From Candidatus Brocadia sp. (GTDB lineage Bacteria; Planctomycetota; Brocadiia; Brocadiales; Brocadiaceae): a stretch of DNA of 64,000 bases. The translations under genes and the position numbers were made by a program. The notes under the pieces are model-generated. The model did no database searches. It was given only the letters and a program-made list of their open reading frames with translations, and was not told the origin of the DNA. Positions 1-64,000 of the stretch are shown here, piece after piece. The stretch covers positions 1-64,000 of the forward strand of contig WYAU01000020.1 of assembly GCA_011525665.1 (NCBI GenBank). The letters are read 5' to 3'. The first letter of the stretch is position 1; each line of letters begins with the position of its first letter.

Positions 1-46
1 TAATTCTTATATTATTCAGTGTATACATAAATCGTCATACAAAAAT

Positions 47-81
47 AGCCACAACCCATTGTTTCATCATAGGTTGTGGCT
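47..81. repeat. Inverted repeat (hairpin)
   Basis: Two perfect 10-bp arms, AGCCACAACC (47-56) and GGTTGTGGCT (72-81), enclose a 15-nt loop. There is no T-run beyond a short TTA on the + side, so it may be a transcription-end hairpin of a gene outside the window or a dispersed palindrome. Nothing else was recognised in the first 128 bases. Confidence 0.6.
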
Positions 82-128
82 TACCGCCCCGCCTTTATAT
101 CAACTTCTGTAATAAACTCACGCTAGGG

Positions 129-745
129 AGTGGCGTCTGAGCAACCAGGGGTCGTAAGTTCTTAATTGGGCAAAGCTGCAGGCCGCAGCGCAAGCGAACC
201 TACAAGTAGCCTCGTCAATACCAAAACGAAGATGCCGACCTCGTGGACACGTGGGGAAGGCCGAAGATTGCAGACACAGACAACGGAAGGAGTCTGTAAT
301 ATCTTTCGGGGTAGCAGGGGCGGCATGCAGTGGAAGATAAACAGACCAGTGCTGGAGACCCTATGCAGTATGTTTGAGGGGCATAAACCGCTCTGTATAA
401 GGAAACGAAATCACAGCGGGCTGTATAGGGAGTCGGAGGGGTTCATGGTACCGTTTGAGGACAAGGGACAATAAAACCCTGTTCGAGGAAAGGAACCCTG
501 CTTTGTTCATGCAACCGAAGAGTAGAGGAAAAGGGAGATTGCAGAAATGCTAACAATCCCGGAAAAGATCAGGATACTACAGAGGAAGCTATACCGAAAG
601 GCCAAGCAAGAACCAACCTACCGCTTCTACGCCCTCTATGACAAGGTATTCCGGGCGGACATCCTCAGTCATGCCTACGCCTTGTCCGTGCCAACAAAGG
701 GAGCGCCGGGATAGGCGGCGTAACCTTTGAGGCCATCGAGGAGAG
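129..745 (+). mobile_element. Truncated group II intron (5' RNA part plus start of its RT gene)
   Basis: The stretch upstream of the reverse-transcriptase start is about 400 nt long, untranslatable in a sensible way and rich in short purine-rich helices, as expected of the domain I-IV RNA of a bacterial group II intron. It leads directly into an intron-encoded RT reading frame that begins at 547. The element stops after about 65 RT codons: no RT catalytic domain, no maturase domain and no domain V/VI hairpin are present downstream. The 5' boundary is uncertain. This is a dead fragment of an intron. Confidence 0.6.
547..745 (+). pseudogene. ltrA: Group II intron reverse transcriptase/maturase, N-terminal fragment with frameshift
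   Basis: From ATG 547 the frame gives MLTIPEKIRILQRKLYRKAK and continues with QEPTYRFYALYDKVFRADIL, matching the N-terminus of the LtrA-type RT subfamily that has KLY-KAKQEP and FYALYDK. The frame hits a TAG near 714. A one-base loss near 682-686 restores RANKGSAGIGGVTFEAIEE, the conserved RT-0 block (NKG-G-GGVTF). Similarity ends near 745, so the polymerase active site (YADD) and maturase domain are missing. It is certainly non-functional. Confidence 0.7.
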
Positions 746-965
746 AGAAGGGGTATGGACGATATATCCCTCTGTGCAATTTATTTACAGAACACACATG
801 AGTTTGAGCTGGATTGCCGACCAAGCCAGTGGCAATTTGAGGCCATCTGACATCTACATAAACAAGTACACGCCAACAAGTATTCGAAAAACACAGTAAC
901 AAAAACCCAAGAGCCATTATTATTCTAAGTCGATAACATTTAATAAACGGATATACACTGATCAT
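745..965 (-). pseudogene. 5' remnant of the gene downstream of the c-di-GMP riboswitch
   Basis: A minus-strand frame starts at ATG 965 just downstream of a riboswitch-terminator unit. It encodes a basic N-terminus and a hydrophobic stretch (IIMALGFLLLCFSN), which looks like a signal peptide or membrane anchor, followed by a Trp/Val-rich segment. After about 70 codons it runs into sequence antisense to the intron RT, where the rest of the frame is chance translation. I do not recognise the protein. The reading is supported by position and the hydrophobic start only, so this is tentative; the alternative is that the real target has been lost entirely. Confidence 0.3.
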
Positions 966-1082
966 AATCTTCTTAAATTTGCCGAGTGAATAAGTGATTT
1001 ACCTCTTGGGTTTTTCACACCAATTAAGGATGAACATTGATTTGGGAAGGAACAGTTTATTATCAAGTTTGCATGCCCTATA

Positions 1083-1137
1083 AAACAAAAAGCCTTACTG
1101 CAAAAATGTTCATTTAAAACATCTTCGGCAGTAAGGC
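1083..1137 (-). terminator. Riboswitch expression-platform terminator
   Basis: On the minus strand, arms GCCTTACTGC (1137-1128) and GCAGTAAGGC (1101-1092) pair. Inner pairing between GATGTT and AACATT extends the stem, and a T-rich tract (TTTTTGTTTT) follows. It lies about 25 nt downstream of the riboswitch aptamer on the same strand, the usual arrangement for transcription-terminating c-di-GMP riboswitches. Confidence 0.7.
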
Positions 1138-1162
1138 CATCTCTTTATGAATACAGTAAATT

Positions 1163-1246
1163 CGTCTTTAGCAACCTACATCCGTGTACGTCTGAAAAGA
1201 CCCTTTTACTTTGCGTCCCCTGATCACTCAGGGTTTGCCCTTATCG
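1163..1246 (-). promoter_or_regulatory. Cyclic di-GMP-I (GEMM) riboswitch
   Basis: Read on the minus strand, the sequence contains GGGCAAACCCTGA, a GTGA loop of the GNRA class closed by CCCTGA/TCAGGG, and then GGGGACGCAAAG. These are the hallmark parts of the GEMM-I aptamer: the GGCAAACC block, the P2 helix capped by a GNRA tetraloop, and the invariant GACGCAAAG junction. A second helix with GGATGTAGGTTGC follows, corresponding to the P3 side with its tetraloop receptor. A terminator hairpin follows and a sigma-70-like promoter precedes it on the same strand. It would sense c-di-GMP and control the minus-strand transcript running toward position 965. The aptamer call is strong; switching direction (on or off) cannot be read. 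Confidence 0.85.
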
Positions 1247-1278
1247 TGATGTATTTTTTTGATAAAGTGTGTAAGTGT

Positions 1279-1307
1279 GTAAAATACACTTTTTTTCCCC
1301 ATGTCAA
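1279..1307 (-). promoter_or_regulatory. Probable sigma-70 promoter of the riboswitch transcript
   Basis: On the minus strand TTGACA (1307-1302) is followed after 17 nt by TTTTAC (1284-1279). The -35 is perfect and the -10 is poor. The predicted start near 1272 would place the aptamer about 25 nt into the transcript, consistent with its use. Confidence 0.45.
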
Positions 1308-1554
1308 GTAAAAAATAAAACGATTTCTAAAGAGGGAAATCTTCAGACCTATAAAACCTTTGTAACCACAGATTCCACAGATAAAGATTTTAATAAGTAA
1401 TCAGAATCTTGCAGAACGACCAAAAAAATCCCGAATGTAAAATTTATTGCCATACGCATGAAAAGGAGTATAATCTTAAAAGAGTCATTAGAGAATGCAT
1501 TTTAAACTTTATTTTGGTAAAGGTTTGGTGACGTTAATTCTAAAGGAGAAAAAT

Positions 1555-1779
1555 ATGGCTACCACCACGAAGCAAAAAAATAAATCAATCAAGGTTAAGC
1601 AATATATAATAGACGATAATGGACGAAAAGTAGCGGCAATTATTGAGATTGAAGAACTCAACCGACTAGAGGAATTGCTTGAGGACTTATCAGACATAAA
1701 ATCTATTGAAGATAGAAAAAATGAGCCCGATGAGGATTATGAAACCTATAGCACCAAAAGAAAGTCACAATTATCATAG
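1555..1779 (+). CDS. RelB/Phd-like antitoxin of a type II toxin-antitoxin pair
   Basis: This is a 74-residue acidic protein starting at ATG 1555 behind a good AAGGAG Shine-Dalgarno; an earlier in-frame ATG at 1495 lacks one. The N-terminus has a basic stretch, then the pattern IIDDNGRKVAAIIEIEELNR, typical of the beta-strand and helix of Phd/RelB antitoxins (a domain that binds DNA), followed by a long acidic tail (LEDLSDIKSIEDRKNEPDED) of the kind that wraps the toxin. Its stop overlaps the toxin start by one base (TAGTG), so the two are translationally coupled. It should neutralise the neighbouring RelE-like RNase and autoregulate the operon. The exact antitoxin family is inferred from the partner. 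Confidence 0.7.
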   Translation: MATTTKQKNKSIKVKQYIIDDNGRKVAAIIEIEELNRLEELLEDLSDIKSIEDRKNEPDEDYETYSTKRKSQLS

Positions 1780-2033
1780 TGTATAAATTAATTATGAAAA
1801 AATCGGCAAGGAATGAACTTGATACTATTCCCCATCCCTTCTTTTTAAAAATTGACGAGGCAATCTTAGCTCTAAAAAATAATCCACATCCTTATCCTCA
1901 ATCTAAAAAATTAAAAGGCGAAGACAAGTACAGATTACGCGTGGGTGACTTCCGGGTAATTTACACTGTTGATGAAAAACAAAAAATTATTTCAATATAC
2001 CGCATTAGACATCGTAAAGACATCTACCGATAA
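1779..2033 (+). CDS. relE: RelE/ParE-superfamily toxin (mRNA interferase type)
   Basis: This 84-residue basic protein has the compact RelE fold signature: YKLIMKKSARNELDTIP at the N-terminus, a helix ending in KLKGEDKYRLRVGDFRVIY, and a C-terminal IYRIRHRKDIYR strand with the Arg/His residues used for ribosome-dependent mRNA cleavage. Start is GTG 1779, overlapping the antitoxin stop; ATG 1794 is an alternative that would remove part of the first strand. RelE-type members cut mRNA in the ribosomal A site while ParE members poison gyrase; KLKG...YRLRVGDFRV favours the RelE type. Full length and apparently intact. Confidence 0.85.
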   Translation: MYKLIMKKSARNELDTIPHPFFLKIDEAILALKNNPHPYPQSKKLKGEDKYRLRVGDFRVIYTVDEKQKIISIYRIRHRKDIYR

Positions 2034-2047
2034 TCCTATTTTGGTGA

Positions 2048-2245
2048 CACATTCGTAACACTCGTAAAGCTATTAAACCAAATTCGGACCTTGCAGAAGC
2101 CCTTTATCAAAATACCCAGCTTAAAAATATTCAACAAAGTATTAGTAGTCTTGAAAAAGCGATAAAATTTGATAGAAATTGTTGCATAAAAGCAATCTTT
2201 ATTAACAATTTAAAAAGAAAGGGTAAAGATGGCAAGAACAATTAG
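2048..2245 (+). pseudogene. Remnant of a tetratricopeptide-repeat protein
   Basis: An open frame without a start codon reads AIKPNSDLAEALYQNTQLKN and then LEKAIKFDRN, which matches the spacing of TPR helices (AI.P.....A.Y.....L and the A-I-K-x-D-x-N turn). It is bounded by TGA at 2045 and TAG at 2243 and overlaps the start of the next gene. There is room for little more than one 34-residue repeat. I read it as the decayed end of a larger TPR gene left behind by rearrangement. Confidence 0.35.
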
Positions 2246-2477
2246 GGTCAGATTTTTGCATGGCGTAATTAAGCCTTTGGAAAAAGTAGAATTTTTGGAA
2301 GATGAAGAATTCACTGTCACTATTCACGAAATACATGAAAAGCACAAAAAAAGGAAAAATTTCCGGGATGCCCTAAAATCTACGGCTGGCGGATGGAAAG
2401 ACTTGATCGATGCTGAGGTGCTAAAAAGAAATATTTATGCTGATTGTCTTATTAGCACAAGACCTGAGGTGAAATAG
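2229..2477 (+). CDS. AF2212-like (DUF104) antitoxin, apparently orphaned
   Basis: The 82-residue product begins MARTIRVRFLHGVIKPLEKV, the beta-hairpin typical of AF2212-like antitoxins (I.V.Y..GV.KPLE.V.L.EGE.V.V.I). The tail KDLIDAEVLKRNIYADCLIS resembles the extension that binds a VapC-type PIN toxin. In intact loci the PIN gene follows within a few bases. Here the next sequence is a trmO fragment on the same strand, and the only PIN-like sequence is a C-terminal stump in the opposite orientation at 2657-2800. The Shine-Dalgarno is AAAGAAAGGG, 7-8 nt upstream of ATG 2229. Probably an orphan left by toxin loss. Confidence 0.65.
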   Translation: MARTIRVRFLHGVIKPLEKVEFLEDEEFTVTIHEIHEKHKKRKNFRDALKSTAGGWKDLIDAEVLKRNIYADCLISTRPEVK

Positions 2478-2488
2478 CCGACCGAAGA

Positions 2489-2590
2489 ATGAGACAGGCA
2501 ATTATCTATAGGCCCATAGGCACTATTAATTCTCCCTTCAAAGAACCTCACGACGCTCCCTCCAATTCCGGGGACACAATTCCCAAAGCC
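2489..2590 (+). pseudogene. Duplicated 5' fragment of the trmO-methyltransferase gene
   Basis: The first 24 codons (MRQAIIYRPIGTINSPFKEP plus HDAP) are nearly identical to the start of the intact gene at 3871, and the DNA match includes the segment just before the ATG (GAAGAATGAGAC). It diverges at about 2565, after CACGACGCTCC, with a short second match around CCGGGGA. Everything beyond that is unrelated sequence, so the remaining frame is meaningless. This is a truncated copy, probably produced by recombination that also trapped the sequences between the two copies. Confidence 0.75.
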
Positions 2591-2656
2591 GCTAAAAAGA
2601 TGAAGGTTAGGAAAATATATTTTCCCTTGCTTATTCGCTCTCTACACTCGTCAAGA

Positions 2657-2800
2657 TCAATAATCGCTTATAGATGCTTTTATATCCATTTCTGTTATAA
2701 ATTCTTTTGGTGTTGTATACTCTTCAAAACTTTCAAAGTCTTTATCATATGATACTAAAAATTTGTTAGAGTAGAAAAAGAGAGACCTCAATAAAGAAAT
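2657..2800 (-). pseudogene. C-terminal stump of a PIN-domain (VapC-like) toxin
   Basis: The minus-strand frame ends at TGA 2659-2657 and reads SNKFLVSYDKDFESFEEY, then TTPKEFITEMD. This is the usual C-terminal end of PIN-domain RNases: a core strand, the acidic D.DF active-site loop, then a 'TP.EF' motif. The frame opens after a stop at 2803-2801, so only about 47 residues remain and the first acidic residues of the active site are missing. It is inactive and abuts the end of the rhodanese gene. Confidence 0.6.
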
Positions 2801-2803
2801 TTA

Positions 2804-3658
2804 TCATTCCCTTGGGGGGCCTTCTTCAATTGGCAACTCAGGGTGCCTTGACCATTCATTCCATGAACCGAAATAAACTCGCAGATTTTTAAAACCGGAT
2901 TCCTTCAAAGCTATGTAAGTATTTGAAGCCCTGGACCCTTTAAAGCAATAAATGATAATAGTATCGTCAGGAAAAATATCCCTTTTTGCGCAAAGCTTTT
3001 GTATTTCCTCTTTTGATTTAAAGGCGGGAATTTCCAGCGTTTGATCCATAAATTCATACCATTCTATCCATTTTGCCCCGGGTATCCTGCCCTTTCTTGG
3101 TGCAAAGTCTATGCCGTAAGGTGACGAACTTTCTCCCAGCCATTCAGCCTTATCACGATCATCAAGCAGGATTATTGACGGATTATGTAATGCCTTGAGG
3201 ACATCGTCTTTCGTTGCTATAATACTACTATTAATATTCAATGAGAAATCAGTTGTTTTTGGTAAGCTTATTTCTTTGTTTACAGGAAAACCGGCCTTTA
3301 TCCATGCGGATAAACCGCCATCGAGGATTCCTGATTTTACCTGCCCCAAATAACTGAGTAGCCAGAATCCTCTGCATGAACCACCGTATCGGTTGTTTAA
3401 ACTGTCTTCATACACAATTGCAGTTTTTTCCGCCGATAATCCTGCGTTAGAGAAAAGGTCTTTGAATTTTTTATGCATATTGGCTAAATCTCCCGGGGTG
3501 CTTTCACTCAGGTAGTAGAATATTTCAGGTATGTTTACTGCGTTTGGGATATGTCCTTTTTTGAATTGTTCGGCATCCCTGATATCGATAAGGACAACAG
3601 GTTCTTTTGAAACAAGTTCATTTACTTCATGAGGGGTGTACAATATTTTCTGGCTCAT
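2804..3658 (-). CDS. sseA: Thiosulfate/3-mercaptopyruvate sulfurtransferase (tandem rhodanese)
   Basis: The 284-residue protein contains two rhodanese domains. The N-terminal one (about 15-135) includes VVLIDIRDAEQFKKGHIPNA but no catalytic Cys. The C-terminal one (about 155-275) has the active-site loop YCFKGSRAS with Cys238 as the persulfide carrier. Such proteins transfer sulfane sulfur from thiosulfate or mercaptopyruvate to cyanide, thiols or acceptor proteins. The loop CFKGSRAS is not a textbook match to either the CRKGV-T or CG-GV-A form, so substrate preference is open. There is no signal peptide, so it is cytoplasmic. The start is fixed by GGAAAGGATT upstream of ATG 3658. It is a single gene, divergent from the trmO fusion gene. 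Confidence 0.88.
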   Translation of the reverse strand: MSQKILYTPHEVNELVSKEPVVLIDIRDAEQFKKGHIPNAVNIPEIFYYLSESTPGDLANMHKKFKDLFSNAGLSAEKTAIVYEDSLNNRYGGSCRGFWLLSYLGQVKSGILDGGLSAWIKAGFPVNKEISLPKTTDFSLNINSSIIATKDDVLKALHNPSIILLDDRDKAEWLGESSSPYGIDFAPRKGRIPGAKWIEWYEFMDQTLEIPAFKSKEEIQKLCAKRDIFPDDTIIIYCFKGSRASNTYIALKESGFKNLRVYFGSWNEWSRHPELPIEEGPPRE

Positions 3659-3870
3659 TATTTAATCCTTTCCATGCGCCACATTTTATGATTAAAAAAA
3701 TAGAATCAAATATATGATTTGACGTGTGTTGCATTTCTTATAAGTATCAAAATATTTACAATAATGCAACGATTTATTCCAGGCGATCGTACGGATGCAA
3801 AAAAACGGGATTGCTCCCGTTAAGGAGATAATGTGTGCAGTAAAAAAAGTCTGAAAGGTAGGACTGAAGA

Positions 3871-5028
3871 ATGAGACCAGCAATTATCTATAAGCCTATC
3901 GGCACGATTCATTCTCCCTTCAAAGAACCTCACGACGCTCCAATACAGTCCGCCTGTGCCGGGGATAGTGAGGGAACAATTGAGATATTCCCGAAATATT
4001 CAGAAGGGCTCGCTGACCTGGAAGGATTTTCGCATATTATCCTGCTCTATCATTTTCATTTATCGAAAAAAGGGGTTTCCCTGAAGGTGAAGCCTTATCT
4101 GGATGACCAGTTACACGGGGTGTTTGCCACGCGTGCTCCGGCACGTCCGAACGCCATCGGCATGTCGATCGTGCGCCTCGTCAAGGTCGAAGGATCGAAA
4201 CTCACTATCCGGGATGTCGATATCCTGGATGGTACGCCCCTCCTCGACATCAAGCCCTATGTGCCTGAATTTGATTTACGTAATGCCGATAAGATTGGCT
4301 GGTTTTCCGGCAAGACCGGTAAACTTCCTGAAACACGAGGTGATGGCAGGTTTTATCACCGCGCAAACGTTTTTGACCTTTTAACAGACAAATACGATGC
4401 CTGGTATGACTCGGATGAGGGGCGCCCCCTCTATGAGAGCGAGCTGAGATGCCTTAACCCTATGGTCGAAGATTCTCCTAAACCCATTCTTGAGATTGGC
4501 GTCGGCACAGGAAGATTTGCCATGCATTTCCCGGATGTTATTGGAATTGACCCATCCCTGAATGCCCTCAAAATGGCGGAAAAAAGAGGGATAAAAACGG
4601 TGCATGGTGATGGAGAACATCTTCCCTTTCAGGATAAAACATTCGGCTGCATCCTTATTATCGTGACCTTGTGTTTTGTCGAAAATCCCCTTGGTGTATT
4701 AAGAGAGGCGAAAAGGGTTTTGAAGAAGAATGGAAGCATGCTCCTGGGCATTGTCCCGAAGGATTCTCCGTGGGGTATATTTTACGAGGAAAAGAAGAAG
4801 GCAGGACATCCCTTTTCTGGCAGTGCAAGGTTTTACACCGTGAAGGATATTGAAACTATGCTGCATAGGGCAGGACTGAAGATATCGAAGATTTGGAGCA
4901 CCTTGCTGCAGAGGCCTGAAGGCTCCCGCATAATTGAAGAGCCGGTTGAAGGCTATGCAAGGGATGCAGGTTTTCTCTGCATTGAAGTGAAAAAGAAAAC
5001 CGAATTTCAATTTTCTGAAAGAACTTAG
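3871..5028 (+). CDS. TrmO (TsaA/YaeB)-class I methyltransferase fusion
   Basis: Residues 1-140 are a TrmO domain, the beta-barrel SAM enzyme that N6-methylates t6A37 of tRNA-Thr. Signature parts are IGTIHSPFKEP, FATRAPARPNAIGMS (86-100) and DGTPLLDIKPYVP (120-132). Residues about 170-375 form a separate Rossmann-type SAM methyltransferase with ILEIGVGTGRF (206-216), an acidic GID-PS strand end, and the post-I motifs DGEHLPF and VLREAKRVLKKNG. TrmO alone is usually 150-240 residues, so this 385-residue protein is a true two-enzyme fusion. The C-terminal domain resembles Methyltransf_11 members; its substrate is unknown. The 5' end is duplicated at 2489. Confidence 0.85.
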   Translation: MRPAIIYKPIGTIHSPFKEPHDAPIQSACAGDSEGTIEIFPKYSEGLADLEGFSHIILLYHFHLSKKGVSLKVKPYLDDQLHGVFATRAPARPNAIGMSIVRLVKVEGSKLTIRDVDILDGTPLLDIKPYVPEFDLRNADKIGWFSGKTGKLPETRGDGRFYHRANVFDLLTDKYDAWYDSDEGRPLYESELRCLNPMVEDSPKPILEIGVGTGRFAMHFPDVIGIDPSLNALKMAEKRGIKTVHGDGEHLPFQDKTFGCILIIVTLCFVENPLGVLREAKRVLKKNGSMLLGIVPKDSPWGIFYEEKKKAGHPFSGSARFYTVKDIETMLHRAGLKISKIWSTLLQRPEGSRIIEEPVEGYARDAGFLCIEVKKKTEFQFSERT

Positions 5029-5147
5029 AACTGAGATAAAAAGGGGCTTCATAAGACCGCTGTAAGACAGAAATTAGTGACACTTTGGTGACGGTATTTT
5101 AAAATAGTGTAAAGGTGGAAGTATTTGTAATTTAAATTGTTAAGAAA

Positions 5148-5231
5148 TGCCGAAGCAGGGAGTCGAACCCTGACCCCGTTGCCGGGACTAGACCCTGAAT
5201 CTAGCGCGTCTGCCAATTCCGCCACTTCGGC
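5148..5231 (-). tRNA. tRNA-Leu (CAG)
   Basis: Read on the minus strand, the acceptor arm GCCGAAG pairs with CTTCGGC. The D region GGCGGAATTGGCAGACGC is typical of tRNA-Leu, the anticodon stem CTAGA/TCTAG encloses loop TTCAGGG (anticodon CAG), a long variable arm follows, and the T loop is GGTTCGACTCC. The discriminator is A and the 3' CCA is not encoded. Confidence 0.95.
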
Positions 5232-5352
5232 TGATGTGAAAATCAAGAGGCATAATTGTAAAGAATAAAAACAGACAAGTCAATGGAATTTTAATAAATT
5301 GGTCTTGCATTAATAATAACAATTTGTTACGATTTTAATCATTTTTAGTTAT

Positions 5353-5380
5353 TTGACAATTATTCATGGGCTGTTATAAC
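5353..5380 (+). promoter_or_regulatory. Candidate sigma-70 promoter directly at smpB
   Basis: TTGACA (5353-5358), a 16-nt spacer and TATAAC (5375-5380) end only two bases before the smpB ATG at 5383. A conventional start 6-8 nt after the -10 would fall at or just inside the start codon, so either the message is leaderless or a real promoter lies elsewhere. There is no Shine-Dalgarno before the ATG. Confidence 0.45.
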
Positions 5381-5382
5381 AG

Positions 5383-5820
5383 ATGGAAATTATAGCCAAA
5401 AATAGGAAAGCGTATTTCCAATATGAAATCCTGGAAAAGTTTGAGGTTGGTATTGTGCTTACGGGAACCGAAGTTAAATCGATTCGAAATAAGGATGTAA
5501 GCATCAATGAAAGTTTTGCCCACCTTGAGAATGGGGAAGTTTTTCTCTACGAAATGCATATCGGGCAATATAAGCAAGGAAATCGGCAAAATCATGAACC
5601 CAAAAGGGTAAGAAAGCTCCTCTTGCATAAAAGAGAAATCAACAAGATAATCGGAAAGGTCAAACAAAAGGGATATACAATGGTTCCTTTGTCTTTATAT
5701 TTCAAGGAAGGCCTTGTAAAGGTGGAACTTGCCCTTGTGAGGGGAAAGACGACTGTCGATAAGCGTGAGGATATTAAAAAACGCACTATTGAGAGGGAAA
5801 TCCAGAGAGCCATGAGATAA
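5383..5820 (+). CDS. smpB: SsrA (tmRNA)-binding protein SmpB
   Basis: At 145 residues it has the length of the family and is collinear with it: AKNRKAYFQYEILEKFEVGI, then GTEVKSIR, an oligonucleotide-binding barrel core with LYEMHIGQY and KRVRKLLLHKREI, and a basic C-terminal tail (VDKREDIKKRTIEREIQRAM) that becomes helical in the ribosomal A site. SmpB delivers tmRNA to stalled ribosomes for trans-translation. No tmRNA gene is visible in this window. The start cannot be moved downstream without cutting the conserved N-terminus, which makes the lack of a ribosome-binding site notable. A receiver-domain protein follows 49 nt downstream. Confidence 0.95.
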   Translation: MEIIAKNRKAYFQYEILEKFEVGIVLTGTEVKSIRNKDVSINESFAHLENGEVFLYEMHIGQYKQGNRQNHEPKRVRKLLLHKREINKIIGKVKQKGYTMVPLSLYFKEGLVKVELALVRGKTTVDKREDIKKRTIEREIQRAMR

Positions 5821-5869
5821 TTTTGGAATTTTTTATGACAGATCCTCTAGAGAAAGTGAAAGGGGGAAC

Positions 5870-6289
5870 ATGCCTCCTGTAAGGATATTGATCGTAGAAG
5901 ATGAACGTCAAACAGTTGATACGTTAAGGGATTTATTTGAACAGAATGGTTACGAAACAGAAGTTGCCCTTACTAAACAAGTGGCTTTGGCCATCCTCCA
6001 GGAAAGAAAAATGGATATTGCAATCATAAGCACGGCGGTGCAGGAGGTTCCCGGTTTAGAAATACTATACGAAATAAGAAAAATAATTCCAAACATCCCT
6101 ATAATTGTGATTAGTAATCAGAAATCTAAACGTATCGAATCTTCTTTCATGAAAGCGGGTGCACATGTTTTCCTTGTAAAGCCATTAGAATCATCATTTG
6201 TCTTGCAAACGGTTGAGAATTTATTGGAAGCCCGGTTTGCAGCAGCTATGCCCAAAAAAACAAGGTCGTACACTAAAAGCAAGAAGTGA
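5870..6289 (+). CDS. Stand-alone pseudo-receiver protein
   Basis: The 139-residue protein has the CheY fold: ILIVEDE with acidic residues E10 and D11, the signalling Ser/Thr equivalent at S82 in IPIIVIS, and Lys104 in FLVKPLE. At the phosphoacceptor position, however, the strand MDIAIIS carries Ser54 instead of Asp. The highly conserved MP motif that follows is also lost (TAVQEVPG). It should not accept phosphate in the usual way and may act as a phosphorylation-independent switch or adaptor. A basic tail of about 15 residues (KKTRSYTKSKK) follows. There is no output domain. The Shine-Dalgarno is AAGGGGG before ATG 5870. Its partner is unknown. Confidence 0.85.
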   Translation: MPPVRILIVEDERQTVDTLRDLFEQNGYETEVALTKQVALAILQERKMDIAIISTAVQEVPGLEILYEIRKIIPNIPIIVISNQKSKRIESSFMKAGAHVFLVKPLESSFVLQTVENLLEARFAAAMPKKTRSYTKSKK

Positions 6290-6314
6290 TTTTTTCCCCG
6301 ATATTGCAAGACTT

Positions 6315-7805
6315 ATGCATTGTTTCAAGTTAAACTTAAGAAGATGTTCTCACGTCATTGCAATCCTTTTGATTTTTGATGCTTTTTTTGCCGCTTTTCT
6401 TGACGCAAAAACAACAACTCCTCAGGATTTCAAAAGCCACCTCAGACTTTTATTAAATAATCCATCCCTCAGGAATGTGTCGTACGGTATCAGTGTTGTA
6501 TCTATAAAAAAGAACTCCTCACTGTTTGATTACCGAAGTAATGATTTATTCAGCGTTGCTTCCAATATGAAACTTCTTACCACGTCAACAGCGTTGGACT
6601 ATTTGGGACCGGATTTTGAATATAAAACAATTGTTGTAGCCCAGGGTAAAATAACCACGTCAGGAGAACTTCACGGAGATATCATTATTAAAGGAAGCGG
6701 CGACCCGAATATTTCCGGGAGGTTTTATCACGGGAATATCCTTGCTGTTCCTGAATCATGGGCACAGGCTATCAAAGATCGGGGTATCCGTGTGATCAGA
6801 GGGGATATTGTTGCAGATGACACGATATTCGATCGTATCTATGTTAATCCTCATTGGCCGGCAAACCAATTGTCGGCATGGTATTGCGCCCCGAGTTGCG
6901 GGTTGTCCTTCAATGATAATTGCGTCGATATCACGCTTGTTCCGGGCAAAAACCCCGGAGGTGTTGTAACACTTCTCATAGACCCTGATACATCCTATTT
7001 TACCATCTTTAATAGCTGTGTTTATACAGCCAGCAAAAAGGAGCACAGGTATTCGATGTATCGGAAACCTGACACGAATCAAATTTTTATCACGGGGAAG
7101 TTCTGTGTCAATGCATCTCCGGAAAAGACATGGGTGAGCGTACATAACCCGGCGTTATATCTTGCGACTGTCTTCAAGGAAGTTCTTGAAAAGAATGGTA
7201 TTGTTGTGTACGGAAATGCGCGCTTAATTGATGAGTGTAATCCTGTCAAATCTGATGGAGAGGTGATTACACAGACCACTTCTACGATGGAACAGGCCGT
7301 CTTTGTAACGAATAAACGGAGTCAGAATTTTTATGCCGAACAGATAATTAAAACGTTAGGGGCGCAGATTAAGGGAAGGGGGACTTTAGAGGCCGGGATT
7401 GAGGTCGTCCACGAATTTCTGAGCAAATTGGGTTTTCAACCTGAGGAATATACGATTGACGATGGATGCGGTCTATCGAAAGGCAACCGGCTTTCCCCCA
7501 AAATGATAACTACCCTTCTGGCGTACATGAGTAAGCATCCGCACGGCGGGGTGTTGTGGGATTCTTTGCCTGCTTCCGGAACAGATGGAGGGTTGCGCCG
7601 GAGAATGATTTCTCCGCGATACAAAAATAAAATACACGCAAAGACCGGTTATATTGCAAAGACATCGGCTCTATCCGGTTATATTGAGACCTCTCGTGAT
7701 GATGTGCTTGCATTTTCAATTCTCATGAACAATTTCAAAAATCTCAGTACTATTATGAAACTGCAGGATGCTATTTGTCAGACCTTAGTAGATTGTTATA
7801 ATTAA
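6315..7805 (+). CDS. dacB: D-alanyl-D-alanine carboxypeptidase/endopeptidase (PBP4, S13 family)
   Basis: With ATG 6315 the product is 496 residues and opens with a basic start and hydrophobic segment (VIAILLIFDAFFAAF), which fits export to the periplasm. The active-site triad is visible: SNMK (Ser83-Lys86, SxxK), the CGLSKGNRLS block in the S13 S-x-N region, and the KTG box at 443 (HAKTGYIAKTSALSGYIE). The large insert between SxxK and the second motif (ADDTIFDR, GLSFNDNCV) is characteristic of PBP4. It would trim peptidoglycan stem peptides. An earlier in-frame start at 6198 would overlap the receiver gene by 90 bases and spoil the signal sequence. No strong Shine-Dalgarno is evident. Confidence 0.9.
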   Translation: MHCFKLNLRRCSHVIAILLIFDAFFAAFLDAKTTTPQDFKSHLRLLLNNPSLRNVSYGISVVSIKKNSSLFDYRSNDLFSVASNMKLLTTSTALDYLGPDFEYKTIVVAQGKITTSGELHGDIIIKGSGDPNISGRFYHGNILAVPESWAQAIKDRGIRVIRGDIVADDTIFDRIYVNPHWPANQLSAWYCAPSCGLSFNDNCVDITLVPGKNPGGVVTLLIDPDTSYFTIFNSCVYTASKKEHRYSMYRKPDTNQIFITGKFCVNASPEKTWVSVHNPALYLATVFKEVLEKNGIVVYGNARLIDECNPVKSDGEVITQTTSTMEQAVFVTNKRSQNFYAEQIIKTLGAQIKGRGTLEAGIEVVHEFLSKLGFQPEEYTIDDGCGLSKGNRLSPKMITTLLAYMSKHPHGGVLWDSLPASGTDGGLRRRMISPRYKNKIHAKTGYIAKTSALSGYIETSRDDVLAFSILMNNFKNLSTIMKLQDAICQTLVDCYN

Positions 7806-7900
7806 ATTTCATGGGAATTTTCATTTTGTTTATGCAGTTTTTCCGGTTATCTGGTAGCTGGACGAATTTATTTAAATAATTTGAGGAAGACCTCCCCTTT

Positions 7901-7948
7901 ATCGTTCGACTGAGCTCACGACGAAGTCCCCTCCTTGCGAAGGAGGGG
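7901..7948. repeat. Composite dispersed repeat (palindrome plus GC hairpin), copy 1
   Basis: ATCGTTCGACTGAGC followed by TCACGACGAAGTCCCC forms an imperfect palindrome (7901-7931) and runs into a hairpin with perfect arms CCCCTCCTT/AAGGAGGGG around GCG (7928-7948). A second copy with the same two-part design lies at 34261-34310. Both copies sit just before the start of a gene. Confidence 0.7.
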
Positions 7949-7975
7949 AGAGGGGTGGTTATAAATTTAGATTAT

Positions 7976-8599
7976 ATGAGTGAACATATTAAAAAAGTAT
8001 ACTCCTTCTATTCATGGATTTACGATGCCTTTTTTGGAAAAATTTTTGAACATGGAAGATATTCCGCCTTTCGTATGATGAATGTAAAGCCCGGAGAAAC
8101 CATACTTGAGGTTGGCGTGGGAACAGGATTATCATTGCCTTTGTATCCAAAAGATACGAGGGTGGTTGGGATAGACATTAGTCGGGAGATGCTGGATAAG
8201 GCAGAAATGAAAAAACACTACTACCATTTATCCAACGTCAATCTTTATACCATGGATGCATCGTCCATGTCATTTGAATATGGCGCTTTCGATAAAGTTA
8301 TTGCGTCACATGTAATCACGGTGGTACCGGACCCTTTGCGTACTTTAAAAGAGATAAAAAGGGTCTGCAAAAGGGACGGCGAAATTTTTATATTAAATTA
8401 TACGGGTTGCAATAACAAATTTATTTCCCGGTGTGAAGAATTTATTTCCCCCTTCCGGGATAAGGTAGGATTAGGGAAGCATATTGACCTGGATGAATTG
8501 TTAAGAGAAGTTCACCTTTCTATACTCTCCGAGCAACGGGTTAATTTGTGGGGGATGTGCCGTCTGATAAAATGCAAAAACACTCTTATACCGGCCTGA
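7976..8599 (+). CDS. Class I SAM-dependent methyltransferase (UbiE/PmtA-like)
   Basis: The 207-residue protein from ATG 7976 contains the SAM-binding motif ILEVGVGTGLSLPLYP (about residues 42-57), the acidic VVGIDISREMLDKA strand, motif II MDASSMSFEYGAFDKVIASH, and the late motif RTLKEIKRVCKRDGEIFILN. The arrangement YSFYSWIYDAFFGKIFEHGR at the N-terminus is found in phosphatidylethanolamine N-methyltransferase (PmtA) and UbiE-related enzymes; which of the two activities applies cannot be decided. GTG 7955 is an alternative start but would fall at the edge of the upstream repeat. It converges on the UDP-glucose dehydrogenase gene with a 4-nt gap. Confidence 0.8.
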   Translation: MSEHIKKVYSFYSWIYDAFFGKIFEHGRYSAFRMMNVKPGETILEVGVGTGLSLPLYPKDTRVVGIDISREMLDKAEMKKHYYHLSNVNLYTMDASSMSFEYGAFDKVIASHVITVVPDPLRTLKEIKRVCKRDGEIFILNYTGCNNKFISRCEEFISPFRDKVGLGKHIDLDELLREVHLSILSEQRVNLWGMCRLIKCKNTLIPA

Positions 8600-8603
8600 A
8601 TAT

Positions 8604-9908
8604 TCAGATTCTTCGGCCTATACAGATATAGTTAAATCCCAGTTTCTCCATCTCCTCCGGTTCGTATATATTTCTGCCGTCAATAATATTCGGGTGCCTT
8701 ATGAGCCGTTTGACTTTTTTTAAGTCAAGGTCTCTGAACTCATTCCACTCGGTGACGATAACCAACGCATCGCATCCTTTTACCGTCAGATAGGGATCGT
8801 TGCTGTATGTGACATCTTTTAAAATCTTTTTCGCAGTTTCTTGTGCCTCGGGATCAAATGCCTTTATCTTCGCCCCTAACTCTTGCAGATGACGAATGAT
8901 TAAGATGGATGGCGCTTCCCGCATATCGTCTGTTTTCGGCTTAAAAGCGAGTCCCCAAATGGCTATGCTTTTGCCCTTTAAAACAGGCAGAAGTTTCCTG
9001 ATTTTTTCGACGAGAGACCTCTTTTGCTGTTCATTTACCTCATCTACAGCGGTTAATATTTTTGCCTCTATTCCGTTTGATTTCATAATCTCTGCAAGGG
9101 CTTTAACATCTTTGGGAAAGCAAGAACCGCCATAACCAACGCCTGCTTGAAGGAATCGGGGACCTATTCTGGAGTCCAGTCCAATCCCTTTTGCAATGGC
9201 CTTAATGTCACCCCCGACCCTTTCACAGAGTTGTGCCATCTCGTTCATGAAGGAAATACGCGTTGCAAGCATGGCATTGCTGGCATACTTAATTAATTCA
9301 GCGCTCCGGATATCGGTAAACATAATGGGTTTGTCCGCCCGTGCAATGCCGCTATAGATGGAAGTCATAATATGCCGTGCTTTTTCATTTTGCAATCCGA
9401 TAACAATCCGGTCGGGATTTGTGAAATCTTTAATGGCTTCACCCTCTCTCATAAATTCAGGATTAGAAACCAAATCGTATTTCATACGTTTATTTTGGAA
9501 TGATTTTATTACCTTTCCGATTTTTTCTAAAGTTCCCACAGGCGCAGTGCTTTTGTTTACAATAACCTTGTATCCGTTCATGTATCTTCCGATATTTTCT
9601 GCAACGGATAAGATGGCGGAGATGTCTGCGCAATTATTGGCGTCGGGAGGTGTTCCCACGGCAATAAAGATAATTTCCGAACGTTGAATCCCTTCTTTTA
9701 AATTTGTCGAAAAGCTGATCCTTTTTTCCCTTGCATTCCGGTCCAGCATATCCTTGAGTCCCGGTTCATAAATCGGTATAATTCCCTTTTTCAGGTTGTT
9801 TATCTTGTTTTTGTCCACATCAATGCAAATTACGTCATTGCCCATGTCTGAAAGGCATGTGCCTGCAACAAGTCCTACGTAACCACAGCCAATGCAACAA
9901 ATTTTCAT
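8604..9908 (-). CDS. ugd: UDP-glucose 6-dehydrogenase
   Basis: The 434-residue enzyme oxidises UDP-glucose twice with NAD+ to UDP-glucuronate, a precursor of exopolysaccharide and LPS sugars. Visible features are the N-terminal Rossmann motif GCGYVGLVAG with the acidic strand end CIDVD, the VGTPPDANNCADIS loop, and the catalytic Cys263 in GVGYGGSCFPKD. The C-terminal UDP-binding domain begins near IAIWGLAFKPKTDDMREAPS. Length and motif spacing are standard for the UDPGDH/TuaD family; UDP-ManNAc dehydrogenases look similar, so a related sugar is possible. GGAGGGTAAC upstream of ATG 9908 fixes the start. Confidence 0.93.
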   Translation of the reverse strand: MKICCIGCGYVGLVAGTCLSDMGNDVICIDVDKNKINNLKKGIIPIYEPGLKDMLDRNAREKRISFSTNLKEGIQRSEIIFIAVGTPPDANNCADISAILSVAENIGRYMNGYKVIVNKSTAPVGTLEKIGKVIKSFQNKRMKYDLVSNPEFMREGEAIKDFTNPDRIVIGLQNEKARHIMTSIYSGIARADKPIMFTDIRSAELIKYASNAMLATRISFMNEMAQLCERVGGDIKAIAKGIGLDSRIGPRFLQAGVGYGGSCFPKDVKALAEIMKSNGIEAKILTAVDEVNEQQKRSLVEKIRKLLPVLKGKSIAIWGLAFKPKTDDMREAPSILIIRHLQELGAKIKAFDPEAQETAKKILKDVTYSNDPYLTVKGCDALVIVTEWNEFRDLDLKKVKRLIRHPNIIDGRNIYEPEEMEKLGFNYICIGRRI

Positions 9909-9941
9909 GTTACCCTCCTGAAAAAGGTTTTCCTTTTAAAG

Positions 9942-9990
9942 AAAAAAGCAGTAAGAAAAATGAATTGCACATTAATCATTACTGCTTTTT
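9942..9990 (-). terminator. Hairpin terminator after the 10016-10744 gene
   Basis: AGCAGTAA (9947-9954) pairs with TTACTGCT (9979-9986); on the minus strand the hairpin is followed by TTTTTTC and on the plus strand by TTTTT, so it could work in both directions. It lies 26 nt past the stop of the minus-strand gene at 10016. Confidence 0.65.
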
Positions 9991-10015
9991 AAACTTACAA
10001 AACCTTTTTTTGGTT

Positions 10016-10744
10016 TTATTGCAAAGGATTCTTCACTAACCGGGTGCCAAAAGCGTTTGCTGTTTTTCCGATGCGATACTCACCATCTATTGTGACAACA
10101 ACTTCTTTCACCATACTGTTGGCTGATACATTTTCCTGCTCACCCTTAAGAAGTATGACTTTATAGGACAAAGACCAGTCTTTGATGTCTTTATCAGGGT
10201 CGACAAATAAGGATCCGATTTTTTTTGAAAGGTCGCTGGCCTTTTCCGTTACGAATATGAGCCGAATTTTGTCTACGTTAATCAAACGTTCCTGATAGAC
10301 CTTTGGGCTTTGGTAAGCGGGTTTAAACTCGGGAATAAACTCAGCAACTCTTCCTAAAGGAACGGGGGCGTCCAAAAATTTTACTGAATATTCCTTTACA
10401 CGGTACGTTTTCTTGCCTTCGGACAGATCCTCACCGTAATAGAACCGATATTCAAGATTAGTACCGTTTTTTGTGAGGTAATAGAAATCATGGATTACCA
10501 CATCATACAGAAAGGTTGCCCTGAGAGCGCTTTCATCTTCCGGTTTTACTATTATATATCGTCTGAATGGTTCTTCTTCGCAATACAAGAAAGTTGGCTT
10601 GCCAAACTTTTCGTTGACCTCTGTTTTCGTCGACCAGAGAATGCCATCGTCGAGTGCTTCGTTCGCACGTAAATTGCCCGGCGAAAAGAGACACGCATTA
10701 AACAAACCCAAAAAAGACAGAACAAAACTCCATTTCCTCTTCAT
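10016..10744 (-). CDS. Exported protein of unknown function
   Basis: The 242-residue protein starts at ATG 10744 behind GGAAGGAACGG and has an N-terminal signal-like stretch (KWSFVLSFLGLFNACLFSPG followed by N-L-R-A-N-E), so it is probably secreted across the inner membrane. A Cys within the hydrophobic part makes a lipoprotein conceivable, but no good lipobox is seen. The mature part alternates charged strands (EFGKPTFLYCEEEPFRRYII type) with no recognised domain or catalytic motif. The first segment, DDGILWSTKTEVNEKFGKPT, resembles the short 'SmpA-like' openings that set up a beta-rich fold, but this is weak. I do not recognise the family. Confidence 0.7.
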   Translation of the reverse strand: MKRKWSFVLSFLGLFNACLFSPGNLRANEALDDGILWSTKTEVNEKFGKPTFLYCEEEPFRRYIIVKPEDESALRATFLYDVVIHDFYYLTKNGTNLEYRFYYGEDLSEGKKTYRVKEYSVKFLDAPVPLGRVAEFIPEFKPAYQSPKVYQERLINVDKIRLIFVTEKASDLSKKIGSLFVDPDKDIKDWSLSYKVILLKGEQENVSANSMVKEVVVTIDGEYRIGKTANAFGTRLVKNPLQ

Positions 10745-10931
10745 AATTTCCGTTCCTTCCCATTTTTGCATATATGGTCGCAAGGTTGCATCCAAATCAT
10801 TACACAATAGTAAAAATAAAAAAAAAGTATATAAACAAGTAGGGGGTTTGTCAATCAATAAATTAGATGTGTGGTATATTATGTCACCCGGAAATGTTCC
10901 TGATGTATGATAGTGGCATCCGAACGAAGCA

Positions 10932-11054
10932 TTTTTGCAACACTGATGCAAAAAAGCGGTTTTTAATATCCCGGATATGCAGGTAATAATTGAAAAAATG
11001 GAATTTGTAAAAAATTTTAAAATGTTTGACAATTCTGTCTTTAATTGTTACAGA
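10932..11054 (+). promoter_or_regulatory. Intergenic control region with inverted repeat and candidate promoter
   Basis: The 376-nt gap between the divergent genes at 10744 and 11121 holds a perfect inverted repeat TTTTTGCA/TGCAAAAA (10932-10939 and 10947-10954) and, further on, TTGACA (11026-11031) with a 17-nt spacer and TACAGA (11049-11054), oriented toward the gene at 11121. The -10 is weak. Nothing else stands out in the gap. Confidence 0.4.
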
Positions 11055-11120
11055 TATTATTTAAGGAGCTTTTATAATAATTTTGTTGATTCTTAATTTA
11101 GATAACAGGGAATAGATAAA

Positions 11121-11846
11121 ATGTTCAGAAAAATTTCCGTTTCGATGATTGTTATGCTTTGTGCTTTAAACACGTTGTGTGCTTTTGAAACTGGCACTAT
11201 CCGCGGAAGGATAATTGATGGCTTTGGCAAGCCTATTCCTTTTGCAAATATCGAGGCCCTGTCCGATGGATCAAAATCGAAAATAACTTCTGATCCGACG
11301 GGCAATTTTTCCGTTAGTTATAATCCCGGTAATATTAAGCTTACTTTTAGCAAGGAGGGGTACGTCCCGGCATATATACCATTATCGTTTGAGGAAAAGA
11401 CTGATCTTTCGGTGGACGATATTACTTTATGGAGGATTCCCCATAAGGGAGGACTTTTTGTTGTAGGTGAAAATGACTATAGGGAAATCAATAACGCCGA
11501 ATATTATTATGAAAGCAGTAGTAAGGAAAGACGTTTTTATGTGAAGGGTTCTCCCACGGTGATAAAAGGCCAAAGCCTGAGGATTCTTGATTTCCAAATC
11601 GATAATCCTTTGGTGATAGGCAAGACGTTGTATCGTGTGGATTCGAATGGTTCCGTTGGGAGCATTGTCTTTTATCCCTCCCAAAAGTATGTTTTGAATA
11701 AAGAGGAGGATTCCTATACGAAGATTGCCGATAATGTGGGAATGAGGAAAGTGAATTTACCGCCTGGCCGGTATTTTTACTGCACAGGGGAGATAACCAT
11801 CCGATCAAAGACCGGATTTGGGTTCTTTTTCGAGATATCTTCTTAA
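11121..11846 (+). CDS. Exported protein with carboxypeptidase-regulatory-like domain
   Basis: The 241-residue product has a clear signal peptide (ISVSMIVMLCALNTLCAFET) and then a CarboxypepD_reg-like beta-sandwich: GTIRGRIIDGFGKPIPFANI, FSVSYNPGNIKLTFSKEGY and VPAYIPLSF (residues about 22-95). Such domains form small extracellular or periplasmic scaffolds. The remaining 140 residues are beta-rich and end with GRYFYCTGEITIRSKTGFGF, with no recognised fold. A role in the cell envelope is likely, with no specific function. It converges on ftsH with a 4-nt overlap of the stop codons. Confidence 0.75.
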   Translation: MFRKISVSMIVMLCALNTLCAFETGTIRGRIIDGFGKPIPFANIEALSDGSKSKITSDPTGNFSVSYNPGNIKLTFSKEGYVPAYIPLSFEEKTDLSVDDITLWRIPHKGGLFVVGENDYREINNAEYYYESSSKERRFYVKGSPTVIKGQSLRILDFQIDNPLVIGKTLYRVDSNGSVGSIVFYPSQKYVLNKEEDSYTKIADNVGMRKVNLPPGRYFYCTGEITIRSKTGFGFFFEISS

Positions 11847-13681
11847 ACAGAAGATATCGTTTTATGTCCCGAGGCAGTCTCAGAAATAATCTTCCTGAGT
11901 TCTTCCCCCTCGATAACCTCTTTTTCCAAAAGGAGCTTCGCGAGCATTTCTAAACGGTCTTTATTCTCTTCGAGGATGCCCTTTACCCGTGTGTGCGTGT
12001 CAAAGATGAGATTCTTCACCTCATTATCAATGTCCTTTGCTACTTCTTCGCTCAATTCCCGTCCCGTGCGAAACCCGATATCAAGGAATTGCGGCCTTCT
12101 GCCATTTTGGAACGTCATAGGTCCCAATTTTTCACTCATACCGTATTCCCTCACCATGCTCATAGCGATATCCGTTGCCCGTTCCAGATCATTCTGCGCC
12201 CCTGTGGAAATTTCATGAAAGGTAATCTCTTCTGCCACGCGGCCACCGAGAAGCACCGCAAGGCGGTCCAATAATTCCGATCGCGTCAATAAATAGCGAT
12301 CCTCGGTAGGCAACTGCAAGGTATACCCAAGGGCAGAAATTCCGCGGGGAATGATGGAAATTCTATGCACTTTGTCGGCGCCGGGAACTGTCTCCGCCAC
12401 TAAGGCGTGTCCCGACTCATGATAGGCGATAATCTCCTGTTCCTTTTTGCTCATGACCTTTTTTTTCTTTTCCAGTCCGGCTATTACCCTGTTGATGGCT
12501 TCTTCAAAACTGTCCATATCTACGGCCTCCTTGCCAAGCCGTGCGGCGAGAAGCGCAGCCTCGTTGACGACGTTGGCCAGATCCGCGCCAACAAAACCAG
12601 GGGTTCTTGCTGCAATGATTTTTATGTCAACGGTCTTGCCAAGCTTTACGTTTTTACAGTGTACCTTCAGTATTTCTTCCCGCCCTTTAATATCCGGTCT
12701 GTCTACCAGAATATGCCTGTCGAACCTCCCTGGCCTCAGTAATGCCGGATCCAGTATCTCGGGTCTATTGGTTGCTGCCATAAGGATAACGCCTTTCCTT
12801 GTGTCAAATCCGTCCATCTCGAGCAGAAGTTGATTCAGGGTGTTTTCCCGTTCCTCGTGGCCGCCCGATATCGGCGCCGCAGCCCGCACCTTTCCCAGGG
12901 CGTCGATTTCATCTATGAAGATAATGCAGGGGGCTTTTTCCTGTGCCTGTGCAAATAAATCGCGCACGCGCGCGGCGCCGACGCCCACAAACATCTCGAC
13001 AAATCCTGATCCTCCAATGGAAAAGAATGGTACTTTTGCTTCCCCTGCAACCGCCTTGGCAAGTAGCGTCTTGCCTGTTCCCGTGGGGCCAACCAGCAAT
13101 ACCCCTTTGGGAATCCTTCCCCCCAATCTCTGGTATTTCTGAGGGTTTTTCAGATAGTCTATGACCTCTTTTAATTCTTCCTTTGCCTCATCTACTCCGG
13201 CTACGTCATCAAAAGTAACACCCGTATCCTTATCGATGTAAAGATTTGCCTTGCTCTTACCGATAGACATGAGCCCTGCTCCCGTTGCTCCACGCCTCAT
13301 GCGCGACATCAGTATTAAAAATATTATCATGGGAACAAACCAGAGTAAAAAAAGGCTTTGGCCCCATCCTCCGTCTGTTGTGGCGGAGAATTTTACGTTG
13401 TGCGCTATCAATTCCTTGATCAGGTCGGGGTCTTCTACCTTTACCGTTGTTACCGCATTTTTGACCTTTTGCCCCTCTTCAGCTTTCAATATTCCCCTGA
13501 TAGTGGTGGAATTTATAATTACTTCTTCCAGCTTGTCATCCTGAATCAGCTTCTTAAAATCGCTGTAAGGAATTCTTTCCGTTGCTGAGAAAACAGCGAG
13601 AGCACTACGGTGTATTATTGCCGCAGACAGGAAGAGGAAGAGAAAGATTATTGTGAGGATGGGAAAGAGTCTTTTTGCCAT
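11843..13681 (-). CDS. ftsH: ATP-dependent zinc metalloprotease FtsH
   Basis: The 612-residue membrane protease has two transmembrane segments (about 6-24 and 108-125) flanking a periplasmic domain, an AAA+ module with Walker A GPTGTGKT (198-205), Walker [10 protein letters not shown] (253-261), the pore loop FVEMFVGVG, the second region of homology [20 protein letters not shown], and the zinc site HESGH (421-425). It degrades unfolded and regulatory membrane and cytoplasmic proteins as a hexamer. The C-terminal tail is short. Length and order are standard for the family. A TATA-rich gap of about 290 nt separates it from the divergent radical-SAM gene. Confidence 0.96.
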
Positions 13682-13972
13682 TTTACCCGTTTTTCCAACC
13701 GCGCCTGTTATAAAGAAAAACTTATTCCATCGATTTTAGATAAAATATATCAAATTATATACTTTATTGGCAACTTATTATTTTATCTGGATTTAATTCC
13801 CCCTGCGTGTTCTGCGATGTATCGTTTATTGTTGACTCGCGGAATGACAATCCCTACAATTCATTTTTGCCACATTTCCGCGTGAAAAAAAGTTTGATAA
13901 TAAAAAGGCAGCACGAAGATTTGAGAAGCAAAAATGTGGAATTTGTCAAAGGGGTGTTGCACGATAGGTTTT

Positions 13973-14878
13973 ATGCTCGAACCAAGTTATATAAATTTAT
14001 ACCGGACGGGCAAGCTTGACGAAAGGATTGAAAATGCCCGAAAATTATTAAAAGAGTGCCGGATATGTCCGAAACGGTGCAAGGCCAACCGGCCTGAAAA
14101 TGAATTGGGCATTTGTAAGGTAGGCAGATTGCCAAAGGTTTCGAGTTATAATCCACACTTTGGAGAAGAGCCGCCATTAGTGGGCATGCATGGTTCCGGA
14201 ACCATCTTTATCACTTCGTGTAATTTGGGCTGCGTATTCTGTCAAAATTACGACATCAGCCATCTCGGAGAAGGGTTCGAAGTTTCTTTAGAACGATTTG
14301 CACAAATGATGGTCGAATTACAGAATATGGGTTGTCACAATATCAATTTTGTAACCCCTACCCACGTTGTACCCCAGATACTTGAAGCGCTTCCCATTGC
14401 CATCAGGGATGGACTGAAAATACCGCTTGTCTATAATACCGGCGGCTATGATCTCGTGGAAACCCTGCAATTACTGGAAGGGGTGTTTGATATTTACATG
14501 CCCGATTTTAAATTTTCTGATGGTGACGTTGCAGCCAAATTGTGCAAGGCAAGGGACTATCCCCTGGTGGCCATGAAAGCCATTAAGGAGATGCATAGAC
14601 AGGTAGGCGACCTTGTTATAGACGAACTTGGCATTGCAGAGAGGGGACTCATCGTCCGGCATCTTGTTATGCCCAATGGATTGGCCGGGATACGTAAGAT
14701 TATGAAATTTCTGGCTCAGGAAATCTCGCGAAATACCTATGTAAATATCATGGATCAATATTATCCCTGTGGTCTTGCCCACAAATATCCAGAGATAAAC
14801 CGGCGTATCAGCTTTGATGAATTCGGGGACGCCCTTCAAATAGCGCAAGAAGAAGGTATCCGCAGATTAGCCAATTAG
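13973..14878 (+). CDS. Radical SAM protein, PflX-like (putative pyruvate-formate-lyase activase family)
   Basis: The protein has a CxxxCxxC cluster at CNLGCVFC (Cys83, 87, 90 counting from ATG 13973) that would bind the 4Fe-4S cluster cleaving S-adenosylmethionine. A preceding Cys-rich segment (CRICPKRCKANRPENELGIC) is typical of the PflX/AmmeMemoRadiSam group rather than true PflA. The TIM-barrel continues through NTGGYDLVETL and PDFKFSD. The real substrate of this group is unsettled, so the activase label is only by family. ATG 13934 is an upstream alternative start. It is followed by a flavoprotein gene after about 200 nt. Confidence 0.8.
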   Translation: MLEPSYINLYRTGKLDERIENARKLLKECRICPKRCKANRPENELGICKVGRLPKVSSYNPHFGEEPPLVGMHGSGTIFITSCNLGCVFCQNYDISHLGEGFEVSLERFAQMMVELQNMGCHNINFVTPTHVVPQILEALPIAIRDGLKIPLVYNTGGYDLVETLQLLEGVFDIYMPDFKFSDGDVAAKLCKARDYPLVAMKAIKEMHRQVGDLVIDELGIAERGLIVRHLVMPNGLAGIRKIMKFLAQEISRNTYVNIMDQYYPCGLAHKYPEINRRISFDEFGDALQIAQEEGIRRLAN

Positions 14879-15076
14879 TCAGTTTGAACTGTTTTCTGCC
14901 GTATCCTGCAAAACCTCCTTCTAGAATTTTTGTAAATGCCCATTTTGCTTGCTTCGCTAGACAGTAAGCAATAAGTGACCAACAGATATCAATGGTCAAC
15001 TGTTTCCGGCGTCTTTTTGGATATCGTTGCTTCGCGCGATATATTTCGCGATCTGGTGTTTGCATGTAATTTAATT

Positions 15077-16339
15077 ATGACCAATAGTTATGACTTCATT
15101 GTTATTGGCGGTGGCCCTGCCGGAATGATGGCCGCTGGCCGCGCCGGTGAAAGGGGGAAAAAGGTCATCCTTCTTGAAAAAAAGGACCATTTAGGCAAAA
15201 AACTCCTTATATGCGCTTCAGGGAGATGCAATGTAACGAACGCAGCTCCATCAGATGTATTCATAAAGGCATACGGAAGAGGCGGGCATTTTCTCCGTAC
15301 GGCATTAGAAACATTTGATAATGAAAGATTACGTTCCTTCCTTTTGTCGTATGGCGTAGAAACGGTTGTGGAAAATAAGGGACGTGTCTTTCCTAAAAGC
15401 CAGAGGGCAGATTCAATCCTGAAGGCGCTTGATGCCTACATGCATGATCACCAGGTGAGAATACAAACAAACTCCCTTGTCCTGGGGCTGAAGTTAGGAA
15501 ATAACCATTTATCCGGTGTGAATACTAACCATGGCGACGTTTGGGGCAAAAACGTTCTCGTCGCAACTGGTGGTCTTAGTTACCCTGCCACGGGAAGCAC
15601 GGGGGATGGTTATAATTTAGCCGCTTCGGCAGGCCATACAATTCGCTCACTGTACCCTGCTATTATTGCCTTCGAGACGGCGGAAACCTGGGTTAGATCC
15701 TTGCAGGGAACCCCCATTAAAAATGTCAAAATCACAGCCTGTCAATCGGGCAAAAGGATTGCTGAACAGTTTGGGGAGGCGCTCTTTACCCATTATGGTA
15801 TCTCCGGGCCGTGTATCCTGGATATAAGTAAATGCATTGTCGAATGTTTGCCGGCAGGACCCGTGGGAATACGCTTAGACTTTAAACCACGTTATACGTT
15901 TGAGGAACTTGACGGCATCCTCCTGCAACAGATCAAAAGGCACGGAAGTAAGGCTATTAAATCTTGCCTGACCTTTTTTATTCCGGAGAAATTAGTCCCT
16001 ATTCTATTGAATCTTTGTAACATTGAACTTCAAAAAAAGACATCTCAAATAACTACACCCGAAAGAAAGAGGATGCTGAAACAACTCAAAGAGTTTCGTC
16101 TTACATTAATACGCCATCGTCCTATCGAGGAGGCTATTGTGACGGCGGGCGGTATAAGCCTGGATGAAGTTGGTGCAAAGACCATGGAATCCAGACTCCT
16201 GGAAGGCCTATATTTTGCGGGGGAGGTGCTGGATATTGACGGCCCCACGGGGGGATTTAACCTCCAGGCGGCATTTTCCACAGGATATCTCGCCGGAAAT
16301 TCCGTCGATGAAAGAGGGTCTTTTGCACGGAGGGCATAA
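15077..16339 (+). CDS. HI0933-family flavoprotein (BaiN/YhiN-like NAD(P)/FAD-dependent oxidoreductase)
   Basis: The 420-residue protein starts at ATG 15077 with the FAD-binding dinucleotide motif FIVIGGGPAGMMAAGRAGER and then KKVILLEKKDHLGKKLL. The family marker ICASGRCNVTN follows, then ATGGLSYPATGSTGDGYNLA, and GLYFAGEVLDIDGPTGGFNL near the C-terminus, which contacts FAD. HI0933-type enzymes are soluble flavoproteins; BaiN reduces bile-acid intermediates in gut bacteria, but the general substrate is unknown. An upstream in-frame start at 14975 would add 34 residues with no family match. Confidence 0.88.
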   Translation: MTNSYDFIVIGGGPAGMMAAGRAGERGKKVILLEKKDHLGKKLLICASGRCNVTNAAPSDVFIKAYGRGGHFLRTALETFDNERLRSFLLSYGVETVVENKGRVFPKSQRADSILKALDAYMHDHQVRIQTNSLVLGLKLGNNHLSGVNTNHGDVWGKNVLVATGGLSYPATGSTGDGYNLAASAGHTIRSLYPAIIAFETAETWVRSLQGTPIKNVKITACQSGKRIAEQFGEALFTHYGISGPCILDISKCIVECLPAGPVGIRLDFKPRYTFEELDGILLQQIKRHGSKAIKSCLTFFIPEKLVPILLNLCNIELQKKTSQITTPERKRMLKQLKEFRLTLIRHRPIEEAIVTAGGISLDEVGAKTMESRLLEGLYFAGEVLDIDGPTGGFNLQAAFSTGYLAGNSVDERGSFARRA

Positions 16340-16372
16340 AAAAGGAGAGCGGTTGTCTGAGTGGAAAAATTT

Positions 16373-16468
16373 ATGAAGCCATTTCATAATGTAAGTGATG
16401 GCGTAAGAGAAGAGTGTCTATCAATGCCTGAACCGACAACTATTTGTGAATACATTGAAACTGCGTGA
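16373..16468 (+). CDS. Possible small ORF (31 codons)
   Basis: ATG 16373 opens a short frame encoding MKPFHNVSDGVREECLSM and a further 13 residues, ending at TGA 16466. The composition is plausible for a small protein (two Cys, mixed charge) but there is no convincing Shine-Dalgarno at normal spacing, no hydrophobic segment and no homology I can name. It lies between the flavoprotein gene and the first Cys-cluster gene, a gap of 230 nt otherwise without features. Confidence 0.15.
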   Translation: MKPFHNVSDGVREECLSMPEPTTICEYIETA

Positions 16469-16571
16469 AAAGTATGATATTTATTGTTTTTTATAAAAGT
16501 AATGGTATTATTAAATCATTACAATGCTTTAAGAGTTACATTTTTAGAGAGAAGGTAGTGCACAATAGTGT

Positions 16572-17027
16572 ATGGATGGCTTTAAAACGAATAAAAATAA
16601 GGATATTCAGGGAGACACCCTTCCCTGGTATAAAGAAGGGTTAAGGTTCGAGTGTCAGCGGTGTGGCAGATGCTGTCGCGGTGAACCCGGTGTGGTATGG
16701 GTTAATAAAAAGGAGATCGAAAAGATATCAGCCTTTCTGGGTATTACGCAGAACTCGTTTGCAAAAAACTATTTAAGGAGTGTTAACGACCGATTCAGCC
16801 TGCTGGAATATGGTAACGGTGATTGTATTATGTATGATAACGGTTGTAAGATTTATGATGTAAGACCCTGCCAGTGCAGGTCATTTCCATTCTGGAAACC
16901 GAATCTGGAAAACAGGTTCGAGTGGGAGAAATTGAAGAAGACGTGCCCTGGCATAGACAAAGGAAAGTTGCATACCTTCAAAGATATAGAAGATAATGTA
17001 AGGGTATATGAAAGGCGTTACGGTTAA
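16572..17027 (+). CDS. YkgJ-family Cys-cluster protein (putative Zn/Fe chelatase), copy A
   Basis: The 151-residue protein has the family's paired Cys motifs: CQRCGRCCRGEPG near residue 30, and CIMYDNGCKIYDVRPCQCRS around 90-110, followed by a further Cys in KKTCPGID. These patterns (CxxCxxCC, then C-x7-C...C-x-C) define the CxxCxxCC (YkgJ) family, which binds zinc or an Fe-S cluster; its role is not firmly known. ATG 16572 follows the intergenic GAGAGAAGG. Its end overlaps the next gene, a paralogue, by 20 nt, so the pair is co-transcribed. Confidence 0.8.
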   Translation: MDGFKTNKNKDIQGDTLPWYKEGLRFECQRCGRCCRGEPGVVWVNKKEIEKISAFLGITQNSFAKNYLRSVNDRFSLLEYGNGDCIMYDNGCKIYDVRPCQCRSFPFWKPNLENRFEWEKLKKTCPGIDKGKLHTFKDIEDNVRVYERRYG

Positions 17028-17475
17028 TATGTGGGCAGGAGGGCCGTTGGCAGTAGACCTCTCTTCAGAGTTAGGGGATCTCTATCAGCGTTTGGAAAAA
17101 GAGTTGATGCTGCTGGATCCGGGCTGTAATGCGTGCGGAGCGTGTTGTGATTTTAGCGTCTTTGATCATGTTCTTTATGCGAGTGATATAGAAATCGATT
17201 TTATTGCCCGGCATGTAGAAGCGCCGGATTTCAATGTTTCAGACAACATTTGTCCCTTTCTGGAGGATAATAAATGCATTATCAGGGACTTTCGAACGCT
17301 TGGATGCCGCATTTTCTACTGTAATCCGCATTATAAAGAAGTTTTATGCGAGCTATATGAAAAGTATTATCAAATGATCAAGGAGTTAAGTAGGAAATAC
17401 AATACGCAATGGAAATACCTGCCTTTTCTTCAACAAATTGCTGAGTTTAAATCAAAAAAAACGGGTTCCTTCTGA
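17008..17475 (+). CDS. YkgJ-family Cys-cluster protein, copy B
   Basis: The 155-residue product contains CNACGACCDFS in the first half and CPFLEDNKCIIRDFRTLGC with RIFYC in the second, again the CxxCxxCC family layout. It is only distantly similar to its upstream neighbour. ATG 17008 lies inside the preceding gene; an ATG at 17029, immediately after that gene's stop, is an equally likely start and would shorten the protein by 7 residues. Both genes end before the FeoB operon, so involvement in metal handling is suggested by motif and position but not shown. Confidence 0.78.
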   Translation: MKGVTVNMWAGGPLAVDLSSELGDLYQRLEKELMLLDPGCNACGACCDFSVFDHVLYASDIEIDFIARHVEAPDFNVSDNICPFLEDNKCIIRDFRTLGCRIFYCNPHYKEVLCELYEKYYQMIKELSRKYNTQWKYLPFLQQIAEFKSKKTGSF

Positions 17476-17523
17476 CATCCCGGCCCACCACGTTTCACCC
17501 CTTCAAACCGAGGAAGAAAAAGT

Positions 17524-17551
17524 TTGACTTGTTTCGCAAAAGTATTATACT
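17524..17551 (+). promoter_or_regulatory. Candidate sigma-70 promoter of the feoB operon
   Basis: TTGACT (17524-17529), 16-nt spacer, TATACT (17546-17551). The 350-nt gap upstream of feoB also contains short inverted arms CATTCCCG near 17615 and CGGGAATG near 17730, like degenerate dispersed repeats. No ferric-uptake or DtxR box could be recognised by eye, and about 265 nt separate the promoter from feoB. Confidence 0.5.
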
Positions 17552-17825
17552 TTCGACAAGGAGACTCAGTATCAATGGATGCCCCATTCAGTAATTTCGA
17601 ATGTACTGCAGGTCATTCCCGCGAAACTTGATTTTAGAGGAATTTTTGTTTTATTCAAGCGGTTTTCGGGTGGGTTAAGCGGGGCGCCGACCATGTTATA
17701 AATAGCTTTATTATCGGGATTTTTGTTTATACGGGAATGGCAGAAACCCGTCCTCATGGAAACGGGGAAAGGCAATGTCGTTTCGTCTTGCAAAAAACCT
17801 GATTAGATGAACAGGATTGAGCAAA

Positions 17826-20093
17826 ATGTCTGTGGCTGATATAAAGACCTATAAGGTTGCGTTGGTGGGAAACCCAAATGTCGGGAAGAGTGTGATATTT
17901 GGTTTGTTAACGGGAAAATATGTAACCGTTTCGAACTATCCGGGAACAACGGTGGAGGTGTCTAAAGGTATTTGCAGGGGGTTGGACGGTGGAATTGAGG
18001 TTGTAGACACACCGGGGGCAAATAGTCTCATCCCCCTTTCAGAGGATGAGAGTGTTGCAAGGGATATGCTTTTAGAGGAGTACAGGAAGCATATCGTCCA
18101 GGTCGCGGATGCAAAGAACCTTCGTCGTGGTTTACTGATTACGACCCAGCTTGCAGAGATGGGACTTCCCGTTGTACTGGTGTTAAATATGTGGGATGAA
18201 CTCCTGGACAGGGGCATGAATATTGATGCAGACGCATTGCAGGGAATTTTAAGTATACCCGTCGTGAAAACTATTGCCACACACAGGGTGGGAACAGGTG
18301 CGTTGTTTCACGCTATACCCATTGCAAAAGTACCAAATCTTCACATTGATTACGGACGCTTAATCGAAGAAGGTATTTCCGGAATACAAAAGATAGTGCA
18401 GGGTAAAACGACAGTAAATGAACGGGCGCTAGCTGTAATGCTTTTATCTGGCGATGAAACCCTCGAAGAGAAGTTACGGCATAAACTTGCGGAGGATTCG
18501 CTTGCTGAGATCCAGCGTATTAGGGGCAGTGTCCAAAGCCATTTTAGCAATCCGTTGAGTTATGTGATTAACATCAAACGGGCAAATTTTGTGGATGCGT
18601 TGGTTGACAGGGTAACGCTCACTCTCAGGAAGGAAAAAGAAACCCATCCGGTTATACGGGGGATATTTTTTTATTTCCTTGTGCCGTTGGTCTCTTTTTT
18701 TATGGGATATAAGCTGACGGCATTATTGATGTATCTTATTTCATCCCGGCTTCCTTCCGACAGCATGTTGTCACTTATCACGTCTCTTGCCGTTGGTGGT
18801 ATATCGTCTCTTTGGCTCTCGTTGTACCTCTTTTTGAGGGAATACAGGGCAAAGGGTACAATTGCAGAGACATTAGGGCGCATCACCATGCATCCGGTGG
18901 CAGCATTTCCCCTCCTGATTATTATTTTATGGATTGTTTATAAGATTGTAGGGGAGTTTGGGGCGGGAAGATGCGTAGATTTTTTTGAGGAAAAGATATT
19001 TGGAAGTTCTTTAACACCTTCTGGCGGTTTTGATTTGTATGTATACATTCCCTTTATTAAAAAAACCTATCTGTTTACCCATATAAACTTTCAGGGGTTT
19101 AATTATTATTTTGGACTGTTTGCACAGAGAGTGATAAGCAAGGACAATCTTATCTTTGAATTGCTTTTGAATGAACAATCTGGGTTAATACGAGTGGGAC
19201 TTACCTATGCAATTGCCATTGTTTTTCCCATCGTGGGGTTTTTCTTTCTGGCGTTTGGCATTATGGAAGACAGCGGTTATCTTCCCCGTCTTGCTGTTAT
19301 GGTGGATAAGATATTTAAACGGATAGGGCTGAATGGAAAGGCAGTTCTTCCAATGGTGCTGGGGCTGGGTTGTGATACCATGGCGACCCTGACAACCCGC
19401 ATCCTTAATACAAAAAAGGAGAGGATTATTGCGACCCTGCTGCTGGCATTGGCCATTCCATGTTCTGCTCAATTGGGTGTGATTTCAAGTGTACTGGGCA
19501 GGGTTTCGGGGACATATTTTGCCATATACGTTTTTGTCATTTGCACACAGCTTCTCTTTGTTGGTTATTTATCATCAAAGGTCTTACCAGGGGCTCCCTC
19601 TGATTTTTTGATGGAGATACCTCCGTTTCGGATGCCGAAGTTATCAAATATCTTTATCAAGACGTTTTACAGGGTTCACTGGTTTTTAAAGGAGGCCGTG
19701 CCTTTGTTTATGCTCGGCACCCTGGCATTATTCGTGGCGACAAAATTAGGAGCGCTTTCTTTCCTGGAGAGAATAAGTGCGCCAATTGTCAGGAATTTCC
19801 TGGGACTACCGGTAGAAACAGCGCAAGGGTTTATCCTGGGATTCTTGAGAAGGGATTATGGCGCCGTGAGTATCTTTAAGACGTTGGAGGAAAAAGGGGG
19901 AAGCGCCGGCATCGACCCCAAGCAATTATTGGTTTCTTTGGTCGTAATAACCCTCTTTATCCCGTGCCTTGCCAATTTCTTTGTGATGATCAAAGAACAG
20001 GGGATAAAAAATGCGTTTTTCATGTTTGCATTTATATTGCCATATTCTCTCCTTATCGGTGGCATTTTAAGGTTCATTTTACAACGGTTTTAA
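17826..20093 (+). CDS. feoB: Ferrous iron transporter FeoB
   Basis: The 755-residue protein joins a cytosolic G domain to a polytopic membrane domain. G motifs: GNPNVGKS (15-22), the G2 Thr in NYPGTTVEV, DTPGANS, and NMWDE as G4. Membrane repeats carry the Gate-type sequences VLGLGCDTMAT and IPCSAQLGVIS, each with a Cys, and GFLRRDYGAVSI near the end. It imports Fe2+ across the inner membrane. ATG 17826 is chosen because the TTG at 17817 has no better ribosome site. No separate small FeoA gene is present; a FeoA domain instead sits on the regulator encoded two genes downstream. Confidence 0.92.
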   Translation: MSVADIKTYKVALVGNPNVGKSVIFGLLTGKYVTVSNYPGTTVEVSKGICRGLDGGIEVVDTPGANSLIPLSEDESVARDMLLEEYRKHIVQVADAKNLRRGLLITTQLAEMGLPVVLVLNMWDELLDRGMNIDADALQGILSIPVVKTIATHRVGTGALFHAIPIAKVPNLHIDYGRLIEEGISGIQKIVQGKTTVNERALAVMLLSGDETLEEKLRHKLAEDSLAEIQRIRGSVQSHFSNPLSYVINIKRANFVDALVDRVTLTLRKEKETHPVIRGIFFYFLVPLVSFFMGYKLTALLMYLISSRLPSDSMLSLITSLAVGGISSLWLSLYLFLREYRAKGTIAETLGRITMHPVAAFPLLIIILWIVYKIVGEFGAGRCVDFFEEKIFGSSLTPSGGFDLYVYIPFIKKTYLFTHINFQGFNYYFGLFAQRVISKDNLIFELLLNEQSGLIRVGLTYAIAIVFPIVGFFFLAFGIMEDSGYLPRLAVMVDKIFKRIGLNGKAVLPMVLGLGCDTMATLTTRILNTKKERIIATLLLALAIPCSAQLGVISSVLGRVSGTYFAIYVFVICTQLLFVGYLSSKVLPGAPSDFLMEIPPFRMPKLSNIFIKTFYRVHWFLKEAVPLFMLGTLALFVATKLGALSFLERISAPIVRNFLGLPVETAQGFILGFLRRDYGAVSIFKTLEEKGGSAGIDPKQLLVSLVVITLFIPCLANFFVMIKEQGIKNAFFMFAFILPYSLLIGGILRFILQRF

Positions 20094-20096
20094 TGA

Positions 20097-20510
20097 ATGC
20101 AAATACGGGGGAAGGTAATATCTATTTCAGGCAAGGTTGCAGAGGTGTGCATTATCAAAGAAAATACCGCGTGCGGGAGTTGTTCTGCCTGTCCGAAAAA
20201 AATGGGCATGCACGATGTGATAAAGGTGGCAGCGACGGAGAGGGTTCAGGTCGGGCAGGAGGTAATACTGTGCGATACGAGAAATTGGCTTTTCAGGAAT
20301 AAAATCGTATTCTCCGTGCTTGCCTTTGTGTCAGGAATCATCGTGGCGGAATTTATGTCGATGGTAATATCATTCGGCTCGCGCCACAAAGAAATTGATG
20401 TGCTTGCTGGTGGCTTAGCAATGATAATAATGGTGATTATAGTATGGCTCAAGAGGCCACGGTATCTTTTTAGGATGGAGTTGAGGGAAGGGGGAAGAAG
20501 GAAATTATGA
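20097..20510 (+). CDS. rseC: RseC/MucC-like membrane protein (SoxR-reducing system family)
   Basis: The 137-residue protein begins MQIRGKVISISGKVAEVCII, then a four-Cys cluster ACGSCSACPKKMG (consistent with binding a small metal or Fe-S centre), and ends with two transmembrane helices (about 66-85 and 98-116) in a positively charged tail. This is the RseC layout, implicated elsewhere in redox control of SoxR and in Rnf-type reduction. It begins 4 nt after feoB and overlaps the regulator gene by ATGA, so the three form one operon. A role in handling the redox state of imported iron is an inference from context only. Confidence 0.8.
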   Translation: MQIRGKVISISGKVAEVCIIKENTACGSCSACPKKMGMHDVIKVAATERVQVGQEVILCDTRNWLFRNKIVFSVLAFVSGIIVAEFMSMVISFGSRHKEIDVLAGGLAMIIMVIIVWLKRPRYLFRMELREGGRRKL

Positions 20511-21157
20511 CCGAGCCGAGTGAAGAGGAGATTCTTGAACTGATATGGACAATGGAAGAAGAGAGTAAAAAAATAGAAAAAGATTCATTGATAAAAAGGA
20601 TGCATCTCCCCGCGGCGGAAGAGAAGCTGAATGCCCTCGCTGATGAGGACTTTATTACGATGGAAAAAAATAGGGTAGAGCTTACCAAAAAGGGCCGGGT
20701 GAATGCACGATTAATTATTCGCAGACACCGGCTTGCTGAAAGATTGCTGAATGATGTCTTGGAGGTGAAAGAGGATGTCATGGATTCCAGTGCCTGTAAA
20801 TTTGAGCATATCCTGGATGAGGAGGTCACAACAAGTATATGCACGTTGTTGGGGCATCCGGTAACCTGTCCTCATGGAAAGACGATACCGTCCGGAGAGT
20901 GTTGTGAAAAGGCGAATAAAGAGATAAGGCCTGTTGTAATGCCCTTGTCAGAATTAAGACCGGGAGATACGGCAAAGGTATCCTACATTGTTACGAAATA
21001 TCACGGACGGCTTGACAGGCTATCATCCATGGGTCTCTTGCCAGGCGTTCAAATCCGACTTCATCAAAGACAACCAACCTATGTCATCCAGATGGGTGAG
21101 ACACAGATTGCATTGGATACGGCTATAGCACGGGATATATACGTCCGTCTTGTTTAG
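20507..21157 (+). CDS. DtxR/MntR-type metalloregulator with C-terminal FeoA domain
   Basis: The 216-residue protein has an N-terminal winged-helix (about 1-60), a dimerisation/metal domain with H74 and E78 (IIRRHRLAERL) and CKFEH (C97, E100, H101), the Cys-x2-Glu-His ligand set of DtxR, though the fourth His usually found four residues before that Cys is Asp here. CPHGKTIP follows. Residues about 140-216 form an SH3-like FeoA domain (MPLSELRPGDTAKVSYI ... LPGVQIRLHQRQPTYVIQMG). It likely represses the feoB operon when Fe2+ or Mn2+ is bound and may directly modulate FeoB through its FeoA part. The ATG overlaps the previous gene's stop. Confidence 0.88.
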   Translation: MTEPSEEEILELIWTMEEESKKIEKDSLIKRMHLPAAEEKLNALADEDFITMEKNRVELTKKGRVNARLIIRRHRLAERLLNDVLEVKEDVMDSSACKFEHILDEEVTTSICTLLGHPVTCPHGKTIPSGECCEKANKEIRPVVMPLSELRPGDTAKVSYIVTKYHGRLDRLSSMGLLPGVQIRLHQRQPTYVIQMGETQIALDTAIARDIYVRLV

Positions 21158-21748
21158 ATTCCCCTTATGGTGATGCCGTTGTAACGTTTTCTTCGAAATA
21201 CACCGCATAACTTTCAATACGTCAATTATTTTTTGTTCCTCATTCATTCCTCAGTGCGCCTGTCAAAGTGATGGATATTCCCAACTGCTTTAGTATCAGG
21301 GGTGGATGGGTTATTCATGTTCCCAGCCGATACCTCCGATGATTTTTGAGACATTCCGGGTTTGTCCAAAATTTCTACAAAAGTACAAAAAGCACACAAT
21401 ACCTGCTTTGCTTTTCACAGTCATAGTGAAAAGCAAAGAAAATGAAAACGTTGGTAAAGGGATAACCGATACACAAGATATTCTCAGTGATATATTTCAT
21501 GAATAGAGGCACTTATCTGCCGAATATTATGTGCCCTGACTTTTCTTACAGGAGAAATGAAATAATGAGGCATATTATTTGCTCTCACTAATGTGGCAAA
21601 ATCGGCACTGAGAATCGGTTCAGACAGAGTACTGCTCTGAACCTATTCACGAAACAGTGTCTATTCAACATGTATCAAAACCAGGAAAGGGTAACGAGAA
21701 AAAAGTCTTTTATCGTGGTCACTATTAATTTGCAAGGAGCTTGAAATT
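21158..21748. other. Intergenic region before motA with two strong inverted repeats
   Basis: This 590-nt stretch has no convincing gene. A perfect 13-bp inverted repeat CTTTGCTTTTCAC / GTGAAAAGCAAAG (21406-21418 and 21426-21438, 7-nt loop) has no T-run after it. A second, GGTTCAGA/TCTGAACC (21617-21624 and 21636-21643), follows near the motA end. Either might be an operator, a transcript-end hairpin or a repeat. motA has a Shine-Dalgarno (GCAAGGAGC). Confidence 0.55.
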
Positions 21749-22549
21749 ATGGATCCCGGTGCGCTGATTGGCCTTATCATTGGTGCTGGATTGATCATGG
21801 TAGGCATTGTAATGAGCGGTGGAGTAACTGCTGTAATGGGGTATATTGATATACCATCGATTATGATTGTCGTGGGAGGTACAGTTGCAGCGACAATTGT
21901 TCGGTTTCCCATTCCCACTGTGATGGGTGCGATTGGTGTGGCAAAAAAAACTGTTTTTGTAAAGACCGGCTCTGCGGAAGAAGAAATTAAGAGGTTGGTG
22001 GAATATTGCAAGATCAGCCGCCGGGAAGGTCTTCTGGGACTGGAGAAGGAAATCGAAAAAATCAATGACCAGTTTCTGATCAAGGCGGTGAGATTGTTGG
22101 TTGACGGCTCCGACACTGACACCCTGAGAAGTATTTTGGGTACCGAAATAGACTATATTCGTCAAAGGCATTCAGCGGGTAAGGGGATCCTTGAGTTTGC
22201 GGGCCTGATGGCCCCCGCCTTTGGTATGATAGGAACATTAATCGGGCTTGTGGATATGCTGAAAAAACTTGATGATCCTTCAAAGATCGGTGGTGGTATG
22301 GCGGTGGCGCTTATTACCACATTTTATGGGGTTATTGTGGCTAATCTCATATTATTGCCACTCGCCGGCAGGCTGGAAACTTTAAGTAAAAAGGAACTTT
22401 TATTGAAAGAAGTTATCATGGAAGGAGTAGTCTCTATTCAAAAAGGTGATGCCCCCATGATAACGGAAGACAAATTAAAATCATTTCTGCAGCCAAAGGC
22501 CGCTGAGAAAATATCCGCGAATCCCGCAAAAGAAGGAAAACCAGCCTGA
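21749..22549 (+). CDS. motA: Flagellar motor stator protein MotA
   Basis: The 266-residue protein has four predicted membrane segments: GALIGLIIGAGLIMVGIVM and the SIMIVVGGTVAATIV helix at the front, then FAGLMAPAFGMIGTLIGLVD and MAVALITTFYGVIVANLILL at the back, with the cytoplasmic loop of about 80 residues between. The conserved Pro in MAPAFGMIGTLIGL and the loop charges (RRE, around 89-91) contact FliG in family members. MotA forms the channel around MotB. It overlaps motB by one base (TGATGAG) and heads a three-gene stator operon. Confidence 0.92.
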   Translation: MDPGALIGLIIGAGLIMVGIVMSGGVTAVMGYIDIPSIMIVVGGTVAATIVRFPIPTVMGAIGVAKKTVFVKTGSAEEEIKRLVEYCKISRREGLLGLEKEIEKINDQFLIKAVRLLVDGSDTDTLRSILGTEIDYIRQRHSAGKGILEFAGLMAPAFGMIGTLIGLVDMLKKLDDPSKIGGGMAVALITTFYGVIVANLILLPLAGRLETLSKKELLLKEVIMEGVVSIQKGDAPMITEDKLKSFLQPKAAEKISANPAKEGKPA

Positions 22550-23235
22550 TGAGTGACCAGGAAAAGGGTTATGAGCCTCCCGGATGGCTGCTTACCTATG
22601 GCGATATGGTAACGTTGCTGGTCACTTTTTTTGTTATGTTGATCAGTCTTTCTACCATCAATGTGGATAAGTATAAGAAAACCATGTCGGAGGTTCAGAA
22701 AACTTTTGTGGGTGATGGCGGAGAGTTTCTTTTGGAAGACGGCACTAGTCCGTTGGAAAACCTTTTTGAAAGGGATTTCGACGTTCCGGAAACTCCTGAA
22801 ATGGAAGAGCCGATTGAGAATTTCATTGATGCCGAAGAGGCGTACCGTTATCTGTCAAATTTTCTGAATGAAAGCAAACTGGCCAAATACATAAGTATTG
22901 AGGATATAAAGATTGGTTGCAGGATACACATTCCCCTGAGTTTATGTTTTGAAAAGGGTGCATCCGTGGTAAAAAGGGAGGCGCACGTGGTTCTTATGGA
23001 ATTAGGTGCGGCGTTGAGAGGTATCAGAGGTAAGATTATGATTGATGCCAACACGGGAAGGGGTATACAGACCGGGAGGGAAGAGGCGGATTTGTCAGTT
23101 GATAGAGCTGCCAACATATGTGATTTTCTCGTGACCAGGGAACATATTGAACCGCACAGAGTCGCGATATCAGGGTACTCTGGTGTTTATGCGCCCGGAA
23201 ACGATACCATCGGAATTATTCTCTTAAAAAAATGA
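22549..23235 (+). CDS. motB: Stator protein MotB (OmpA-like), with proton-carrying Asp
   Basis: The 228-residue protein has one N-terminal membrane helix. Its start PPGWLLTYGDMVTLLVTFFV carries the essential Asp19 that relays protons. A plug region follows, then a C-terminal OmpA/MotB domain (about 105-226). That domain is worn: the usual GHTD turn reads DANTG and the end motif NxRV reads NDTIG, though the LSxxRA helix (LSVDRA) is kept, so peptidoglycan binding may be weakened. It forms the stator with MotA. A second MotB-like gene follows. Confidence 0.88.
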   Translation: MSDQEKGYEPPGWLLTYGDMVTLLVTFFVMLISLSTINVDKYKKTMSEVQKTFVGDGGEFLLEDGTSPLENLFERDFDVPETPEMEEPIENFIDAEEAYRYLSNFLNESKLAKYISIEDIKIGCRIHIPLSLCFEKGASVVKREAHVVLMELGAALRGIRGKIMIDANTGRGIQTGREEADLSVDRAANICDFLVTREHIEPHRVAISGYSGVYAPGNDTIGIILLKK

Positions 23236-23271
23236 CCCGGTTTATGCAGTTTATCGGAGGCTTTTAGGAAG

Positions 23272-23958
23272 ATGTCTGCAGGGAATCAAAGGAAAAAAAG
23301 GGTTTTTGATACAAAGTCTCCCGATATGTTCATGCTATCATATGCATCGCTCGCTACGTTATTACTGGCTTTTTTTATCGTCCTGAATACCTTTACCGAG
23401 GAAAAGAAAAAAGAGTTTATTGAGGGATTTCAAAGATCGATGAAAAAAAGGGAAATAACGTTTGGTATGGGCGGGATACTTTCGGGCTGGGGCGGCGATG
23501 AGGAAAAAGAGGCCATCCGCCAAAAGAAATATATTTATCCCGGCAAGGGAAATAAACCGATAGAAAGCAATAATAATGGTGTAGACGAAATCAGCCGTGA
23601 AGAAGATCATATCCCGGCGGCCGTTGTCGTTTCTTTTGATGAGAATGATACTACTATCCCCCTGGAGGGAAGATATTCTCTGGATAATTTGATCAATTTA
23701 ATCGGGGAAAGGCCCACTTCCCTCATTATTGAAGGGCATGCGAGAAGAAATTTTATACCCTCAGGAGAGTACCATAACTGCTGGAAGCTTTCTCTGGAGC
23801 GTGCGAAGGTGGTGGCGGATTATCTTCACGATAACGGTGCTATTTCTTTTCACCGATTGATTACTGTCGGATGCGGAAATAACAAACCATTGACGCAGGA
23901 TATCAGGGGTGATAAACATAATGACCGGGTATCAATAATTATCAATGTATTGAAATAG
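23272..23958 (+). CDS. MotB-like protein lacking the essential Asp
   Basis: This is a second 228-residue MotB paralogue. The membrane helix reads SYASLATLLLAFFIVLNTF, where the invariant Gly-Asp of MotB (LTYGDMVTLL in the neighbour) is Ala25-Ser26, so it cannot take up protons at this site. The C-terminal OmpA domain has better markers than its partner: EGHARR, LSLERAKVV and the N-D-R-V end, although the D of GHTD is again replaced. It lies 36 nt after motB behind a good Shine-Dalgarno (GGAGGC) and is apparently expressed with it. It could pair with MotB as a regulatory or anchoring subunit. Confidence 0.85.
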   Translation: MSAGNQRKKRVFDTKSPDMFMLSYASLATLLLAFFIVLNTFTEEKKKEFIEGFQRSMKKREITFGMGGILSGWGGDEEKEAIRQKKYIYPGKGNKPIESNNNGVDEISREEDHIPAAVVVSFDENDTTIPLEGRYSLDNLINLIGERPTSLIIEGHARRNFIPSGEYHNCWKLSLERAKVVADYLHDNGAISFHRLITVGCGNNKPLTQDIRGDKHNDRVSIIINVLK

Positions 23959-23975
23959 ATTGTTTTTCTTTTGGC

Positions 23976-24004
23976 TTGACAAGACCATGCGGGTGTGATA
24001 TTAA
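23976..24004 (+). promoter_or_regulatory. Candidate sigma-70 promoter of the L,D-transpeptidase
   Basis: TTGACA (23976-23981), exactly 17 nt, then TATTAA (23999-24004). The ATG at 24014 is only nine bases beyond the -10, so a start six to eight bases after it gives a leader of 2-4 nt. There is no Shine-Dalgarno, again suggesting leaderless or near-leaderless translation, as at smpB. Confidence 0.55.
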
Positions 24005-24013
24005 TTCCCTTCC

Positions 24014-24997
24014 ATGAAGACAATTCAAAAATCATGCATGATAATTTGCGGAATGTGTGCCCTTTTCGCCTTATCCAATCTCTCTGTTGTCGCATATGCC
24101 GGGATATCCGATTTTGAAATACCTAAAGAAAATAACGAGGAGTCACCTCTGATAGTAGCCAAGAAGAAGGAAGACATAATTATTTATAAAAAGGATATTA
24201 TTATTCGTTCTGATGAGCTTAAGGCGGATTCAAAAAAAGACACTGAAGATTTCAAGCCCATCGAAAAACCAGCATCAAAAAGACAAGAAACCCCCACACT
24301 GGAGGTTGTTGACAAGTATTTAAAAGAAGGGAAAAAATACGAGGCAAGAAATATTCTCTCGGATTTTTTTCTCAATAAAAAAATACCGGAAAAACAAAAA
24401 GAGATAAAGGAACTGTTAGACAGCTTGAACCAAGATTTGATCTTCTCGTCTGCACCTTCCCCGGATGCCACAATGTATACAGTCCAGCCCGGTGATGTCC
24501 TTGCCAGAATTGCGAAACAATTTAACACAAATTACGAACTGATCATGAAAATCAACGGTAAGACATCCACACGATTGAACATCGGCGAGCAATTGAAAAT
24601 ACTAACGGGAAAGACGAAGATACTTATTAGCAAGACGGGCTTTACGCTGACGTTGATGCTGAATAGCCATTATGTAAAGCAGTATCGCATTGCAACCGGG
24701 AAAAACGATAAGACACCGGTGGGTATGTTTGAAGTAAAAAATAAGATGAAAGAGCCTGTATGGTATTCGCCGGAGGGTGGGGTATTCCCCTTTGGGCACA
24801 GAGAGAATATTCTTGGTACGCGGTGGATAGGTTTCAAAGATAAACCAAACCTGTCTGGCTATGGAATTCATGGAACAACACAACCCGAAACAATCGGTAC
24901 GGCATCGTCGAATGGTTGTATCAGAATGTTAAATAGCGATGTAGAAGAACTCTATGATTTTGTGACGTTAAGCACCGAAATTGTTATCCAGGGATGA
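24014..24997 (+). CDS. LysM-L,D-transpeptidase (YkuD family)
   Basis: The 327-residue protein has an N-terminal signal (IICGMCALFALSNLSVVAYA), a linker with Lys/Glu-rich repeats, a LysM module (about 154-198, YTVQPGDVLARIAKQFNTNY), and a YkuD catalytic domain that ends in GIHGTTQPETIG and ASSNGCIRM with catalytic Cys302. It would cross-link or remodel peptidoglycan at meso-DAP residues (3-3 bonds) or attach proteins. The stop overlaps slightly with the possible upstream start of the next gene. Confidence 0.9.
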   Translation: MKTIQKSCMIICGMCALFALSNLSVVAYAGISDFEIPKENNEESPLIVAKKKEDIIIYKKDIIIRSDELKADSKKDTEDFKPIEKPASKRQETPTLEVVDKYLKEGKKYEARNILSDFFLNKKIPEKQKEIKELLDSLNQDLIFSSAPSPDATMYTVQPGDVLARIAKQFNTNYELIMKINGKTSTRLNIGEQLKILTGKTKILISKTGFTLTLMLNSHYVKQYRIATGKNDKTPVGMFEVKNKMKEPVWYSPEGGVFPFGHRENILGTRWIGFKDKPNLSGYGIHGTTQPETIGTASSNGCIRMLNSDVEELYDFVTLSTEIVIQG

Positions 24998-25004
24998 TGG
25001 AATT

Positions 25005-25625
25005 GTGTATAGAAACGAACCGCTCGAAACGTATTTGAAAGATGCTGCTGCCGGGACACCGGCGCCCGGTGGGGGGAGTGTGGCTGCGTTAGCGGGTGCA
25101 CTAGCAACCTCTATGGCTTCTATGTCGGCAAACCTTACTGTTGACAGGGAAAAATTTAAGCAATACGACTCTCAGTTGAAGAAGATACGCGAAGGTTGTG
25201 AAAAGAGCAGAGAAATCTTGTTGTCCCTGATGGAGGAGGATATTACAGTTTATCGCGGGCTCAACAATGCCTATGGATTGCCTAACTCGTCAGAAGCGGA
25301 AAAGAATAAACGGTCTGAGGAAATACAAAAAGCAGTCATCCATGCAATGGAAGTTCCTTTAAGGACAACGATGTGTTGCCTTTATGTATTGCAACAGGTG
25401 CGAGAATTAGTGGACATTGCGAATCCCCATCTCATTTCCGATGTGGGTGTCGCTTGTTTTTTGGCAGAAGCGGCATTTCAATGTGCGAAATTAAATGTGG
25501 AAATAAACCTTGCCACTATCAAGGATCAAAATCTCGTTGAAAAGGTGCAAAACGAAATAAGCCGTGCCGAGGAGAAGGCAAAAACATTTTTCGAAGAGAT
25601 AAAAAGGCACGTCCGGAAAAAATGA
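25005..25625 (+). CDS. FTCD cyclodeaminase-type protein (methenyl-THF cyclohydrolase family)
   Basis: This 206-residue, all-helical protein matches the formiminotransferase-cyclodeaminase C-terminal domain: TPAPGGGSVAALAGALATSM near the N-terminus, SANLTVDREKF, and LVDIANPHLISDVGVACFLA, which lines the folate pocket. Stand-alone members are methenyl-tetrahydrofolate cyclohydrolases that interconvert one-carbon units. GTG 25005 is preferred because family proteins begin a few residues before the APGGGS loop; a TTG at 24981 is an alternative overlapping the previous gene. Confidence 0.85.
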   Translation: MYRNEPLETYLKDAAAGTPAPGGGSVAALAGALATSMASMSANLTVDREKFKQYDSQLKKIREGCEKSREILLSLMEEDITVYRGLNNAYGLPNSSEAEKNKRSEEIQKAVIHAMEVPLRTTMCCLYVLQQVRELVDIANPHLISDVGVACFLAEAAFQCAKLNVEINLATIKDQNLVEKVQNEISRAEEKAKTFFEEIKRHVRKK

Positions 25626-25656
25626 AGAGATAGTCTTTAAAGATTGGACATTTACT

Positions 25657-26157
25657 ATGGAATGGGAGATAAAAAGGAGTTCTAACGGATGCCTTCTTTG
25701 CAATAAGGGGTTTTCTGAAGAAGAAGAATATTATTCCGCCCTTTTTGATGAAGGCAATGCCTTTATTCGCAAGGATTTTTGTACTCCATGCTGGGGTAAA
25801 GGCAAGGAAGGGGGGCCTTTTTCATTTTGGAAAACGAAGGCGCCAAAGAAGGATAGATCTGTTAAAACTTTTCTAAATACCGAAGTCTTATTAGATATGT
25901 TTATGAGATTGGAGGGAAACAGTGAAACTCACCAAAAAAATCTCCGGTATGTACTTGCACTGTATCTGATCAGAAAAAAGGTGTTTAAATTGAAATCTTT
26001 TAAAAGGCAAAGCGAAGAAGAGATTATTACGCTTTTTTTCCCAAAGGAAGATCGGGAATTTGATGTGTATAATCCAAATTTAAAAGAAGAAGAAATTAAA
26101 GCCATCACGTCAGAAATGAGTCAACTCCTGAATTATCCATGCGTGGAACTCGTCTAA
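25657..26157 (+). CDS. Conserved-looking protein of unknown function with two CxxC pairs
   Basis: The 166-residue protein carries GCLLCNKGF and, 30 residues on, FCTPCWGKGK, two CxxC knuckles that could bind one zinc ion. The remainder is charged, helical and ends with KEEEIKAITSEMSQLLNYP. It has no signal or membrane segment. I do not recognise the family. It starts 31 nt after the cyclodeaminase gene on the same strand and its stop overlaps by 4 nt with the convergent membrane-protein gene. Confidence 0.6.
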   Translation: MEWEIKRSSNGCLLCNKGFSEEEEYYSALFDEGNAFIRKDFCTPCWGKGKEGGPFSFWKTKAPKKDRSVKTFLNTEVLLDMFMRLEGNSETHQKNLRYVLALYLIRKKVFKLKSFKRQSEEEIITLFFPKEDREFDVYNPNLKEEEIKAITSEMSQLLNYPCVELV

Positions 26158-27035
26158 AGTCTTACTTTATAAAGGGGGTATTTGTTATTTGCGAATATTT
26201 TGGAAAGGCGCGTCGACCGATAACTACTAATAAGACAACCGATGGAATAAAAGATGATTATGGGCGTTAAGAGGTCTAAAAAAGGAACAACAATATGCAA
26301 ATCACGGCCAGTAATATGTCCAATAAGATTCGTTGCAAAAAAGTTCCTTATAAAGAGGAATACATAAAGCGCAAGGCTGATAACCTTGTTTGTAGACAGA
26401 TAACAGCAATAAATGTATGCAAAAACAAGACAAGAACATACTTTTATTGCGTCATTGAAAGTATTTAAAACGAAGGACAGGCAATTATTTTCAATCGATA
26501 GCATCTCTAAACCTATCGATAATATGTATTTTGAAAAAAGATACAAACCAAATCCCACGAGAATACCGGAGAATAGTATGCACTTTGTCCATCTGATATA
26601 ATTTTTTGCTTGTCTGATAGATTCCAGGTGAACCGGAGGAAAGGGAGACATTGCCCCGGTTTTTTTAATGCACTTTTTTAGTTGTCTGATAACTTTTAGA
26701 TACGCATCTGCCGGTTCTTCATGCAGATGAGAGGATTTGACGTTTGCTGTTCTTTTAGTATCGGCAGAGATAAAGAGTAGATATGCAATAGCAAAGACGA
26801 CGACCGTTATCATATCGCCGTACATGTCGGGTATACTTGGTGTATGAATATCATACCTGAGATATGAATTTCCTGATTGCAGGATGCGAAAAAAGATGAG
26901 TGCATTAATAATATTTTCAGTGGCAAACCTCAGATTAATGCCAATAAATATTAATAATGTGCATATTTTTATTGAATTTAGCATAGGGCCGACACTGGTG
27001 TTGCTTATTAAATCCGCTTCGATGAAATATTCCAC
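26154..27035 (-). CDS. Polytopic membrane protein of unknown function
   Basis: The 293-residue protein contains six or seven hydrophobic stretches, for example IKICTLLIFIGINLRFA, MITVVVFAIAYLLFISA, CILFSGILVGFGLYLFSKYI, CSCLVFAYIYCCYL, ALYVFLFIRNFFATNLIGHI and FLDLLTPIIIFYSIGCLI, with a central cytosolic loop containing KVIRQLKKCIKKTG. No transporter, kinase or channel signature is recognised. It is isolated on the minus strand between a plus-strand gene and a long degenerate intergenic region, so its partner is unknown. The ATG lacks a clear Shine-Dalgarno. Confidence 0.6.
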   Translation of the reverse strand: MEYFIEADLISNTSVGPMLNSIKICTLLIFIGINLRFATENIINALIFFRILQSGNSYLRYDIHTPSIPDMYGDMITVVVFAIAYLLFISADTKRTANVKSSHLHEEPADAYLKVIRQLKKCIKKTGAMSPFPPVHLESIRQAKNYIRWTKCILFSGILVGFGLYLFSKYILSIGLEMLSIENNCLSFVLNTFNDAIKVCSCLVFAYIYCCYLSTNKVISLALYVFLFIRNFFATNLIGHITGRDLHIVVPFLDLLTPIIIFYSIGCLISSYRSTRLSKIFANNKYPLYKVRL

Positions 27036-27946
27036 AAAAAATAATGCCCGAATATCTTAACTATATCGGAAAATTTTGAAAAAACTTTATTTAAAAATCG
27101 GGCGACAGAAGGAAGGGTTATTATAAAATTTTGGCTGTTTGAAAAGTGCATATAAAACCTTCCCGTTGCTTGTTCCCAAGCTGTTGATAAGGAAATACCA
27201 TTGTAGAGAAACTGTGTTTCTCTTTCATAATACACCCCCCCCAAACAAGCGTTTAGGTGGGAGAAAAATAAGGAAGAAGCAACCAAAGATCGGTTCTCTC
27301 TTTCCGTCCTTCTGTCCACACCCGACTCCTCACCGTATTTATGCCTTCCATGAGACCCCGATATCTTCCGGTATAAACCGCCCCGTAAAATCATCCGCTG
27401 TTGTCGATCGGGTATCCTCTGTGTTCCCGCCTCATGGAGATACCCCCCCATTGTTCCGGTTTAACGCTATGTCTCTCAATCTCATTCCGCCGGCAAGGAT
27501 AGTGTACGCAATTTGCAACTCACAATCAGCACTGTCAACCCAACCGTGTCACCTTCTTCTAAAAGAGACTCCATAGATAACCATTCATCGTACGGGCTGC
27601 ATATCGGAAATCATGCTGCCTGGGATTGAATGAATTTCTTCGATATCCGGAGTTTTTCGATGGCAATATGTTCAATGGGTATGATTCCTCCGCCACAGGG
27701 AATATGCTTGTCCCTTAGGGGAACTGCATACTCTTCTTCTTCATTGATCCTTTGTTCGGGGTAAGACAAGATAACGATCCTCACCGGTAAGAAGCTTTCC
27801 GAACTGGCCCTAAGAATTTTAGCGACGTGCGGGGAATGCAGTTGACTTTTGCGAGAAAGTAATTATAATATATCTTTCAGAAAAATAGTGTGTAGTATTA
27901 GGTTTTGCGCTATTTTGCTTGTAGCGTTTTTTGCCCAGTATATTTT
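27036..27946. other. Degenerate intergenic region before the tRNA array
   Basis: This 900-nt stretch has no intact gene. It contains a perfect 7-bp hairpin GAGAAAC/GTTTCTC around TGT (27206-27222) beside a C8 run, in a phrase that looks like a decayed dispersed repeat, and an open but startless minus-strand frame at 27611-27862 (listed separately). I see no promoter I can defend for the tRNAs. Confidence 0.5.
27611..27862 (-). pseudogene. Gene remnant without start codon
   Basis: A minus-strand frame of 83 codons reads HVAKILRASSESFLPVRIVI, then SYPEQRINEEEEYAVPLRDK and HIPCGGGIIPIEHIAIEKLR before TGA. Composition and strand periodicity look protein-like, yet there is no ATG and the frame is bounded by TAA on the 5' side. 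Beyond the stop a further short frame (MESLLEEGDTVGL) follows. I read it as the tail of a dead gene; family not recognised. Confidence 0.3.
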
Positions 27947-28020
27947 GCGCTCGTAGCTCAATTGGACAGAGTGGTGGACTTCGAATCCAACGGTTGCAGG
28001 TTCAAGTCCTGCCGGGCGCG
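27947..28020 (+). tRNA. tRNA-Arg (TCG)
   Basis: Acceptor GCGCTCG pairs with CGGGCGC (one G-T), D arm TAGCTCAATTGGACAGAG, anticodon loop CTTCGAA (TCG) on a stem with one G-A mismatch at its base, T arm CAGGTTCAAGTCCTG, discriminator G. CCA is not encoded. It is the first of four tRNAs. Confidence 0.93.
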
Positions 28021-28064
28021 TTATTCATAAAGTCTTAAACGGGTTTCGGCATTAAACAAAAAAT

Positions 28065-28137
28065 GCGCCCTTAGCTCAGTTGGTAGAGCAACTGACTCTT
28101 AATCAGTGGGTCGAAAGTTCGAATCTTTCAGGGCGCA
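28065..28137 (+). tRNA. tRNA-Lys (CTT)
   Basis: Acceptor GCGCCCT pairs with AGGGCGC, D arm TAGCTCAGTTGGTAGAGCA, anticodon stem ACTGA/TCAGT with loop CTCTTAA (anticodon CTT), T loop AGTTCGAATCT, discriminator A, no encoded CCA. Confidence 0.95.
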
Positions 28138-28261
28138 TCAGCTATTTCCATAGTGTCCTCGTGGCTTCAAAGACCTCTTTTTTGTTTACGTTATATTTTT
28201 TCTGAGAGGGAAAAAAACAAGTTCAGGAATTCCGCCAGGGTTGTATTAATTGCCATTTTGG

Positions 28262-28343
28262 GCGAGGGTGGCGGAACTGGCAGACGCGCAAGATTTAGGA
28301 TCTTGTGCCTTACGGCGTGGGGGTTCGATTCCCCCCTCTCGCA
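28262..28343 (+). tRNA. tRNA-Leu (TAG)
   Basis: Acceptor GCGAGGG pairs with CTCTCGC (one G-T), D region GGCGGAACTGGCAGACGCG, anticodon stem CAAGA/TCTTG with loop TTTAGGA (TAG), a long variable arm, T arm GGGGGTTCGATTCCCCC, discriminator A, no encoded CCA. It complements the tRNA-Leu (CAG) at 5148. Confidence 0.95.
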
Positions 28344-28369
28344 TTAGAAAATAGTTTTTAAATCAAGAA

Positions 28370-28444
28370 GCGGGTGTAGCTCAGTGGTAGAGCGTCACGT
28401 TGCCAACGTGAATGTCGTGGGTTCGAACCCCATCACCCGCTCCA
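28370..28444 (+). tRNA. tRNA-Gly (GCC)
   Basis: Acceptor GCGGGTG pairs with CACCCGC, D arm TAGCTCAGTGGTAGAGCG, anticodon stem TCACG/CGTGA with loop TTGCCAA (GCC), T arm GTGGGTTCGAACCCCAT, discriminator T. CCA is encoded (28442-28444), unlike the other tRNAs here. Confidence 0.95.
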
Positions 28445-28486
28445 TTTTTTTATTTTGGATGGGAGAGTATTGCGGGATAATACACA

Positions 28487-29770
28487 ATGAATGTAACGAT
28501 TGAAGATGCAGGGCCTTGCAAAAAGGTCTTAAAATTTGAAGTACCAAAGGAAACGATTGAAAACGAGTTTGAAAAAAAGACCATGGAGATTTGTGGTACG
28601 GTGGAATTGCCAGGTTTCAGAAAGGGGCGTGCTCCGAGAAAATTGGTTGAGAAGCGGTTTGTGACGCAGATTAAAGACGAGGTAAAACATTCAGTTGTTA
28701 GTGATTGTTACCAGAAGACGCTTGAAGAGCACAAATTAAACCCCGTGGGTAATCCCAAATTTAGTGAAATAGAACTGGAAATGGGAAAATCCCTTATATT
28801 TGATGTGACATTGGAGGTATGGCCGTCTTTTGAGGTCAATCACTATCGTGCTTTGAAATTAAAGAAAAAATCGGCAAGCGTAACCGATGAAGAAGTGCAA
28901 AAAGTATTAATGGATATGGCCCTTCAAAAGGCGCAGCTTACCGTAGTTAAAGACGAAAAGGTAAAAAAGGGAGATCAGATTATCTGCGATTCTCGAGTAG
29001 AGGTCAACGGGGAAAACGTGTTTGAAGATGATGATATTGAAATTCCCGTTGTAAACGGTATTACAGTTGCCGATACCAAGATCCCGGATTTGGTTACAAA
29101 ATTAGAAGGTTTGAAGTCCGGCGATAAGAGCAAAATTGATGTGAAATTATCGGACGATTTTGTCAAAGAAGAGTATCGCAGAAAAGATGCAACGCTGACA
29201 CTTACGGTCAAAGAAGTCAAACGTCTGATCCCACCCGATATTAAGGATGATTTTGCCAGGACATTGGGGTTTGATTCTTTGGATGATTTAAAATCCCATA
29301 TTCGCAAAAGGGTTGAAGTTGATAAAAGAAGATGGGTTGAGGACAATTTGAAGAATCAGGCGCTTGATATCCTTTTAGAGCAGGCGAAATTTGAATTACC
29401 GCAAGACTTTTTGAACCAGCATACAGATCAAAGGGTCTACAAACATCAGCTGGATTTATTGAACAGGGGTGTCCCTTTGGAAGAAATTCAAAAACAAACG
29501 GAAATGATTAAAAATGCATCAACTGAATCCGTAATGCGGGAAGTGAAAGCGTCTCTTGTCTTAAATAATATCGCCGAAAAAGAGAAAATATTTGTTACTG
29601 AAAACGAAGTGGAACAGCAAATTGCCGATATTGCACGGGCGTATAATACAGATACAGCGCGGGTTCGCAGGCAACTGGAACGTCAGGGGAATTTATCTTA
29701 TTTGCGAAGCGATATGCGTGAAAATAAGGTAATGAATTTCCTTCTCAAGGAAGCTGAAATAGAAGAATAA
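28487..29770 (+). CDS. tig: Trigger factor (ribosome-associated peptidyl-prolyl isomerase)
   Basis: The 427-residue protein follows the family order: an N-terminal ribosome-binding domain with the signature GFRKGRAPRKLVEKRF (about 45-60), a central FKBP-like PPIase region (about 160-240), and a long helical C-terminal cradle starting around KDDFARTLGFDSLDDL. It binds ribosomal L23 and shields nascent chains. It begins 43 nt after tRNA-Gly and precedes clpP by 33 nt, the classic tig-clp order, but clpX does not follow. Confidence 0.93.
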   Translation: MNVTIEDAGPCKKVLKFEVPKETIENEFEKKTMEICGTVELPGFRKGRAPRKLVEKRFVTQIKDEVKHSVVSDCYQKTLEEHKLNPVGNPKFSEIELEMGKSLIFDVTLEVWPSFEVNHYRALKLKKKSASVTDEEVQKVLMDMALQKAQLTVVKDEKVKKGDQIICDSRVEVNGENVFEDDDIEIPVVNGITVADTKIPDLVTKLEGLKSGDKSKIDVKLSDDFVKEEYRRKDATLTLTVKEVKRLIPPDIKDDFARTLGFDSLDDLKSHIRKRVEVDKRRWVEDNLKNQALDILLEQAKFELPQDFLNQHTDQRVYKHQLDLLNRGVPLEEIQKQTEMIKNASTESVMREVKASLVLNNIAEKEKIFVTENEVEQQIADIARAYNTDTARVRRQLERQGNLSYLRSDMRENKVMNFLLKEAEIEE

Positions 29771-29803
29771 GACCAGACCCAATAAAATCAAAAATCAAGG
29801 CAA

Positions 29804-30490
29804 ATGAAAGGAAGTTTTTTTGTGTATAACGAGTGTTTGTCATATTTGGAAAATGGTGAGTTTCCTGTTCTTAAACCCAAAAATTCTCAGGGTGCGCTTT
29901 TCGTGCCATATGTTGTTGAAAAAACAGGCTATGGCGAGAGGCATTATGATATATTTTCACGGTTGTTGAAAGACCGCATCATCTTTATCGGCTCTGCTAT
30001 TGAGGATACCCTGTCAAACCTGGTTATTGCGCAAATACTGTTTCTTCAAAACGAGAACAAGAATCAGGATATCAACATTTACATAAATTCACCGGGAGGT
30101 TCAATTACTGCAGGTTTGGCTATTTATGACACCATGCAATTTGTGCAATGTGATGTTGCAACCTTTTGTATCGGACAGGCTTATAGTATGGCTGCCATCC
30201 TCCTTGCCGGCGGGACAAAAGGGAAAAGATACGGCCTTCCCCATACCCGAATTATGCTTCATCAGCCGTGGGGCGGGATGAGAGGTACAGCGACGGATAT
30301 TAGTATTCAGGCGGAAGAAATATTGCGGATGAAGAAATGCCTGAATGAAATTCTTGTAAAACACACGGGACAACCGCTGGAACGTATTGAGGCAGATGTT
30401 GATCGCGATTTTTATATGTCTTCACAAGAGGCAAAGTCATATGGCCTTGTCGATGAGGTAATAGAATCTCTGCGGGATAAAAAGAAATAA
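29804..30490 (+). CDS. clpP: ATP-dependent Clp protease proteolytic subunit
   Basis: The 228-residue serine peptidase has [20 protein letters not shown], catalytic Ser in GQAYSMAA, His in [10 protein letters not shown] and Asp in DVDRDFYMS, in the correct order and spacing. It has a longer N-terminal lead (about 35 residues before the first conserved strand, [18 protein letters not shown]) than Escherichia coli ClpP and no standard cleavage site I can point to. It forms the barrel that works with ClpX/ClpA. The start may be ATG 29804, or GTG 29822 a few codons on. A clear terminator follows. Confidence 0.93.
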
Positions 30491-30540
30491 GATCGATAGA
30501 GACATAAATAATAGGCACGAAAAATGGGAAAAATAAAAAA

Positions 30541-30566
30541 GGACACGCAATGCGTGTCCTTTTTTA
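30541..30566 (+). terminator. Rho-independent terminator after clpP
   Basis: GGACACGC/GCGTGTCC with an AAT loop (30541-30559) followed by TTTTTTATTTT. It closes the tig-clpP transcript 50 nt past the clpP stop. The next 280 nt up to 30844 are AT-rich and hold nothing I can name. Confidence 0.9.
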
Positions 30567-30844
30567 TTTTTCCAGCAACAATCAATTTTGTTCATTCCTG
30601 CGTCCTGCGATCTTTTTTGTGTTATTCCCGTCCAGTTAATTCTCTTCCATCGTAATTTATCGATGAAATTACAATATTCCATTACAGGTGAAGATTTCAA
30701 TAGTTAAAGTAAATTGTTTATATTTTTTACGGATTTTTTGGTTGGTGGTTTCTTTTTTGCTAATTTGCTATTCCGTGCACACGTTCGTTTGTAATCAAAA
30801 GGCCTTTGTGATTTTATTTATGTATTTTTTATAAGGAGTTTGCT

Positions 30845-31201
30845 ATGCACAGTATTCGTAAATCATTTGCTGCAATTGTGCTGATATTTGTGATTGGTTT
30901 TGTGTGTCAGGCAAGGATTTGCTTTTCTGCTGTGGAGGTAGAGGGAAAGGTAAACATTAATACAGCAGCCGAAGACCAGATTGCATTATTGCCGGGTATC
31001 GGCCCCAAGCTTGCCACGGAAATAGTAAATTACCGGACAAATAACGGTAATTTTCAGGTAATCGATGATATCAAAAAGGTAAGCGGGGTGGGCGATAAAA
31101 AATTTGAGAAGATCAAAAACTTTGTTACGGTAGAGGGAGATACCACCATAAAATCAACAAAGATGGTAAAGGGTGAAAAAGAACAGAAGCGGGAAAAATG
31201 A
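30845..31201 (+). CDS. comEA: Exported ComEA-like helix-hairpin-helix protein
   Basis: The 118-residue protein has a signal peptide (AAIVLIFVIGFVCQARICFS) and a ComEA HhH pair: VNINTAAEDQIALLPGIGPK, a hairpin binding DNA without sequence preference, and VSGVGDKKFEKIKNFVTVEG. A Lys/Glu-rich tail ends the protein. In competence systems ComEA binds incoming DNA in the periplasm; in other bacteria such small exported HhH proteins have unknown roles. No other competence genes are near, so uptake is only one possibility. ATAAGGAG precedes the ATG. Confidence 0.85.
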   Translation: MHSIRKSFAAIVLIFVIGFVCQARICFSAVEVEGKVNINTAAEDQIALLPGIGPKLATEIVNYRTNNGNFQVIDDIKKVSGVGDKKFEKIKNFVTVEGDTTIKSTKMVKGEKEQKREK

Positions 31202-31250
31202 AAAAATAAATACAGAAGAATAAATACGGTAGCGCATGCTTTTTGAGAAA

Positions 31251-31284
31251 GAGGATAGACTGGGAAAGTCTATCCTCTTTTTTT
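31251..31284 (+). terminator. Rho-independent terminator after comEA-like gene
   Basis: GAGGATAGACT (31251-31261) and AGTCTATCCTC (31267-31277) form a perfect 11-bp stem with a GGGAA loop, followed by seven T. Confidence 0.93.
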
Positions 31285-31286
31285 AT

Positions 31287-31313
31287 TTGAAAAAAATGAA
31301 ATTTTTGTATAAT
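31287..31313 (+). promoter_or_regulatory. Candidate promoter of the pentahaem cytochrome
   Basis: TTGAAA (31287-31292) and a perfect TATAAT (31308-31313), separated by a short 15-nt spacer, directly follow the upstream terminator. The 5' leader would be about 80 nt. Confidence 0.45.
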
Positions 31314-31397
31314 AACTAGCAGGGTCTTTGTGCGGAATCAATGGGTTCAGTCCATGACGTGGCTTAATGCTTTGTTACAGAAAGGATGTTAATCTCT

Positions 31398-32828
31398 ATG
31401 CGTTTGTCTATCAAGTTTACAGTGTGTCTTGTAGGTATTTTGTCTCTGGCATCTTTGAGCGTATCCTACGCAAGCGATCCCAGGGAATGGTCGCCTACGT
31501 GGAAACTTCCTCCTGGCCAGAGACCTGAAAATATTGTTGATTTGCCTATTACCGTACCGGGGGACGTAAAGATAAGTCAGTTCTTCAGCCCGATCTCCTG
31601 TGGCGCATGCCATCCTGATATTTTTAAGATGTGGAGTGGTTCGACTCATGCGAATGCGTGGAGAAATCCGCTCTTTCAGGCCCTTTATAATCTGGGCAAA
31701 AAGACGGCGGAAGGAGAATCAGAGCGGAAGAACATAGAATCATGCGTGCGCTGCCACTTTCCCATTGGGCACAGCGGAGCGGAAACTGCCCTTTCTCCTG
31801 ATGACGAAAAGGGGGGTGTTATCTGCGACTTTTGTCATTCCGTCCGGGCAACTACAGGTGTTGGAAATGCGCCATACATACTAAGTCCCGGCAATGCCGC
31901 AGCCATGGAAGGTGGCACGAAGTACGGTCCGTTCGATGATTCCCCTGAAACCATCCATAAAAATCAGTATTCCGAGTTGCATACACGTTCGGAGTTTTGC
32001 GGAGGTTGCCATGATGTGTCGCATGCAGGAAACAACCTTCCCATCGAACAAACCTACACAGAGTGGCGGCAAGGACCTTATAATACCGGTGATCCCAAAA
32101 CAACGGTGCACTGTCAGGACTGCCACATGAGACAACGTCCGGGCTTTCCCTGTACCGGCAGTACGGAGAGGCCTGATAACCCCGGTTTCGCATCACCGGA
32201 GATCATGGGTGGCAAAAAACGTCCCCATATATGGACGCACTATTTTGTCGGAGGAAGTGTTACCCCCCTATCCCTCCCTCCCGGCTCGGAACTGCAACCA
32301 CAAATGGCGGTAGAGAGGTTAAAGAACGCCGCAACTTTGGAAATATCGGTGGCTCCTGCCTTAAAAAAAGGCGATTTGCTAAAATTTCACATCGATATAA
32401 AAAACACGGGAGCCGGGCATCATATACCTACTGGCCTTACCGAGATGCGGCAGATGTGGTTAAGCGTTTCTGTGACGGATGGGGAAGATAAGATTGTTTA
32501 TCAAAGTGGAAAGGTGGATGAGAAAGGGAATATTGATCCGAATGCGACCGTTTATCATACAGTGTTTGGAAATGAAAAAGGGGAACCGACACTTCACGTA
32601 TGGGCTGCGACGCACATCATATCCGATAACCGCATCCCCCCGAAAGGCAAAAAGGAAGAGCATTTTATTTGTTTACTTCCCCACGACGTCAAATCTCCAT
32701 TAAAAATAAAAGCCGTGCTCCATTACAGGAGTGCACCCCAGGACGTGGTGGATGCCCTTCTGGGAGAGAAGTCCATAAAGCTTCCCATAATCGACATGGC
32801 GGAGATATCAAAGGAAATCAGCTTGTAA
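31398..32828 (+). CDS. Exported pentahaem c-type cytochrome with haem-free C-terminal domain
   Basis: The 476-residue protein begins with a signal peptide (SIKFTVCLVGILSLASLS ... SYA). It carries five CxxCH haem sites: CGACH (68-72), CVRCH (116-120), CDFCH (143-147), CGGCH (201-205) and CQDCH (239-243). The rest, about 290-476, is haem-free and beta-rich, including HFHID-KNTGAGHHIPTGLTE and several His that could be ligands or metal sites. The layout resembles the cytochrome c554/NrfA-like multihaem group and would act in periplasmic electron transfer. The specific redox partner is unknown. ATG 31386 is a possible alternative start, with the AAAGGA directly adjoining it. Confidence 0.88.
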   Translation: MRLSIKFTVCLVGILSLASLSVSYASDPREWSPTWKLPPGQRPENIVDLPITVPGDVKISQFFSPISCGACHPDIFKMWSGSTHANAWRNPLFQALYNLGKKTAEGESERKNIESCVRCHFPIGHSGAETALSPDDEKGGVICDFCHSVRATTGVGNAPYILSPGNAAAMEGGTKYGPFDDSPETIHKNQYSELHTRSEFCGGCHDVSHAGNNLPIEQTYTEWRQGPYNTGDPKTTVHCQDCHMRQRPGFPCTGSTERPDNPGFASPEIMGGKKRPHIWTHYFVGGSVTPLSLPPGSELQPQMAVERLKNAATLEISVAPALKKGDLLKFHIDIKNTGAGHHIPTGLTEMRQMWLSVSVTDGEDKIVYQSGKVDEKGNIDPNATVYHTVFGNEKGEPTLHVWAATHIISDNRIPPKGKKEEHFICLLPHDVKSPLKIKAVLHYRSAPQDVVDALLGEKSIKLPIIDMAEISKEISL

Positions 32829-33604
32829 ATGGAGGTGGGTAAAAACTCTATTAGTGGGATGTTATCATAGAATGTTTGAAAAATTCAACGCAGGTGCACG
32901 TTGCACGTGTGCCTGCGTTAGTGATACCCTTATGGTAAGTAAAAAATAGGCATCGCCGAACTTATAATCGACGACTAAAGAAAGTTGTCATGCCTGTATC
33001 ATGACCATGCTGCTGTAACGTTACTCTTGGTGTTTATCAGATGTGTAAGGTTGGGCAAGAACGTAAGTGAAACCCAACATCAACCGATCATGGCATTTAA
33101 AAATCCGTTGGGTTTCGTACCTCAACCCAACGGGGGAAGTCAAAGGAACAAAGGTCTACTTTTATAAAGTTTTTGGTAAACCAAAAAGGTAGACCTTTGG
33201 GACACTGTATAGGAAATGTAATAAGTATACACGGAAGTGTCGTCTATGCGTGGGCCCTTCGTTATTCCTCAGGGTAAACTCTAGTCAGAAACAATCGCAC
33301 AAAGCCACAAAGAAGGCGAAAGATAGAAGTTGATGTCTTTCGGGTTCCGTGTTTCGGGTTGGAAATAATAAAACTCTAAAATGATATCTTAGCGGTTTTG
33401 TGTGAAAAAACAAAAAGACTTTCTTTTCCCACTCGTTCGGGTTAGGATGAACGAGATTGTTTCATCCGTGTGTGGTGAGTCCTTCAACAAACTCAGCATA
33501 TGTAGGGCAAGGCATTGCCTGCCTCTATAAATTCAATTTTCGGTAGGCGGTGCCTTACCCTACTTAGCTCGTTTGGGTTAGATAAACAGGATTACCTCAT
33601 CCCT
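32829..33604. repeat. Repeat-rich intergenic region
   Basis: In this 775-nt gap I find inverted repeats rather than genes: AACGCAGG/CCTGCGTT (32887-32894 and 32912-32919) with further inner pairing; CCGTTGGGTT/AACCCAACGG (33105-33114 and 33124-33133); and a long imperfect pair of 22-nt arms, GTAGGGCAAGGC... (33502-33523) and ...GCCTTACCCTAC (33542-33563). The last two look like dispersed palindromic units. No gene, tRNA or riboswitch was recognised. Confidence 0.65.
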
Positions 33605-34090
33605 TCATGGTGAGCGTTCACGATAATTTCTGTTTGTTATAGCAAAAGGCCAATGCTTTGTGGCATACATTGCCAGTTGCAGCCTGTCAGTAACTCCGGC
33701 CTTTTTAAATAGACTGGTCAGGTGTTTTTTTACGGTCTGTTCCGTCACGCCCAGGGTGCTCATAATTTCCTTGTTCCGGTAACCCTTACAGATCAAGGTA
33801 ACGATTTCTCTCTCTTTTCCGGTCAGTTGATGTATTTCCACATTAGCATCTTGTCTGCAACAGATAAGGTCTTTGAGTTTCTTCCGTTTGAACCAGAGTT
33901 CGCCTGAGGCAACACTCCGTATGGCCTCTTTAACTCCGAAGGACTGGATTCAGGCGATAAGACGCCAATGAGACCTTGTGAAATAAATCCCAGAAGACTT
34001 TCGTCTTCCAGCCGGGGAAGGCAACCCGTCCATAAGAGCAGGATATTTTTGTTTGCAGCCTTGCTGCGCAGGAAACATTTTGGTAACCAT
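33605..34090 (-). pseudogene. Frameshifted NarL/FixJ-type response regulator
   Basis: The intact end (33841-33605, GTG start) is a LuxR-type HTH: LTGKEREIVTLICKGYRNKE and LGVTEQTVKKHLTSLFKKAG. Reading further upstream in the same frame gives EAIRSVASGELWFKRKKLKD; beyond a one-base loss near 33930 another frame continues with NILLLWTGCLPRLEDESLLG and FISQGLIGVLSPESSPSELK, which is the end of a receiver domain (alpha4-beta5-alpha5 and linker). The phosphorylation half is missing or unrecognisable. Both parts together are the tail of a NarL regulator, non-functional unless the HTH alone is expressed. Confidence 0.7.
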
Positions 34091-34260
34091 CAGTGATGGC
34101 GCGGGGACATGCTTTTTTTATTGAATAAAGCCGGTAACGAGCGTAATATAATTGCAATATCGTGTAAAAACTTCCTTTTTAGGAAATTTTATTTTAATTA
34201 TGCGGATTTTCGGAAGGGTGGGTACTGTGAAGGTGATTCGGTGTAAAAACCAACGCCTTA

Positions 34261-34310
34261 ATCGTTCGACTGAGCGCTCACGACGAAGTCCCCCTTTTTT
34301 AAGGGGGACT
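34261..34310. repeat. Composite dispersed repeat (palindrome plus GC hairpin), copy 2
   Basis: ATCGTTCGACTGAGC followed by GCTCACGACGAAGTCCCC (34261-34294) matches the copy at 7901 with two extra bases at the centre. It runs into AGTCCCCC/GGGGGACT (34287-34294 and 34303-34310). It ends 14 nt before the cbiG start codon. Confidence 0.7.
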
Positions 34311-34323
34311 GAAAAGGATTAAG

Positions 34324-35136
34324 TTGAATATAGCTCTTATTACCTTAACGGAAGAAGGACTTAAAACTGCACGAAGGATTGGTACAGGTTTTGATCCACC
34401 GCCTTCTACGTATATATTGAAAAAAACGGGCGAGGGAAATAATTGTAGTATCGGAGACAAGATACCCTCACACATTATTCCTTTTTCAGAACCGCTGCAA
34501 CAACTGGTTAATCGGATCTTCAAACAATATGATGGCCTTGTCTTTGTTATGGCCATGGGGATTGTAGTAAGGGTGATTGCCCAAAACATCCGGGATAAAT
34601 ATACCGACCCGGCAGTGGTTGTGGTTGATGATGTGGGGCGCTTTGTTATCAGTGTGCTTTCAGGTCATGAGGGCGGCGCCAATCAGTTAGCCCACCGGAT
34701 TGCCGCCATCCTGCATACGGATGCCGTGATTACTACCGGCACAGAGGCGCAAAAGGATATTATCGTCGGCATCGGTTGTAAAAAGGGGATTAGTTCGGGG
34801 GCGGTAAAACAATCCATTCTTGATGCCCTTCAAAGAGCTGATCTCAGGTTGGAACGGGTCAGACTCCTCTCTACCATTGATATTAAATCAGAAGAGCCGG
34901 GTTTAGTGCAAGCGGCAGAGGCATTGGGTATCCCGTTAAGGATCGTTTCCAGCCAGGAAATTAAGACGTGTGACCGGGAACATAGTAAGTCAAATTTTGT
35001 GAAAGAAAAAATAGGCGTGTGGGGTGTGTGTGAACCTGCGGCGCTTCTTTCGGGGAGGAAGACCCAATTACTGCTCAAAAAACAGAAATATCCAGGGGTG
35101 ACAGTGGCTATCGCCAGGGAAAACTTTACGTGGTAG
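34324..35136 (+). CDS. cbiG: Cobalt-precorrin-5A hydrolase CbiG
   Basis: The 270-residue protein, start TTG 34324, opens the deltalactone ring of cobalt-precorrin-5A in the anaerobic B12 route. Recognisable parts are MNIALITLTEEGLKTARRIG at the N-terminus, VMAMGIVVRVIAQNIRDKYT with VVVDDVGRFVISVLSGHEGG (the conserved central loop with HEGGAN), and the C-terminal domain GIGCKKGISSGAVKQSILDA. It ends at TAG 35136 and overlaps the following cobJ start by 7 nt. A weak start codon behind a palindromic repeat suggests low expression. Confidence 0.88.
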   Translation: MNIALITLTEEGLKTARRIGTGFDPPPSTYILKKTGEGNNCSIGDKIPSHIIPFSEPLQQLVNRIFKQYDGLVFVMAMGIVVRVIAQNIRDKYTDPAVVVVDDVGRFVISVLSGHEGGANQLAHRIAAILHTDAVITTGTEAQKDIIVGIGCKKGISSGAVKQSILDALQRADLRLERVRLLSTIDIKSEEPGLVQAAEALGIPLRIVSSQEIKTCDREHSKSNFVKEKIGVWGVCEPAALLSGRKTQLLLKKQKYPGVTVAIARENFTW

Positions 35137-35846
35137 GCATCGGCCCCGGGGCGAGGAACGAGATTAGCCAGAGGGCATTGGACGCACTCAAAAATTCAGA
35201 AACGATCGTTGGCTATACACTGTATGTGGATCTGGTGAAGGATATTATAGGAAAGAAACAGATTATTGCCACAGCCATGCGTAAGGAAATCGAGCGCGTA
35301 GAACTGGCGATTCAGGAAGCCCTGGCGGGAAAGATTGTGTCTATAATCAGCAGCGGTGATCCGGGCGTTTATGGTATGGCCGGACTTGCGCTGGAAATAA
35401 TTGCCAAAGAAAACTGCGACTTATCTGTAGAAATTATTTCAGGCATTTCCGCCGCCAATGCCGCTGCCGCTGTGCTCGGAGCGCCGCTTATGCACGACTA
35501 TGCCGTTATCAGTCTCAGTGACTTGCTCACACCATGGGAAATCATAGAAAAACGCGTGAAATGTGCTGCCGAGGCCGATTTTGTTATCGTCTTATACAAT
35601 CCTAGGAGTTCTCAGCGGGACTGGCAGATTGAGAAAACCGCCGATATCGTACTCAGGCATAAATCACCATCTACCCCGGTGGGCATTGTAAAGGATGTGT
35701 CCCGGGAAGATGAATCAGTTATTATTACGACACTTGACAAAATGACCTCTCACCCTATTGACATGACGACCGTTATTATCATCGGGAATTCCACTACCTT
35801 TCACTATCGTGGTTACATGATAACAAAACGGGGGTATCAATTGTAG
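35130..35846 (+). CDS. cobJ: Precorrin-3B C17-methyltransferase (CobJ/CbiH)
   Basis: The protein has the SAM-dependent tetrapyrrole methyltransferase fold: VGIGPGARNEISQRALDALK at the N-terminus, VSIISSGDPGVYGMAGLALE, VEIISGISAANAAAAVLGAP, ISLSDLLTPWEIIEKRVKCA, and VILYNPRS-like VIVLYNPRSSQRDW. This is the CobJ/CbiH ring-contraction enzyme (C17). The only start codon available is GTG 35130, which leaves out part of the first strand (GKLYVVGIGPG is encoded but the first four residues lie upstream). The open frame extends upstream to about 35034 without an ATG/GTG/TTG, overlapping cbiG. Either a rare start, coupling to cbiG, or a defect is possible. Confidence 0.85.
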   Translation: MVGIGPGARNEISQRALDALKNSETIVGYTLYVDLVKDIIGKKQIIATAMRKEIERVELAIQEALAGKIVSIISSGDPGVYGMAGLALEIIAKENCDLSVEIISGISAANAAAAVLGAPLMHDYAVISLSDLLTPWEIIEKRVKCAAEADFVIVLYNPRSSQRDWQIEKTADIVLRHKSPSTPVGIVKDVSREDESVIITTLDKMTSHPIDMTTVIIIGNSTTFHYRGYMITKRGYQL

Positions 35847-35981
35847 CGAATGGTTTTCTTCTCCGGTTATAACCCCTGCAAGTGATGTTCATTGAATTTC
35901 AAACACCCCCCTCATCCCCTGTTTACTGGGGGGGAATTTGGGGGGAAGTCTTCAAAGACCTAGTTAAAAAAGGAGTCTGGT

Positions 35982-36308
35982 ATGTCAAAGAAAAAATTGC
36001 CTGCACAGTATCTGAAAATTAAAAAAAGGCATGAGAAATTTTTCCGTGCGATCGAGGAGCTTGGCAATGTGGTCAGGCAGGAGGGGCCTCTGGATGAAAG
36101 GACTGCGCATCTGATCCAACTCGCTGCGGCTGCGACGATTCACTCCGAAGGCGCGGTTCACAGTCACGTAAGAAGGGCGCTGGAAGCAGGGGTAGAACCC
36201 GAAGAGATATATCACGCGCTTATCCTTCTTACCAGCACCATCGGGTTTCCGACCGTTGTCGCTGCATTAAGTTGGGCGGATGATATCATAGGGGGTGGGA
36301 ATACATAA
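35982..36308 (+). CDS. Carboxymuconolactone decarboxylase/AhpD-like family protein
   Basis: This 108-residue helical protein fits the CMD family: ELGNVVRQEGPLDERTAHLI, then LAAAATIHSEGAVHSHVRRA, and EAGVEPEEIYHALILLTSTI. The paired active-site Cys of AhpD alkylhydroperoxidases is absent (Ser-Glu-Gly-Ala-Val-His instead), as in one CMD subgroup of unknown activity, so peroxidase function is unlikely. ATG 35982 follows AAAAAGGAG. The next gene begins 18 nt downstream, suggesting one transcript. Confidence 0.8.
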   Translation: MSKKKLPAQYLKIKKRHEKFFRAIEELGNVVRQEGPLDERTAHLIQLAAAATIHSEGAVHSHVRRALEAGVEPEEIYHALILLTSTIGFPTVVAALSWADDIIGGGNT

Positions 36309-36326
36309 GGGCTTGAATTTTTTGGA

Positions 36327-38594
36327 ATGAAAAGTGGAGAAAAGAAGTTTACAATGCAAACGATAAGGCATGCGCTTATGGCTAAATTTTTATTGCTCTT
36401 TAGCCGCAAGAAATACTCTCTTCCGGTCCGTAGTCTCATCCTGTCACTTTTTATGAAAGGCTGTGTATTTAACGATATGAATGCAAACGAGAATGGTGTG
36501 CCTCTGCCATCACAACAGGAAACAACAACCTCCCACAAGAGAAACCCCAACCGCTTGATTCATGAGAAAAGCCCTTATCTTCAACAGCATGCGTATAATC
36601 CCGTCGACTGGTATCCGTGGGGTGAAGAGGCGTTCCAGAAGGCCATAAACGAGAATAAGCCCATCTTTCTTTCCATCGGGTATTCAACATGCCATTGGTG
36701 CCATGTTATGGAATATGAATCATTCGAGGATGAAGAGGTTGCGAAAATTCTGAATGAAAGTTTTGTCTCCATAAAAGTTGACAGGGAAGAACGTCCTGAT
36801 CTGGACAATATTTACATGTCTGTCTGTCAAGCCATGACCGGCAGCGGCGGCTGGCCTCTTAATCTCTTCCTGACCCCGGAAAGAAAGCCTTTTTTTTCCG
36901 GCACGTATTTCCCGAAAACAGAGCGGTATGGAAACCCTGGATTCATCGCTATTCTGAAACAGATATCGAATCTCTGGAAAACGAATAAAGAGAGCGTCGT
37001 TGCATCGAGTGAACAGATAACAAAGGTCCTGCAATCCATGGCTGCTATAACACCGGGAGAAATCCTGACTCAAGAGACGCTAAAACATGCTTACGAACAG
37101 TTACGGGATAATTTTGACATGATCTATGGTGGTTTTGGCTCTTCTCCCAAATTTCCCACACCACATAACTATACCTTTCTCCTTCGATGGTGGAAGCGAA
37201 GTAATGATCCCATGGCCCTGGAGATGGTTGAAAAGACACTTGAACGGATGGGAAGGGGTGGCATGTACGATCAATTGGGAGGCGGATTTCACCGGTATTC
37301 CACGGATGAATATTGGCTTGTTCCTCATTTCGAAAAAATGCTTTATGACCAGGCGCTGATTGCTATGGCTTATACTGAGGCCTATCAGTCCACGGGAAAA
37401 CCCTATTATGCCGATATAGTGAAAGGTATCTTTAGGTATGTCCTGAGGGATATGACCTCTCCGGAAGGGGGGTTTTATTCAGCCGAAGATGCTGATAGTG
37501 AAGGTGTTGAGGGTAAGTTTTATGTATGGACGCCCGATGAGATTGTAAAGATTTTAGGCGAAAAGGATGGTCGGATATTCTGTGATTATTACGATGTTTC
37601 CCGGGAAGGGAATTTTGAGGAAAAGAACATCTTGCACGTGGATAAGCCGTTGGATGCATTTGCCAAACTGGAGGGTATAAAACCGGAAGAACTCCGGGAA
37701 TTATTACGCTCGGCCCGGGAAAAACTCTTTGCTGTGCGGGAGAAACGCGTCCGTCCTCACAAAGACGACAAGATACTTACCTCCTGGAATGGTTTGATGA
37801 TTGCTGCCCTTGCCAGGGGCGCTCAGGCACTACACGAACCTGAATATGCACAAATGGCAGTGCGTGCAACCGATTTTATTTTGAATGCGTTACACCGGAA
37901 GGATGGGACATTATTAAGACGCCATCGTTTGGGAGAATCTGCTATTTCTGGTTATCTGGATGACTATGCCTATTTTGTCTGGGGCTTAATTGAACTTTAT
38001 GAGGCTACTTTTGAGACAAAATACCTTAAAATAGCTTTAGAACTCAACAAGCAAATGGTTGAAAATTTCTGGGATGAAAAAGGAGGTGGGTTTTTCTTTA
38101 GTGGCAAGAGAAATGAACAACTTATTGCCCAAACGAAGGAAATTTACGATGGGGCAACTCCTTCAGGGAATTCGGTCGCTTTATTTAATATTTTACGATT
38201 AGAACGTATGACGGGGAATCCGGGTTTGGGGAAGATAGGGGAACAACTTGTGAAAACATTTGGAGAAACGATAAGCCAGCATCCGTCAGGTTATACCCAT
38301 TTCCTGTGTGCCCTGGATTTTGCTCTGGGTCCTACAAGGGAGATTGTCATTGCAGGTGAGCCTGATCACAAGGATACAAAGCAGATACTCGAAGAAATAG
38401 GGAAGCGGTTTCTCCCCAGAAAGATTGTTCTCCTGAATTCCCCGAAAGATACATCTCTTGAGGAAATTGCAGAATTTGTAAAGGAGCAAAAACCCATCGA
38501 TGGCAGGGCAACTGTCTATGTCTGCGAGAATTATGCCTGCAAGTCCCCTGTAAACAATATCAATCAGATAATACAACTATTGGATGAACCATAA
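36327..38594 (+). CDS. YyaL/SPATA20-type thioredoxin-domain protein (DUF255)
   Basis: The 755-residue protein has an N-terminal thioredoxin-like DUF255 domain starting at [20 protein letters not shown] and containing [20 protein letters not shown], then [20 protein letters not shown]. An (alpha/alpha)-barrel glycosidase-like domain follows ([31 protein letters not shown]). The family is widespread and its function is poorly known. The first 50 residues before [11 protein letters not shown] are not family sequence; ATG 36478 is a shorter start that fits other members, whereas the longer start adds a hydrophobic stretch ([11 protein letters not shown]) that could be a signal. Confidence 0.85.
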
Positions 38595-38614
38595 AGCTTG
38601 TTATTATCTGTGTT

Positions 38615-39770
38615 ATGATCGATTTCATCTTGTTCTGTGCCAGTCTTACCTCTTTTGCCCTTTGGTTCGTGCTGTGGCTTATGCCTGTGCGCTGGCGCAT
38701 GTCGGAACGATGGGAGGCCTCCGATTGTATACACACGGAGACTACCCAATGGCCAGGCTTGTCCGTTATTGTGCCTGCACGAAACGAAAGCGCATCCCTT
38801 CCGCTGACATTACCCTCGTGGCTCTGTCAGGACTATCCAAAATCGGAAATCATACTGATAGACGATGAATCAAGCGATGGTACAGCGGAATGTGCAAAAG
38901 GTATTTCAGTGCAGGCAGGTCGAAGTGTAAAGGTCATCCGCGGCACCCCTCCGCCAACCGGGTGGACCGGTAAACTGTGGGCGCTTGAACAAGGAGTAAG
39001 GGCTTCGGCAGGAGAATGGTTATTGTTTACCGACGCCGATATCCGTCATAGCCCAAATCTATGGCGAGGACTGGTGGCTAAGGCATTCAAAGAACAAAGG
39101 GACATGGTTTCATTGATGGCCCTGCTGGATACGCACGGGTTGTGGGCGCGTTTGTTGATTCCTGCCTTCGTTTATTTTTTTCACGTCTTGTATCCCTTTA
39201 AGATGGTACAGAACTTGCAATCAAAAAAATCAGCGGCCGCAGGTGGCTGTATACTCATTTCACGCCAAGCCCTGGATAAAATTGGTGGTATAGCGGAATA
39301 TTCTAATGCCTTGATAGACGATATTGCGCTTGCAAGAAAGATCAAAGATGCCGGGATGCCTCTGTCTTTCACTGACGAAATCGGTCGTAAGTGTCCGCCC
39401 CTACTGCCATCTTCGTGATGTCTGGAATATGGTTGCGCGCAATGCCTTTGCACAATTGAAATATTCATGGTTGGCTTTGGCTGGAACAGCGCTGGGATTG
39501 ATTACTTTGTTTGTAGTGCCCCTCGTAGGGATTTGTGCATTTATGTTCGGAAATGCCTTGCAAGTGACAATTTTGTCATCAAGTTTCTCCTATTTTATGA
39601 TGGTATTTATGTACATGCCTACACTACGTTTTTTTGAGTTGGGTATATGGAGGGCATTTACGTTGCCCGTGGCCGGCATATTCTATCTTGCTATGACACT
39701 GTCTTCTGCGATTAATTATCTTTCTGGCCGGCACAACTGGCGAGGCGCCCGTCAGAAAAGCGATCATTGA
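38615..39770 (+). pseudogene. hpnB: HpnB-like family 2 glycosyltransferase, frameshifted
   Basis: Two overlapping frames encode one enzyme. The first (from ATG 38615) runs through a membrane segment, LSVIVPARNESASLPLTLPS, DDESSDGTAEC, FTDADIRHSPNLW and DDIALARKIKDAGMP, i.e. the GT-A fold with its DxD (FTDAD) and downstream acidic motifs. It stops at TGA 39418. The next frame continues with SVRPYCHLRDVWNMVARNAF and a hydrophobic C-terminus (YSWLALAGTALGLITLFVVP). An extra G near 39383 accounts for the break. Hopene-associated HpnB enzymes have exactly this continuation (SVRPY, DIW, MVARTAF). Confidence 0.8.
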
Positions 39771-39983
39771 AATGGGGCATTGTGAATAAACTCGACAATT
39801 TGTGGGATTGTATTTTGTAAATGAATTCAATGCTTATCAATAATGGATTCTAACAAAAATGCAATATCGGACGATAACTGAGTCATGAAAATTTTGAAAC
39901 AGGGGTAAAGGTGAGCGATTAAACTTTTGAGCTGAGGTTTGAAGATAAGGTATGAAGTTTTATTTCCAACGCGGGTAATAATT

Positions 39984-41171
39984 ATGAGAAGAATACATAT
40001 AAATAATGCAGTACCGGGGATGGTGCTTGGGAAAACGATTTATGGATATAACTATGAATTGCTGTTAAACAGGGGAGTTGCTTTGACAGATGCGTATATT
40101 AGGCTCCTGAAAAACAGGGGGTTTATCAGGATTTATATCGATGATGAAGAGACGGAGGATATTGTTCTTGAAGACCCGATATCCGATAAAATCCGTATTA
40201 TGTCTACTAAAGACATTTTTAAAACATACAAAGTAACGCAGTCCTCTATTGCAAATATAGAGGCAGATACCGCTGAGTCTGTTATAAAATGCATTAACAC
40301 ACCAAAGGTCAAAAAGTCGTTTCAGGAAAGTCACGCCTTTAAACAACTGTGTAACGATATTAATTATTTTCTCGATGAAATCATGAATCAGGATATTTTA
40401 TCGGGATTAAATTCGATAAAGAGCTTTGATAACTATACGTACGAACACTCCGTTGATACGGCGGTGATTGCGCTGATTATTGCGAAAAGGTTGTGTCTTG
40501 GCAAGGAAAAGCTGGTGCAGATTGCGATTGGCGAGTTTCTTCACGATATTGGAAAGATCTTTGTAGACGAAAAGATTGTCAATAAGCCCGGTAAATTGAC
40601 GGCAGATGAGTTTGAGCAGGTAAAACTCCATGCCACTTACGGATATGAACTACTCAAGGACATTCAAAATATTGGGATAGCTTCTGCCCACATCCCGTAT
40701 CAGCATCACGAGAGACAGGACGGTACGGGTTATCCCCGGGGTCTGAAAGGCACCAATAAACTCGATAGCAAGGGTGTTACATACACCGAGCGCGAGAAAA
40801 TGATCCTAATCGCAGAAATCGCAGCGCTTGCGGATGTTTATGATGCCTGTAGTTCAGATCGGCCCTATCGTCCAGGGTTACCACCGGACGTGGTCTTTGA
40901 ACTTATAAGAGCCGGCGCAGGGTCTCAGTTCAACAAAGAATTGGTGGATTGTTTTTTGGGTGCGGTGCCGAAATATCCGGTAGGCTTTGAAGTGAAGATC
41001 AAGAATGGCACGTATAAGGATTTTACAGGGGTTGTCGCTGCGTTAAATTTACACCAGCTATCGAAACCAAAGGTAAAACTGCTCCACGATGACAAAAAAA
41101 ACAAGATTAGTCCTATTGAAATCGATTTAAGTTCGCAAGGAGTTACCATAGAGATGGAATGTGTTTGTTAG
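39984..41171 (+). CDS. HD-GYP domain protein (c-di-GMP phosphodiesterase)
   Basis: The 395-residue protein (ATG 39984) has an N-terminal domain of about 140 residues (MRRIHINNAVPGMVLGKTIY, a DUF3391-like or PilZ-less regulatory fold), then an HD-GYP domain with H155, HD at 187-188 (FLHDIGKIFVDEKIVNK), H216 in KLHATYGYEL, H241/H242 (PYQHHERQDGTGYPRGLKG) and the GYP motif at 249-251. It should hydrolyse c-di-GMP to GMP. The C-terminal 70 residues end in KPKVKLLHDDKKNKISPIEI. It overlaps the malic enzyme gene (convergent) by 4 nt. Confidence 0.88.
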   Translation: MRRIHINNAVPGMVLGKTIYGYNYELLLNRGVALTDAYIRLLKNRGFIRIYIDDEETEDIVLEDPISDKIRIMSTKDIFKTYKVTQSSIANIEADTAESVIKCINTPKVKKSFQESHAFKQLCNDINYFLDEIMNQDILSGLNSIKSFDNYTYEHSVDTAVIALIIAKRLCLGKEKLVQIAIGEFLHDIGKIFVDEKIVNKPGKLTADEFEQVKLHATYGYELLKDIQNIGIASAHIPYQHHERQDGTGYPRGLKGTNKLDSKGVTYTEREKMILIAEIAALADVYDACSSDRPYRPGLPPDVVFELIRAGAGSQFNKELVDCFLGAVPKYPVGFEVKIKNGTYKDFTGVVAALNLHQLSKPKVKLLHDDKKNKISPIEIDLSSQGVTIEMECVC

Positions 41172-42580
41172 GGTATTTGCCGAGTAGCCACGCCGCTTTT
41201 GACAGCAGCGTCAGCTACCGCTCTTGCCACTTCTTTATGAACCTTTTCATTGAAGACGCTCGGAATGATGTAGTCCTCAGACAAATGTTCTTCATCAATG
41301 GTATTGGCAATGGCGTATGCCGCCGCCCTGTTCATTTCGTCATTGATTGTTGTTGCACCAATGTCTAACGCCCCCCTGAAAAGACCGGGAAAACAAAGCA
41401 CGTTATTAATCTGATTGTGATAATCTGAACGGCCTGTGGCGATAATCCGTGCAATGCCCTCGATCGAATCCGGCTCTATTTCCGGGTTGGGATTTGCCAT
41501 GGCAAATACGATGGGATCATGGCTCATGGTTTTTACCATATCTTTCGTAATAATATTCGGTCCGGAGACACCAACGAAAACGTCCTTTCCCCGCATCGCA
41601 TCGGCAATCGTTCCTTTTTCATTATGTGGATTTGTAATTTGTGCCAGCTCATTCTTGGCAGCGTTCATATGAATTGCCCTTCCTTTATAAAGAATTCCTG
41701 ACGTATCGCAGACTACAATATTCTTTACTCCGGTGCTGAGAAGTATTTTTGCAATCGACGTTCCGGCAGCACCCGCGCCGCTGATTACGACGGAAATATT
41801 TTCCATTTTCTTTCCTGCCACCTTTAATGCGTTAATAAGACCCGCAAGGCAGACCACCGCCGTGCCGTGCTGATCATCGTGGAAGACTGGTACGTTTAAG
41901 GCTGCCTTTAATCTTTTTTCAACCTCAAAACAGCGGGGGGCGGAGATATCTTCGAGATTAATACCCCCAAAAGTGGGGGCAATTGTAAGAATCGTTTTCA
42001 CTATTTCGTCCACATCCCTGGTGTTTAGCAAAATGGGGAATGCATCGATATTGCCAAACGCCTTGAATAACATAGCCTTGCCTTCCATAACGGGCATACC
42101 GGCGACAGGACCGGTATCGCCTAATCCCAGGATGGCCGTGCCGTCAGTGATAACAGCGACTGTATTCTTGATAATTGTATATTCCATGGCTAGTTCCGGT
42201 CTCTCTTGGATGGCCTTGCAAACTTTTGCAACGCCGGGCGTATAAACCCTCGAGAGATCTTCAAAGGTAGTTATGCTGATGCGGTTGCTCAAAAAAATCT
42301 TTCCTTTTTCATGGAGTTCGAAGACCTTGTCTTTGACGCTGATAACCTCAACAAGGTCTTTTCCGAGAGACGAAAGGGCATCCATAATCTCTGCGACTTG
42401 TTTGTCCGTGCTGACATAAACGGCAAGGTCTCTAATCTTAAATTCTCTATCCGCCTTGATGATCTGAATATTGCCCATACTTCCCCCCATCTTGCCAATG
42501 GCGCTAAGAGCCTTGCCTAATGTGCCGGGGACATTTTTTAGTCTTAAACGAAAGGTCACGAGATTTTCAGTCAGTTTCAT
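41168..42580 (-). CDS. maeB: NAD(P)-dependent malic enzyme with N-terminal ACT domain
   Basis: From ATG 42580 the protein is 470 residues. Residues about 5-85 are an ACT domain (TFRLRLKNVPGTLGKALSAI), a usual ligand-binding regulatory unit. The malic enzyme core follows: SRVYTPGVAKVCKAIQERPE, VITDGTAILGLGDTGPVAGM, FHDDQHGTAVVCLAGLINAL and the NAD-binding SGAGAAGTSIAKILLSTG. It decarboxylates malate to pyruvate. ACT-fused malic enzymes are known in some bacteria and archaea. The upstream start at 42619 has no better ribosome site. Confidence 0.9.
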   Translation of the reverse strand: MKLTENLVTFRLRLKNVPGTLGKALSAIGKMGGSMGNIQIIKADREFKIRDLAVYVSTDKQVAEIMDALSSLGKDLVEVISVKDKVFELHEKGKIFLSNRISITTFEDLSRVYTPGVAKVCKAIQERPELAMEYTIIKNTVAVITDGTAILGLGDTGPVAGMPVMEGKAMLFKAFGNIDAFPILLNTRDVDEIVKTILTIAPTFGGINLEDISAPRCFEVEKRLKAALNVPVFHDDQHGTAVVCLAGLINALKVAGKKMENISVVISGAGAAGTSIAKILLSTGVKNIVVCDTSGILYKGRAIHMNAAKNELAQITNPHNEKGTIADAMRGKDVFVGVSGPNIITKDMVKTMSHDPIVFAMANPNPEIEPDSIEGIARIIATGRSDYHNQINNVLCFPGLFRGALDIGATTINDEMNRAAAYAIANTIDEEHLSEDYIIPSVFNEKVHKEVARAVADAAVKSGVATRQIP

Positions 42581-42663
42581 TATGTAAATCCGGGGTGAAA
42601 AATTTTTGGCAAAAAACAAAGACTGTCGTTAACAATGAATAACGTTAATGTGTTTAATACACC

Positions 42664-42692
42664 TTGATTACAAACGCTTAGATCGGTATAAT
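42664..42692 (+). promoter_or_regulatory. Sigma-70 promoter of the phosphoesterase gene
   Basis: TTGATT (42664-42669), 17-nt spacer, perfect TATAAT (42687-42692). The ATG at 42742 follows after a short leader with GGGAAGGCAAGG. Confidence 0.75.
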
Positions 42693-42741
42693 ATGAAATT
42701 CTATAATATTTATTTGCGGGAAGGCAAGGGAAATACTTAAT

Positions 42742-43437
42742 ATGAAGATACTTATACTATCAGATATTCACGGTAATAGAGAGGCCCTGGATGCTGTGTG
42801 CGAAAAAGCCGATATGGTGTTTTGTCTGGGTGATTTGGTGAATTACGGACCGTATCCCGGTGCCTGTATTGAGCGAATAAGAGGTCTAACCGATAAAGTT
42901 GTTCGTGGAAATCATGATAATGCGGTGGGGAAGGATATGGACTGCGGCTGTTCTCCAAAGTACAAAGAGTTAAGCGATGCGGGCAAGATGTTTACGAAAA
43001 ATGCCTTACATGCAGGCGAGAAAGATTTTCTTGGTAATTTGCCGGTAACATTAAATGTAGAAATAGAAGGGAAGAGGTTTGTGCTGTCACATGGATCACC
43101 TGGCGGCGATATGTATAAATATCTCAGGCCGGATGTCTCTGATGAGCAATTTAAGACTGAATTAACAAACGTCACAGCCGATATCGTCTTTCTGGGTCAT
43201 ACCCACTTTCCCATGGTGCGTAAAATAAATGGTGTGACCGTTGTGAACCCCGGGAGTGTGGGTCAGCCGCGTGATGGCATTCCTCTGGCGTCGTACGCTG
43301 TCTGGGAGGATGGGCGTATTGAGATAAAGCGGGTTCGCTATGATATTGAGGCAACCGTGAAAGGATTGCAGTCAACCGCTATTCCCTCCGCTCAGGTTTC
43401 GATGCTTGCAAAGATCCTGAGGGAAGGGGGGATGTAG
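42742..43437 (+). CDS. Calcineurin-like metallophosphoesterase (YfcE/DHH-independent family)
   Basis: The 231-residue protein has the metal-binding set of the family: LSDIHGNREALDAV, CLGDLVNYGPYPGACI, VRGNHDNAV, LSHGSPGG, and FLGHTHFPMVRKINGVTVVN PGSVGQPRDG near the end. The Asp/His/Asn ligands would bind two Mn2+ or Fe ions. Natural substrates of such enzymes are poorly defined; cyclic nucleotide, phosphoprotein and nucleotide phosphatases all use this fold. The gene has its own promoter and leads into grpE 114 nt on. Confidence 0.85.
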   Translation: MKILILSDIHGNREALDAVCEKADMVFCLGDLVNYGPYPGACIERIRGLTDKVVRGNHDNAVGKDMDCGCSPKYKELSDAGKMFTKNALHAGEKDFLGNLPVTLNVEIEGKRFVLSHGSPGGDMYKYLRPDVSDEQFKTELTNVTADIVFLGHTHFPMVRKINGVTVVNPGSVGQPRDGIPLASYAVWEDGRIEIKRVRYDIEATVKGLQSTAIPSAQVSMLAKILREGGM

Positions 43438-43456
43438 CCACATGGCCGGCAAGCAC

Positions 43457-43484
43457 TTGCCTTTTTTAATTATTGTATTATAAT
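43457..43484 (+). promoter_or_regulatory. Candidate promoter of grpE-dnaK
   Basis: TTGCCT (43457-43462), 16-nt spacer, perfect TATAAT (43479-43484), about 68 nt before the grpE ATG. No CIRCE palindrome and no clear sigma-32 element was seen. Confidence 0.5.
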
Positions 43485-43551
43485 TATGGACTTTGTAAAA
43501 TGGATTTACAAAAAACCGTATTTTGTGAAGATTCTTTAGGGTAAGACAATA

Positions 43552-44160
43552 ATGTCAAATGAAACTGAAAAAAATACTAACCCCTCCGACAAAGTGGAAG
43601 TTGTGCAGGCGTCCGAGGTATTATTTGCAGAACAACAGGCGATAATTCAATCCTTGAAACAGGAATTGGAGGCAAATAAGAAAAAGCTTAATGAACTTCA
43701 GGACTCAATGCGAAGACTGGCGGCCGATTTTGATAATTATAAAAAATGGGTTGCAAAAGAACGCCAGGCCATTGAACGTACAGCCTCTGAATCGCTGATT
43801 AAAAAATTGTTGGATATTTATGAGAGTCTGGGAAAGGCAGTCTGCGCGCCGGCGAATACAGCCGGAAACGAATTCGTTGATGGGATTAAAATGATTTACA
43901 GGGAATTTTCCCGTATCTTGAAATCGGAAGGCCTGGAACCAATACCTTCTATTGGATTACCTCTGGATGTTTATAAACACGAGGTCTTAATGCAAAAGAT
44001 TAACGATGAGGTGCCGGAGGATACCGTACTGGAAGAAATCCAAAGGGGTTATTTATTAAATACATTCGTGTTAAGACCAGCAAAAGTGGTTGTATCTCAG
44101 AAATCGGTAAAGGAAAACGTTCAGAATCAGGAAAAGCCAGAAGAGGAAAAAGGAGGTTAG
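43552..44160 (+). CDS. grpE: Nucleotide exchange factor GrpE
   Basis: The 202-residue protein has a charged N-terminal coiled coil (QQAIIQSLKQELEANKKKL), the conserved LAADFDNYKKW, and the C-terminal beta domain with LEEIQRGYLLNTFVLRPAKV. Its role is release of ADP from DnaK. It ends 3 nt before dnaK, an operon arrangement. The start is supported by TAGGGTAAG. Confidence 0.93.
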   Translation: MSNETEKNTNPSDKVEVVQASEVLFAEQQAIIQSLKQELEANKKKLNELQDSMRRLAADFDNYKKWVAKERQAIERTASESLIKKLLDIYESLGKAVCAPANTAGNEFVDGIKMIYREFSRILKSEGLEPIPSIGLPLDVYKHEVLMQKINDEVPEDTVLEEIQRGYLLNTFVLRPAKVVVSQKSVKENVQNQEKPEEEKGG

Positions 44161-44163
44161 GAT

Positions 44164-46032
44164 ATGGCAAAGATTATAGGTATAGACTTGGGGACAAGTA
44201 ACTCCGCCGCAGCCGTACTGATTGGTGGCAAACCAACGATTATCCCAAGCGCGGAAGGCTCCACAATTGGAGGTAAGGCATTTCCTTCGTATGTTGCATT
44301 TACAAAGGATGGAGAAAAACTCGTTGGTGAACCTGCAAGAAGGCAGGCCGTTAGCAACCCCGAGGGTACCGTTTATGCGATTAAGAGAAAGATGGGTACC
44401 GACCACAAAGTTACCATTCGGGGGAAGACATTTACCCCCCAGCAAATCTCGGCTTTTATTTTGCAAAAGATAAAACAGGATGCAGAGGCCTTTCTGGGAG
44501 ACAGGGTTGAAAAGGCGGTGATTACCGTTCCTGCCTATTTTAATGATAATCAGAGGCAGGCCACCAAGGATGCAGGGACTATTGCCGGACTGGATGTTGT
44601 CAGGATTATTAACGAGCCCACGGCTGCATCATTGGCCTACGGGTTGGATAAGGTCGAAGAATCTCAGAAAATCCTGGTATTCGATTTGGGTGGTGGCACG
44701 CTGGATTGTACGATTATGGATTTTGGCCAGGGTGTCTTTGAAGTGGTTTCTACCAGTGGCGATACCCAGTTAGGCGGAACGGACATGGATAATGCTATTG
44801 TTGATTATCTGGTGGCTGAGTTCAAGAAGGAATACGGCATCGACCTAAAAAATGACAAAATGGCGATGCAGAGACTACGAGAGGCTGCGGAAAAGGCTAA
44901 GATAGAACTTTCCACAACGCTGACGACGGACATTAATCTCCCGTTCCTTACGGCCGATGCCTCCGGGCCGAAGCATTTTACTCATTCTATAACCCGCGCA
45001 AAGCTGGAACAGCTGGTTTCTCCCATCGTTAATCGATGCGGACATTCGATTGAACAGGCATTAAAAGACGCAAAGCTAACGCCTCATGATATTCACAAAA
45101 TCATCCTCGTGGGCGGCCCGACGCGTATGCCGATCGTTCAGAAGTTTGTGGAGGATTATGTCGGGAAAAAGATTGAACGCGGGATCGACCCCATGGAATG
45201 CGTGGCTATGGGCGCTGCGATCCAGGCCGGTGTTTTATCCGGAGAGGTCAAAGACCTCGTTCTCCTTGATGTGACGCCGCTGTCGCTTGGTATAGAAACC
45301 CTTGGCGGAGTGTTTACCCGCCTCATTGAAAGAAATACAACTATTCCTACGAAGAAAAGCCAGGTCTTCACGACGGCAGAGGACAACCAGACCAGTGTCG
45401 AGGTACATGTTCTTCAGGGTGAAAGGACAATGGCGAGGGATAACGTTACGCTCGGAAGATTCCATCTCTCCGGGATTCCACCGGCGCCAAGAGGCGTTCC
45501 TCAGATCGAGGTGTCTTTTGATATTGACGCCAACGGTATTATTAATGTTCATGCAAAAGATCTTGGCACGGGAAACGAGCAGAAGATCACAATTACGGCT
45601 TCAACAAAACTGAGCAAAGAAGAAATTGACCGTATGGTCAAACAGGCGCAGGAGTACTCCGATCAGGATAAGCGGACAAAGGAAAGGGCTGAAACAAAAA
45701 ACAAGGCGGATAATCTGGCCTACAGTGCAGAAAAGACCTTAAAGGACGTAGCAGGGAAGATAGATGCCGCACAAAAGCAAAAGATTGAGTCGGCGATTAA
45801 GGATTTAAGAGAATCGCTAAAAACGGAAGATGAAAAAGATATACAGCAAAAGATGGATGCGTTAACCAGCGCCCTGCACGAAATCAGTGCAAAAGTGTAT
45901 CAGGAATCCGCGAAACAGGGAGAAGAGCCTCCTCCGCAACCTCCGGGAAGTGAAGGCGGAAAAAAGAAGGAAAGAAAGGGAGAAGGTGGAGAAGATGAAA
46001 TCATCGACGCCGATTATGAAGTAAAAGAATAG
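44164..46032 (+). CDS. dnaK: Hsp70 chaperone DnaK
   Basis: The 622-residue protein has the ATPase signatures [37 protein letters not shown] and [16 protein letters not shown], and the substrate domain beginning [17 protein letters not shown]. The C-terminus ends with [13 protein letters not shown], as in bacterial DnaK. DnaJ is not next to it. Some positions differ from the E. coli type ([10 protein letters not shown]) as in several planctomycete and actinobacterial DnaK copies. A possible terminator follows at 46068-46171. Confidence 0.95.
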
Positions 46033-46067
46033 CTTGTTAAAATTCTTTTTGTATGGGTTTTTTCCCG

Positions 46068-46171
46068 GAGTCAGCCGCCAGGATTCAGAATTCAGAATGA
46101 GAATGCGCTTTACTGGACAAAAAGGGCAATCCATTCTGTCCGCTGGATTCTGACTGCTGACTCTTTTTTTT
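46068..46171 (+). terminator. Long hairpin with T-run after dnaK
   Basis: GAGTCAGC (46068-46075) pairs with GCTGACTC (46156-46163) and a run of 8 T follows immediately. The inner segment contains the imperfect counterparts GGATTCAGAAT and ATTCTG, so a long imperfect stem forms. It may be a dispersed repeat that serves as terminator. Confidence 0.6.
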
Positions 46172-46197
46172 GAATTCGTCTGAGGCTCATCTGCACC

Positions 46198-47163
46198 ATG
46201 GTTCATCCTGCCGATAGTGGTCTTATTCAGGTAGCGGTTGCCTATGTCCTGGACATTGCCATCGGAGATCCTCAATGGGCTTACCATCCCGTGCGGCTCA
46301 TTGGTAGATCTATAGAAGGTATGGAATCTCTGTTACGGAGATTACCCGTACCTGAACGCATGGGCGGGATGCTGCTAACCACACTCATTGTAACGGGGAC
46401 GTATCTGGTAACCTGCGCTGTGGTATTTGCAGCGGCGAAAGGCTGTTTCCTGGGTGAAATATTAGCCGGGACGGTTATTGTTTATTTTGCAATTTCTGTA
46501 AAAGGCCTGGCCGATGAAGCGAAAAAGGTAATGAAATTTCTCAATAAAAATGATTTAATACACGCCCGTCAGACGTTGTCACGAATTGTAGGCCGGGATA
46601 CAGGGCATTTAACTGAAGAGCAGATTGTCCGGGCGTGTGTGGAAACAGTCGCTGAGGGAAGTGTCGATGGCATCGTGTCGCCGTTATTTTATTTTTTTAC
46701 GGGAGGACCTGCGGCAGCAATGGCTTATAAGGCTGTAAATACACTTGATTCCATGGTGGGATATAAGAACGAGAAATATATCAGATTCGGCTGGGCATCA
46801 GCAAGATTGGACGATATCGCCAACTACATTCCAGCCAGAATGTGCGCCGTATTAATTCCTCTGGCGTCATTTTTGTGCGGCTGTGGCTTTACAAGGTCTT
46901 TACGGACTGCATTCCGGGATGGGCGCAGGCATGAAAGTCCCAATAGCGGGATTCCTGAAGCGGCTATGGCGGGTGCACTGGGGGTGCAGTTAGGGGGGCC
47001 AAGCGCCTACCAGGGCGAAATTGTCGAAAAGCCCTTTATGGGGGATGCTCAAAATCCGTTGACGCGGGAATCGATTGACGTTGCTGTAAGGATAATGTAC
47101 GTTACCTCCGTACTGTTCCTGGCCTGTGGAACAGGAATGATTATATTCGTGAAATATTTATGA
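46198..47163 (+). CDS. cbiB: Adenosylcobinamide-phosphate synthase CbiB
   Basis: The 321-residue integral membrane protein attaches aminopropanol phosphate to adenosylcobyrate. It has AVAYVLDIAIGDPQWAYHPV and RLIGRSIEG near the N-terminus, GTVIVYFAISVKGLADEAKK, RIVGRDTGHLTEEQIVRACV, ETVAEGSVDGIVSPLFYFFT, AAMAYKAVNTLDSMVGYKNE, and EAAMAGALGVQLGGPSAYQG near the end, all typical of CbiB/CobD. It overlaps cbiQ by 4 nt (ATGA). No cbiM or cbiN component is encoded here. Confidence 0.93.
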   Translation: MVHPADSGLIQVAVAYVLDIAIGDPQWAYHPVRLIGRSIEGMESLLRRLPVPERMGGMLLTTLIVTGTYLVTCAVVFAAAKGCFLGEILAGTVIVYFAISVKGLADEAKKVMKFLNKNDLIHARQTLSRIVGRDTGHLTEEQIVRACVETVAEGSVDGIVSPLFYFFTGGPAAAMAYKAVNTLDSMVGYKNEKYIRFGWASARLDDIANYIPARMCAVLIPLASFLCGCGFTRSLRTAFRDGRRHESPNSGIPEAAMAGALGVQLGGPSAYQGEIVEKPFMGDAQNPLTRESIDVAVRIMYVTSVLFLACGTGMIIFVKYL

Positions 47164-47957
47164 GATTTACCGGTAGTCTGCTGGAAAGCCTTGACCCCCG
47201 GTCAAGGATTATTTCCTTTTTCGCCGTTATTCTCAGTGTGATTCTGACCCCCATTGCGCATCTTAAAGATTTTGGTTTCTACTTCTTGCTGATACTGGCG
47301 ATTTCATTCCTCACGAGAATTACGCCCGGACAAATAGTCAAAAGGATGTGCATCGTGATGCCTTTTGTTCTTTGTATTGCGATCTTTGTCCCTTTTGTAA
47401 AGGAGGGGCAGGTATGTTGGTCGTTAAAAATCAGTCATTGGCATTGGGACGTTACTTATGAGGGCATATGGGCATTTCTTAATATCATCATCAAATCGAG
47501 TCTCTCCATCCTTTTGCTCGTGATTGCATCTTCGGCAACCACCTTTCCCGATTTCTTACAGGGGTTGGACTCTCTTCGTCTCCCGCGGCTGCCGGTTATG
47601 CTCATATCGTTTATGCACCGTTACGTCTTTGCGCTTTTAGACGAGACAAAACGGCTGATGCGGGCACGATCTCTGCGTTATTTCGGTTCGAGTTACACGG
47701 AGCAGTTTCTGGTGCCGGGATATATGATCAGTGTGTTGTTTATCAGGACGTTTGAGCGGGCTGCGGGGATTTACAGTGCAATGATTCTCCGCGGGTTTAG
47801 CGGAGAAATGTGGAGTATCAAACGTTTCGGGTTTTCTTATAGAGATTTTTTATTTATTGCGGGTATAATCGTTTCGCTCATGTGCATTGTTTCCGGTTGT
47901 ATCTATAAAATTGATTTCACGAAAATAAACAGCGTTCATCTATGGAAAGGATTATAA
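47160..47957 (+). CDS. cbiQ: ECF transporter transmembrane protein CbiQ (cobalt/nickel type)
   Basis: The 265-residue protein has several hydrophobic segments (IISFFAVILSVILTPIAHL, FYFLLILAISFLT, CIVMPFVLCIAIFVPFV, IIIKSSLSILLLVIASSATT) and the T-component coupling region LMRARSLRYFG with AMILRGFSG. CbiQ recruits the ATPase and the substrate-capture component CbiM. Only CbiQ and a broken CbiO are present, so the transporter is likely inactive here unless partners sit elsewhere. Confidence 0.85.
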   Translation: MRFTGSLLESLDPRSRIISFFAVILSVILTPIAHLKDFGFYFLLILAISFLTRITPGQIVKRMCIVMPFVLCIAIFVPFVKEGQVCWSLKISHWHWDVTYEGIWAFLNIIIKSSLSILLLVIASSATTFPDFLQGLDSLRLPRLPVMLISFMHRYVFALLDETKRLMRARSLRYFGSSYTEQFLVPGYMISVLFIRTFERAAGIYSAMILRGFSGEMWSIKRFGFSYRDFLFIAGIIVSLMCIVSGCIYKIDFTKINSVHLWKGL

Positions 47958-48426
47958 CTGTTTCAAACCTGAACTACAGCTATCCGGACGGGACAACGGC
48001 ATTAAGCGATGTTAGTTTTGACGTGCACGAAGGGGAGACCCTGGTTATCATCGGTGCCAACGGGACAGGAAAGTCAACACTATTTATGAATTTAATGGGG
48101 ATCCTGAAGGGTGACGGACGCATCGAGATTATGGGTTTAACGCTCAACAAAACAAACATGAACGGGATCAGACGGATGATGGGGTTGGTGTTTCAGAATC
48201 ACGATGACCATCTGTTTTGTCCCACCGTATATTTTTTTTAACCCATGAGGTAGCAGATCGTGTGCTCGTTTTTAGCGGGGAAAAGAGGCCCGTGGCAATA
48301 GGGGATTATAAAGAAATACTGAATAATTACGATTTATTGTTAAGACACGATCTGGTGCACCGGCATCGTCATGACAATATTGTACATGAACACGAACACC
48401 TGCATGGTCATATGCACAAGCAGTGA
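47942..48426 (+). pseudogene. cbiO: CbiO ATPase with an out-of-frame internal deletion
   Basis: The 5' part encodes the ABC ATPase start (NLNYSYPDGTTALSDVSFDV, Walker A GANGTGKST, Q-loop VFQNHDDHLFCPTV) and stops at TAA 48239-48241. A second frame from about 48220 encodes FFLTHEVADRVLVFSGEK (H-loop and the following ADRV strand) and a His-rich tail, HRHRHDNIVHEHEHLHGHMH. Between the Q-loop and the H-loop an intact CbiO has the LSGGQ signature and Walker B, roughly 90-100 codons, all missing. The two parts are also in different frames. The protein cannot bind and hydrolyse ATP as a transporter subunit. Confidence 0.88.
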
Positions 48427-48472
48427 ATGAGAAGCGAGCGAGATGAGGGTTCAGACCTATATCTAAAAAACG

Positions 48473-48630
48473 TGAGACCACAGATTACACTGATTTGCGA
48501 TTGGGAATTTGGGATTTTCCAAACATTGTTGAACATATTCAAAAAACCCCAAAAAAAAGAAGTTTTAACAGAGCAAACAACCGGAGATTATCCGTATTTT
48601 TTGTCTGTATAATCTGGGAGTCTGTGGGTG
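48473..48630. repeat. Degenerate inverted repeat between cbiO and next gene
   Basis: The left end ACCACAGATTACACTGATT (from about 48477) has a partial mirror near 48611 (TAATCTGGGAGTCTGTGGGT). A related phrase, CCACAGATTCCACAGAT, lies at 1367-1383. These are widespread dispersed short repeats; no gene is seen in this 250-nt gap. Confidence 0.4.
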
Positions 48631-48674
48631 CCCTTTTGTGGACAACTTATTTGCAAAGATAAAGGGGTGTCGTT

Positions 48675-49457
48675 ATGAAAACTGATGCCAATACTTTTGA
48701 CTTCAATACGCATATAGATTTTACCGGCGACATCTGTGCCGATGGGATATGTTGTTTTATGAGTATCCCGCGGGAACAGACCCATCTGGGCATGTGGAGA
48801 CGTTTTTTGAAACGGGGCAATGCCACTGCCGGTATCAAACTGCTTTATACAGCCTTTTCGTCGAAGGATATTATATACAATCCCTGCCGGTGTCTGAATT
48901 TTTATTTGAAAGAGCTTAATACGCCGGATGGTTTGACCCTGCAGATAGTGTTGAGATGTGGCGTATTTGGTAAGAGGTGCCGGCCATATACCTGCAAAGA
49001 ATTCCCGGATAAGGCGGATAGTTTCATGCACGACGTTCTTGCGCCTTGCGTTTACAATGAATATGTTGCACCAGAAGACTATGTTGCGCTGAAACACAAA
49101 CAGGTATTTCGTTTATTTTACGCAATTAAGGATGACTGTAAAGTGCTTGGAAAAATTTTTCCGGGTTATACAGCCCGTGAGACGAGAGAGAAGTTAAACC
49201 AATATAAAGATATTGTCAAGATCGGTGCGATCTGGAATGAAAAACCTGCTGAATATTTTCTTCTGGAAGTGCCCCGGTCTGATTGCGCTTTATACACTTC
49301 CGCTGTGCATCCAAAGATCAACGGTGTAAAACAGGCATATAACCTTTGGCAGGGGCACATCGAAAGCTGGTTAGAAAGACACTACGGCGGCCGATGGGAG
49401 TATCACTTAGAACACGCAATTCAGCAAGAAAATGATCGATTGAGAAGAATGAAATAA
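48675..49457 (+). CDS. Cys-cluster protein distantly related to YkgJ, adjacent to B12 genes
   Basis: The 260-residue protein contains ADGICCFM, NPCRCLNFYL, and RCGVFGKRCRPYTCKEFPDK, a set of about eight Cys in the first half of a soluble protein without a signal. The pattern resembles the YkgJ-type metal-binding proteins at 16572 and 17008 but is more divergent. The second half is helical (NLWQGHIESWLERHYGGRWE). Its position between cbiO and cbiA hints at a metal role (cobalt or iron), unproven. It has no strong Shine-Dalgarno but a plausible AAAGGGG. Confidence 0.65.
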   Translation: MKTDANTFDFNTHIDFTGDICADGICCFMSIPREQTHLGMWRRFLKRGNATAGIKLLYTAFSSKDIIYNPCRCLNFYLKELNTPDGLTLQIVLRCGVFGKRCRPYTCKEFPDKADSFMHDVLAPCVYNEYVAPEDYVALKHKQVFRLFYAIKDDCKVLGKIFPGYTARETREKLNQYKDIVKIGAIWNEKPAEYFLLEVPRSDCALYTSAVHPKINGVKQAYNLWQGHIESWLERHYGGRWEYHLEHAIQQENDRLRRMK

Positions 49458-49544
49458 CGCTCCTGATATGTGTAAATGATGGGTTTGCTCCGCTTAACCT
49501 ACCGCAAATCCGTATAAATAAAATAAAGTCTATACAACAAAGTT

Positions 49545-50933
49545 ATGAAATACACTTCTTCTCATTATCCAAGGTTATTGATAGCCGGAACACACAGTGG
49601 TGTGGGCAAGACAACCATTTCACTGGGATTGATGTCTGTGGTGAAAGACAGGGGTTACGAGGTTCAGGGCTTTAAGGTCGGGCCTGATTATATCGATCCG
49701 TCACATCACATGGCCATTACCGGCCGGCCGTCCCGCAATCTGGATTCATGGCTGATGAGCCGGGATGTGTGCCTGGAATTATTTGAACGTGCCCTTATGG
49801 GATCGGATATGGCGGTGATTGAGGGGGTGATGGGATTATATGACGGCTGTCTGGATGGTACGGAATTTGGGAGTACAGCGCACCTTGCCAGGATATTGGA
49901 TGTGCCTGTGATATTGGTAATGGATGCAAAGGGGATGTCACGCAGCGCGGGTGCGATTGTATTGGGGTATAAGCATTTTGACAGCAACGTGAAAATCGCG
50001 GGTGTAATTCTGAACAGGGTGAGGAGTGAACGGCACTATACTTCGATAAAAAAATCTATTGAGGGTAATTGCAATATTCCTGTACTGGGCTATCTGCCTT
50101 TTGATGATAAAATAATACTACCGGAGCGGCACCTTGGTTTAGTGCCGTCAATAGAACAGGAGTTATCGAAGGCTGTGTACCAAAAAATCGGGAAATTGTT
50201 ATCGGCCACCGTAGATATTGATACAGTAATTGATATAGCCTTCTCCCCGGACAGTCTTCCCGCATTTGAGAAGTCGGTCTTTTGTGAGGTTAATGAACGA
50301 TTTCATCCCAGGATTGCCGTTGCCGTGGATGAGGCATTTAATTTTTATTATCAGGACAACCTTGACCTCCTGGAGCTACACGGGGCGCAGCTTACGTATT
50401 TCAGTCCGCTGTATGATAAATATGTGCCTGCTGACATTGAAGGTTTATATATTGGGGGAGGCTTCCCGGAATTACATGCCGCATCACTTGCATCGAATAC
50501 CACCATGATGGAGTCTATACGAAAGGCACACAAGAATGGCGTGGTTATATACGGAGAGTGCGGTGGTATGATGTATTTGCTTGAACAGATGGTAGATTTT
50601 AAAAAGAAGACACACGGGATGTGTGGAATACTGAAGGGGACGACGAAGATGGAGAATAAAAGACAGGGATTGGGTTATATTACTGTTCAGGCCGTAAAGG
50701 ATAATCTTTTGTGCAAAAAGGGCGACAGATTCAAGGCCCATGAATTTCACTGGTCATCACTGCATGTGCCTGATGATGCACGGTTTGCTTATGCAATTTC
50801 GAAATGCGATGACAATAAATCACGGCCTGATGGCCTCTTTACAGACCGTGTGCTGGGTTCTTATGCCCATGTCCATTTTGCGACTGACCCCGAACTCATC
50901 AAACACTTTTTACGTTTTATGGGAAGCGCTTAG
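49545..50933 (+). CDS. cbiA: Cobyrinate a,c-diamide synthase CbiA
   Basis: The 462-residue enzyme amidates the a and c side chains of cobyrinic acid using glutamine and ATP. It has the N-terminal P-loop-like SGVGKTTISLGLM with FKVGPDYIDPSHH, VIEGVMGLYDG, and a C-terminal triad-type glutamine amidotransferase domain with GGGFPELHA and VIYGECGGMMYL (nucleophile Cys in the GECGG motif). It is of normal length and lies at the end of the second cobalamin gene group. It converges on the che cluster. Confidence 0.93.
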   Translation: MKYTSSHYPRLLIAGTHSGVGKTTISLGLMSVVKDRGYEVQGFKVGPDYIDPSHHMAITGRPSRNLDSWLMSRDVCLELFERALMGSDMAVIEGVMGLYDGCLDGTEFGSTAHLARILDVPVILVMDAKGMSRSAGAIVLGYKHFDSNVKIAGVILNRVRSERHYTSIKKSIEGNCNIPVLGYLPFDDKIILPERHLGLVPSIEQELSKAVYQKIGKLLSATVDIDTVIDIAFSPDSLPAFEKSVFCEVNERFHPRIAVAVDEAFNFYYQDNLDLLELHGAQLTYFSPLYDKYVPADIEGLYIGGGFPELHAASLASNTTMMESIRKAHKNGVVIYGECGGMMYLLEQMVDFKKKTHGMCGILKGTTKMENKRQGLGYITVQAVKDNLLCKKGDRFKAHEFHWSSLHVPDDARFAYAISKCDDNKSRPDGLFTDRVLGSYAHVHFATDPELIKHFLRFMGSA

Positions 50934-50955
50934 TTTTGCATCTGTATGAGAGACA

Positions 50956-52059
<1,104 letters not shown>

Positions 52060-52893
52060 TCACTTTTGATAAATCGTGGGACGCACGTACCGGAATCTGG
52101 TGTCGGTGCCTGCAAGGCTTTCAGAATGGCCGATGAAAAAATAGCCATCGGGGGCAAGATGTTTATAAAATTTTGCCACCAATTCGCTCTGTGTTTGTTT
52201 ATCAAAATATATCATGACATTTCTGCAAAAGATAAAATCAAATTGCCCTTTGAAAGGGAAGGTTTGATCGGTAAGGTTAAGCCTTCTAAATACAATCATG
52301 TTTCTCAGGAAATCTTTTAACTGATAATGGTTTCTGAGATTATATTCTCCCTTTTCAAAATAGGCATTGAGCATGTGAAGAGGAATCCCGCGTATCCGGT
52401 CTTTTGGGTATATTCCCTCCATGGCCTTTTTTAAAACCCTGGTCGATAAGTCAGTAGCTAATATTTTTATGTCCCATTCGCTTAAATGTTCTATGCATTC
52501 TGCTAATATCATAGAAATACTGTATGGCTCTTCGCCCGTTGAACATCCCGCACACCATATCCTGATCTTTTTTTCGCGTTTTTTTCTTTTATTTTCCAAT
52601 AAGGCAGGAAGTACCTTTTCTGTCAGGAAATCAAAATGTGCTGCTTCTCTGAAAAATTCCGTGAGATTTGTAGAGATACAATCAAGCATACTCACCAGTT
52701 CTTCCCCGGTTGCGTCTTCTTCGGTAACGTATTTATAATATTCTTTAAATGAGGCTAACGATCTTTCCCTCAAGCGTTTCATTAACCGGGATTTCAACAA
52801 CTCCTTTTTTGCCGGGGTAAGATTTATGCCGCTCTCATTGTAGATTAAGCGCTGAAAAAGAGAAAATTCTTTATCGTTAATGTCGATGTCCAT
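52060..52893 (-). CDS. cheR: Chemotaxis protein methyltransferase CheR
   Basis: The 277-residue SAM methyltransferase has an N-terminal helical domain (MDIDINDKEFSLFQRLIYNE) and catalytic core with IRIWCAGCSTGEEPYSISMI (SAM loop), KILATDLSTRVLKKA, and FIFCRNVMIYFDKQTQ, the canonical CheR sequence. It adds methyl groups to receptor glutamates. The Shine-Dalgarno AAGGGG precedes ATG 52893. It lies 40 nt upstream of cheB. Confidence 0.95.
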   Translation of the reverse strand: MDIDINDKEFSLFQRLIYNESGINLTPAKKELLKSRLMKRLRERSLASFKEYYKYVTEEDATGEELVSMLDCISTNLTEFFREAAHFDFLTEKVLPALLENKRKKREKKIRIWCAGCSTGEEPYSISMILAECIEHLSEWDIKILATDLSTRVLKKAMEGIYPKDRIRGIPLHMLNAYFEKGEYNLRNHYQLKDFLRNMIVFRRLNLTDQTFPFKGQFDFIFCRNVMIYFDKQTQSELVAKFYKHLAPDGYFFIGHSESLAGTDTRFRYVRPTIYQK

Positions 52894-52913
52894 AGGTATT
52901 CCCCTTAAAAACC

Positions 52914-53144
52914 TTAAATAACATCTAAGGAAAGCAGGAAGATCAGGAATATTATTCTGTAAAAATTACTCTTTTTATTTCTGTTGTAAAATATAGATAT
53001 TTCCCATTGTCGTTTATAAGGAATTGCACGAGTTCCGAATTCCAATGAAAGTGCATTTTCATAAACTGATCCAAGAAAACCTGGACCAAGGGTTTTATAG
53101 ACTTCAATGATATCAGCTGTCAATTTTTCAAATTCAAGCCTCAC
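52914..53144 (-). pseudogene. Truncated GxxExxY-family protein
   Basis: The 76-residue frame starts MRLEFEKLTADIIEVYKTLG and PGFLGSVYENALSLEFGTRA, matching the N-terminus of GxxExxY proteins (G-F-L-x-x-V-Y-E-N-A-L). Around residue 52 it departs from the family, where conserved YFADLLVE-like and LELKA motifs should follow. It is a remnant embedded within the che cluster. Confidence 0.65.
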
Positions 53145-53219
53145 TTTCCTGCCTTCCTGGTTTCATTAGATATTTTTTGTTATAAAATGTCAAAAATGTT
53201 CTTGTTAAGAGACCGTCGT

Positions 53220-53612
53220 CTACTGCCTACTGCCTGCGGAATCATTTTGGTCTTCATTAAATATATTCCGTAGTGACGTTACCATACGATCGTCTTCGAA
53301 TGGTTTTACCACATAATCTACCGCGCCATGACGGATGGATTCCATCAATGCGTCTTGCTGGTCTATGGCGGAAATCATGACTACCTTTGCCTGTTTATCA
53401 AAGGCTATGATCTCTTTGAGCCCTTGAATTCCATCCACTTCCGGCATTACAATGTCCATTGTTACCGCATCGGGCTTCAATTCTTTATACTTTTCCAGCG
53501 CCTCCCTGCCATTACCGGCTTCTCCGGCAATTTCAAATCCGTGCCGGGTCAAAATTTGTCGAATTATCATCCGTATGACTTTTGCATCATCTACTACTAA
53601 TATCTTTTTCAT
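53220..53612 (-). CDS. cheY: Chemotaxis response regulator CheY
   Basis: A single-domain receiver (130 residues) with acidic DDAKVIRMIIRQIL (D8, D9), phosphoacceptor Asp53 in AVTMDIVMPEVDG, signalling MISA and Lys in VVKPFEDDRM. It is full length and intact. Overlap of 4 nt with cheC upstream suggests translational coupling. It probably carries the signal from CheA to the flagellar switch. Confidence 0.92.
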   Translation of the reverse strand: MKKILVVDDAKVIRMIIRQILTRHGFEIAGEAGNGREALEKYKELKPDAVTMDIVMPEVDGIQGLKEIIAFDKQAKVVMISAIDQQDALMESIRHGAVDYVVKPFEDDRMVTSLRNIFNEDQNDSAGSRQ

Positions 53613-54214
53613 GTTCCTACTCCTATAGAATCTAACAATTTAGCAAACGATTTCATCTCAGGGACCAAAAACAGGTAGCATTCGAGTTTTGAGCCACTAA
53701 TTTCAAATATTGTTTCTATCAACAGGATACTGTCGTTCACCATGCCTTGTTCCAGTACGAGATTGGAAAATATGACTCCTGCGTAGTCGTTGTGAACCCG
53801 TGGAGGCTGTGGAATTAATTTGGCGTTAAAGTCAGAAACCAATGCATTGCTGATGTGGCTTGCGAGAATGTTTCCCAGTTCCTGTACCGCACTTTCCGTA
53901 AAAACATCACATTCCTTTGAGGTGCCGATGCGCTGCCGAAGAAACAGGTCGGTAAGAATTAAAGACCCTTCCAGAGGTAGCATAAATAAAAGCCTGCACC
54001 CTTCATTTCCCTTAAAATCAACCATGACGCTAATCATCTCTCTTTGATCTTCATTCATTTTTTCTGTAGTTTCACTAAGATCGGCGACGAATACCTTTGA
54101 AAGAGAAATCCTTGCCCCTGTCCTCAGTGATTTTGACAATGCCCTGGACGCACGGTCAATGCTGAGCCTTGACATGATTTCCAATATTTTTAGGCGATCT
54201 TGCGTAATGTTCAT
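53609..54214 (-). CDS. cheC: CheC-type CheY-P phosphatase
   Basis: The 201-residue protein has the CheC/CheX/FliY fold. The second active-site motif is recognisable as ESAVQELGNILASHI (E-x3-N type, with the conserved G-N), while the first copy (EIMSRLSIDRASRALS) has lost the canonical Asn. It should dephosphorylate CheY-P and may bind CheD. Start is ATG 54214 with GGAAAGGTAAAG. It precedes cheY. Confidence 0.85.
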   Translation of the reverse strand: MNITQDRLKILEIMSRLSIDRASRALSKSLRTGARISLSKVFVADLSETTEKMNEDQREMISVMVDFKGNEGCRLLFMLPLEGSLILTDLFLRQRIGTSKECDVFTESAVQELGNILASHISNALVSDFNAKLIPQPPRVHNDYAGVIFSNLVLEQGMVNDSILLIETIFEISGSKLECYLFLVPEMKSFAKLLDSIGVGT

Positions 54215-54250
54215 CTCTTTACCTTTCCAAAAAGTGAAATTACTTTGATT

Positions 54251-54490
54251 TTAGAATAATAGGGAAAAATTCTTCTTTAGCTCAGTTGCCTCTTTACGGC
54301 AGGTCTTTATTCTCACGATAAAGTCCTTTTTCCTTAGGGCTTCGTTGGCTTCAATATAATTAGCTCCTACAGCACTAGAAGCATGTATTACTTGCTTACC
54401 TTGTTCCAAAAGTGAAACTTTTTTGATAATTGCATTACATAAAGAGTAACATTCTTGGCAAAACAGAATGCTTTTTCTTCTAAATCGCAT
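54251..54490 (-). CDS. Truncated four-helix-bundle (23S rRNA-intervening-type) protein
   Basis: The 79-residue frame contains GANYIEANEALRKKDFIVRI, similar to the SIGANY-EA...S..DF motif of small four-helix-bundle proteins often found as intervening-sequence ORFs. The usual family length is near 115-125; the end here, after KEATELKKNFSLLF, is early, so it is shortened. ATG 54490 lacks a clear Shine-Dalgarno. It is a foreign insertion in the che cluster. Confidence 0.55.
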   Translation of the reverse strand: MRFRRKSILFCQECYSLCNAIIKKVSLLEQGKQVIHASSAVGANYIEANEALRKKDFIVRIKTCRKEATELKKNFSLLF

Positions 54491-54577
54491 TGTTTGGATA
54501 TTTAAATGTAATTCATCGGAATTTATCTGTTATTTTGGTGCGTGTATTTTGGCGCTTAGCAGGGTATTCTAATGATG

Positions 54578-55057
54578 CTAATAAATTACAGTTGCCTCGC
54601 CGAATATACGGCATGTCACGTCACCGGTTCCCGTATCGAACACAATATTATATCCTTTTGTGCCTCCGGTTCTTGACGCTACTATCCTGATACCTTCATC
54701 TTTTAATATCCGCCTTACTTCAAGTTCATTTGATTCACCGATATTAAGCAGTCCGTTGGTTTCAAACATTTTTGCGCCGCCAAAAATCTTTGCATAAAGG
54801 GCGCCTCTCGTTGCGCCCGCATGTGTAACCATTTGATAAATGAAATAGGGGAGTCCCGTATTTGCATATTTGGTGATCTTTAAATCAGTACCGTTTTTTT
54901 TAGGCAACATTATGTGCAAGAGTCCACCGATTCTTTTTACCGGGTCGTGTAACACGACTCCAATACAGGAACCGAGCAGGGTCTTTAATATGCTAGGGGC
55001 TTGTGTAATCTTTAGATCGCCAACACCAACTGTAATCATAGACTGAGTATTGTTCAC
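54578..55057 (-). CDS. cheD: Chemoreceptor glutamine deamidase CheD
   Basis: The 159-residue protein has the CheD core: LGSCIGVVLHDPVKRIGGLL with the catalytic Cys, GGLLHIMLP with His, and AKIFGGAKMF. It deamidates receptor Gln residues and interacts with CheC. GTG 55057 is supported by AAAGGA about 10 nt upstream; ATG 55039 is also possible. Confidence 0.93.
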   Translation of the reverse strand: MNNTQSMITVGVGDLKITQAPSILKTLLGSCIGVVLHDPVKRIGGLLHIMLPKKNGTDLKITKYANTGLPYFIYQMVTHAGATRGALYAKIFGGAKMFETNGLLNIGESNELEVRRILKDEGIRIVASRTGGTKGYNIVFDTGTGDVTCRIFGEATVIY

Positions 55058-55221
55058 CGGAAAATTCCTTTCTCAACTTAACCATTAGGAAGTATTTTAC
55101 TTTCCCTCCTTCCCCTCCTCGCGCAGAAGGAGAAAAAGGGAAGTTGCTTTGTTGTTGTGGCTATTCCGCATTTTAATATGTTTTGTGGTGCTAACACCGG
55201 ACAAGTTACACTTATCAAACA

Positions 55222-56964
55222 CTAAAAATCCTTGAAATCATCAGTAAAGGGTATTAATTCTTCCTGCGTTCTGTTCAATATTTTCTCGCTTTTTTTAGAG
55301 CCATTTCCTTTTGTTTCATCGTCCCTCCCTGAAGGGTTGTTGTTTTTTTTGATTTGAGCTGTTTCGCTTTTTTTATTACTAAAGACAACTTTTTTGAAAG
55401 AGTGAGATGTGCTTTCACGGTATGTATGACGTTGTGATTTTTCTGAAGTCATTCCCTCATCGTCACTATTTCCAATTTCCACAGCCAGTTCCTGAATAAT
55501 GGCTTTCAGGTTTTCTGCTTGTGCGGATAATTCTTCACTTGATGACGCCAGCTCTTCAGCATTTGCCGCATTCTGTTGTGTAACCGTGTCAACGGATGTG
55601 ATGGCCTTGGATATTTGACCGATTCCGTCAGACTGTTCCTGCGAGGCAGCGGCTATTTCACCTGCCAAATCCGTTACCTTTTTCGCCTCAGTTACGATTT
55701 CTTTGAGATTTGCTGCGAATTGGTCGGCAATCTTTGCCGCGTTTTCTGTGCTTACCACCCTCGAGTTAATTAAATCAGCAGTCTCCTTTGACGCTACGGA
55801 GCATCTTTGCGCAAGATTGCGCACCTCCTCTGCAACAACGGCAAATCCTTTCCCGTGTTCTCCTGCCCGTGCTGCCTCTACAGCCGCGTTAAGAGCCAAA
55901 AGGTTTGTTTGAAATGCTATTTCGTCAATAGATTTGATTATCGAAAGGACTTTGTCGTTGCCTGAATTGAGATCGTGCATAGTAGTTCGCAAGGTATCCA
56001 GCGCCTCATTTCCGCTTTCCGCGGATGATTTTGTCTTGATTGCAAGCTGGTTGGCTTCCTTTGCATTGTCAGCATTTTTTGTTGTCATTGAGGCCATTTC
56101 TTCAATGGAAGCGGAGGTCTCTTCTATGGAAGAGGCCTGCTGTGACGCCCCGTCAGCAAGAGACTGGCTGGAAGAAGAAATCTGGTCCGCCGCCGAAGCG
56201 ACTTCATCGGCCCCGTTTTTTAAGTTATAGACCAGTCTCTTCAGGAGTGAGATAATATTTTTTGCAATAAAAAAGACTATAGTTCCTACCAGCAATACGT
56301 AAATTCCGTTTCCGATGATGTTGAAGTTTCTGTTTGAAGCAATTGCGGCATTTACGGCAGCCATTGGCGCCATTACGCTTATTCCACCCCGAATCTCTCC
56401 CTGCTTATAGTTTTCCATTGGCCTGCCCGCAAGGTCTTTACCATCTCCGGTGGGACTCGTTGCCGGGTCGCCATGACACTTCAAACATGCCTCTTCGATC
56501 TTCAGGGGTACCATTAACCGGAAGACCTCTGTACCGTTTTCTAATTTCGCTATTTCTGAGAGGTCTTTTAATGCGGGGTCTCGCTCAAATCTTTCTAGTT
56601 GTTGAATCTCCCATGCGTCAGGCTTGTTTGCGGGGTTTCTGTATTTAATACTTGTCTGTTTCATCTTAAAAATGGTTGTTTGGCTGAAATGTTCAGAAAT
56701 CTCACGGCCGACAATTGCAGGGATCACGCCTTTGAATTCAAAATTACCCTTTGAGTCGGTGTTTATTGCCTTCTGCTTTTCAGCGATTACCTTTCTTGCG
56801 GAGATGAGCTGATCTGCCGCCATTCTTGCCTGCTTTTGTACCTCTGCCAACATCTGTGTTTTCTGTCTTTTCGTGTTGACGTACGTCAGAATGCTAGTTG
56901 AAACGGCAATGACTGCAATGATCGTAACAATGAGTCTTGCCATTATATTCATTTTACCAATCAT
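55222..56964 (-). CDS. Methyl-accepting chemotaxis protein with c-type haem sensor domain
   Basis: The 580-residue receptor has an N-terminal membrane helix, a periplasmic domain with one haem-binding CLKCH (Cys160-His164) of the DUF3365 (Tll0287-like) type, a second helix (about 212-235), and a cytoplasmic signalling domain with the conserved tip ([30 protein letters not shown]...). No HAMP of clear type is visible. The C-terminus is [10 protein letters not shown] haem-containing domain suggests sensing of redox state or a gas such as NO or O2. Start ATG 56964 with GGGAGGAAAG. Confidence 0.9.
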
Positions 56965-57058
56965 TTTCTTTCCTCCCGGTTTTTTCGTTTTGCTTCGTTA
57001 TTGCTCGGTTATCCTTTTGCATTTATGCTAAAGACGCCTGTTTTTATGGAAAAATAAA

Positions 57059-57571
57059 TTAGCTTACACTCGTTAAACTCTCAACCATATTGATCTCTTC
57101 GGTTCCCAAGACCTTATCGATGTCGAGGAGAATTTTGACCTTGTTTTTTATCTTTGCCATACCCAGAAAGATTTCCGTATTGATGCCGTCTCCCAGATGA
57201 GGCGCAGGTTCCAGCTCATCACCGCTGACATCAAGCACTTCCGATACTGTATCGACAAGAATGCCCGTGAGTTTATTTCTGACCTCCACCACGATGATGC
57301 AAGTCTCTTTCGTGTGTTCCACCTCTTGAAATCCGAATTTTAACCTCAGGTCTACTACGGGAATCACCTTACCACGGAGATTAATTACTCCTTTCATATA
57401 CGCAGGTGTCTGAGGTACAGGTGTTATATTCATAATGCCGATGATTTCTCTTACTTTCAGTATTTCTATGCCGTATTCTTCTCCGCACAGGACGAAGGTT
57501 AAGTATTTTCCTTCACGTGACAATGTCTCCATGTCATGTGCCTTTTTTTCTGGTTCCATAACAGCTTGCAT
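57059..57571 (-). CDS. cheW: Chemotaxis coupling protein CheW
   Basis: The 170-residue SH3-like adaptor has YLTFVLCGEEYGIEILKVRE, VINLRGKVIPVVDLRLKFG (conserved GV-NLRG-V-P-VD), and IGILVDTVSEVLDV-like ILVDTVSEVLDVSGDEL, linking receptors to CheA. GAAAGGAGAAGC before ATG 57571 is a strong Shine-Dalgarno. It lies between the haem receptor and the haemerythrin gene. Confidence 0.95.
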   Translation of the reverse strand: MQAVMEPEKKAHDMETLSREGKYLTFVLCGEEYGIEILKVREIIGIMNITPVPQTPAYMKGVINLRGKVIPVVDLRLKFGFQEVEHTKETCIIVVEVRNKLTGILVDTVSEVLDVSGDELEPAPHLGDGINTEIFLGMAKIKNKVKILLDIDKVLGTEEINMVESLTSVS

Positions 57572-57635
57572 GTGCTTCTCCTTTCATCTATTTAATGTAA
57601 TATTTAAAAAATTCAAGATTTCAACAAAGCGTGGT

Positions 57636-58040
57636 TTAACCCTTCATCTTCAAAAACGCACCGATTTTTTTATCCTCATTCCCGATATGATTCGTTAACC
57701 AATTACATAACTTTTGCTGGACTTGTATTACCAAATGTGAGGTAACACCGCTTGTTTCAAATTCTTTTTTTAAGACGGAAAAGTCTCTGATAAACTGAGC
57801 GTGTTCTTCCTTTTGTGATGGATAGCCATCGAAGTTGTTTTTGATCATGATTTCTTCTTCCGAACGGAAGTGTTTTACCACGTAATCTGCCAAAAATGTG
57901 ATTACTTTGCCTACTTCATCCCTTCCCTTGCCCTGTGCCATTGCGTTTAGCAGATTGTTTACCCTGCTGAATATTCCTTTGTGCTGATTATCAATCATAT
58001 CTACGCCCACAGCTAAATTTTCAGTCCACTGAATCGCCAT
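57636..58040 (-). CDS. Bacteriohaemerythrin with a substituted diiron ligand
   Basis: The 134-residue protein (ATG 58040, GGAGAATAAA) has the four-helix bundle ligands H20 (DNQHKGIF), H57 and E61 (HFRSEE), H80 (KEEHAQF), H118 and D123 (NHIGNED). The His expected four residues before H80 (family HxxxH) is Gln76 (YPSQKEEH). Bacteriohaemerythrins bind O2 reversibly and can serve in aerotaxis or oxygen delivery. A Gln in that position suggests altered O2 affinity or iron occupancy. An upstream in-frame start at 58181 would give a 47-residue non-family extension and is rejected. Confidence 0.88.
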   Translation of the reverse strand: MAIQWTENLAVGVDMIDNQHKGIFSRVNNLLNAMAQGKGRDEVGKVITFLADYVVKHFRSEEEIMIKNNFDGYPSQKEEHAQFIRDFSVLKKEFETSGVTSHLVIQVQQKLCNWLTNHIGNEDKKIGAFLKMKG

Positions 58041-58161
58041 TTTATTCTCCTTTTTAACGTTAAGAAATTTCAAAGTTGTTGTGGTTGTAGAGTGAACGTC
58101 AGTTCTCTCTGCATTTATTGTGGTGTCAGGAGTTAACTCCTGACACCACAAGGAATCCTTT

Positions 58162-60321
58162 TTAAAAATCTTTAAATTCATCTTCCGTCATGGGGATTAT
58201 GCGATTAGACCCTGTGGCCGACATGGCATGTTTCTTCCCGTTTTCTTCTTGCAAAGATTCGTTTAGTATGCGGTTTTTGAACTCTCCGCTCGCTTCGTTT
58301 TTCTGTACTTTTGCAATACGGTGATCTGCTTTTTGTCGGAAGGATGTGGCTTTTTTTGCTGAAGGAACAAACACTGCTTTGCTCGCTATTTGCACATTTT
58401 CCTTTTGTGAAACTCCGGCATTTTCTTTTCCTGTACCAACCTCTCGGGAGATTCTATCCACGAGCGCTTTCAAACTTTCTGCCTGTGCCGAAAGTTCTTC
58501 GCTGGATGACGCAGTTTGTTCTGCATTGGCGGCGTTTTGTTGGATAACCTGATCCATCTGTGTAATTGCTTTGCAGACCTGGTCTATTCCTTCGGCCTGT
58601 TCATTCGATGCATTGGTAATCTCGTTTACAAGATCGGTGACTTTTTTTGCCTTCGTAACGATTTCTTTGAGAATTTCGCTTGATTGCTTGACAAGATCTG
58701 TGCCGGAAGTGACTTTTTTTGCGCTATCCTCAATCAGCCGGGTTATATCCTTCGCCGCGCTGGCGCATCGCTGGGCAAGGTTCCGCACCTCTTCGGCAAC
58801 TACCGCGAAGCCTTTCCCGTGTTCTCCTGCCCTTGCAGCCTCTACAGCTGCGTTGAGAGCCAGGAGGTTGGTTTGAAAGGCAATACCATCGATAACCTTG
58901 ATAATGCTTACAATATTGTTGCTGCTTTCATTGATTTCCTGCATGGACTCGTTTACCTTTGTAATTGACTCGTTGCCTGTCTGTGCAGAATGGAAGCAGG
59001 ACGTTGCCAGTTCAGATGCCTTATGGGCATTTTCCGCATTTTGTTTTGTCATAGAAGACATCTCTTCCATAGATGATGAAGTCTCTTCAATTGAGGCTGC
59101 CTGCTCTGAAGCACCCTGAGCGAGGCTCTGGCTTGATGAGGAGATCTGTTCTGATGCGGATGCTACCTGTGTAGAGCTTTCGGTGAGATCAGACAGAAGC
59201 GACCGGAAAAGGCCTGATATCTTGCCTGTGATTTTGACGACAAGGATGCCTAACCCTGCCACAAAACCTGCCGAAGCGATTCCGATAATAATCATCCAAT
59301 TGCGCAACCTATCAACGGCCTTAAACGCCTCCGCTTTGTCTATTTCGGCTATAATTGCCCAATTCATCCCAAGGACGTTAAACGGTGCATATGCGCTCAA
59401 GACAGGTACGCCGCGGTAATCAGAAATAATCTTGCAATCGGTTTTGCCCCCGATGGCTTCTTTAACAGCCTCTGTATCGACCTTATTGACCAAAACGGTG
59501 GGTTTTTCCGAGAATCGTGAATTGGAACGCATGAGTTTATCCGCTCCGACCAGGTATGTTTCTCCCGTTTCACCCAAACCTGAGCGCTCTTGCATAACGG
59601 CATCAATTTTGTTGATTGGCATCTGAAAGATAAGGACGCCTGTCTTCTGGTTGCCATCATAAATCGGACTGGCAATAAAGGAGGCTGGATCTCCGTTTGA
59701 AGGAGCATAAGATTCAAAATCAATCAGTTTTGCAGAGCTATGCCCGTTTACTACATTCGAAGAGGTAACGTCTTTATATAACCGTGCAATGTTGCTTGTA
59801 TTATAAGGTCCCGAAACTAAATTGGACCCGAAATCCAGTTCCTTAAAAACGGTATAAAGGATATTTCCCGTGTCTGCATCCACGAGAAAGATGTCGTAAT
59901 AGGCGTATTCTTCGAGATACTGTTTGAAAACAGGGTGAAGGCGTGCATGTAATTTGCTGTAATTGCTGCCGTCCTGCGCATCAAAATATTCCAGTTTTTT
60001 CCCGGCGGGAAATGGATTTTTGGTGATATATAAATCCCGTATTTTTTCTGCTCCCAACTCTGTGAATGCCTTTTTAAATTCCTTTACGGCGGCAATGACC
60101 ATTTCATTTTTTGCGAGGGTAACGGCATCGCATTTTCTCTTTGTGAACCAGTCATCAATAAAGGCTTGTTTGACATTTCGCACGGAAACCAACTGATTAA
60201 AGGCCTGTTCTTGCAGTGCTTTACTGGAGCTGTAATAGCTCAGTATTCCGATAGCACTCAATGGCACCAAGCCACCAATAATGAACAGCGAAATAATCTT
60301 TGTGCTCAAGTTCATTTTCAT
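58162..60321 (-). CDS. Methyl-accepting chemotaxis protein with dCache sensor domain
   Basis: The 719-residue receptor (from ATG 60321, AAGGAGAATTGC) has a TM helix, a large periplasmic dCache_1-like domain (about 35-330) with [20 protein letters not shown] and [15 protein letters not shown], a second TM ([20 protein letters not shown]), and a cytoplasmic signalling domain with the tip [20 protein letters not shown]. It ends in [10 protein letters not shown]. dCache domains usually sense small organic ligands; the ligand is unknown. It precedes the haemerythrin gene by about 120 nt. Confidence 0.92.
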
Positions 60322-60549
60322 GCAATTCTCCTTCTTCCTTTCAATGTACAAATAATGCGGGTCTGTAAGTAGTTTCATAGTGCGACAGCTTTTGTGTATA
60401 AATCCTCCTTTCTGGGGTTTGTGTCAGGTGTCGGGAATCAGGGGTCGGTCTTTTTGCCAACGATTTTCAATGCTACCGTCCTGCCCTTTTTCCCCTGATT
60501 ATACGTGAACTTAAAATAACGGATTACCATAACTATGTATTGAATAGCG

Positions 60550-60662
60550 AATATTGAACAAGGAATTTCGAATTATGAGGTTTTCTCATCTTCGTTACGT
60601 TTTGCAGTTTTTACGCCTGCCACAAAATAAAGAAATAAGCTCATTATTCCTTGTTTGATATT
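60550..60662. repeat. Long imperfect inverted repeat in the gap before the dCache receptor gene
   Basis: AATATTGAACAAGGAAT (60550-60566) and ATTCCTTGTTTGATATT (60646-60662) are 17-nt arms with two mismatches. The 470-nt gap (60322-60792) contains no gene I can defend. The phrase looks like a dispersed repeat. Confidence 0.6.
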
Positions 60663-60792
60663 TGATATGAGAATCTTTATAAATTGTAGGGACACGGAGC
60701 ACCGAGTCCCTCTTATCTGATTAAAAAATACCAAAAATGAGTGAGTTCTTATGCCCCTGATTCTAAATCCATGATTTCTTACTACAACCCTT

Positions 60793-62592
60793 TTAATTCA
60801 ACGCCATACTCATAATTCCCCCTACATCAAGGATAAGACCTATGCGGCCGTCCCCGAGGATGGCGCTGCCAGAAATGCCCCGGATATTGCGAAAATGTTC
60901 TCCCAGACTCTTAATAACTATCTGCTGTTGTCCCAGGAGGTCATCAACGAGGATACCGCATCTTCGTCCTTCGCCTTCAACGATCAGGATGAGGGCTTCC
61001 CACGGATTCATTTTCTTCGGTTGGACGTTATACAAGCTGTGGAGCCGCACCATGGGCAGTAAATTCCCTCTTACGTTGATCAATTCGCCGCGCTGTTGTA
61101 CGGTGGAAACATCTTCTTTTTTCGGTCGAATGGATTCCTCAATGGAGAGCATGGGGACAATGTATTTTTCCGGACCCACCTGGACTATCATGCCGTCGAT
61201 AATCGCCATGGTAAGCGGCAGTTTGATGGAAATTTTTGTGCCTTTTCCTTCGACACTGAAAATTTCTACCTTCCCCCGCAAGCGTTCAACATTCTTTTTA
61301 ACAACATCCATGCCTACACCGCGTCCGGAGACATCCGTTACCTTTTCGGCCGTAGAAAATCCTGCGGAGAAGATGAGACTGTAAATTTGTTGTTCGGAGA
61401 GCGCCGCATTTTCATCGATCAGGCCTTTTTCTATCGCCTTTCTTAAAATCTTCTCCTTGCAAAGGCCTTTGCCGTCATCTTCGATTTCGATGACGATGTT
61501 CCCGCCCCGGTGAAATGCATTTAATCGCACAAGACCATCAGCCTGTTTTCCCTTTGCTATCCGTTCCTCCTGGGGTTCGATTCCATGGTCGATGGAGTTT
61601 CTAATAATATGTACAAGGGGGTCGCCGATTTCTTCAATTACTGTTTTATCCAGTTCCGTCTCTTCTCCTGAAATTTCCAGACGCACCTTTTTCCCCACTT
61701 TTGCTGAAACATCCCGCACAAGTCTGGCCATTTTTTGAAATGTCGATTTCAGTGGAACCATTCGCATGCACATAACCTGATCCTGTATATCTTTGACGAT
61801 CTTGTTAAGGTGAGAAAGATTTTTGTTGGAGCCGTTGCTGATGTTACCCAATGCCTCACTGATAAGGGCGTTGGCGATTACCAGTTCACCCACAAGGTTA
61901 ACGAGATTATCCAGCTTTTGTGTATCCACTTTAACCGTTTCGGAAGATGGTTTACCTATTACCGACTGAACCTTGAGCGCATTGTTAATCTTCTCCGGTG
62001 TGGTTATTCCCTTTTCGACTAAAATTTCACCCAGCCTCTTTCTTCGCTCTTGTTCCTCCAATGCCATTTCCAGCTGATCTTTGCTGATTTCACCGCTTTC
62101 AACCAGTATTTCTCCGATATGTTTTTCTTTTGGAAAACCATCTGGGGTGTCGCTTTGATGCACCGAATCTTGGTTTTTCCCCAGAATGACCGATATCTTC
62201 AACAAAAACGGTTTGTAATCAATTACATCGGCGGAAACGTTTTTGTTGTCTATTTTTTTTGCTATATACTCCCGCAATCTTTTGAGTATATCTACACCTT
62301 CATACAGAATTTCAATAATCTCCGATGTTATTTTTATCTTATTTTTTCTTGCTTCATCAAGGAGCGTTTCTAATTCATGACTTACCTTACCGATGCCTTT
62401 CAGACCCAGGAAGCCAGCGCTTCCCTTCATGCTGTGAACCGGACGGAATATGCTGTTGATAATATCCGCGTCTTCCGGATTTTCTTCAAGCTTTAGTATT
62501 TTGGATTCTACGTCATCCAGGTGGTCGTTGGATTCAACAAGAAATTCCTTAACAATTTCAATATCGTCCATAAAATTCATGCTGTCTTCCAT
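60793..62592 (-). CDS. cheA: Chemotaxis histidine kinase CheA with tandem GspE-N-like insert
   Basis: The 599-residue protein has the Hpt domain with His53 (PVHSMKGSAGFLG), then an unusual linker (158-210) that repeats an IGEILVESG...LGEILVEKG motif typical of the GspE/MshE N-domain. It then has the CheA dimerisation helices, N-box HIIRNSIDHG, G1 DDGKG, G2 GRGVGMDVV, and a C-terminal CheW-like regulatory domain. The P2 domain that binds CheY is not obvious, its place being taken by the repeats. ATG 62592 follows GAGGATAAAAAA. Confidence 0.92.
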   Translation of the reverse strand: MEDSMNFMDDIEIVKEFLVESNDHLDDVESKILKLEENPEDADIINSIFRPVHSMKGSAGFLGLKGIGKVSHELETLLDEARKNKIKITSEIIEILYEGVDILKRLREYIAKKIDNKNVSADVIDYKPFLLKISVILGKNQDSVHQSDTPDGFPKEKHIGEILVESGEISKDQLEMALEEQERRKRLGEILVEKGITTPEKINNALKVQSVIGKPSSETVKVDTQKLDNLVNLVGELVIANALISEALGNISNGSNKNLSHLNKIVKDIQDQVMCMRMVPLKSTFQKMARLVRDVSAKVGKKVRLEISGEETELDKTVIEEIGDPLVHIIRNSIDHGIEPQEERIAKGKQADGLVRLNAFHRGGNIVIEIEDDGKGLCKEKILRKAIEKGLIDENAALSEQQIYSLIFSAGFSTAEKVTDVSGRGVGMDVVKKNVERLRGKVEIFSVEGKGTKISIKLPLTMAIIDGMIVQVGPEKYIVPMLSIEESIRPKKEDVSTVQQRGELINVRGNLLPMVRLHSLYNVQPKKMNPWEALILIVEGEGRRCGILVDDLLGQQQIVIKSLGEHFRNIRGISGSAILGDGRIGLILDVGGIMSMALN

Positions 62593-62647
62593 TTTTTTAT
62601 CCTCTATGATCACATTTTTGTATTTTCAGGGTGGTTAAAGTGACACT

Positions 62648-63655
62648 TTACGGAGAATTTAAAAGTATGTTGTTATTGACTATGTGCTTATTGATTTTTT
62701 CAATCAGCTTTTGCCTTGCAAAGGGTTTTACAAGAAAATCGACAGCGCCCGCCCGGATGGCTTTTATTACATTCTCCTGCGTCGGGGAAGAAGAGCACAT
62801 AATGATCGGTATTGTATTGGACATGGCGTTTCTTTTGATCCGTTCACACAGGGTAATTCCATCGACGCCACTCATATAAATATCCATCAGCACGAGGTCG
62901 ATATGATCTTTTTGAAGCAGTGAGAGGGCGCTATTCGGGTTATCTGTGACCAGCACTTTGTATTCACTGCTCAAGAGTTTGCGGATAATTCGTAAATCTG
63001 TATTTGAATCATCTATGGCGAGTATGGTACCTTTGAATTGTCTGTTATTTTCTTCAATGACCTCACAGAAAAATTCTTCGCCTACCAGTTTTGAAACGCT
63101 TAATATGAATTGGCCATCATCAAAGCCCAGAATCCTCATGGTAGCCATTAATATAAGGCATTCTTCGTTCAGGACTTCTTCGCGGAGCGCGGTGTTAGCG
63201 TTTTCTTTATTTATGTGAACCGTATTTGTTAATTTCAGATGAATGGGTTTGGGTAGTTTTGGCCTTAATTCGTTATCCAGCATGCCGCAGACCTGATTGG
63301 TAAATTCTTTAAATGCGTCTGCACAATCACTGTCAAAAAGACCTTTGCTTGCATTATCTCGGATTGCTGCGTCTTCAAGCATTAACAAGAGGCTGCCAAC
63401 TGTGATAGCTTCCTTTATCGCAAAGATTAAATACATTTCCCCTTCGTAAAATTCTTCGATTGCTAATTTTGCCATTACGTAACTCGTGCGGGACTGTTTT
63501 ATGAATGTGTCCAGCGTTGTGCTTTGCAGTGCGGGATTTGTCAGGAAAAACTGCTTATTCGTCAGCTTGCCGCAATCGGTACAAATACGAGGAAACGTGC
63601 TTACAAGAGTTTCCTCTAATTTGGAAGAAGTCTTTTTGTTCAGTGGTTTTTCCAT
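62648..63655 (-). CDS. CheX/CheC-like domain fused to a C-terminal receiver
   Basis: The 335-residue protein's N-terminal 200 residues contain FKEFTNQVCGMLDNELRPKL, with an E-F-T-N motif reminiscent of the CheX/CheC active site. A receiver domain follows (about 208-325) with DDSNTDLRIIRKLL, phosphoacceptor Asp258 (LVLMDIYMSGVDG) and FLVKPFARQK. A phosphatase-like domain linked to a receiver suggests self-limiting phosphate flow. Such fusions are rare. It lies between cheX and cheA. Start ATG 63655 lacks a convincing Shine-Dalgarno. Confidence 0.75.
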   Translation of the reverse strand: MEKPLNKKTSSKLEETLVSTFPRICTDCGKLTNKQFFLTNPALQSTTLDTFIKQSRTSYVMAKLAIEEFYEGEMYLIFAIKEAITVGSLLLMLEDAAIRDNASKGLFDSDCADAFKEFTNQVCGMLDNELRPKLPKPIHLKLTNTVHINKENANTALREEVLNEECLILMATMRILGFDDGQFILSVSKLVGEEFFCEVIEENNRQFKGTILAIDDSNTDLRIIRKLLSSEYKVLVTDNPNSALSLLQKDHIDLVLMDIYMSGVDGITLCERIKRNAMSNTIPIIMCSSSPTQENVIKAIRAGAVDFLVKPFARQKLIEKINKHIVNNNILLNSP

Positions 63656-63678
63656 GTGTGTTACTACCGGATGAATGT

Positions 63679-64000
63679 CTATTTGTTCGATTCTTTTAGC
63701 AGTAAGCCGATGTTAAATTTTTCGTTGTTGGAGATAAAGGGTGTCATGAGCCAGGGATCTTTGCTAAAACAGGAAAGCGTAGTGTCAGAGACGACAGGGT
63801 GATTGTTTACGGCGGTAATAGAGAGACCTTCGCCGGCAATGACGATTGGTATGGAGAGGTGCATCTCACCGTATTGTGCGGTGAGTTTTGTCTTTACATT
63901 TCCCGCGATCATATTTGATACCTCGCCGATGGCATCTTTAACCTCGCTCGTAAACTCTGTCAGTTCTGTCATCAGCATGGTCGACGCTATTTTCAATGCA
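63679..64000 (-). CDS. cheX: CheX-type CheY-P phosphatase (5' end outside window)
   Basis: The visible 106 codons include TEFTSEVKDAIGEVSNMIAG, the ExxN active site of CheX (E-V-S-N), then a beta sheet of KLTAQYGEMHLSIPIVIAGE. The first codon of a full CheX is not in the window (about 40-50 residues are missing). It ends before the receiver fusion by 23 nt. Intact as far as seen. Confidence 0.85.
   Translation of the reverse strand, partial: ALKIASTMLMTELTEFTSEVKDAIGEVSNMIAGNVKTKLTAQYGEMHLSIPIVIAGEGLSITAVNNHPVVSDTTLSCFSKDPWLMTPFISNNEKFNIGLLLKESNK

Follow-up and report, generated by a model that had tools for sequence, protein, structure and literature searches.

A c-di-GMP-I riboswitch of predicted ON type, parted from its target gene, and its many copies in Candidatus Brocadia

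The element that lies on the minus strand close to the left end of the window, the window being the whole 64,000-nucleotide stretch of Candidatus Brocadia DNA that was analysed, is a genuine c-di-GMP-I riboswitch of known class for which an ON mode of action is predicted. It is most probably a transcriptional switch whose target gene has since been cut by mobile elements, so that it now probably controls no working product. The window unit is one of about 35 copies in the genome as opposed to a lone element, and the expansion of this cassette within the lineage is of more interest than the window copy itself. The features discussed below are collected in Table 1.

Table 1. Features of the riboswitch locus at the left end of the window (window coordinates).
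Feature	Positions	Strand	Evidence and details
Repeated element end (IS-like)	1-127		Contigs C52 and C43 start with the same 127 bases
Degenerate group II intron with broken reverse transcriptase frame, cutting off the target gene	114-830	+	RF02005, 44 bits (cut-off 49); translations
Target-gene remnant: signal-peptide-like start and about 50 codons, the rest replaced	675-965	-	Similarity to WS118 exported protein
Intrinsic terminator	1083-1138	-	5' arm 1138-1128 with 1101-1091; inner stem 1126-1117 with 1111-1102; then TTTTTGTTTT
c-di-GMP-I aptamer, true extent	1123-1248	-	RF03167, 58.2 bits; RF01051, 39.0 bits
Switching strand CCTTACTGC	1128-1136	-	Used by P3/J3-1 of the aptamer and by the 5' arm of the terminator
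Decayed duplicate of the 3' arm (AAAGACGAATTTACTG), rival for the P3 5' strand	1154-1169	-	Correct P3 fold 7.4 kcal/mol above minimum
Predicted promoter	1279-1307	-	TTGACA 1307-1302, 17-nt spacer, TTTTAC 1284-1279 (weak, 3/6)

The initial annotation had described a GEMM-I aptamer at this position, and the scan with the RF01051 covariance model that it had proposed as a check returned a minus-strand match at 1249-1167, which exceeds the gathering cut-off of 35 bits (cmscan of the window). RF03167, which belongs to the same clan and has a cut-off of 59 bits, matched 1248-1123 on this strand with an E value of 1.2e-12 in a permissive scan of positions 1-2000, its score being 0.8 bits below the cut-off. 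The two alignments agree over the 5' half and differ in the 3' strand, where that of RF03167 is right: it locates GATGGCCTTACTGCCGAAG (1141-1123) as the canonical P3/J3-1/P1 strand, while the RF01051 match ends at 1167 and puts an unrelated stretch into the pairing. The elements on which the annotation had been based, namely GGGCAAACC, a P2 helix capped by GTGA and GACGCAAAG, are all to be found. With residues numbered according to the Vc2 scheme of PMC3764141, the c-di-GMP contacts established for Vc2, i.e. G20, A47 and C92 (PMC4744006, PMC3764141), are kept in the window copy at 1239, 1212 and 1128, respectively. The interhelical C44-G83 pair is likewise intact (C 1215, G 1137), and the GNRA tetraloop (GTGA, 1227-1224) is present together with its receptor of C59 (1199), U60 and G79 (1141). 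P3 contains one additional A, at 1205.

The promoter assigned by the initial annotation, comprising TTGACA, a 17-nt spacer and a weak -10, is borne out by the sequence at 1307-1279, and the -35 call is strengthened by the genome as a whole, 11 of its 36 units having an exact TTGACA no more than 70 nt upstream. The terminator reported there exists too, complete with a T-rich tail; the stretch 1143-1083 has a folding energy of -28.4 kcal/mol (z -6.95), a value equalled by none of 200 shuffles, and a simple consensus terminator scan gave no match at 1138-1083. What did not stand is the description of the terminator as a separate block after the aptamer, since its 5' arm (1138-1128) includes the 3' strand of the aptamer (1136-1128). 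This overlap, which had been overlooked, is predicted from the layout to set the direction of the switch as ON.

The genome (3.63 Mb in 111 contigs) contains 35 RF01051 matches above the cut-off; RF03167 recovers the same set, with 21 sibling units scoring at least 59 bits. Whole aptamers span approximately 94-157 nt, and nearly all of the units consist of an aptamer ending in TTACTGCCGAAG that continues into a terminator bearing CAGTAAGGC and a T-run. G20 is kept in all 36 genome matches, and C92 in every match whose 3' end is complete. Within the genus the count per genome is 19-56 matches, compared with mostly 0-3 in other planctomycetes (a phylum sample of 294 genomes, with at most 14 candidates scored per genome). 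A 21-base core of the unit was matched exactly in at least 108 genome stretches, and the 80 that were listed are without exception planctomycete records, among which are the genus names Brocadia, Jettenia, Kuenenia and Scalindua. Dispersal of the unit by phages or plasmids was considered and rejected: distant blastn gave no match to it in either, and a 20-base core had none in viral contigs. Closely spaced or tandem units on the same strand were observed on contig C17 between 8996 and 11055 (11055-10962 with 10768-10675, and 9308-9211 with 9095-8996) and also at C58:13867-18887.

A set of 156 distinct units, at least two of which are false (L138, L150), was assembled from this genome and its relatives. 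The terminator shares its strand with the aptamer in 142 of them, and the residues A47, C44, G79 and G83 are kept in 155, 154, 154 and 147, respectively. Compensatory changes are evident in P2, where the 29-38 pair occurs as four pair types, and, in smaller number, in P3 and in the stem of the terminator. The switching strand hardly varies, which leaves covariation there thin. Invariance of the 3' strand has in part been selected, because many of the 156 loci were fetched by the core pattern, but it is seen also in the unbiased covariance-model matches of the genome.

Downstream of the riboswitch on the minus-strand side the contig ends after 1083 bases, and the repeat at its very end probably marks the border of an IS that broke the assembly. 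Brocadia sp. WS118 has an orthologous locus (G008:C62), which aligns with window positions 830-1265 at 79%. There, the riboswitch leads into a normal sense gene, with no intron at that place, which encodes an exported protein of 225 codons; the match of this protein to the endonuclease/exonuclease/phosphatase family is weak (E 5.6e-4, below cut-off), and the gene may itself end early at a contig end. The window open reading frame at 965-675 shares 50% identity over 52 amino acids with the start of the WS118 protein (E 6e-14), indicating that the target was cut after about 50 codons, at approximately 830. Of the gene that the window riboswitch would control as its 5' leader, these codons are what is left, the gene being longer in WS118. 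A whole-genome search found the target gene in just two of 11 genomes of the genus, namely the window genome and WS118. The possibility that the unit is an orphan that never had a gene was rejected, given the target gene of the WS118 orthologue. The local circuit that the initial annotation had thought plausible between the riboswitch and the HD-GYP and chemotaxis genes of the window is not supported: the HD-GYP gene is indeed present (C5:40434-40754), but the riboswitch faces away from these genes and towards the truncated exported protein. First guesses at orthologues made by riboswitch similarity alone (L059, L061-L064) were discarded, as they have different downstream genes and no synteny in common with the window, except that L062 shares a toxin-antitoxin region. 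This region, at 1495-2033 of the window, encodes a RelB/Phd-like antitoxin and, after it, a ParE toxin; it is 87% conserved in L062, with a riboswitch unit some 2.8 kb off.

The window copy may also be impaired as a switch. In minimum-energy folding the decayed duplicate pairs with the 5' strand of P3 better than the true arm does, so that binding by this copy may be poor. The resulting gap to the correct fold is the largest among 35 siblings (mean 2.8 kcal/mol, sd 2.5), as calculated without ligand and tertiary contacts. The duplicate arm is intact in the WS118 orthologue; on the folding model, its decayed form may bias the window copy towards the terminated state, and the copy may be drifting. 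Similar duplicates were counted in five other units. Duplication of the 3' arm (GAYARCCTTACTGYA...) just ahead of the real one recurs at C71:6726-6851, L046, L051, L061, L146 and L260, and could provide a decoy that tunes the switch. A more extreme reading, which we regard as a serious contender albeit not the favoured one, takes the window copy to be a dead relic that has resembled a riboswitch without switching since the gene was lost. The truncated target, a folding gap that is the worst of 35 copies, the additional A in P3 and the weak -10 are all in keeping with this, whereas the core and ligand-contact residues are intact to the last and the terminator is fully paired. The relic reading is compatible with an ON mode of action for the family as a whole.

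The assignment of c-di-GMP as the predicted ligand, made already by the initial annotation together with the GEMM-I class, stands as a prediction; the genome encodes a full c-di-GMP system, for which domain searches gave 20 GGDEF, nine EAL and seven HD_5 matches. Hypr GGDEF enzymes that make cGAMP carry Ser at the selectivity residue, and an A20G swap reverses cGAMP selectivity in Geobacter riboswitches (PMC6456294). The selectivity residue could be read in 17 of the 20 GGDEF matches, and was Asp in 16 and Asn in one; no Hypr serine was present among these, or among the GGDEF domains that could be read in B. pituitae and B. sapporoensis. G20 in the window copy, coupled with the lack of Hypr Ser among the readable domains, favours c-di-GMP. 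An aptamer that senses 3',3'-cGAMP, as does Geobacter GEMM-Ib, and so reports on a Hypr GGDEF enzyme, would be in keeping with the ON architecture shared with Geobacter pilM, and a few units of other Brocadia genomes do have the cGAMP-type base; nevertheless, the G at 1239 of the window copy and the absence of Ser from the readable GGDEF domains of all three genomes render it improbable. The A20 units number five (L041, L048, L116, L192 and L223) and occur beside many G20 units. Since no GGDEF domain readable in B. pituitae or B. sapporoensis has Hypr Ser, these units may, judging by sequence, have decayed, respond weakly to c-di-GMP or depend on some other source.

As to how the c-di-GMP switch would operate, positions 1136-1128 are needed by both folds, and aptamer P3 and the terminator are therefore mutually exclusive. 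In folding of growing transcripts the terminator hairpin takes over once 1101-1091 is transcribed. During transcription, the P3 5' strand (1210-1199) would first pair with the 3' strand (1141-1130), and C92/C93 (1128/1127) would close the c-di-GMP site. With c-di-GMP bound, the shared strand would be held in the aptamer, no terminator would form and the polymerase would read on; in its absence, 1101-1091 would capture the shared strand, and the terminator hairpin so formed would stop transcription. c-di-GMP is predicted to turn expression on because this sharing of a strand matches the published layout of the ON switch Geobacter pilM, whose aptamer and terminator folds are described as mutually exclusive, whereas both coexist in the OFF switch Cd1 (PMC9262584). 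An OFF switch, in which the ligand favours termination as in Clostridioides difficile Cd1, is improbable: OFF-type GEMM-I switches exist (PMC9262584) and the terminator lies directly 3' of the aptamer here, but the coexistence of the two in Cd1 is at odds with their common need for 1136-1128 in the window unit, and likewise in the 142 strand-sharing units of the larger set. An antisense mode of action, with the unit working on the opposite strand against the group II intron remnant, is scarcely credible, for although antisense-acting riboswitches have been proposed (PMC9943018) and the remnant is antisense to the read-through RNA, the intron reading frame is broken and the WS118 locus has a sense gene and no intron.

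The first genes downstream of the sibling riboswitches encode a diverse range of products, including a cytochrome c'-like protein, cytochrome P460, exported proteins with Kelch and RCC1 repeats, surface proteins with Ig-like, fn3 and M23 domains, a pilin-like DUF1559 protein, a matrixin protease and an amidase. One sibling unit precedes a sigma-54 response regulator, the C10 unit has UDP-GlcNAc 2-epimerase as the second gene downstream, and many of the remaining downstream proteins begin with a hydrophobic, export-like segment. The unit at G000:C15:16183-16298 precedes a phage-type tail sheath operon, which may encode a contractile injection system controlled by c-di-GMP. Other units precede a PAS-GGDEF cyclase (G000:C60:5251-5374) and a PAS/GAF-GGDEF-EAL protein (C53:6722-6811), a placement that suggests feedback on c-di-GMP itself; if the ON direction is true, a cyclase behind an ON switch would give positive feedback. 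On balance, we lean towards a genome-wide c-di-GMP ON regulon in Candidatus Brocadia, in which 19-56 near-copies of one riboswitch-terminator cassette have been dispersed ahead of unrelated surface, respiratory, secretion and signalling genes, with positive feedback via a riboswitch-controlled diguanylate cyclase.

Anammox bacteria, to which Candidatus Brocadia belongs, account for a large part of nitrogen removal from wastewater and grow in aggregates, and little is known of the control of their surface genes. The common riboswitch cassette flags about 35 loci of one genome as a predicted c-di-GMP regulon that is open to study by in vitro transcription and calls for no genetic work in the organism. 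The window copy, for its part, is an example of a cassette outliving its gene. No paper on these riboswitches was found in the open-licence literature searched, and such papers may exist beyond that scope.

Compared with known systems, the Brocadia units resemble Vc2 of Vibrio cholerae, which is of the RF01051 type, in the P1-P2-P3 layout, the tetraloop and its receptor (C59, U60, G79), the C44-G83 pair and the residues G20, A47 and C92. They differ from it in having a long variable P3 loop and a 3' strand built into the terminator; position 19 is A in most siblings, as against G in the window copy. The 3' half of the window copy aligns well with RF03167 (c-di-GMP-I-GGC, a name presumably denoting G20-G47-C92). 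However, that family has a consensus of G47 (GACGCGAAG), whereas the window copy, in common with nearly all of the 156 units, has A47, the c-di-GMP-I base. Assignment to RF03167 was rejected on this residue, and the score is below the cut-off besides. With Cd1 of C. difficile, a c-di-GMP-I OFF switch, the window unit has the aptamer class and an intrinsic terminator in common, but the aptamer and terminator of Cd1 are separate, with an antiterminator between them, in place of the shared strand of the Brocadia unit. There is likeness in architecture to the cGAMP ON switches of the GEMM-Ib type, Geobacter pilM among them, where the strand that stabilises the aptamer doubles as a terminator strand (PMC9262584), although the window copy has G20 as opposed to A20 and its genome is without a Hypr enzyme among the readable GGDEF domains.
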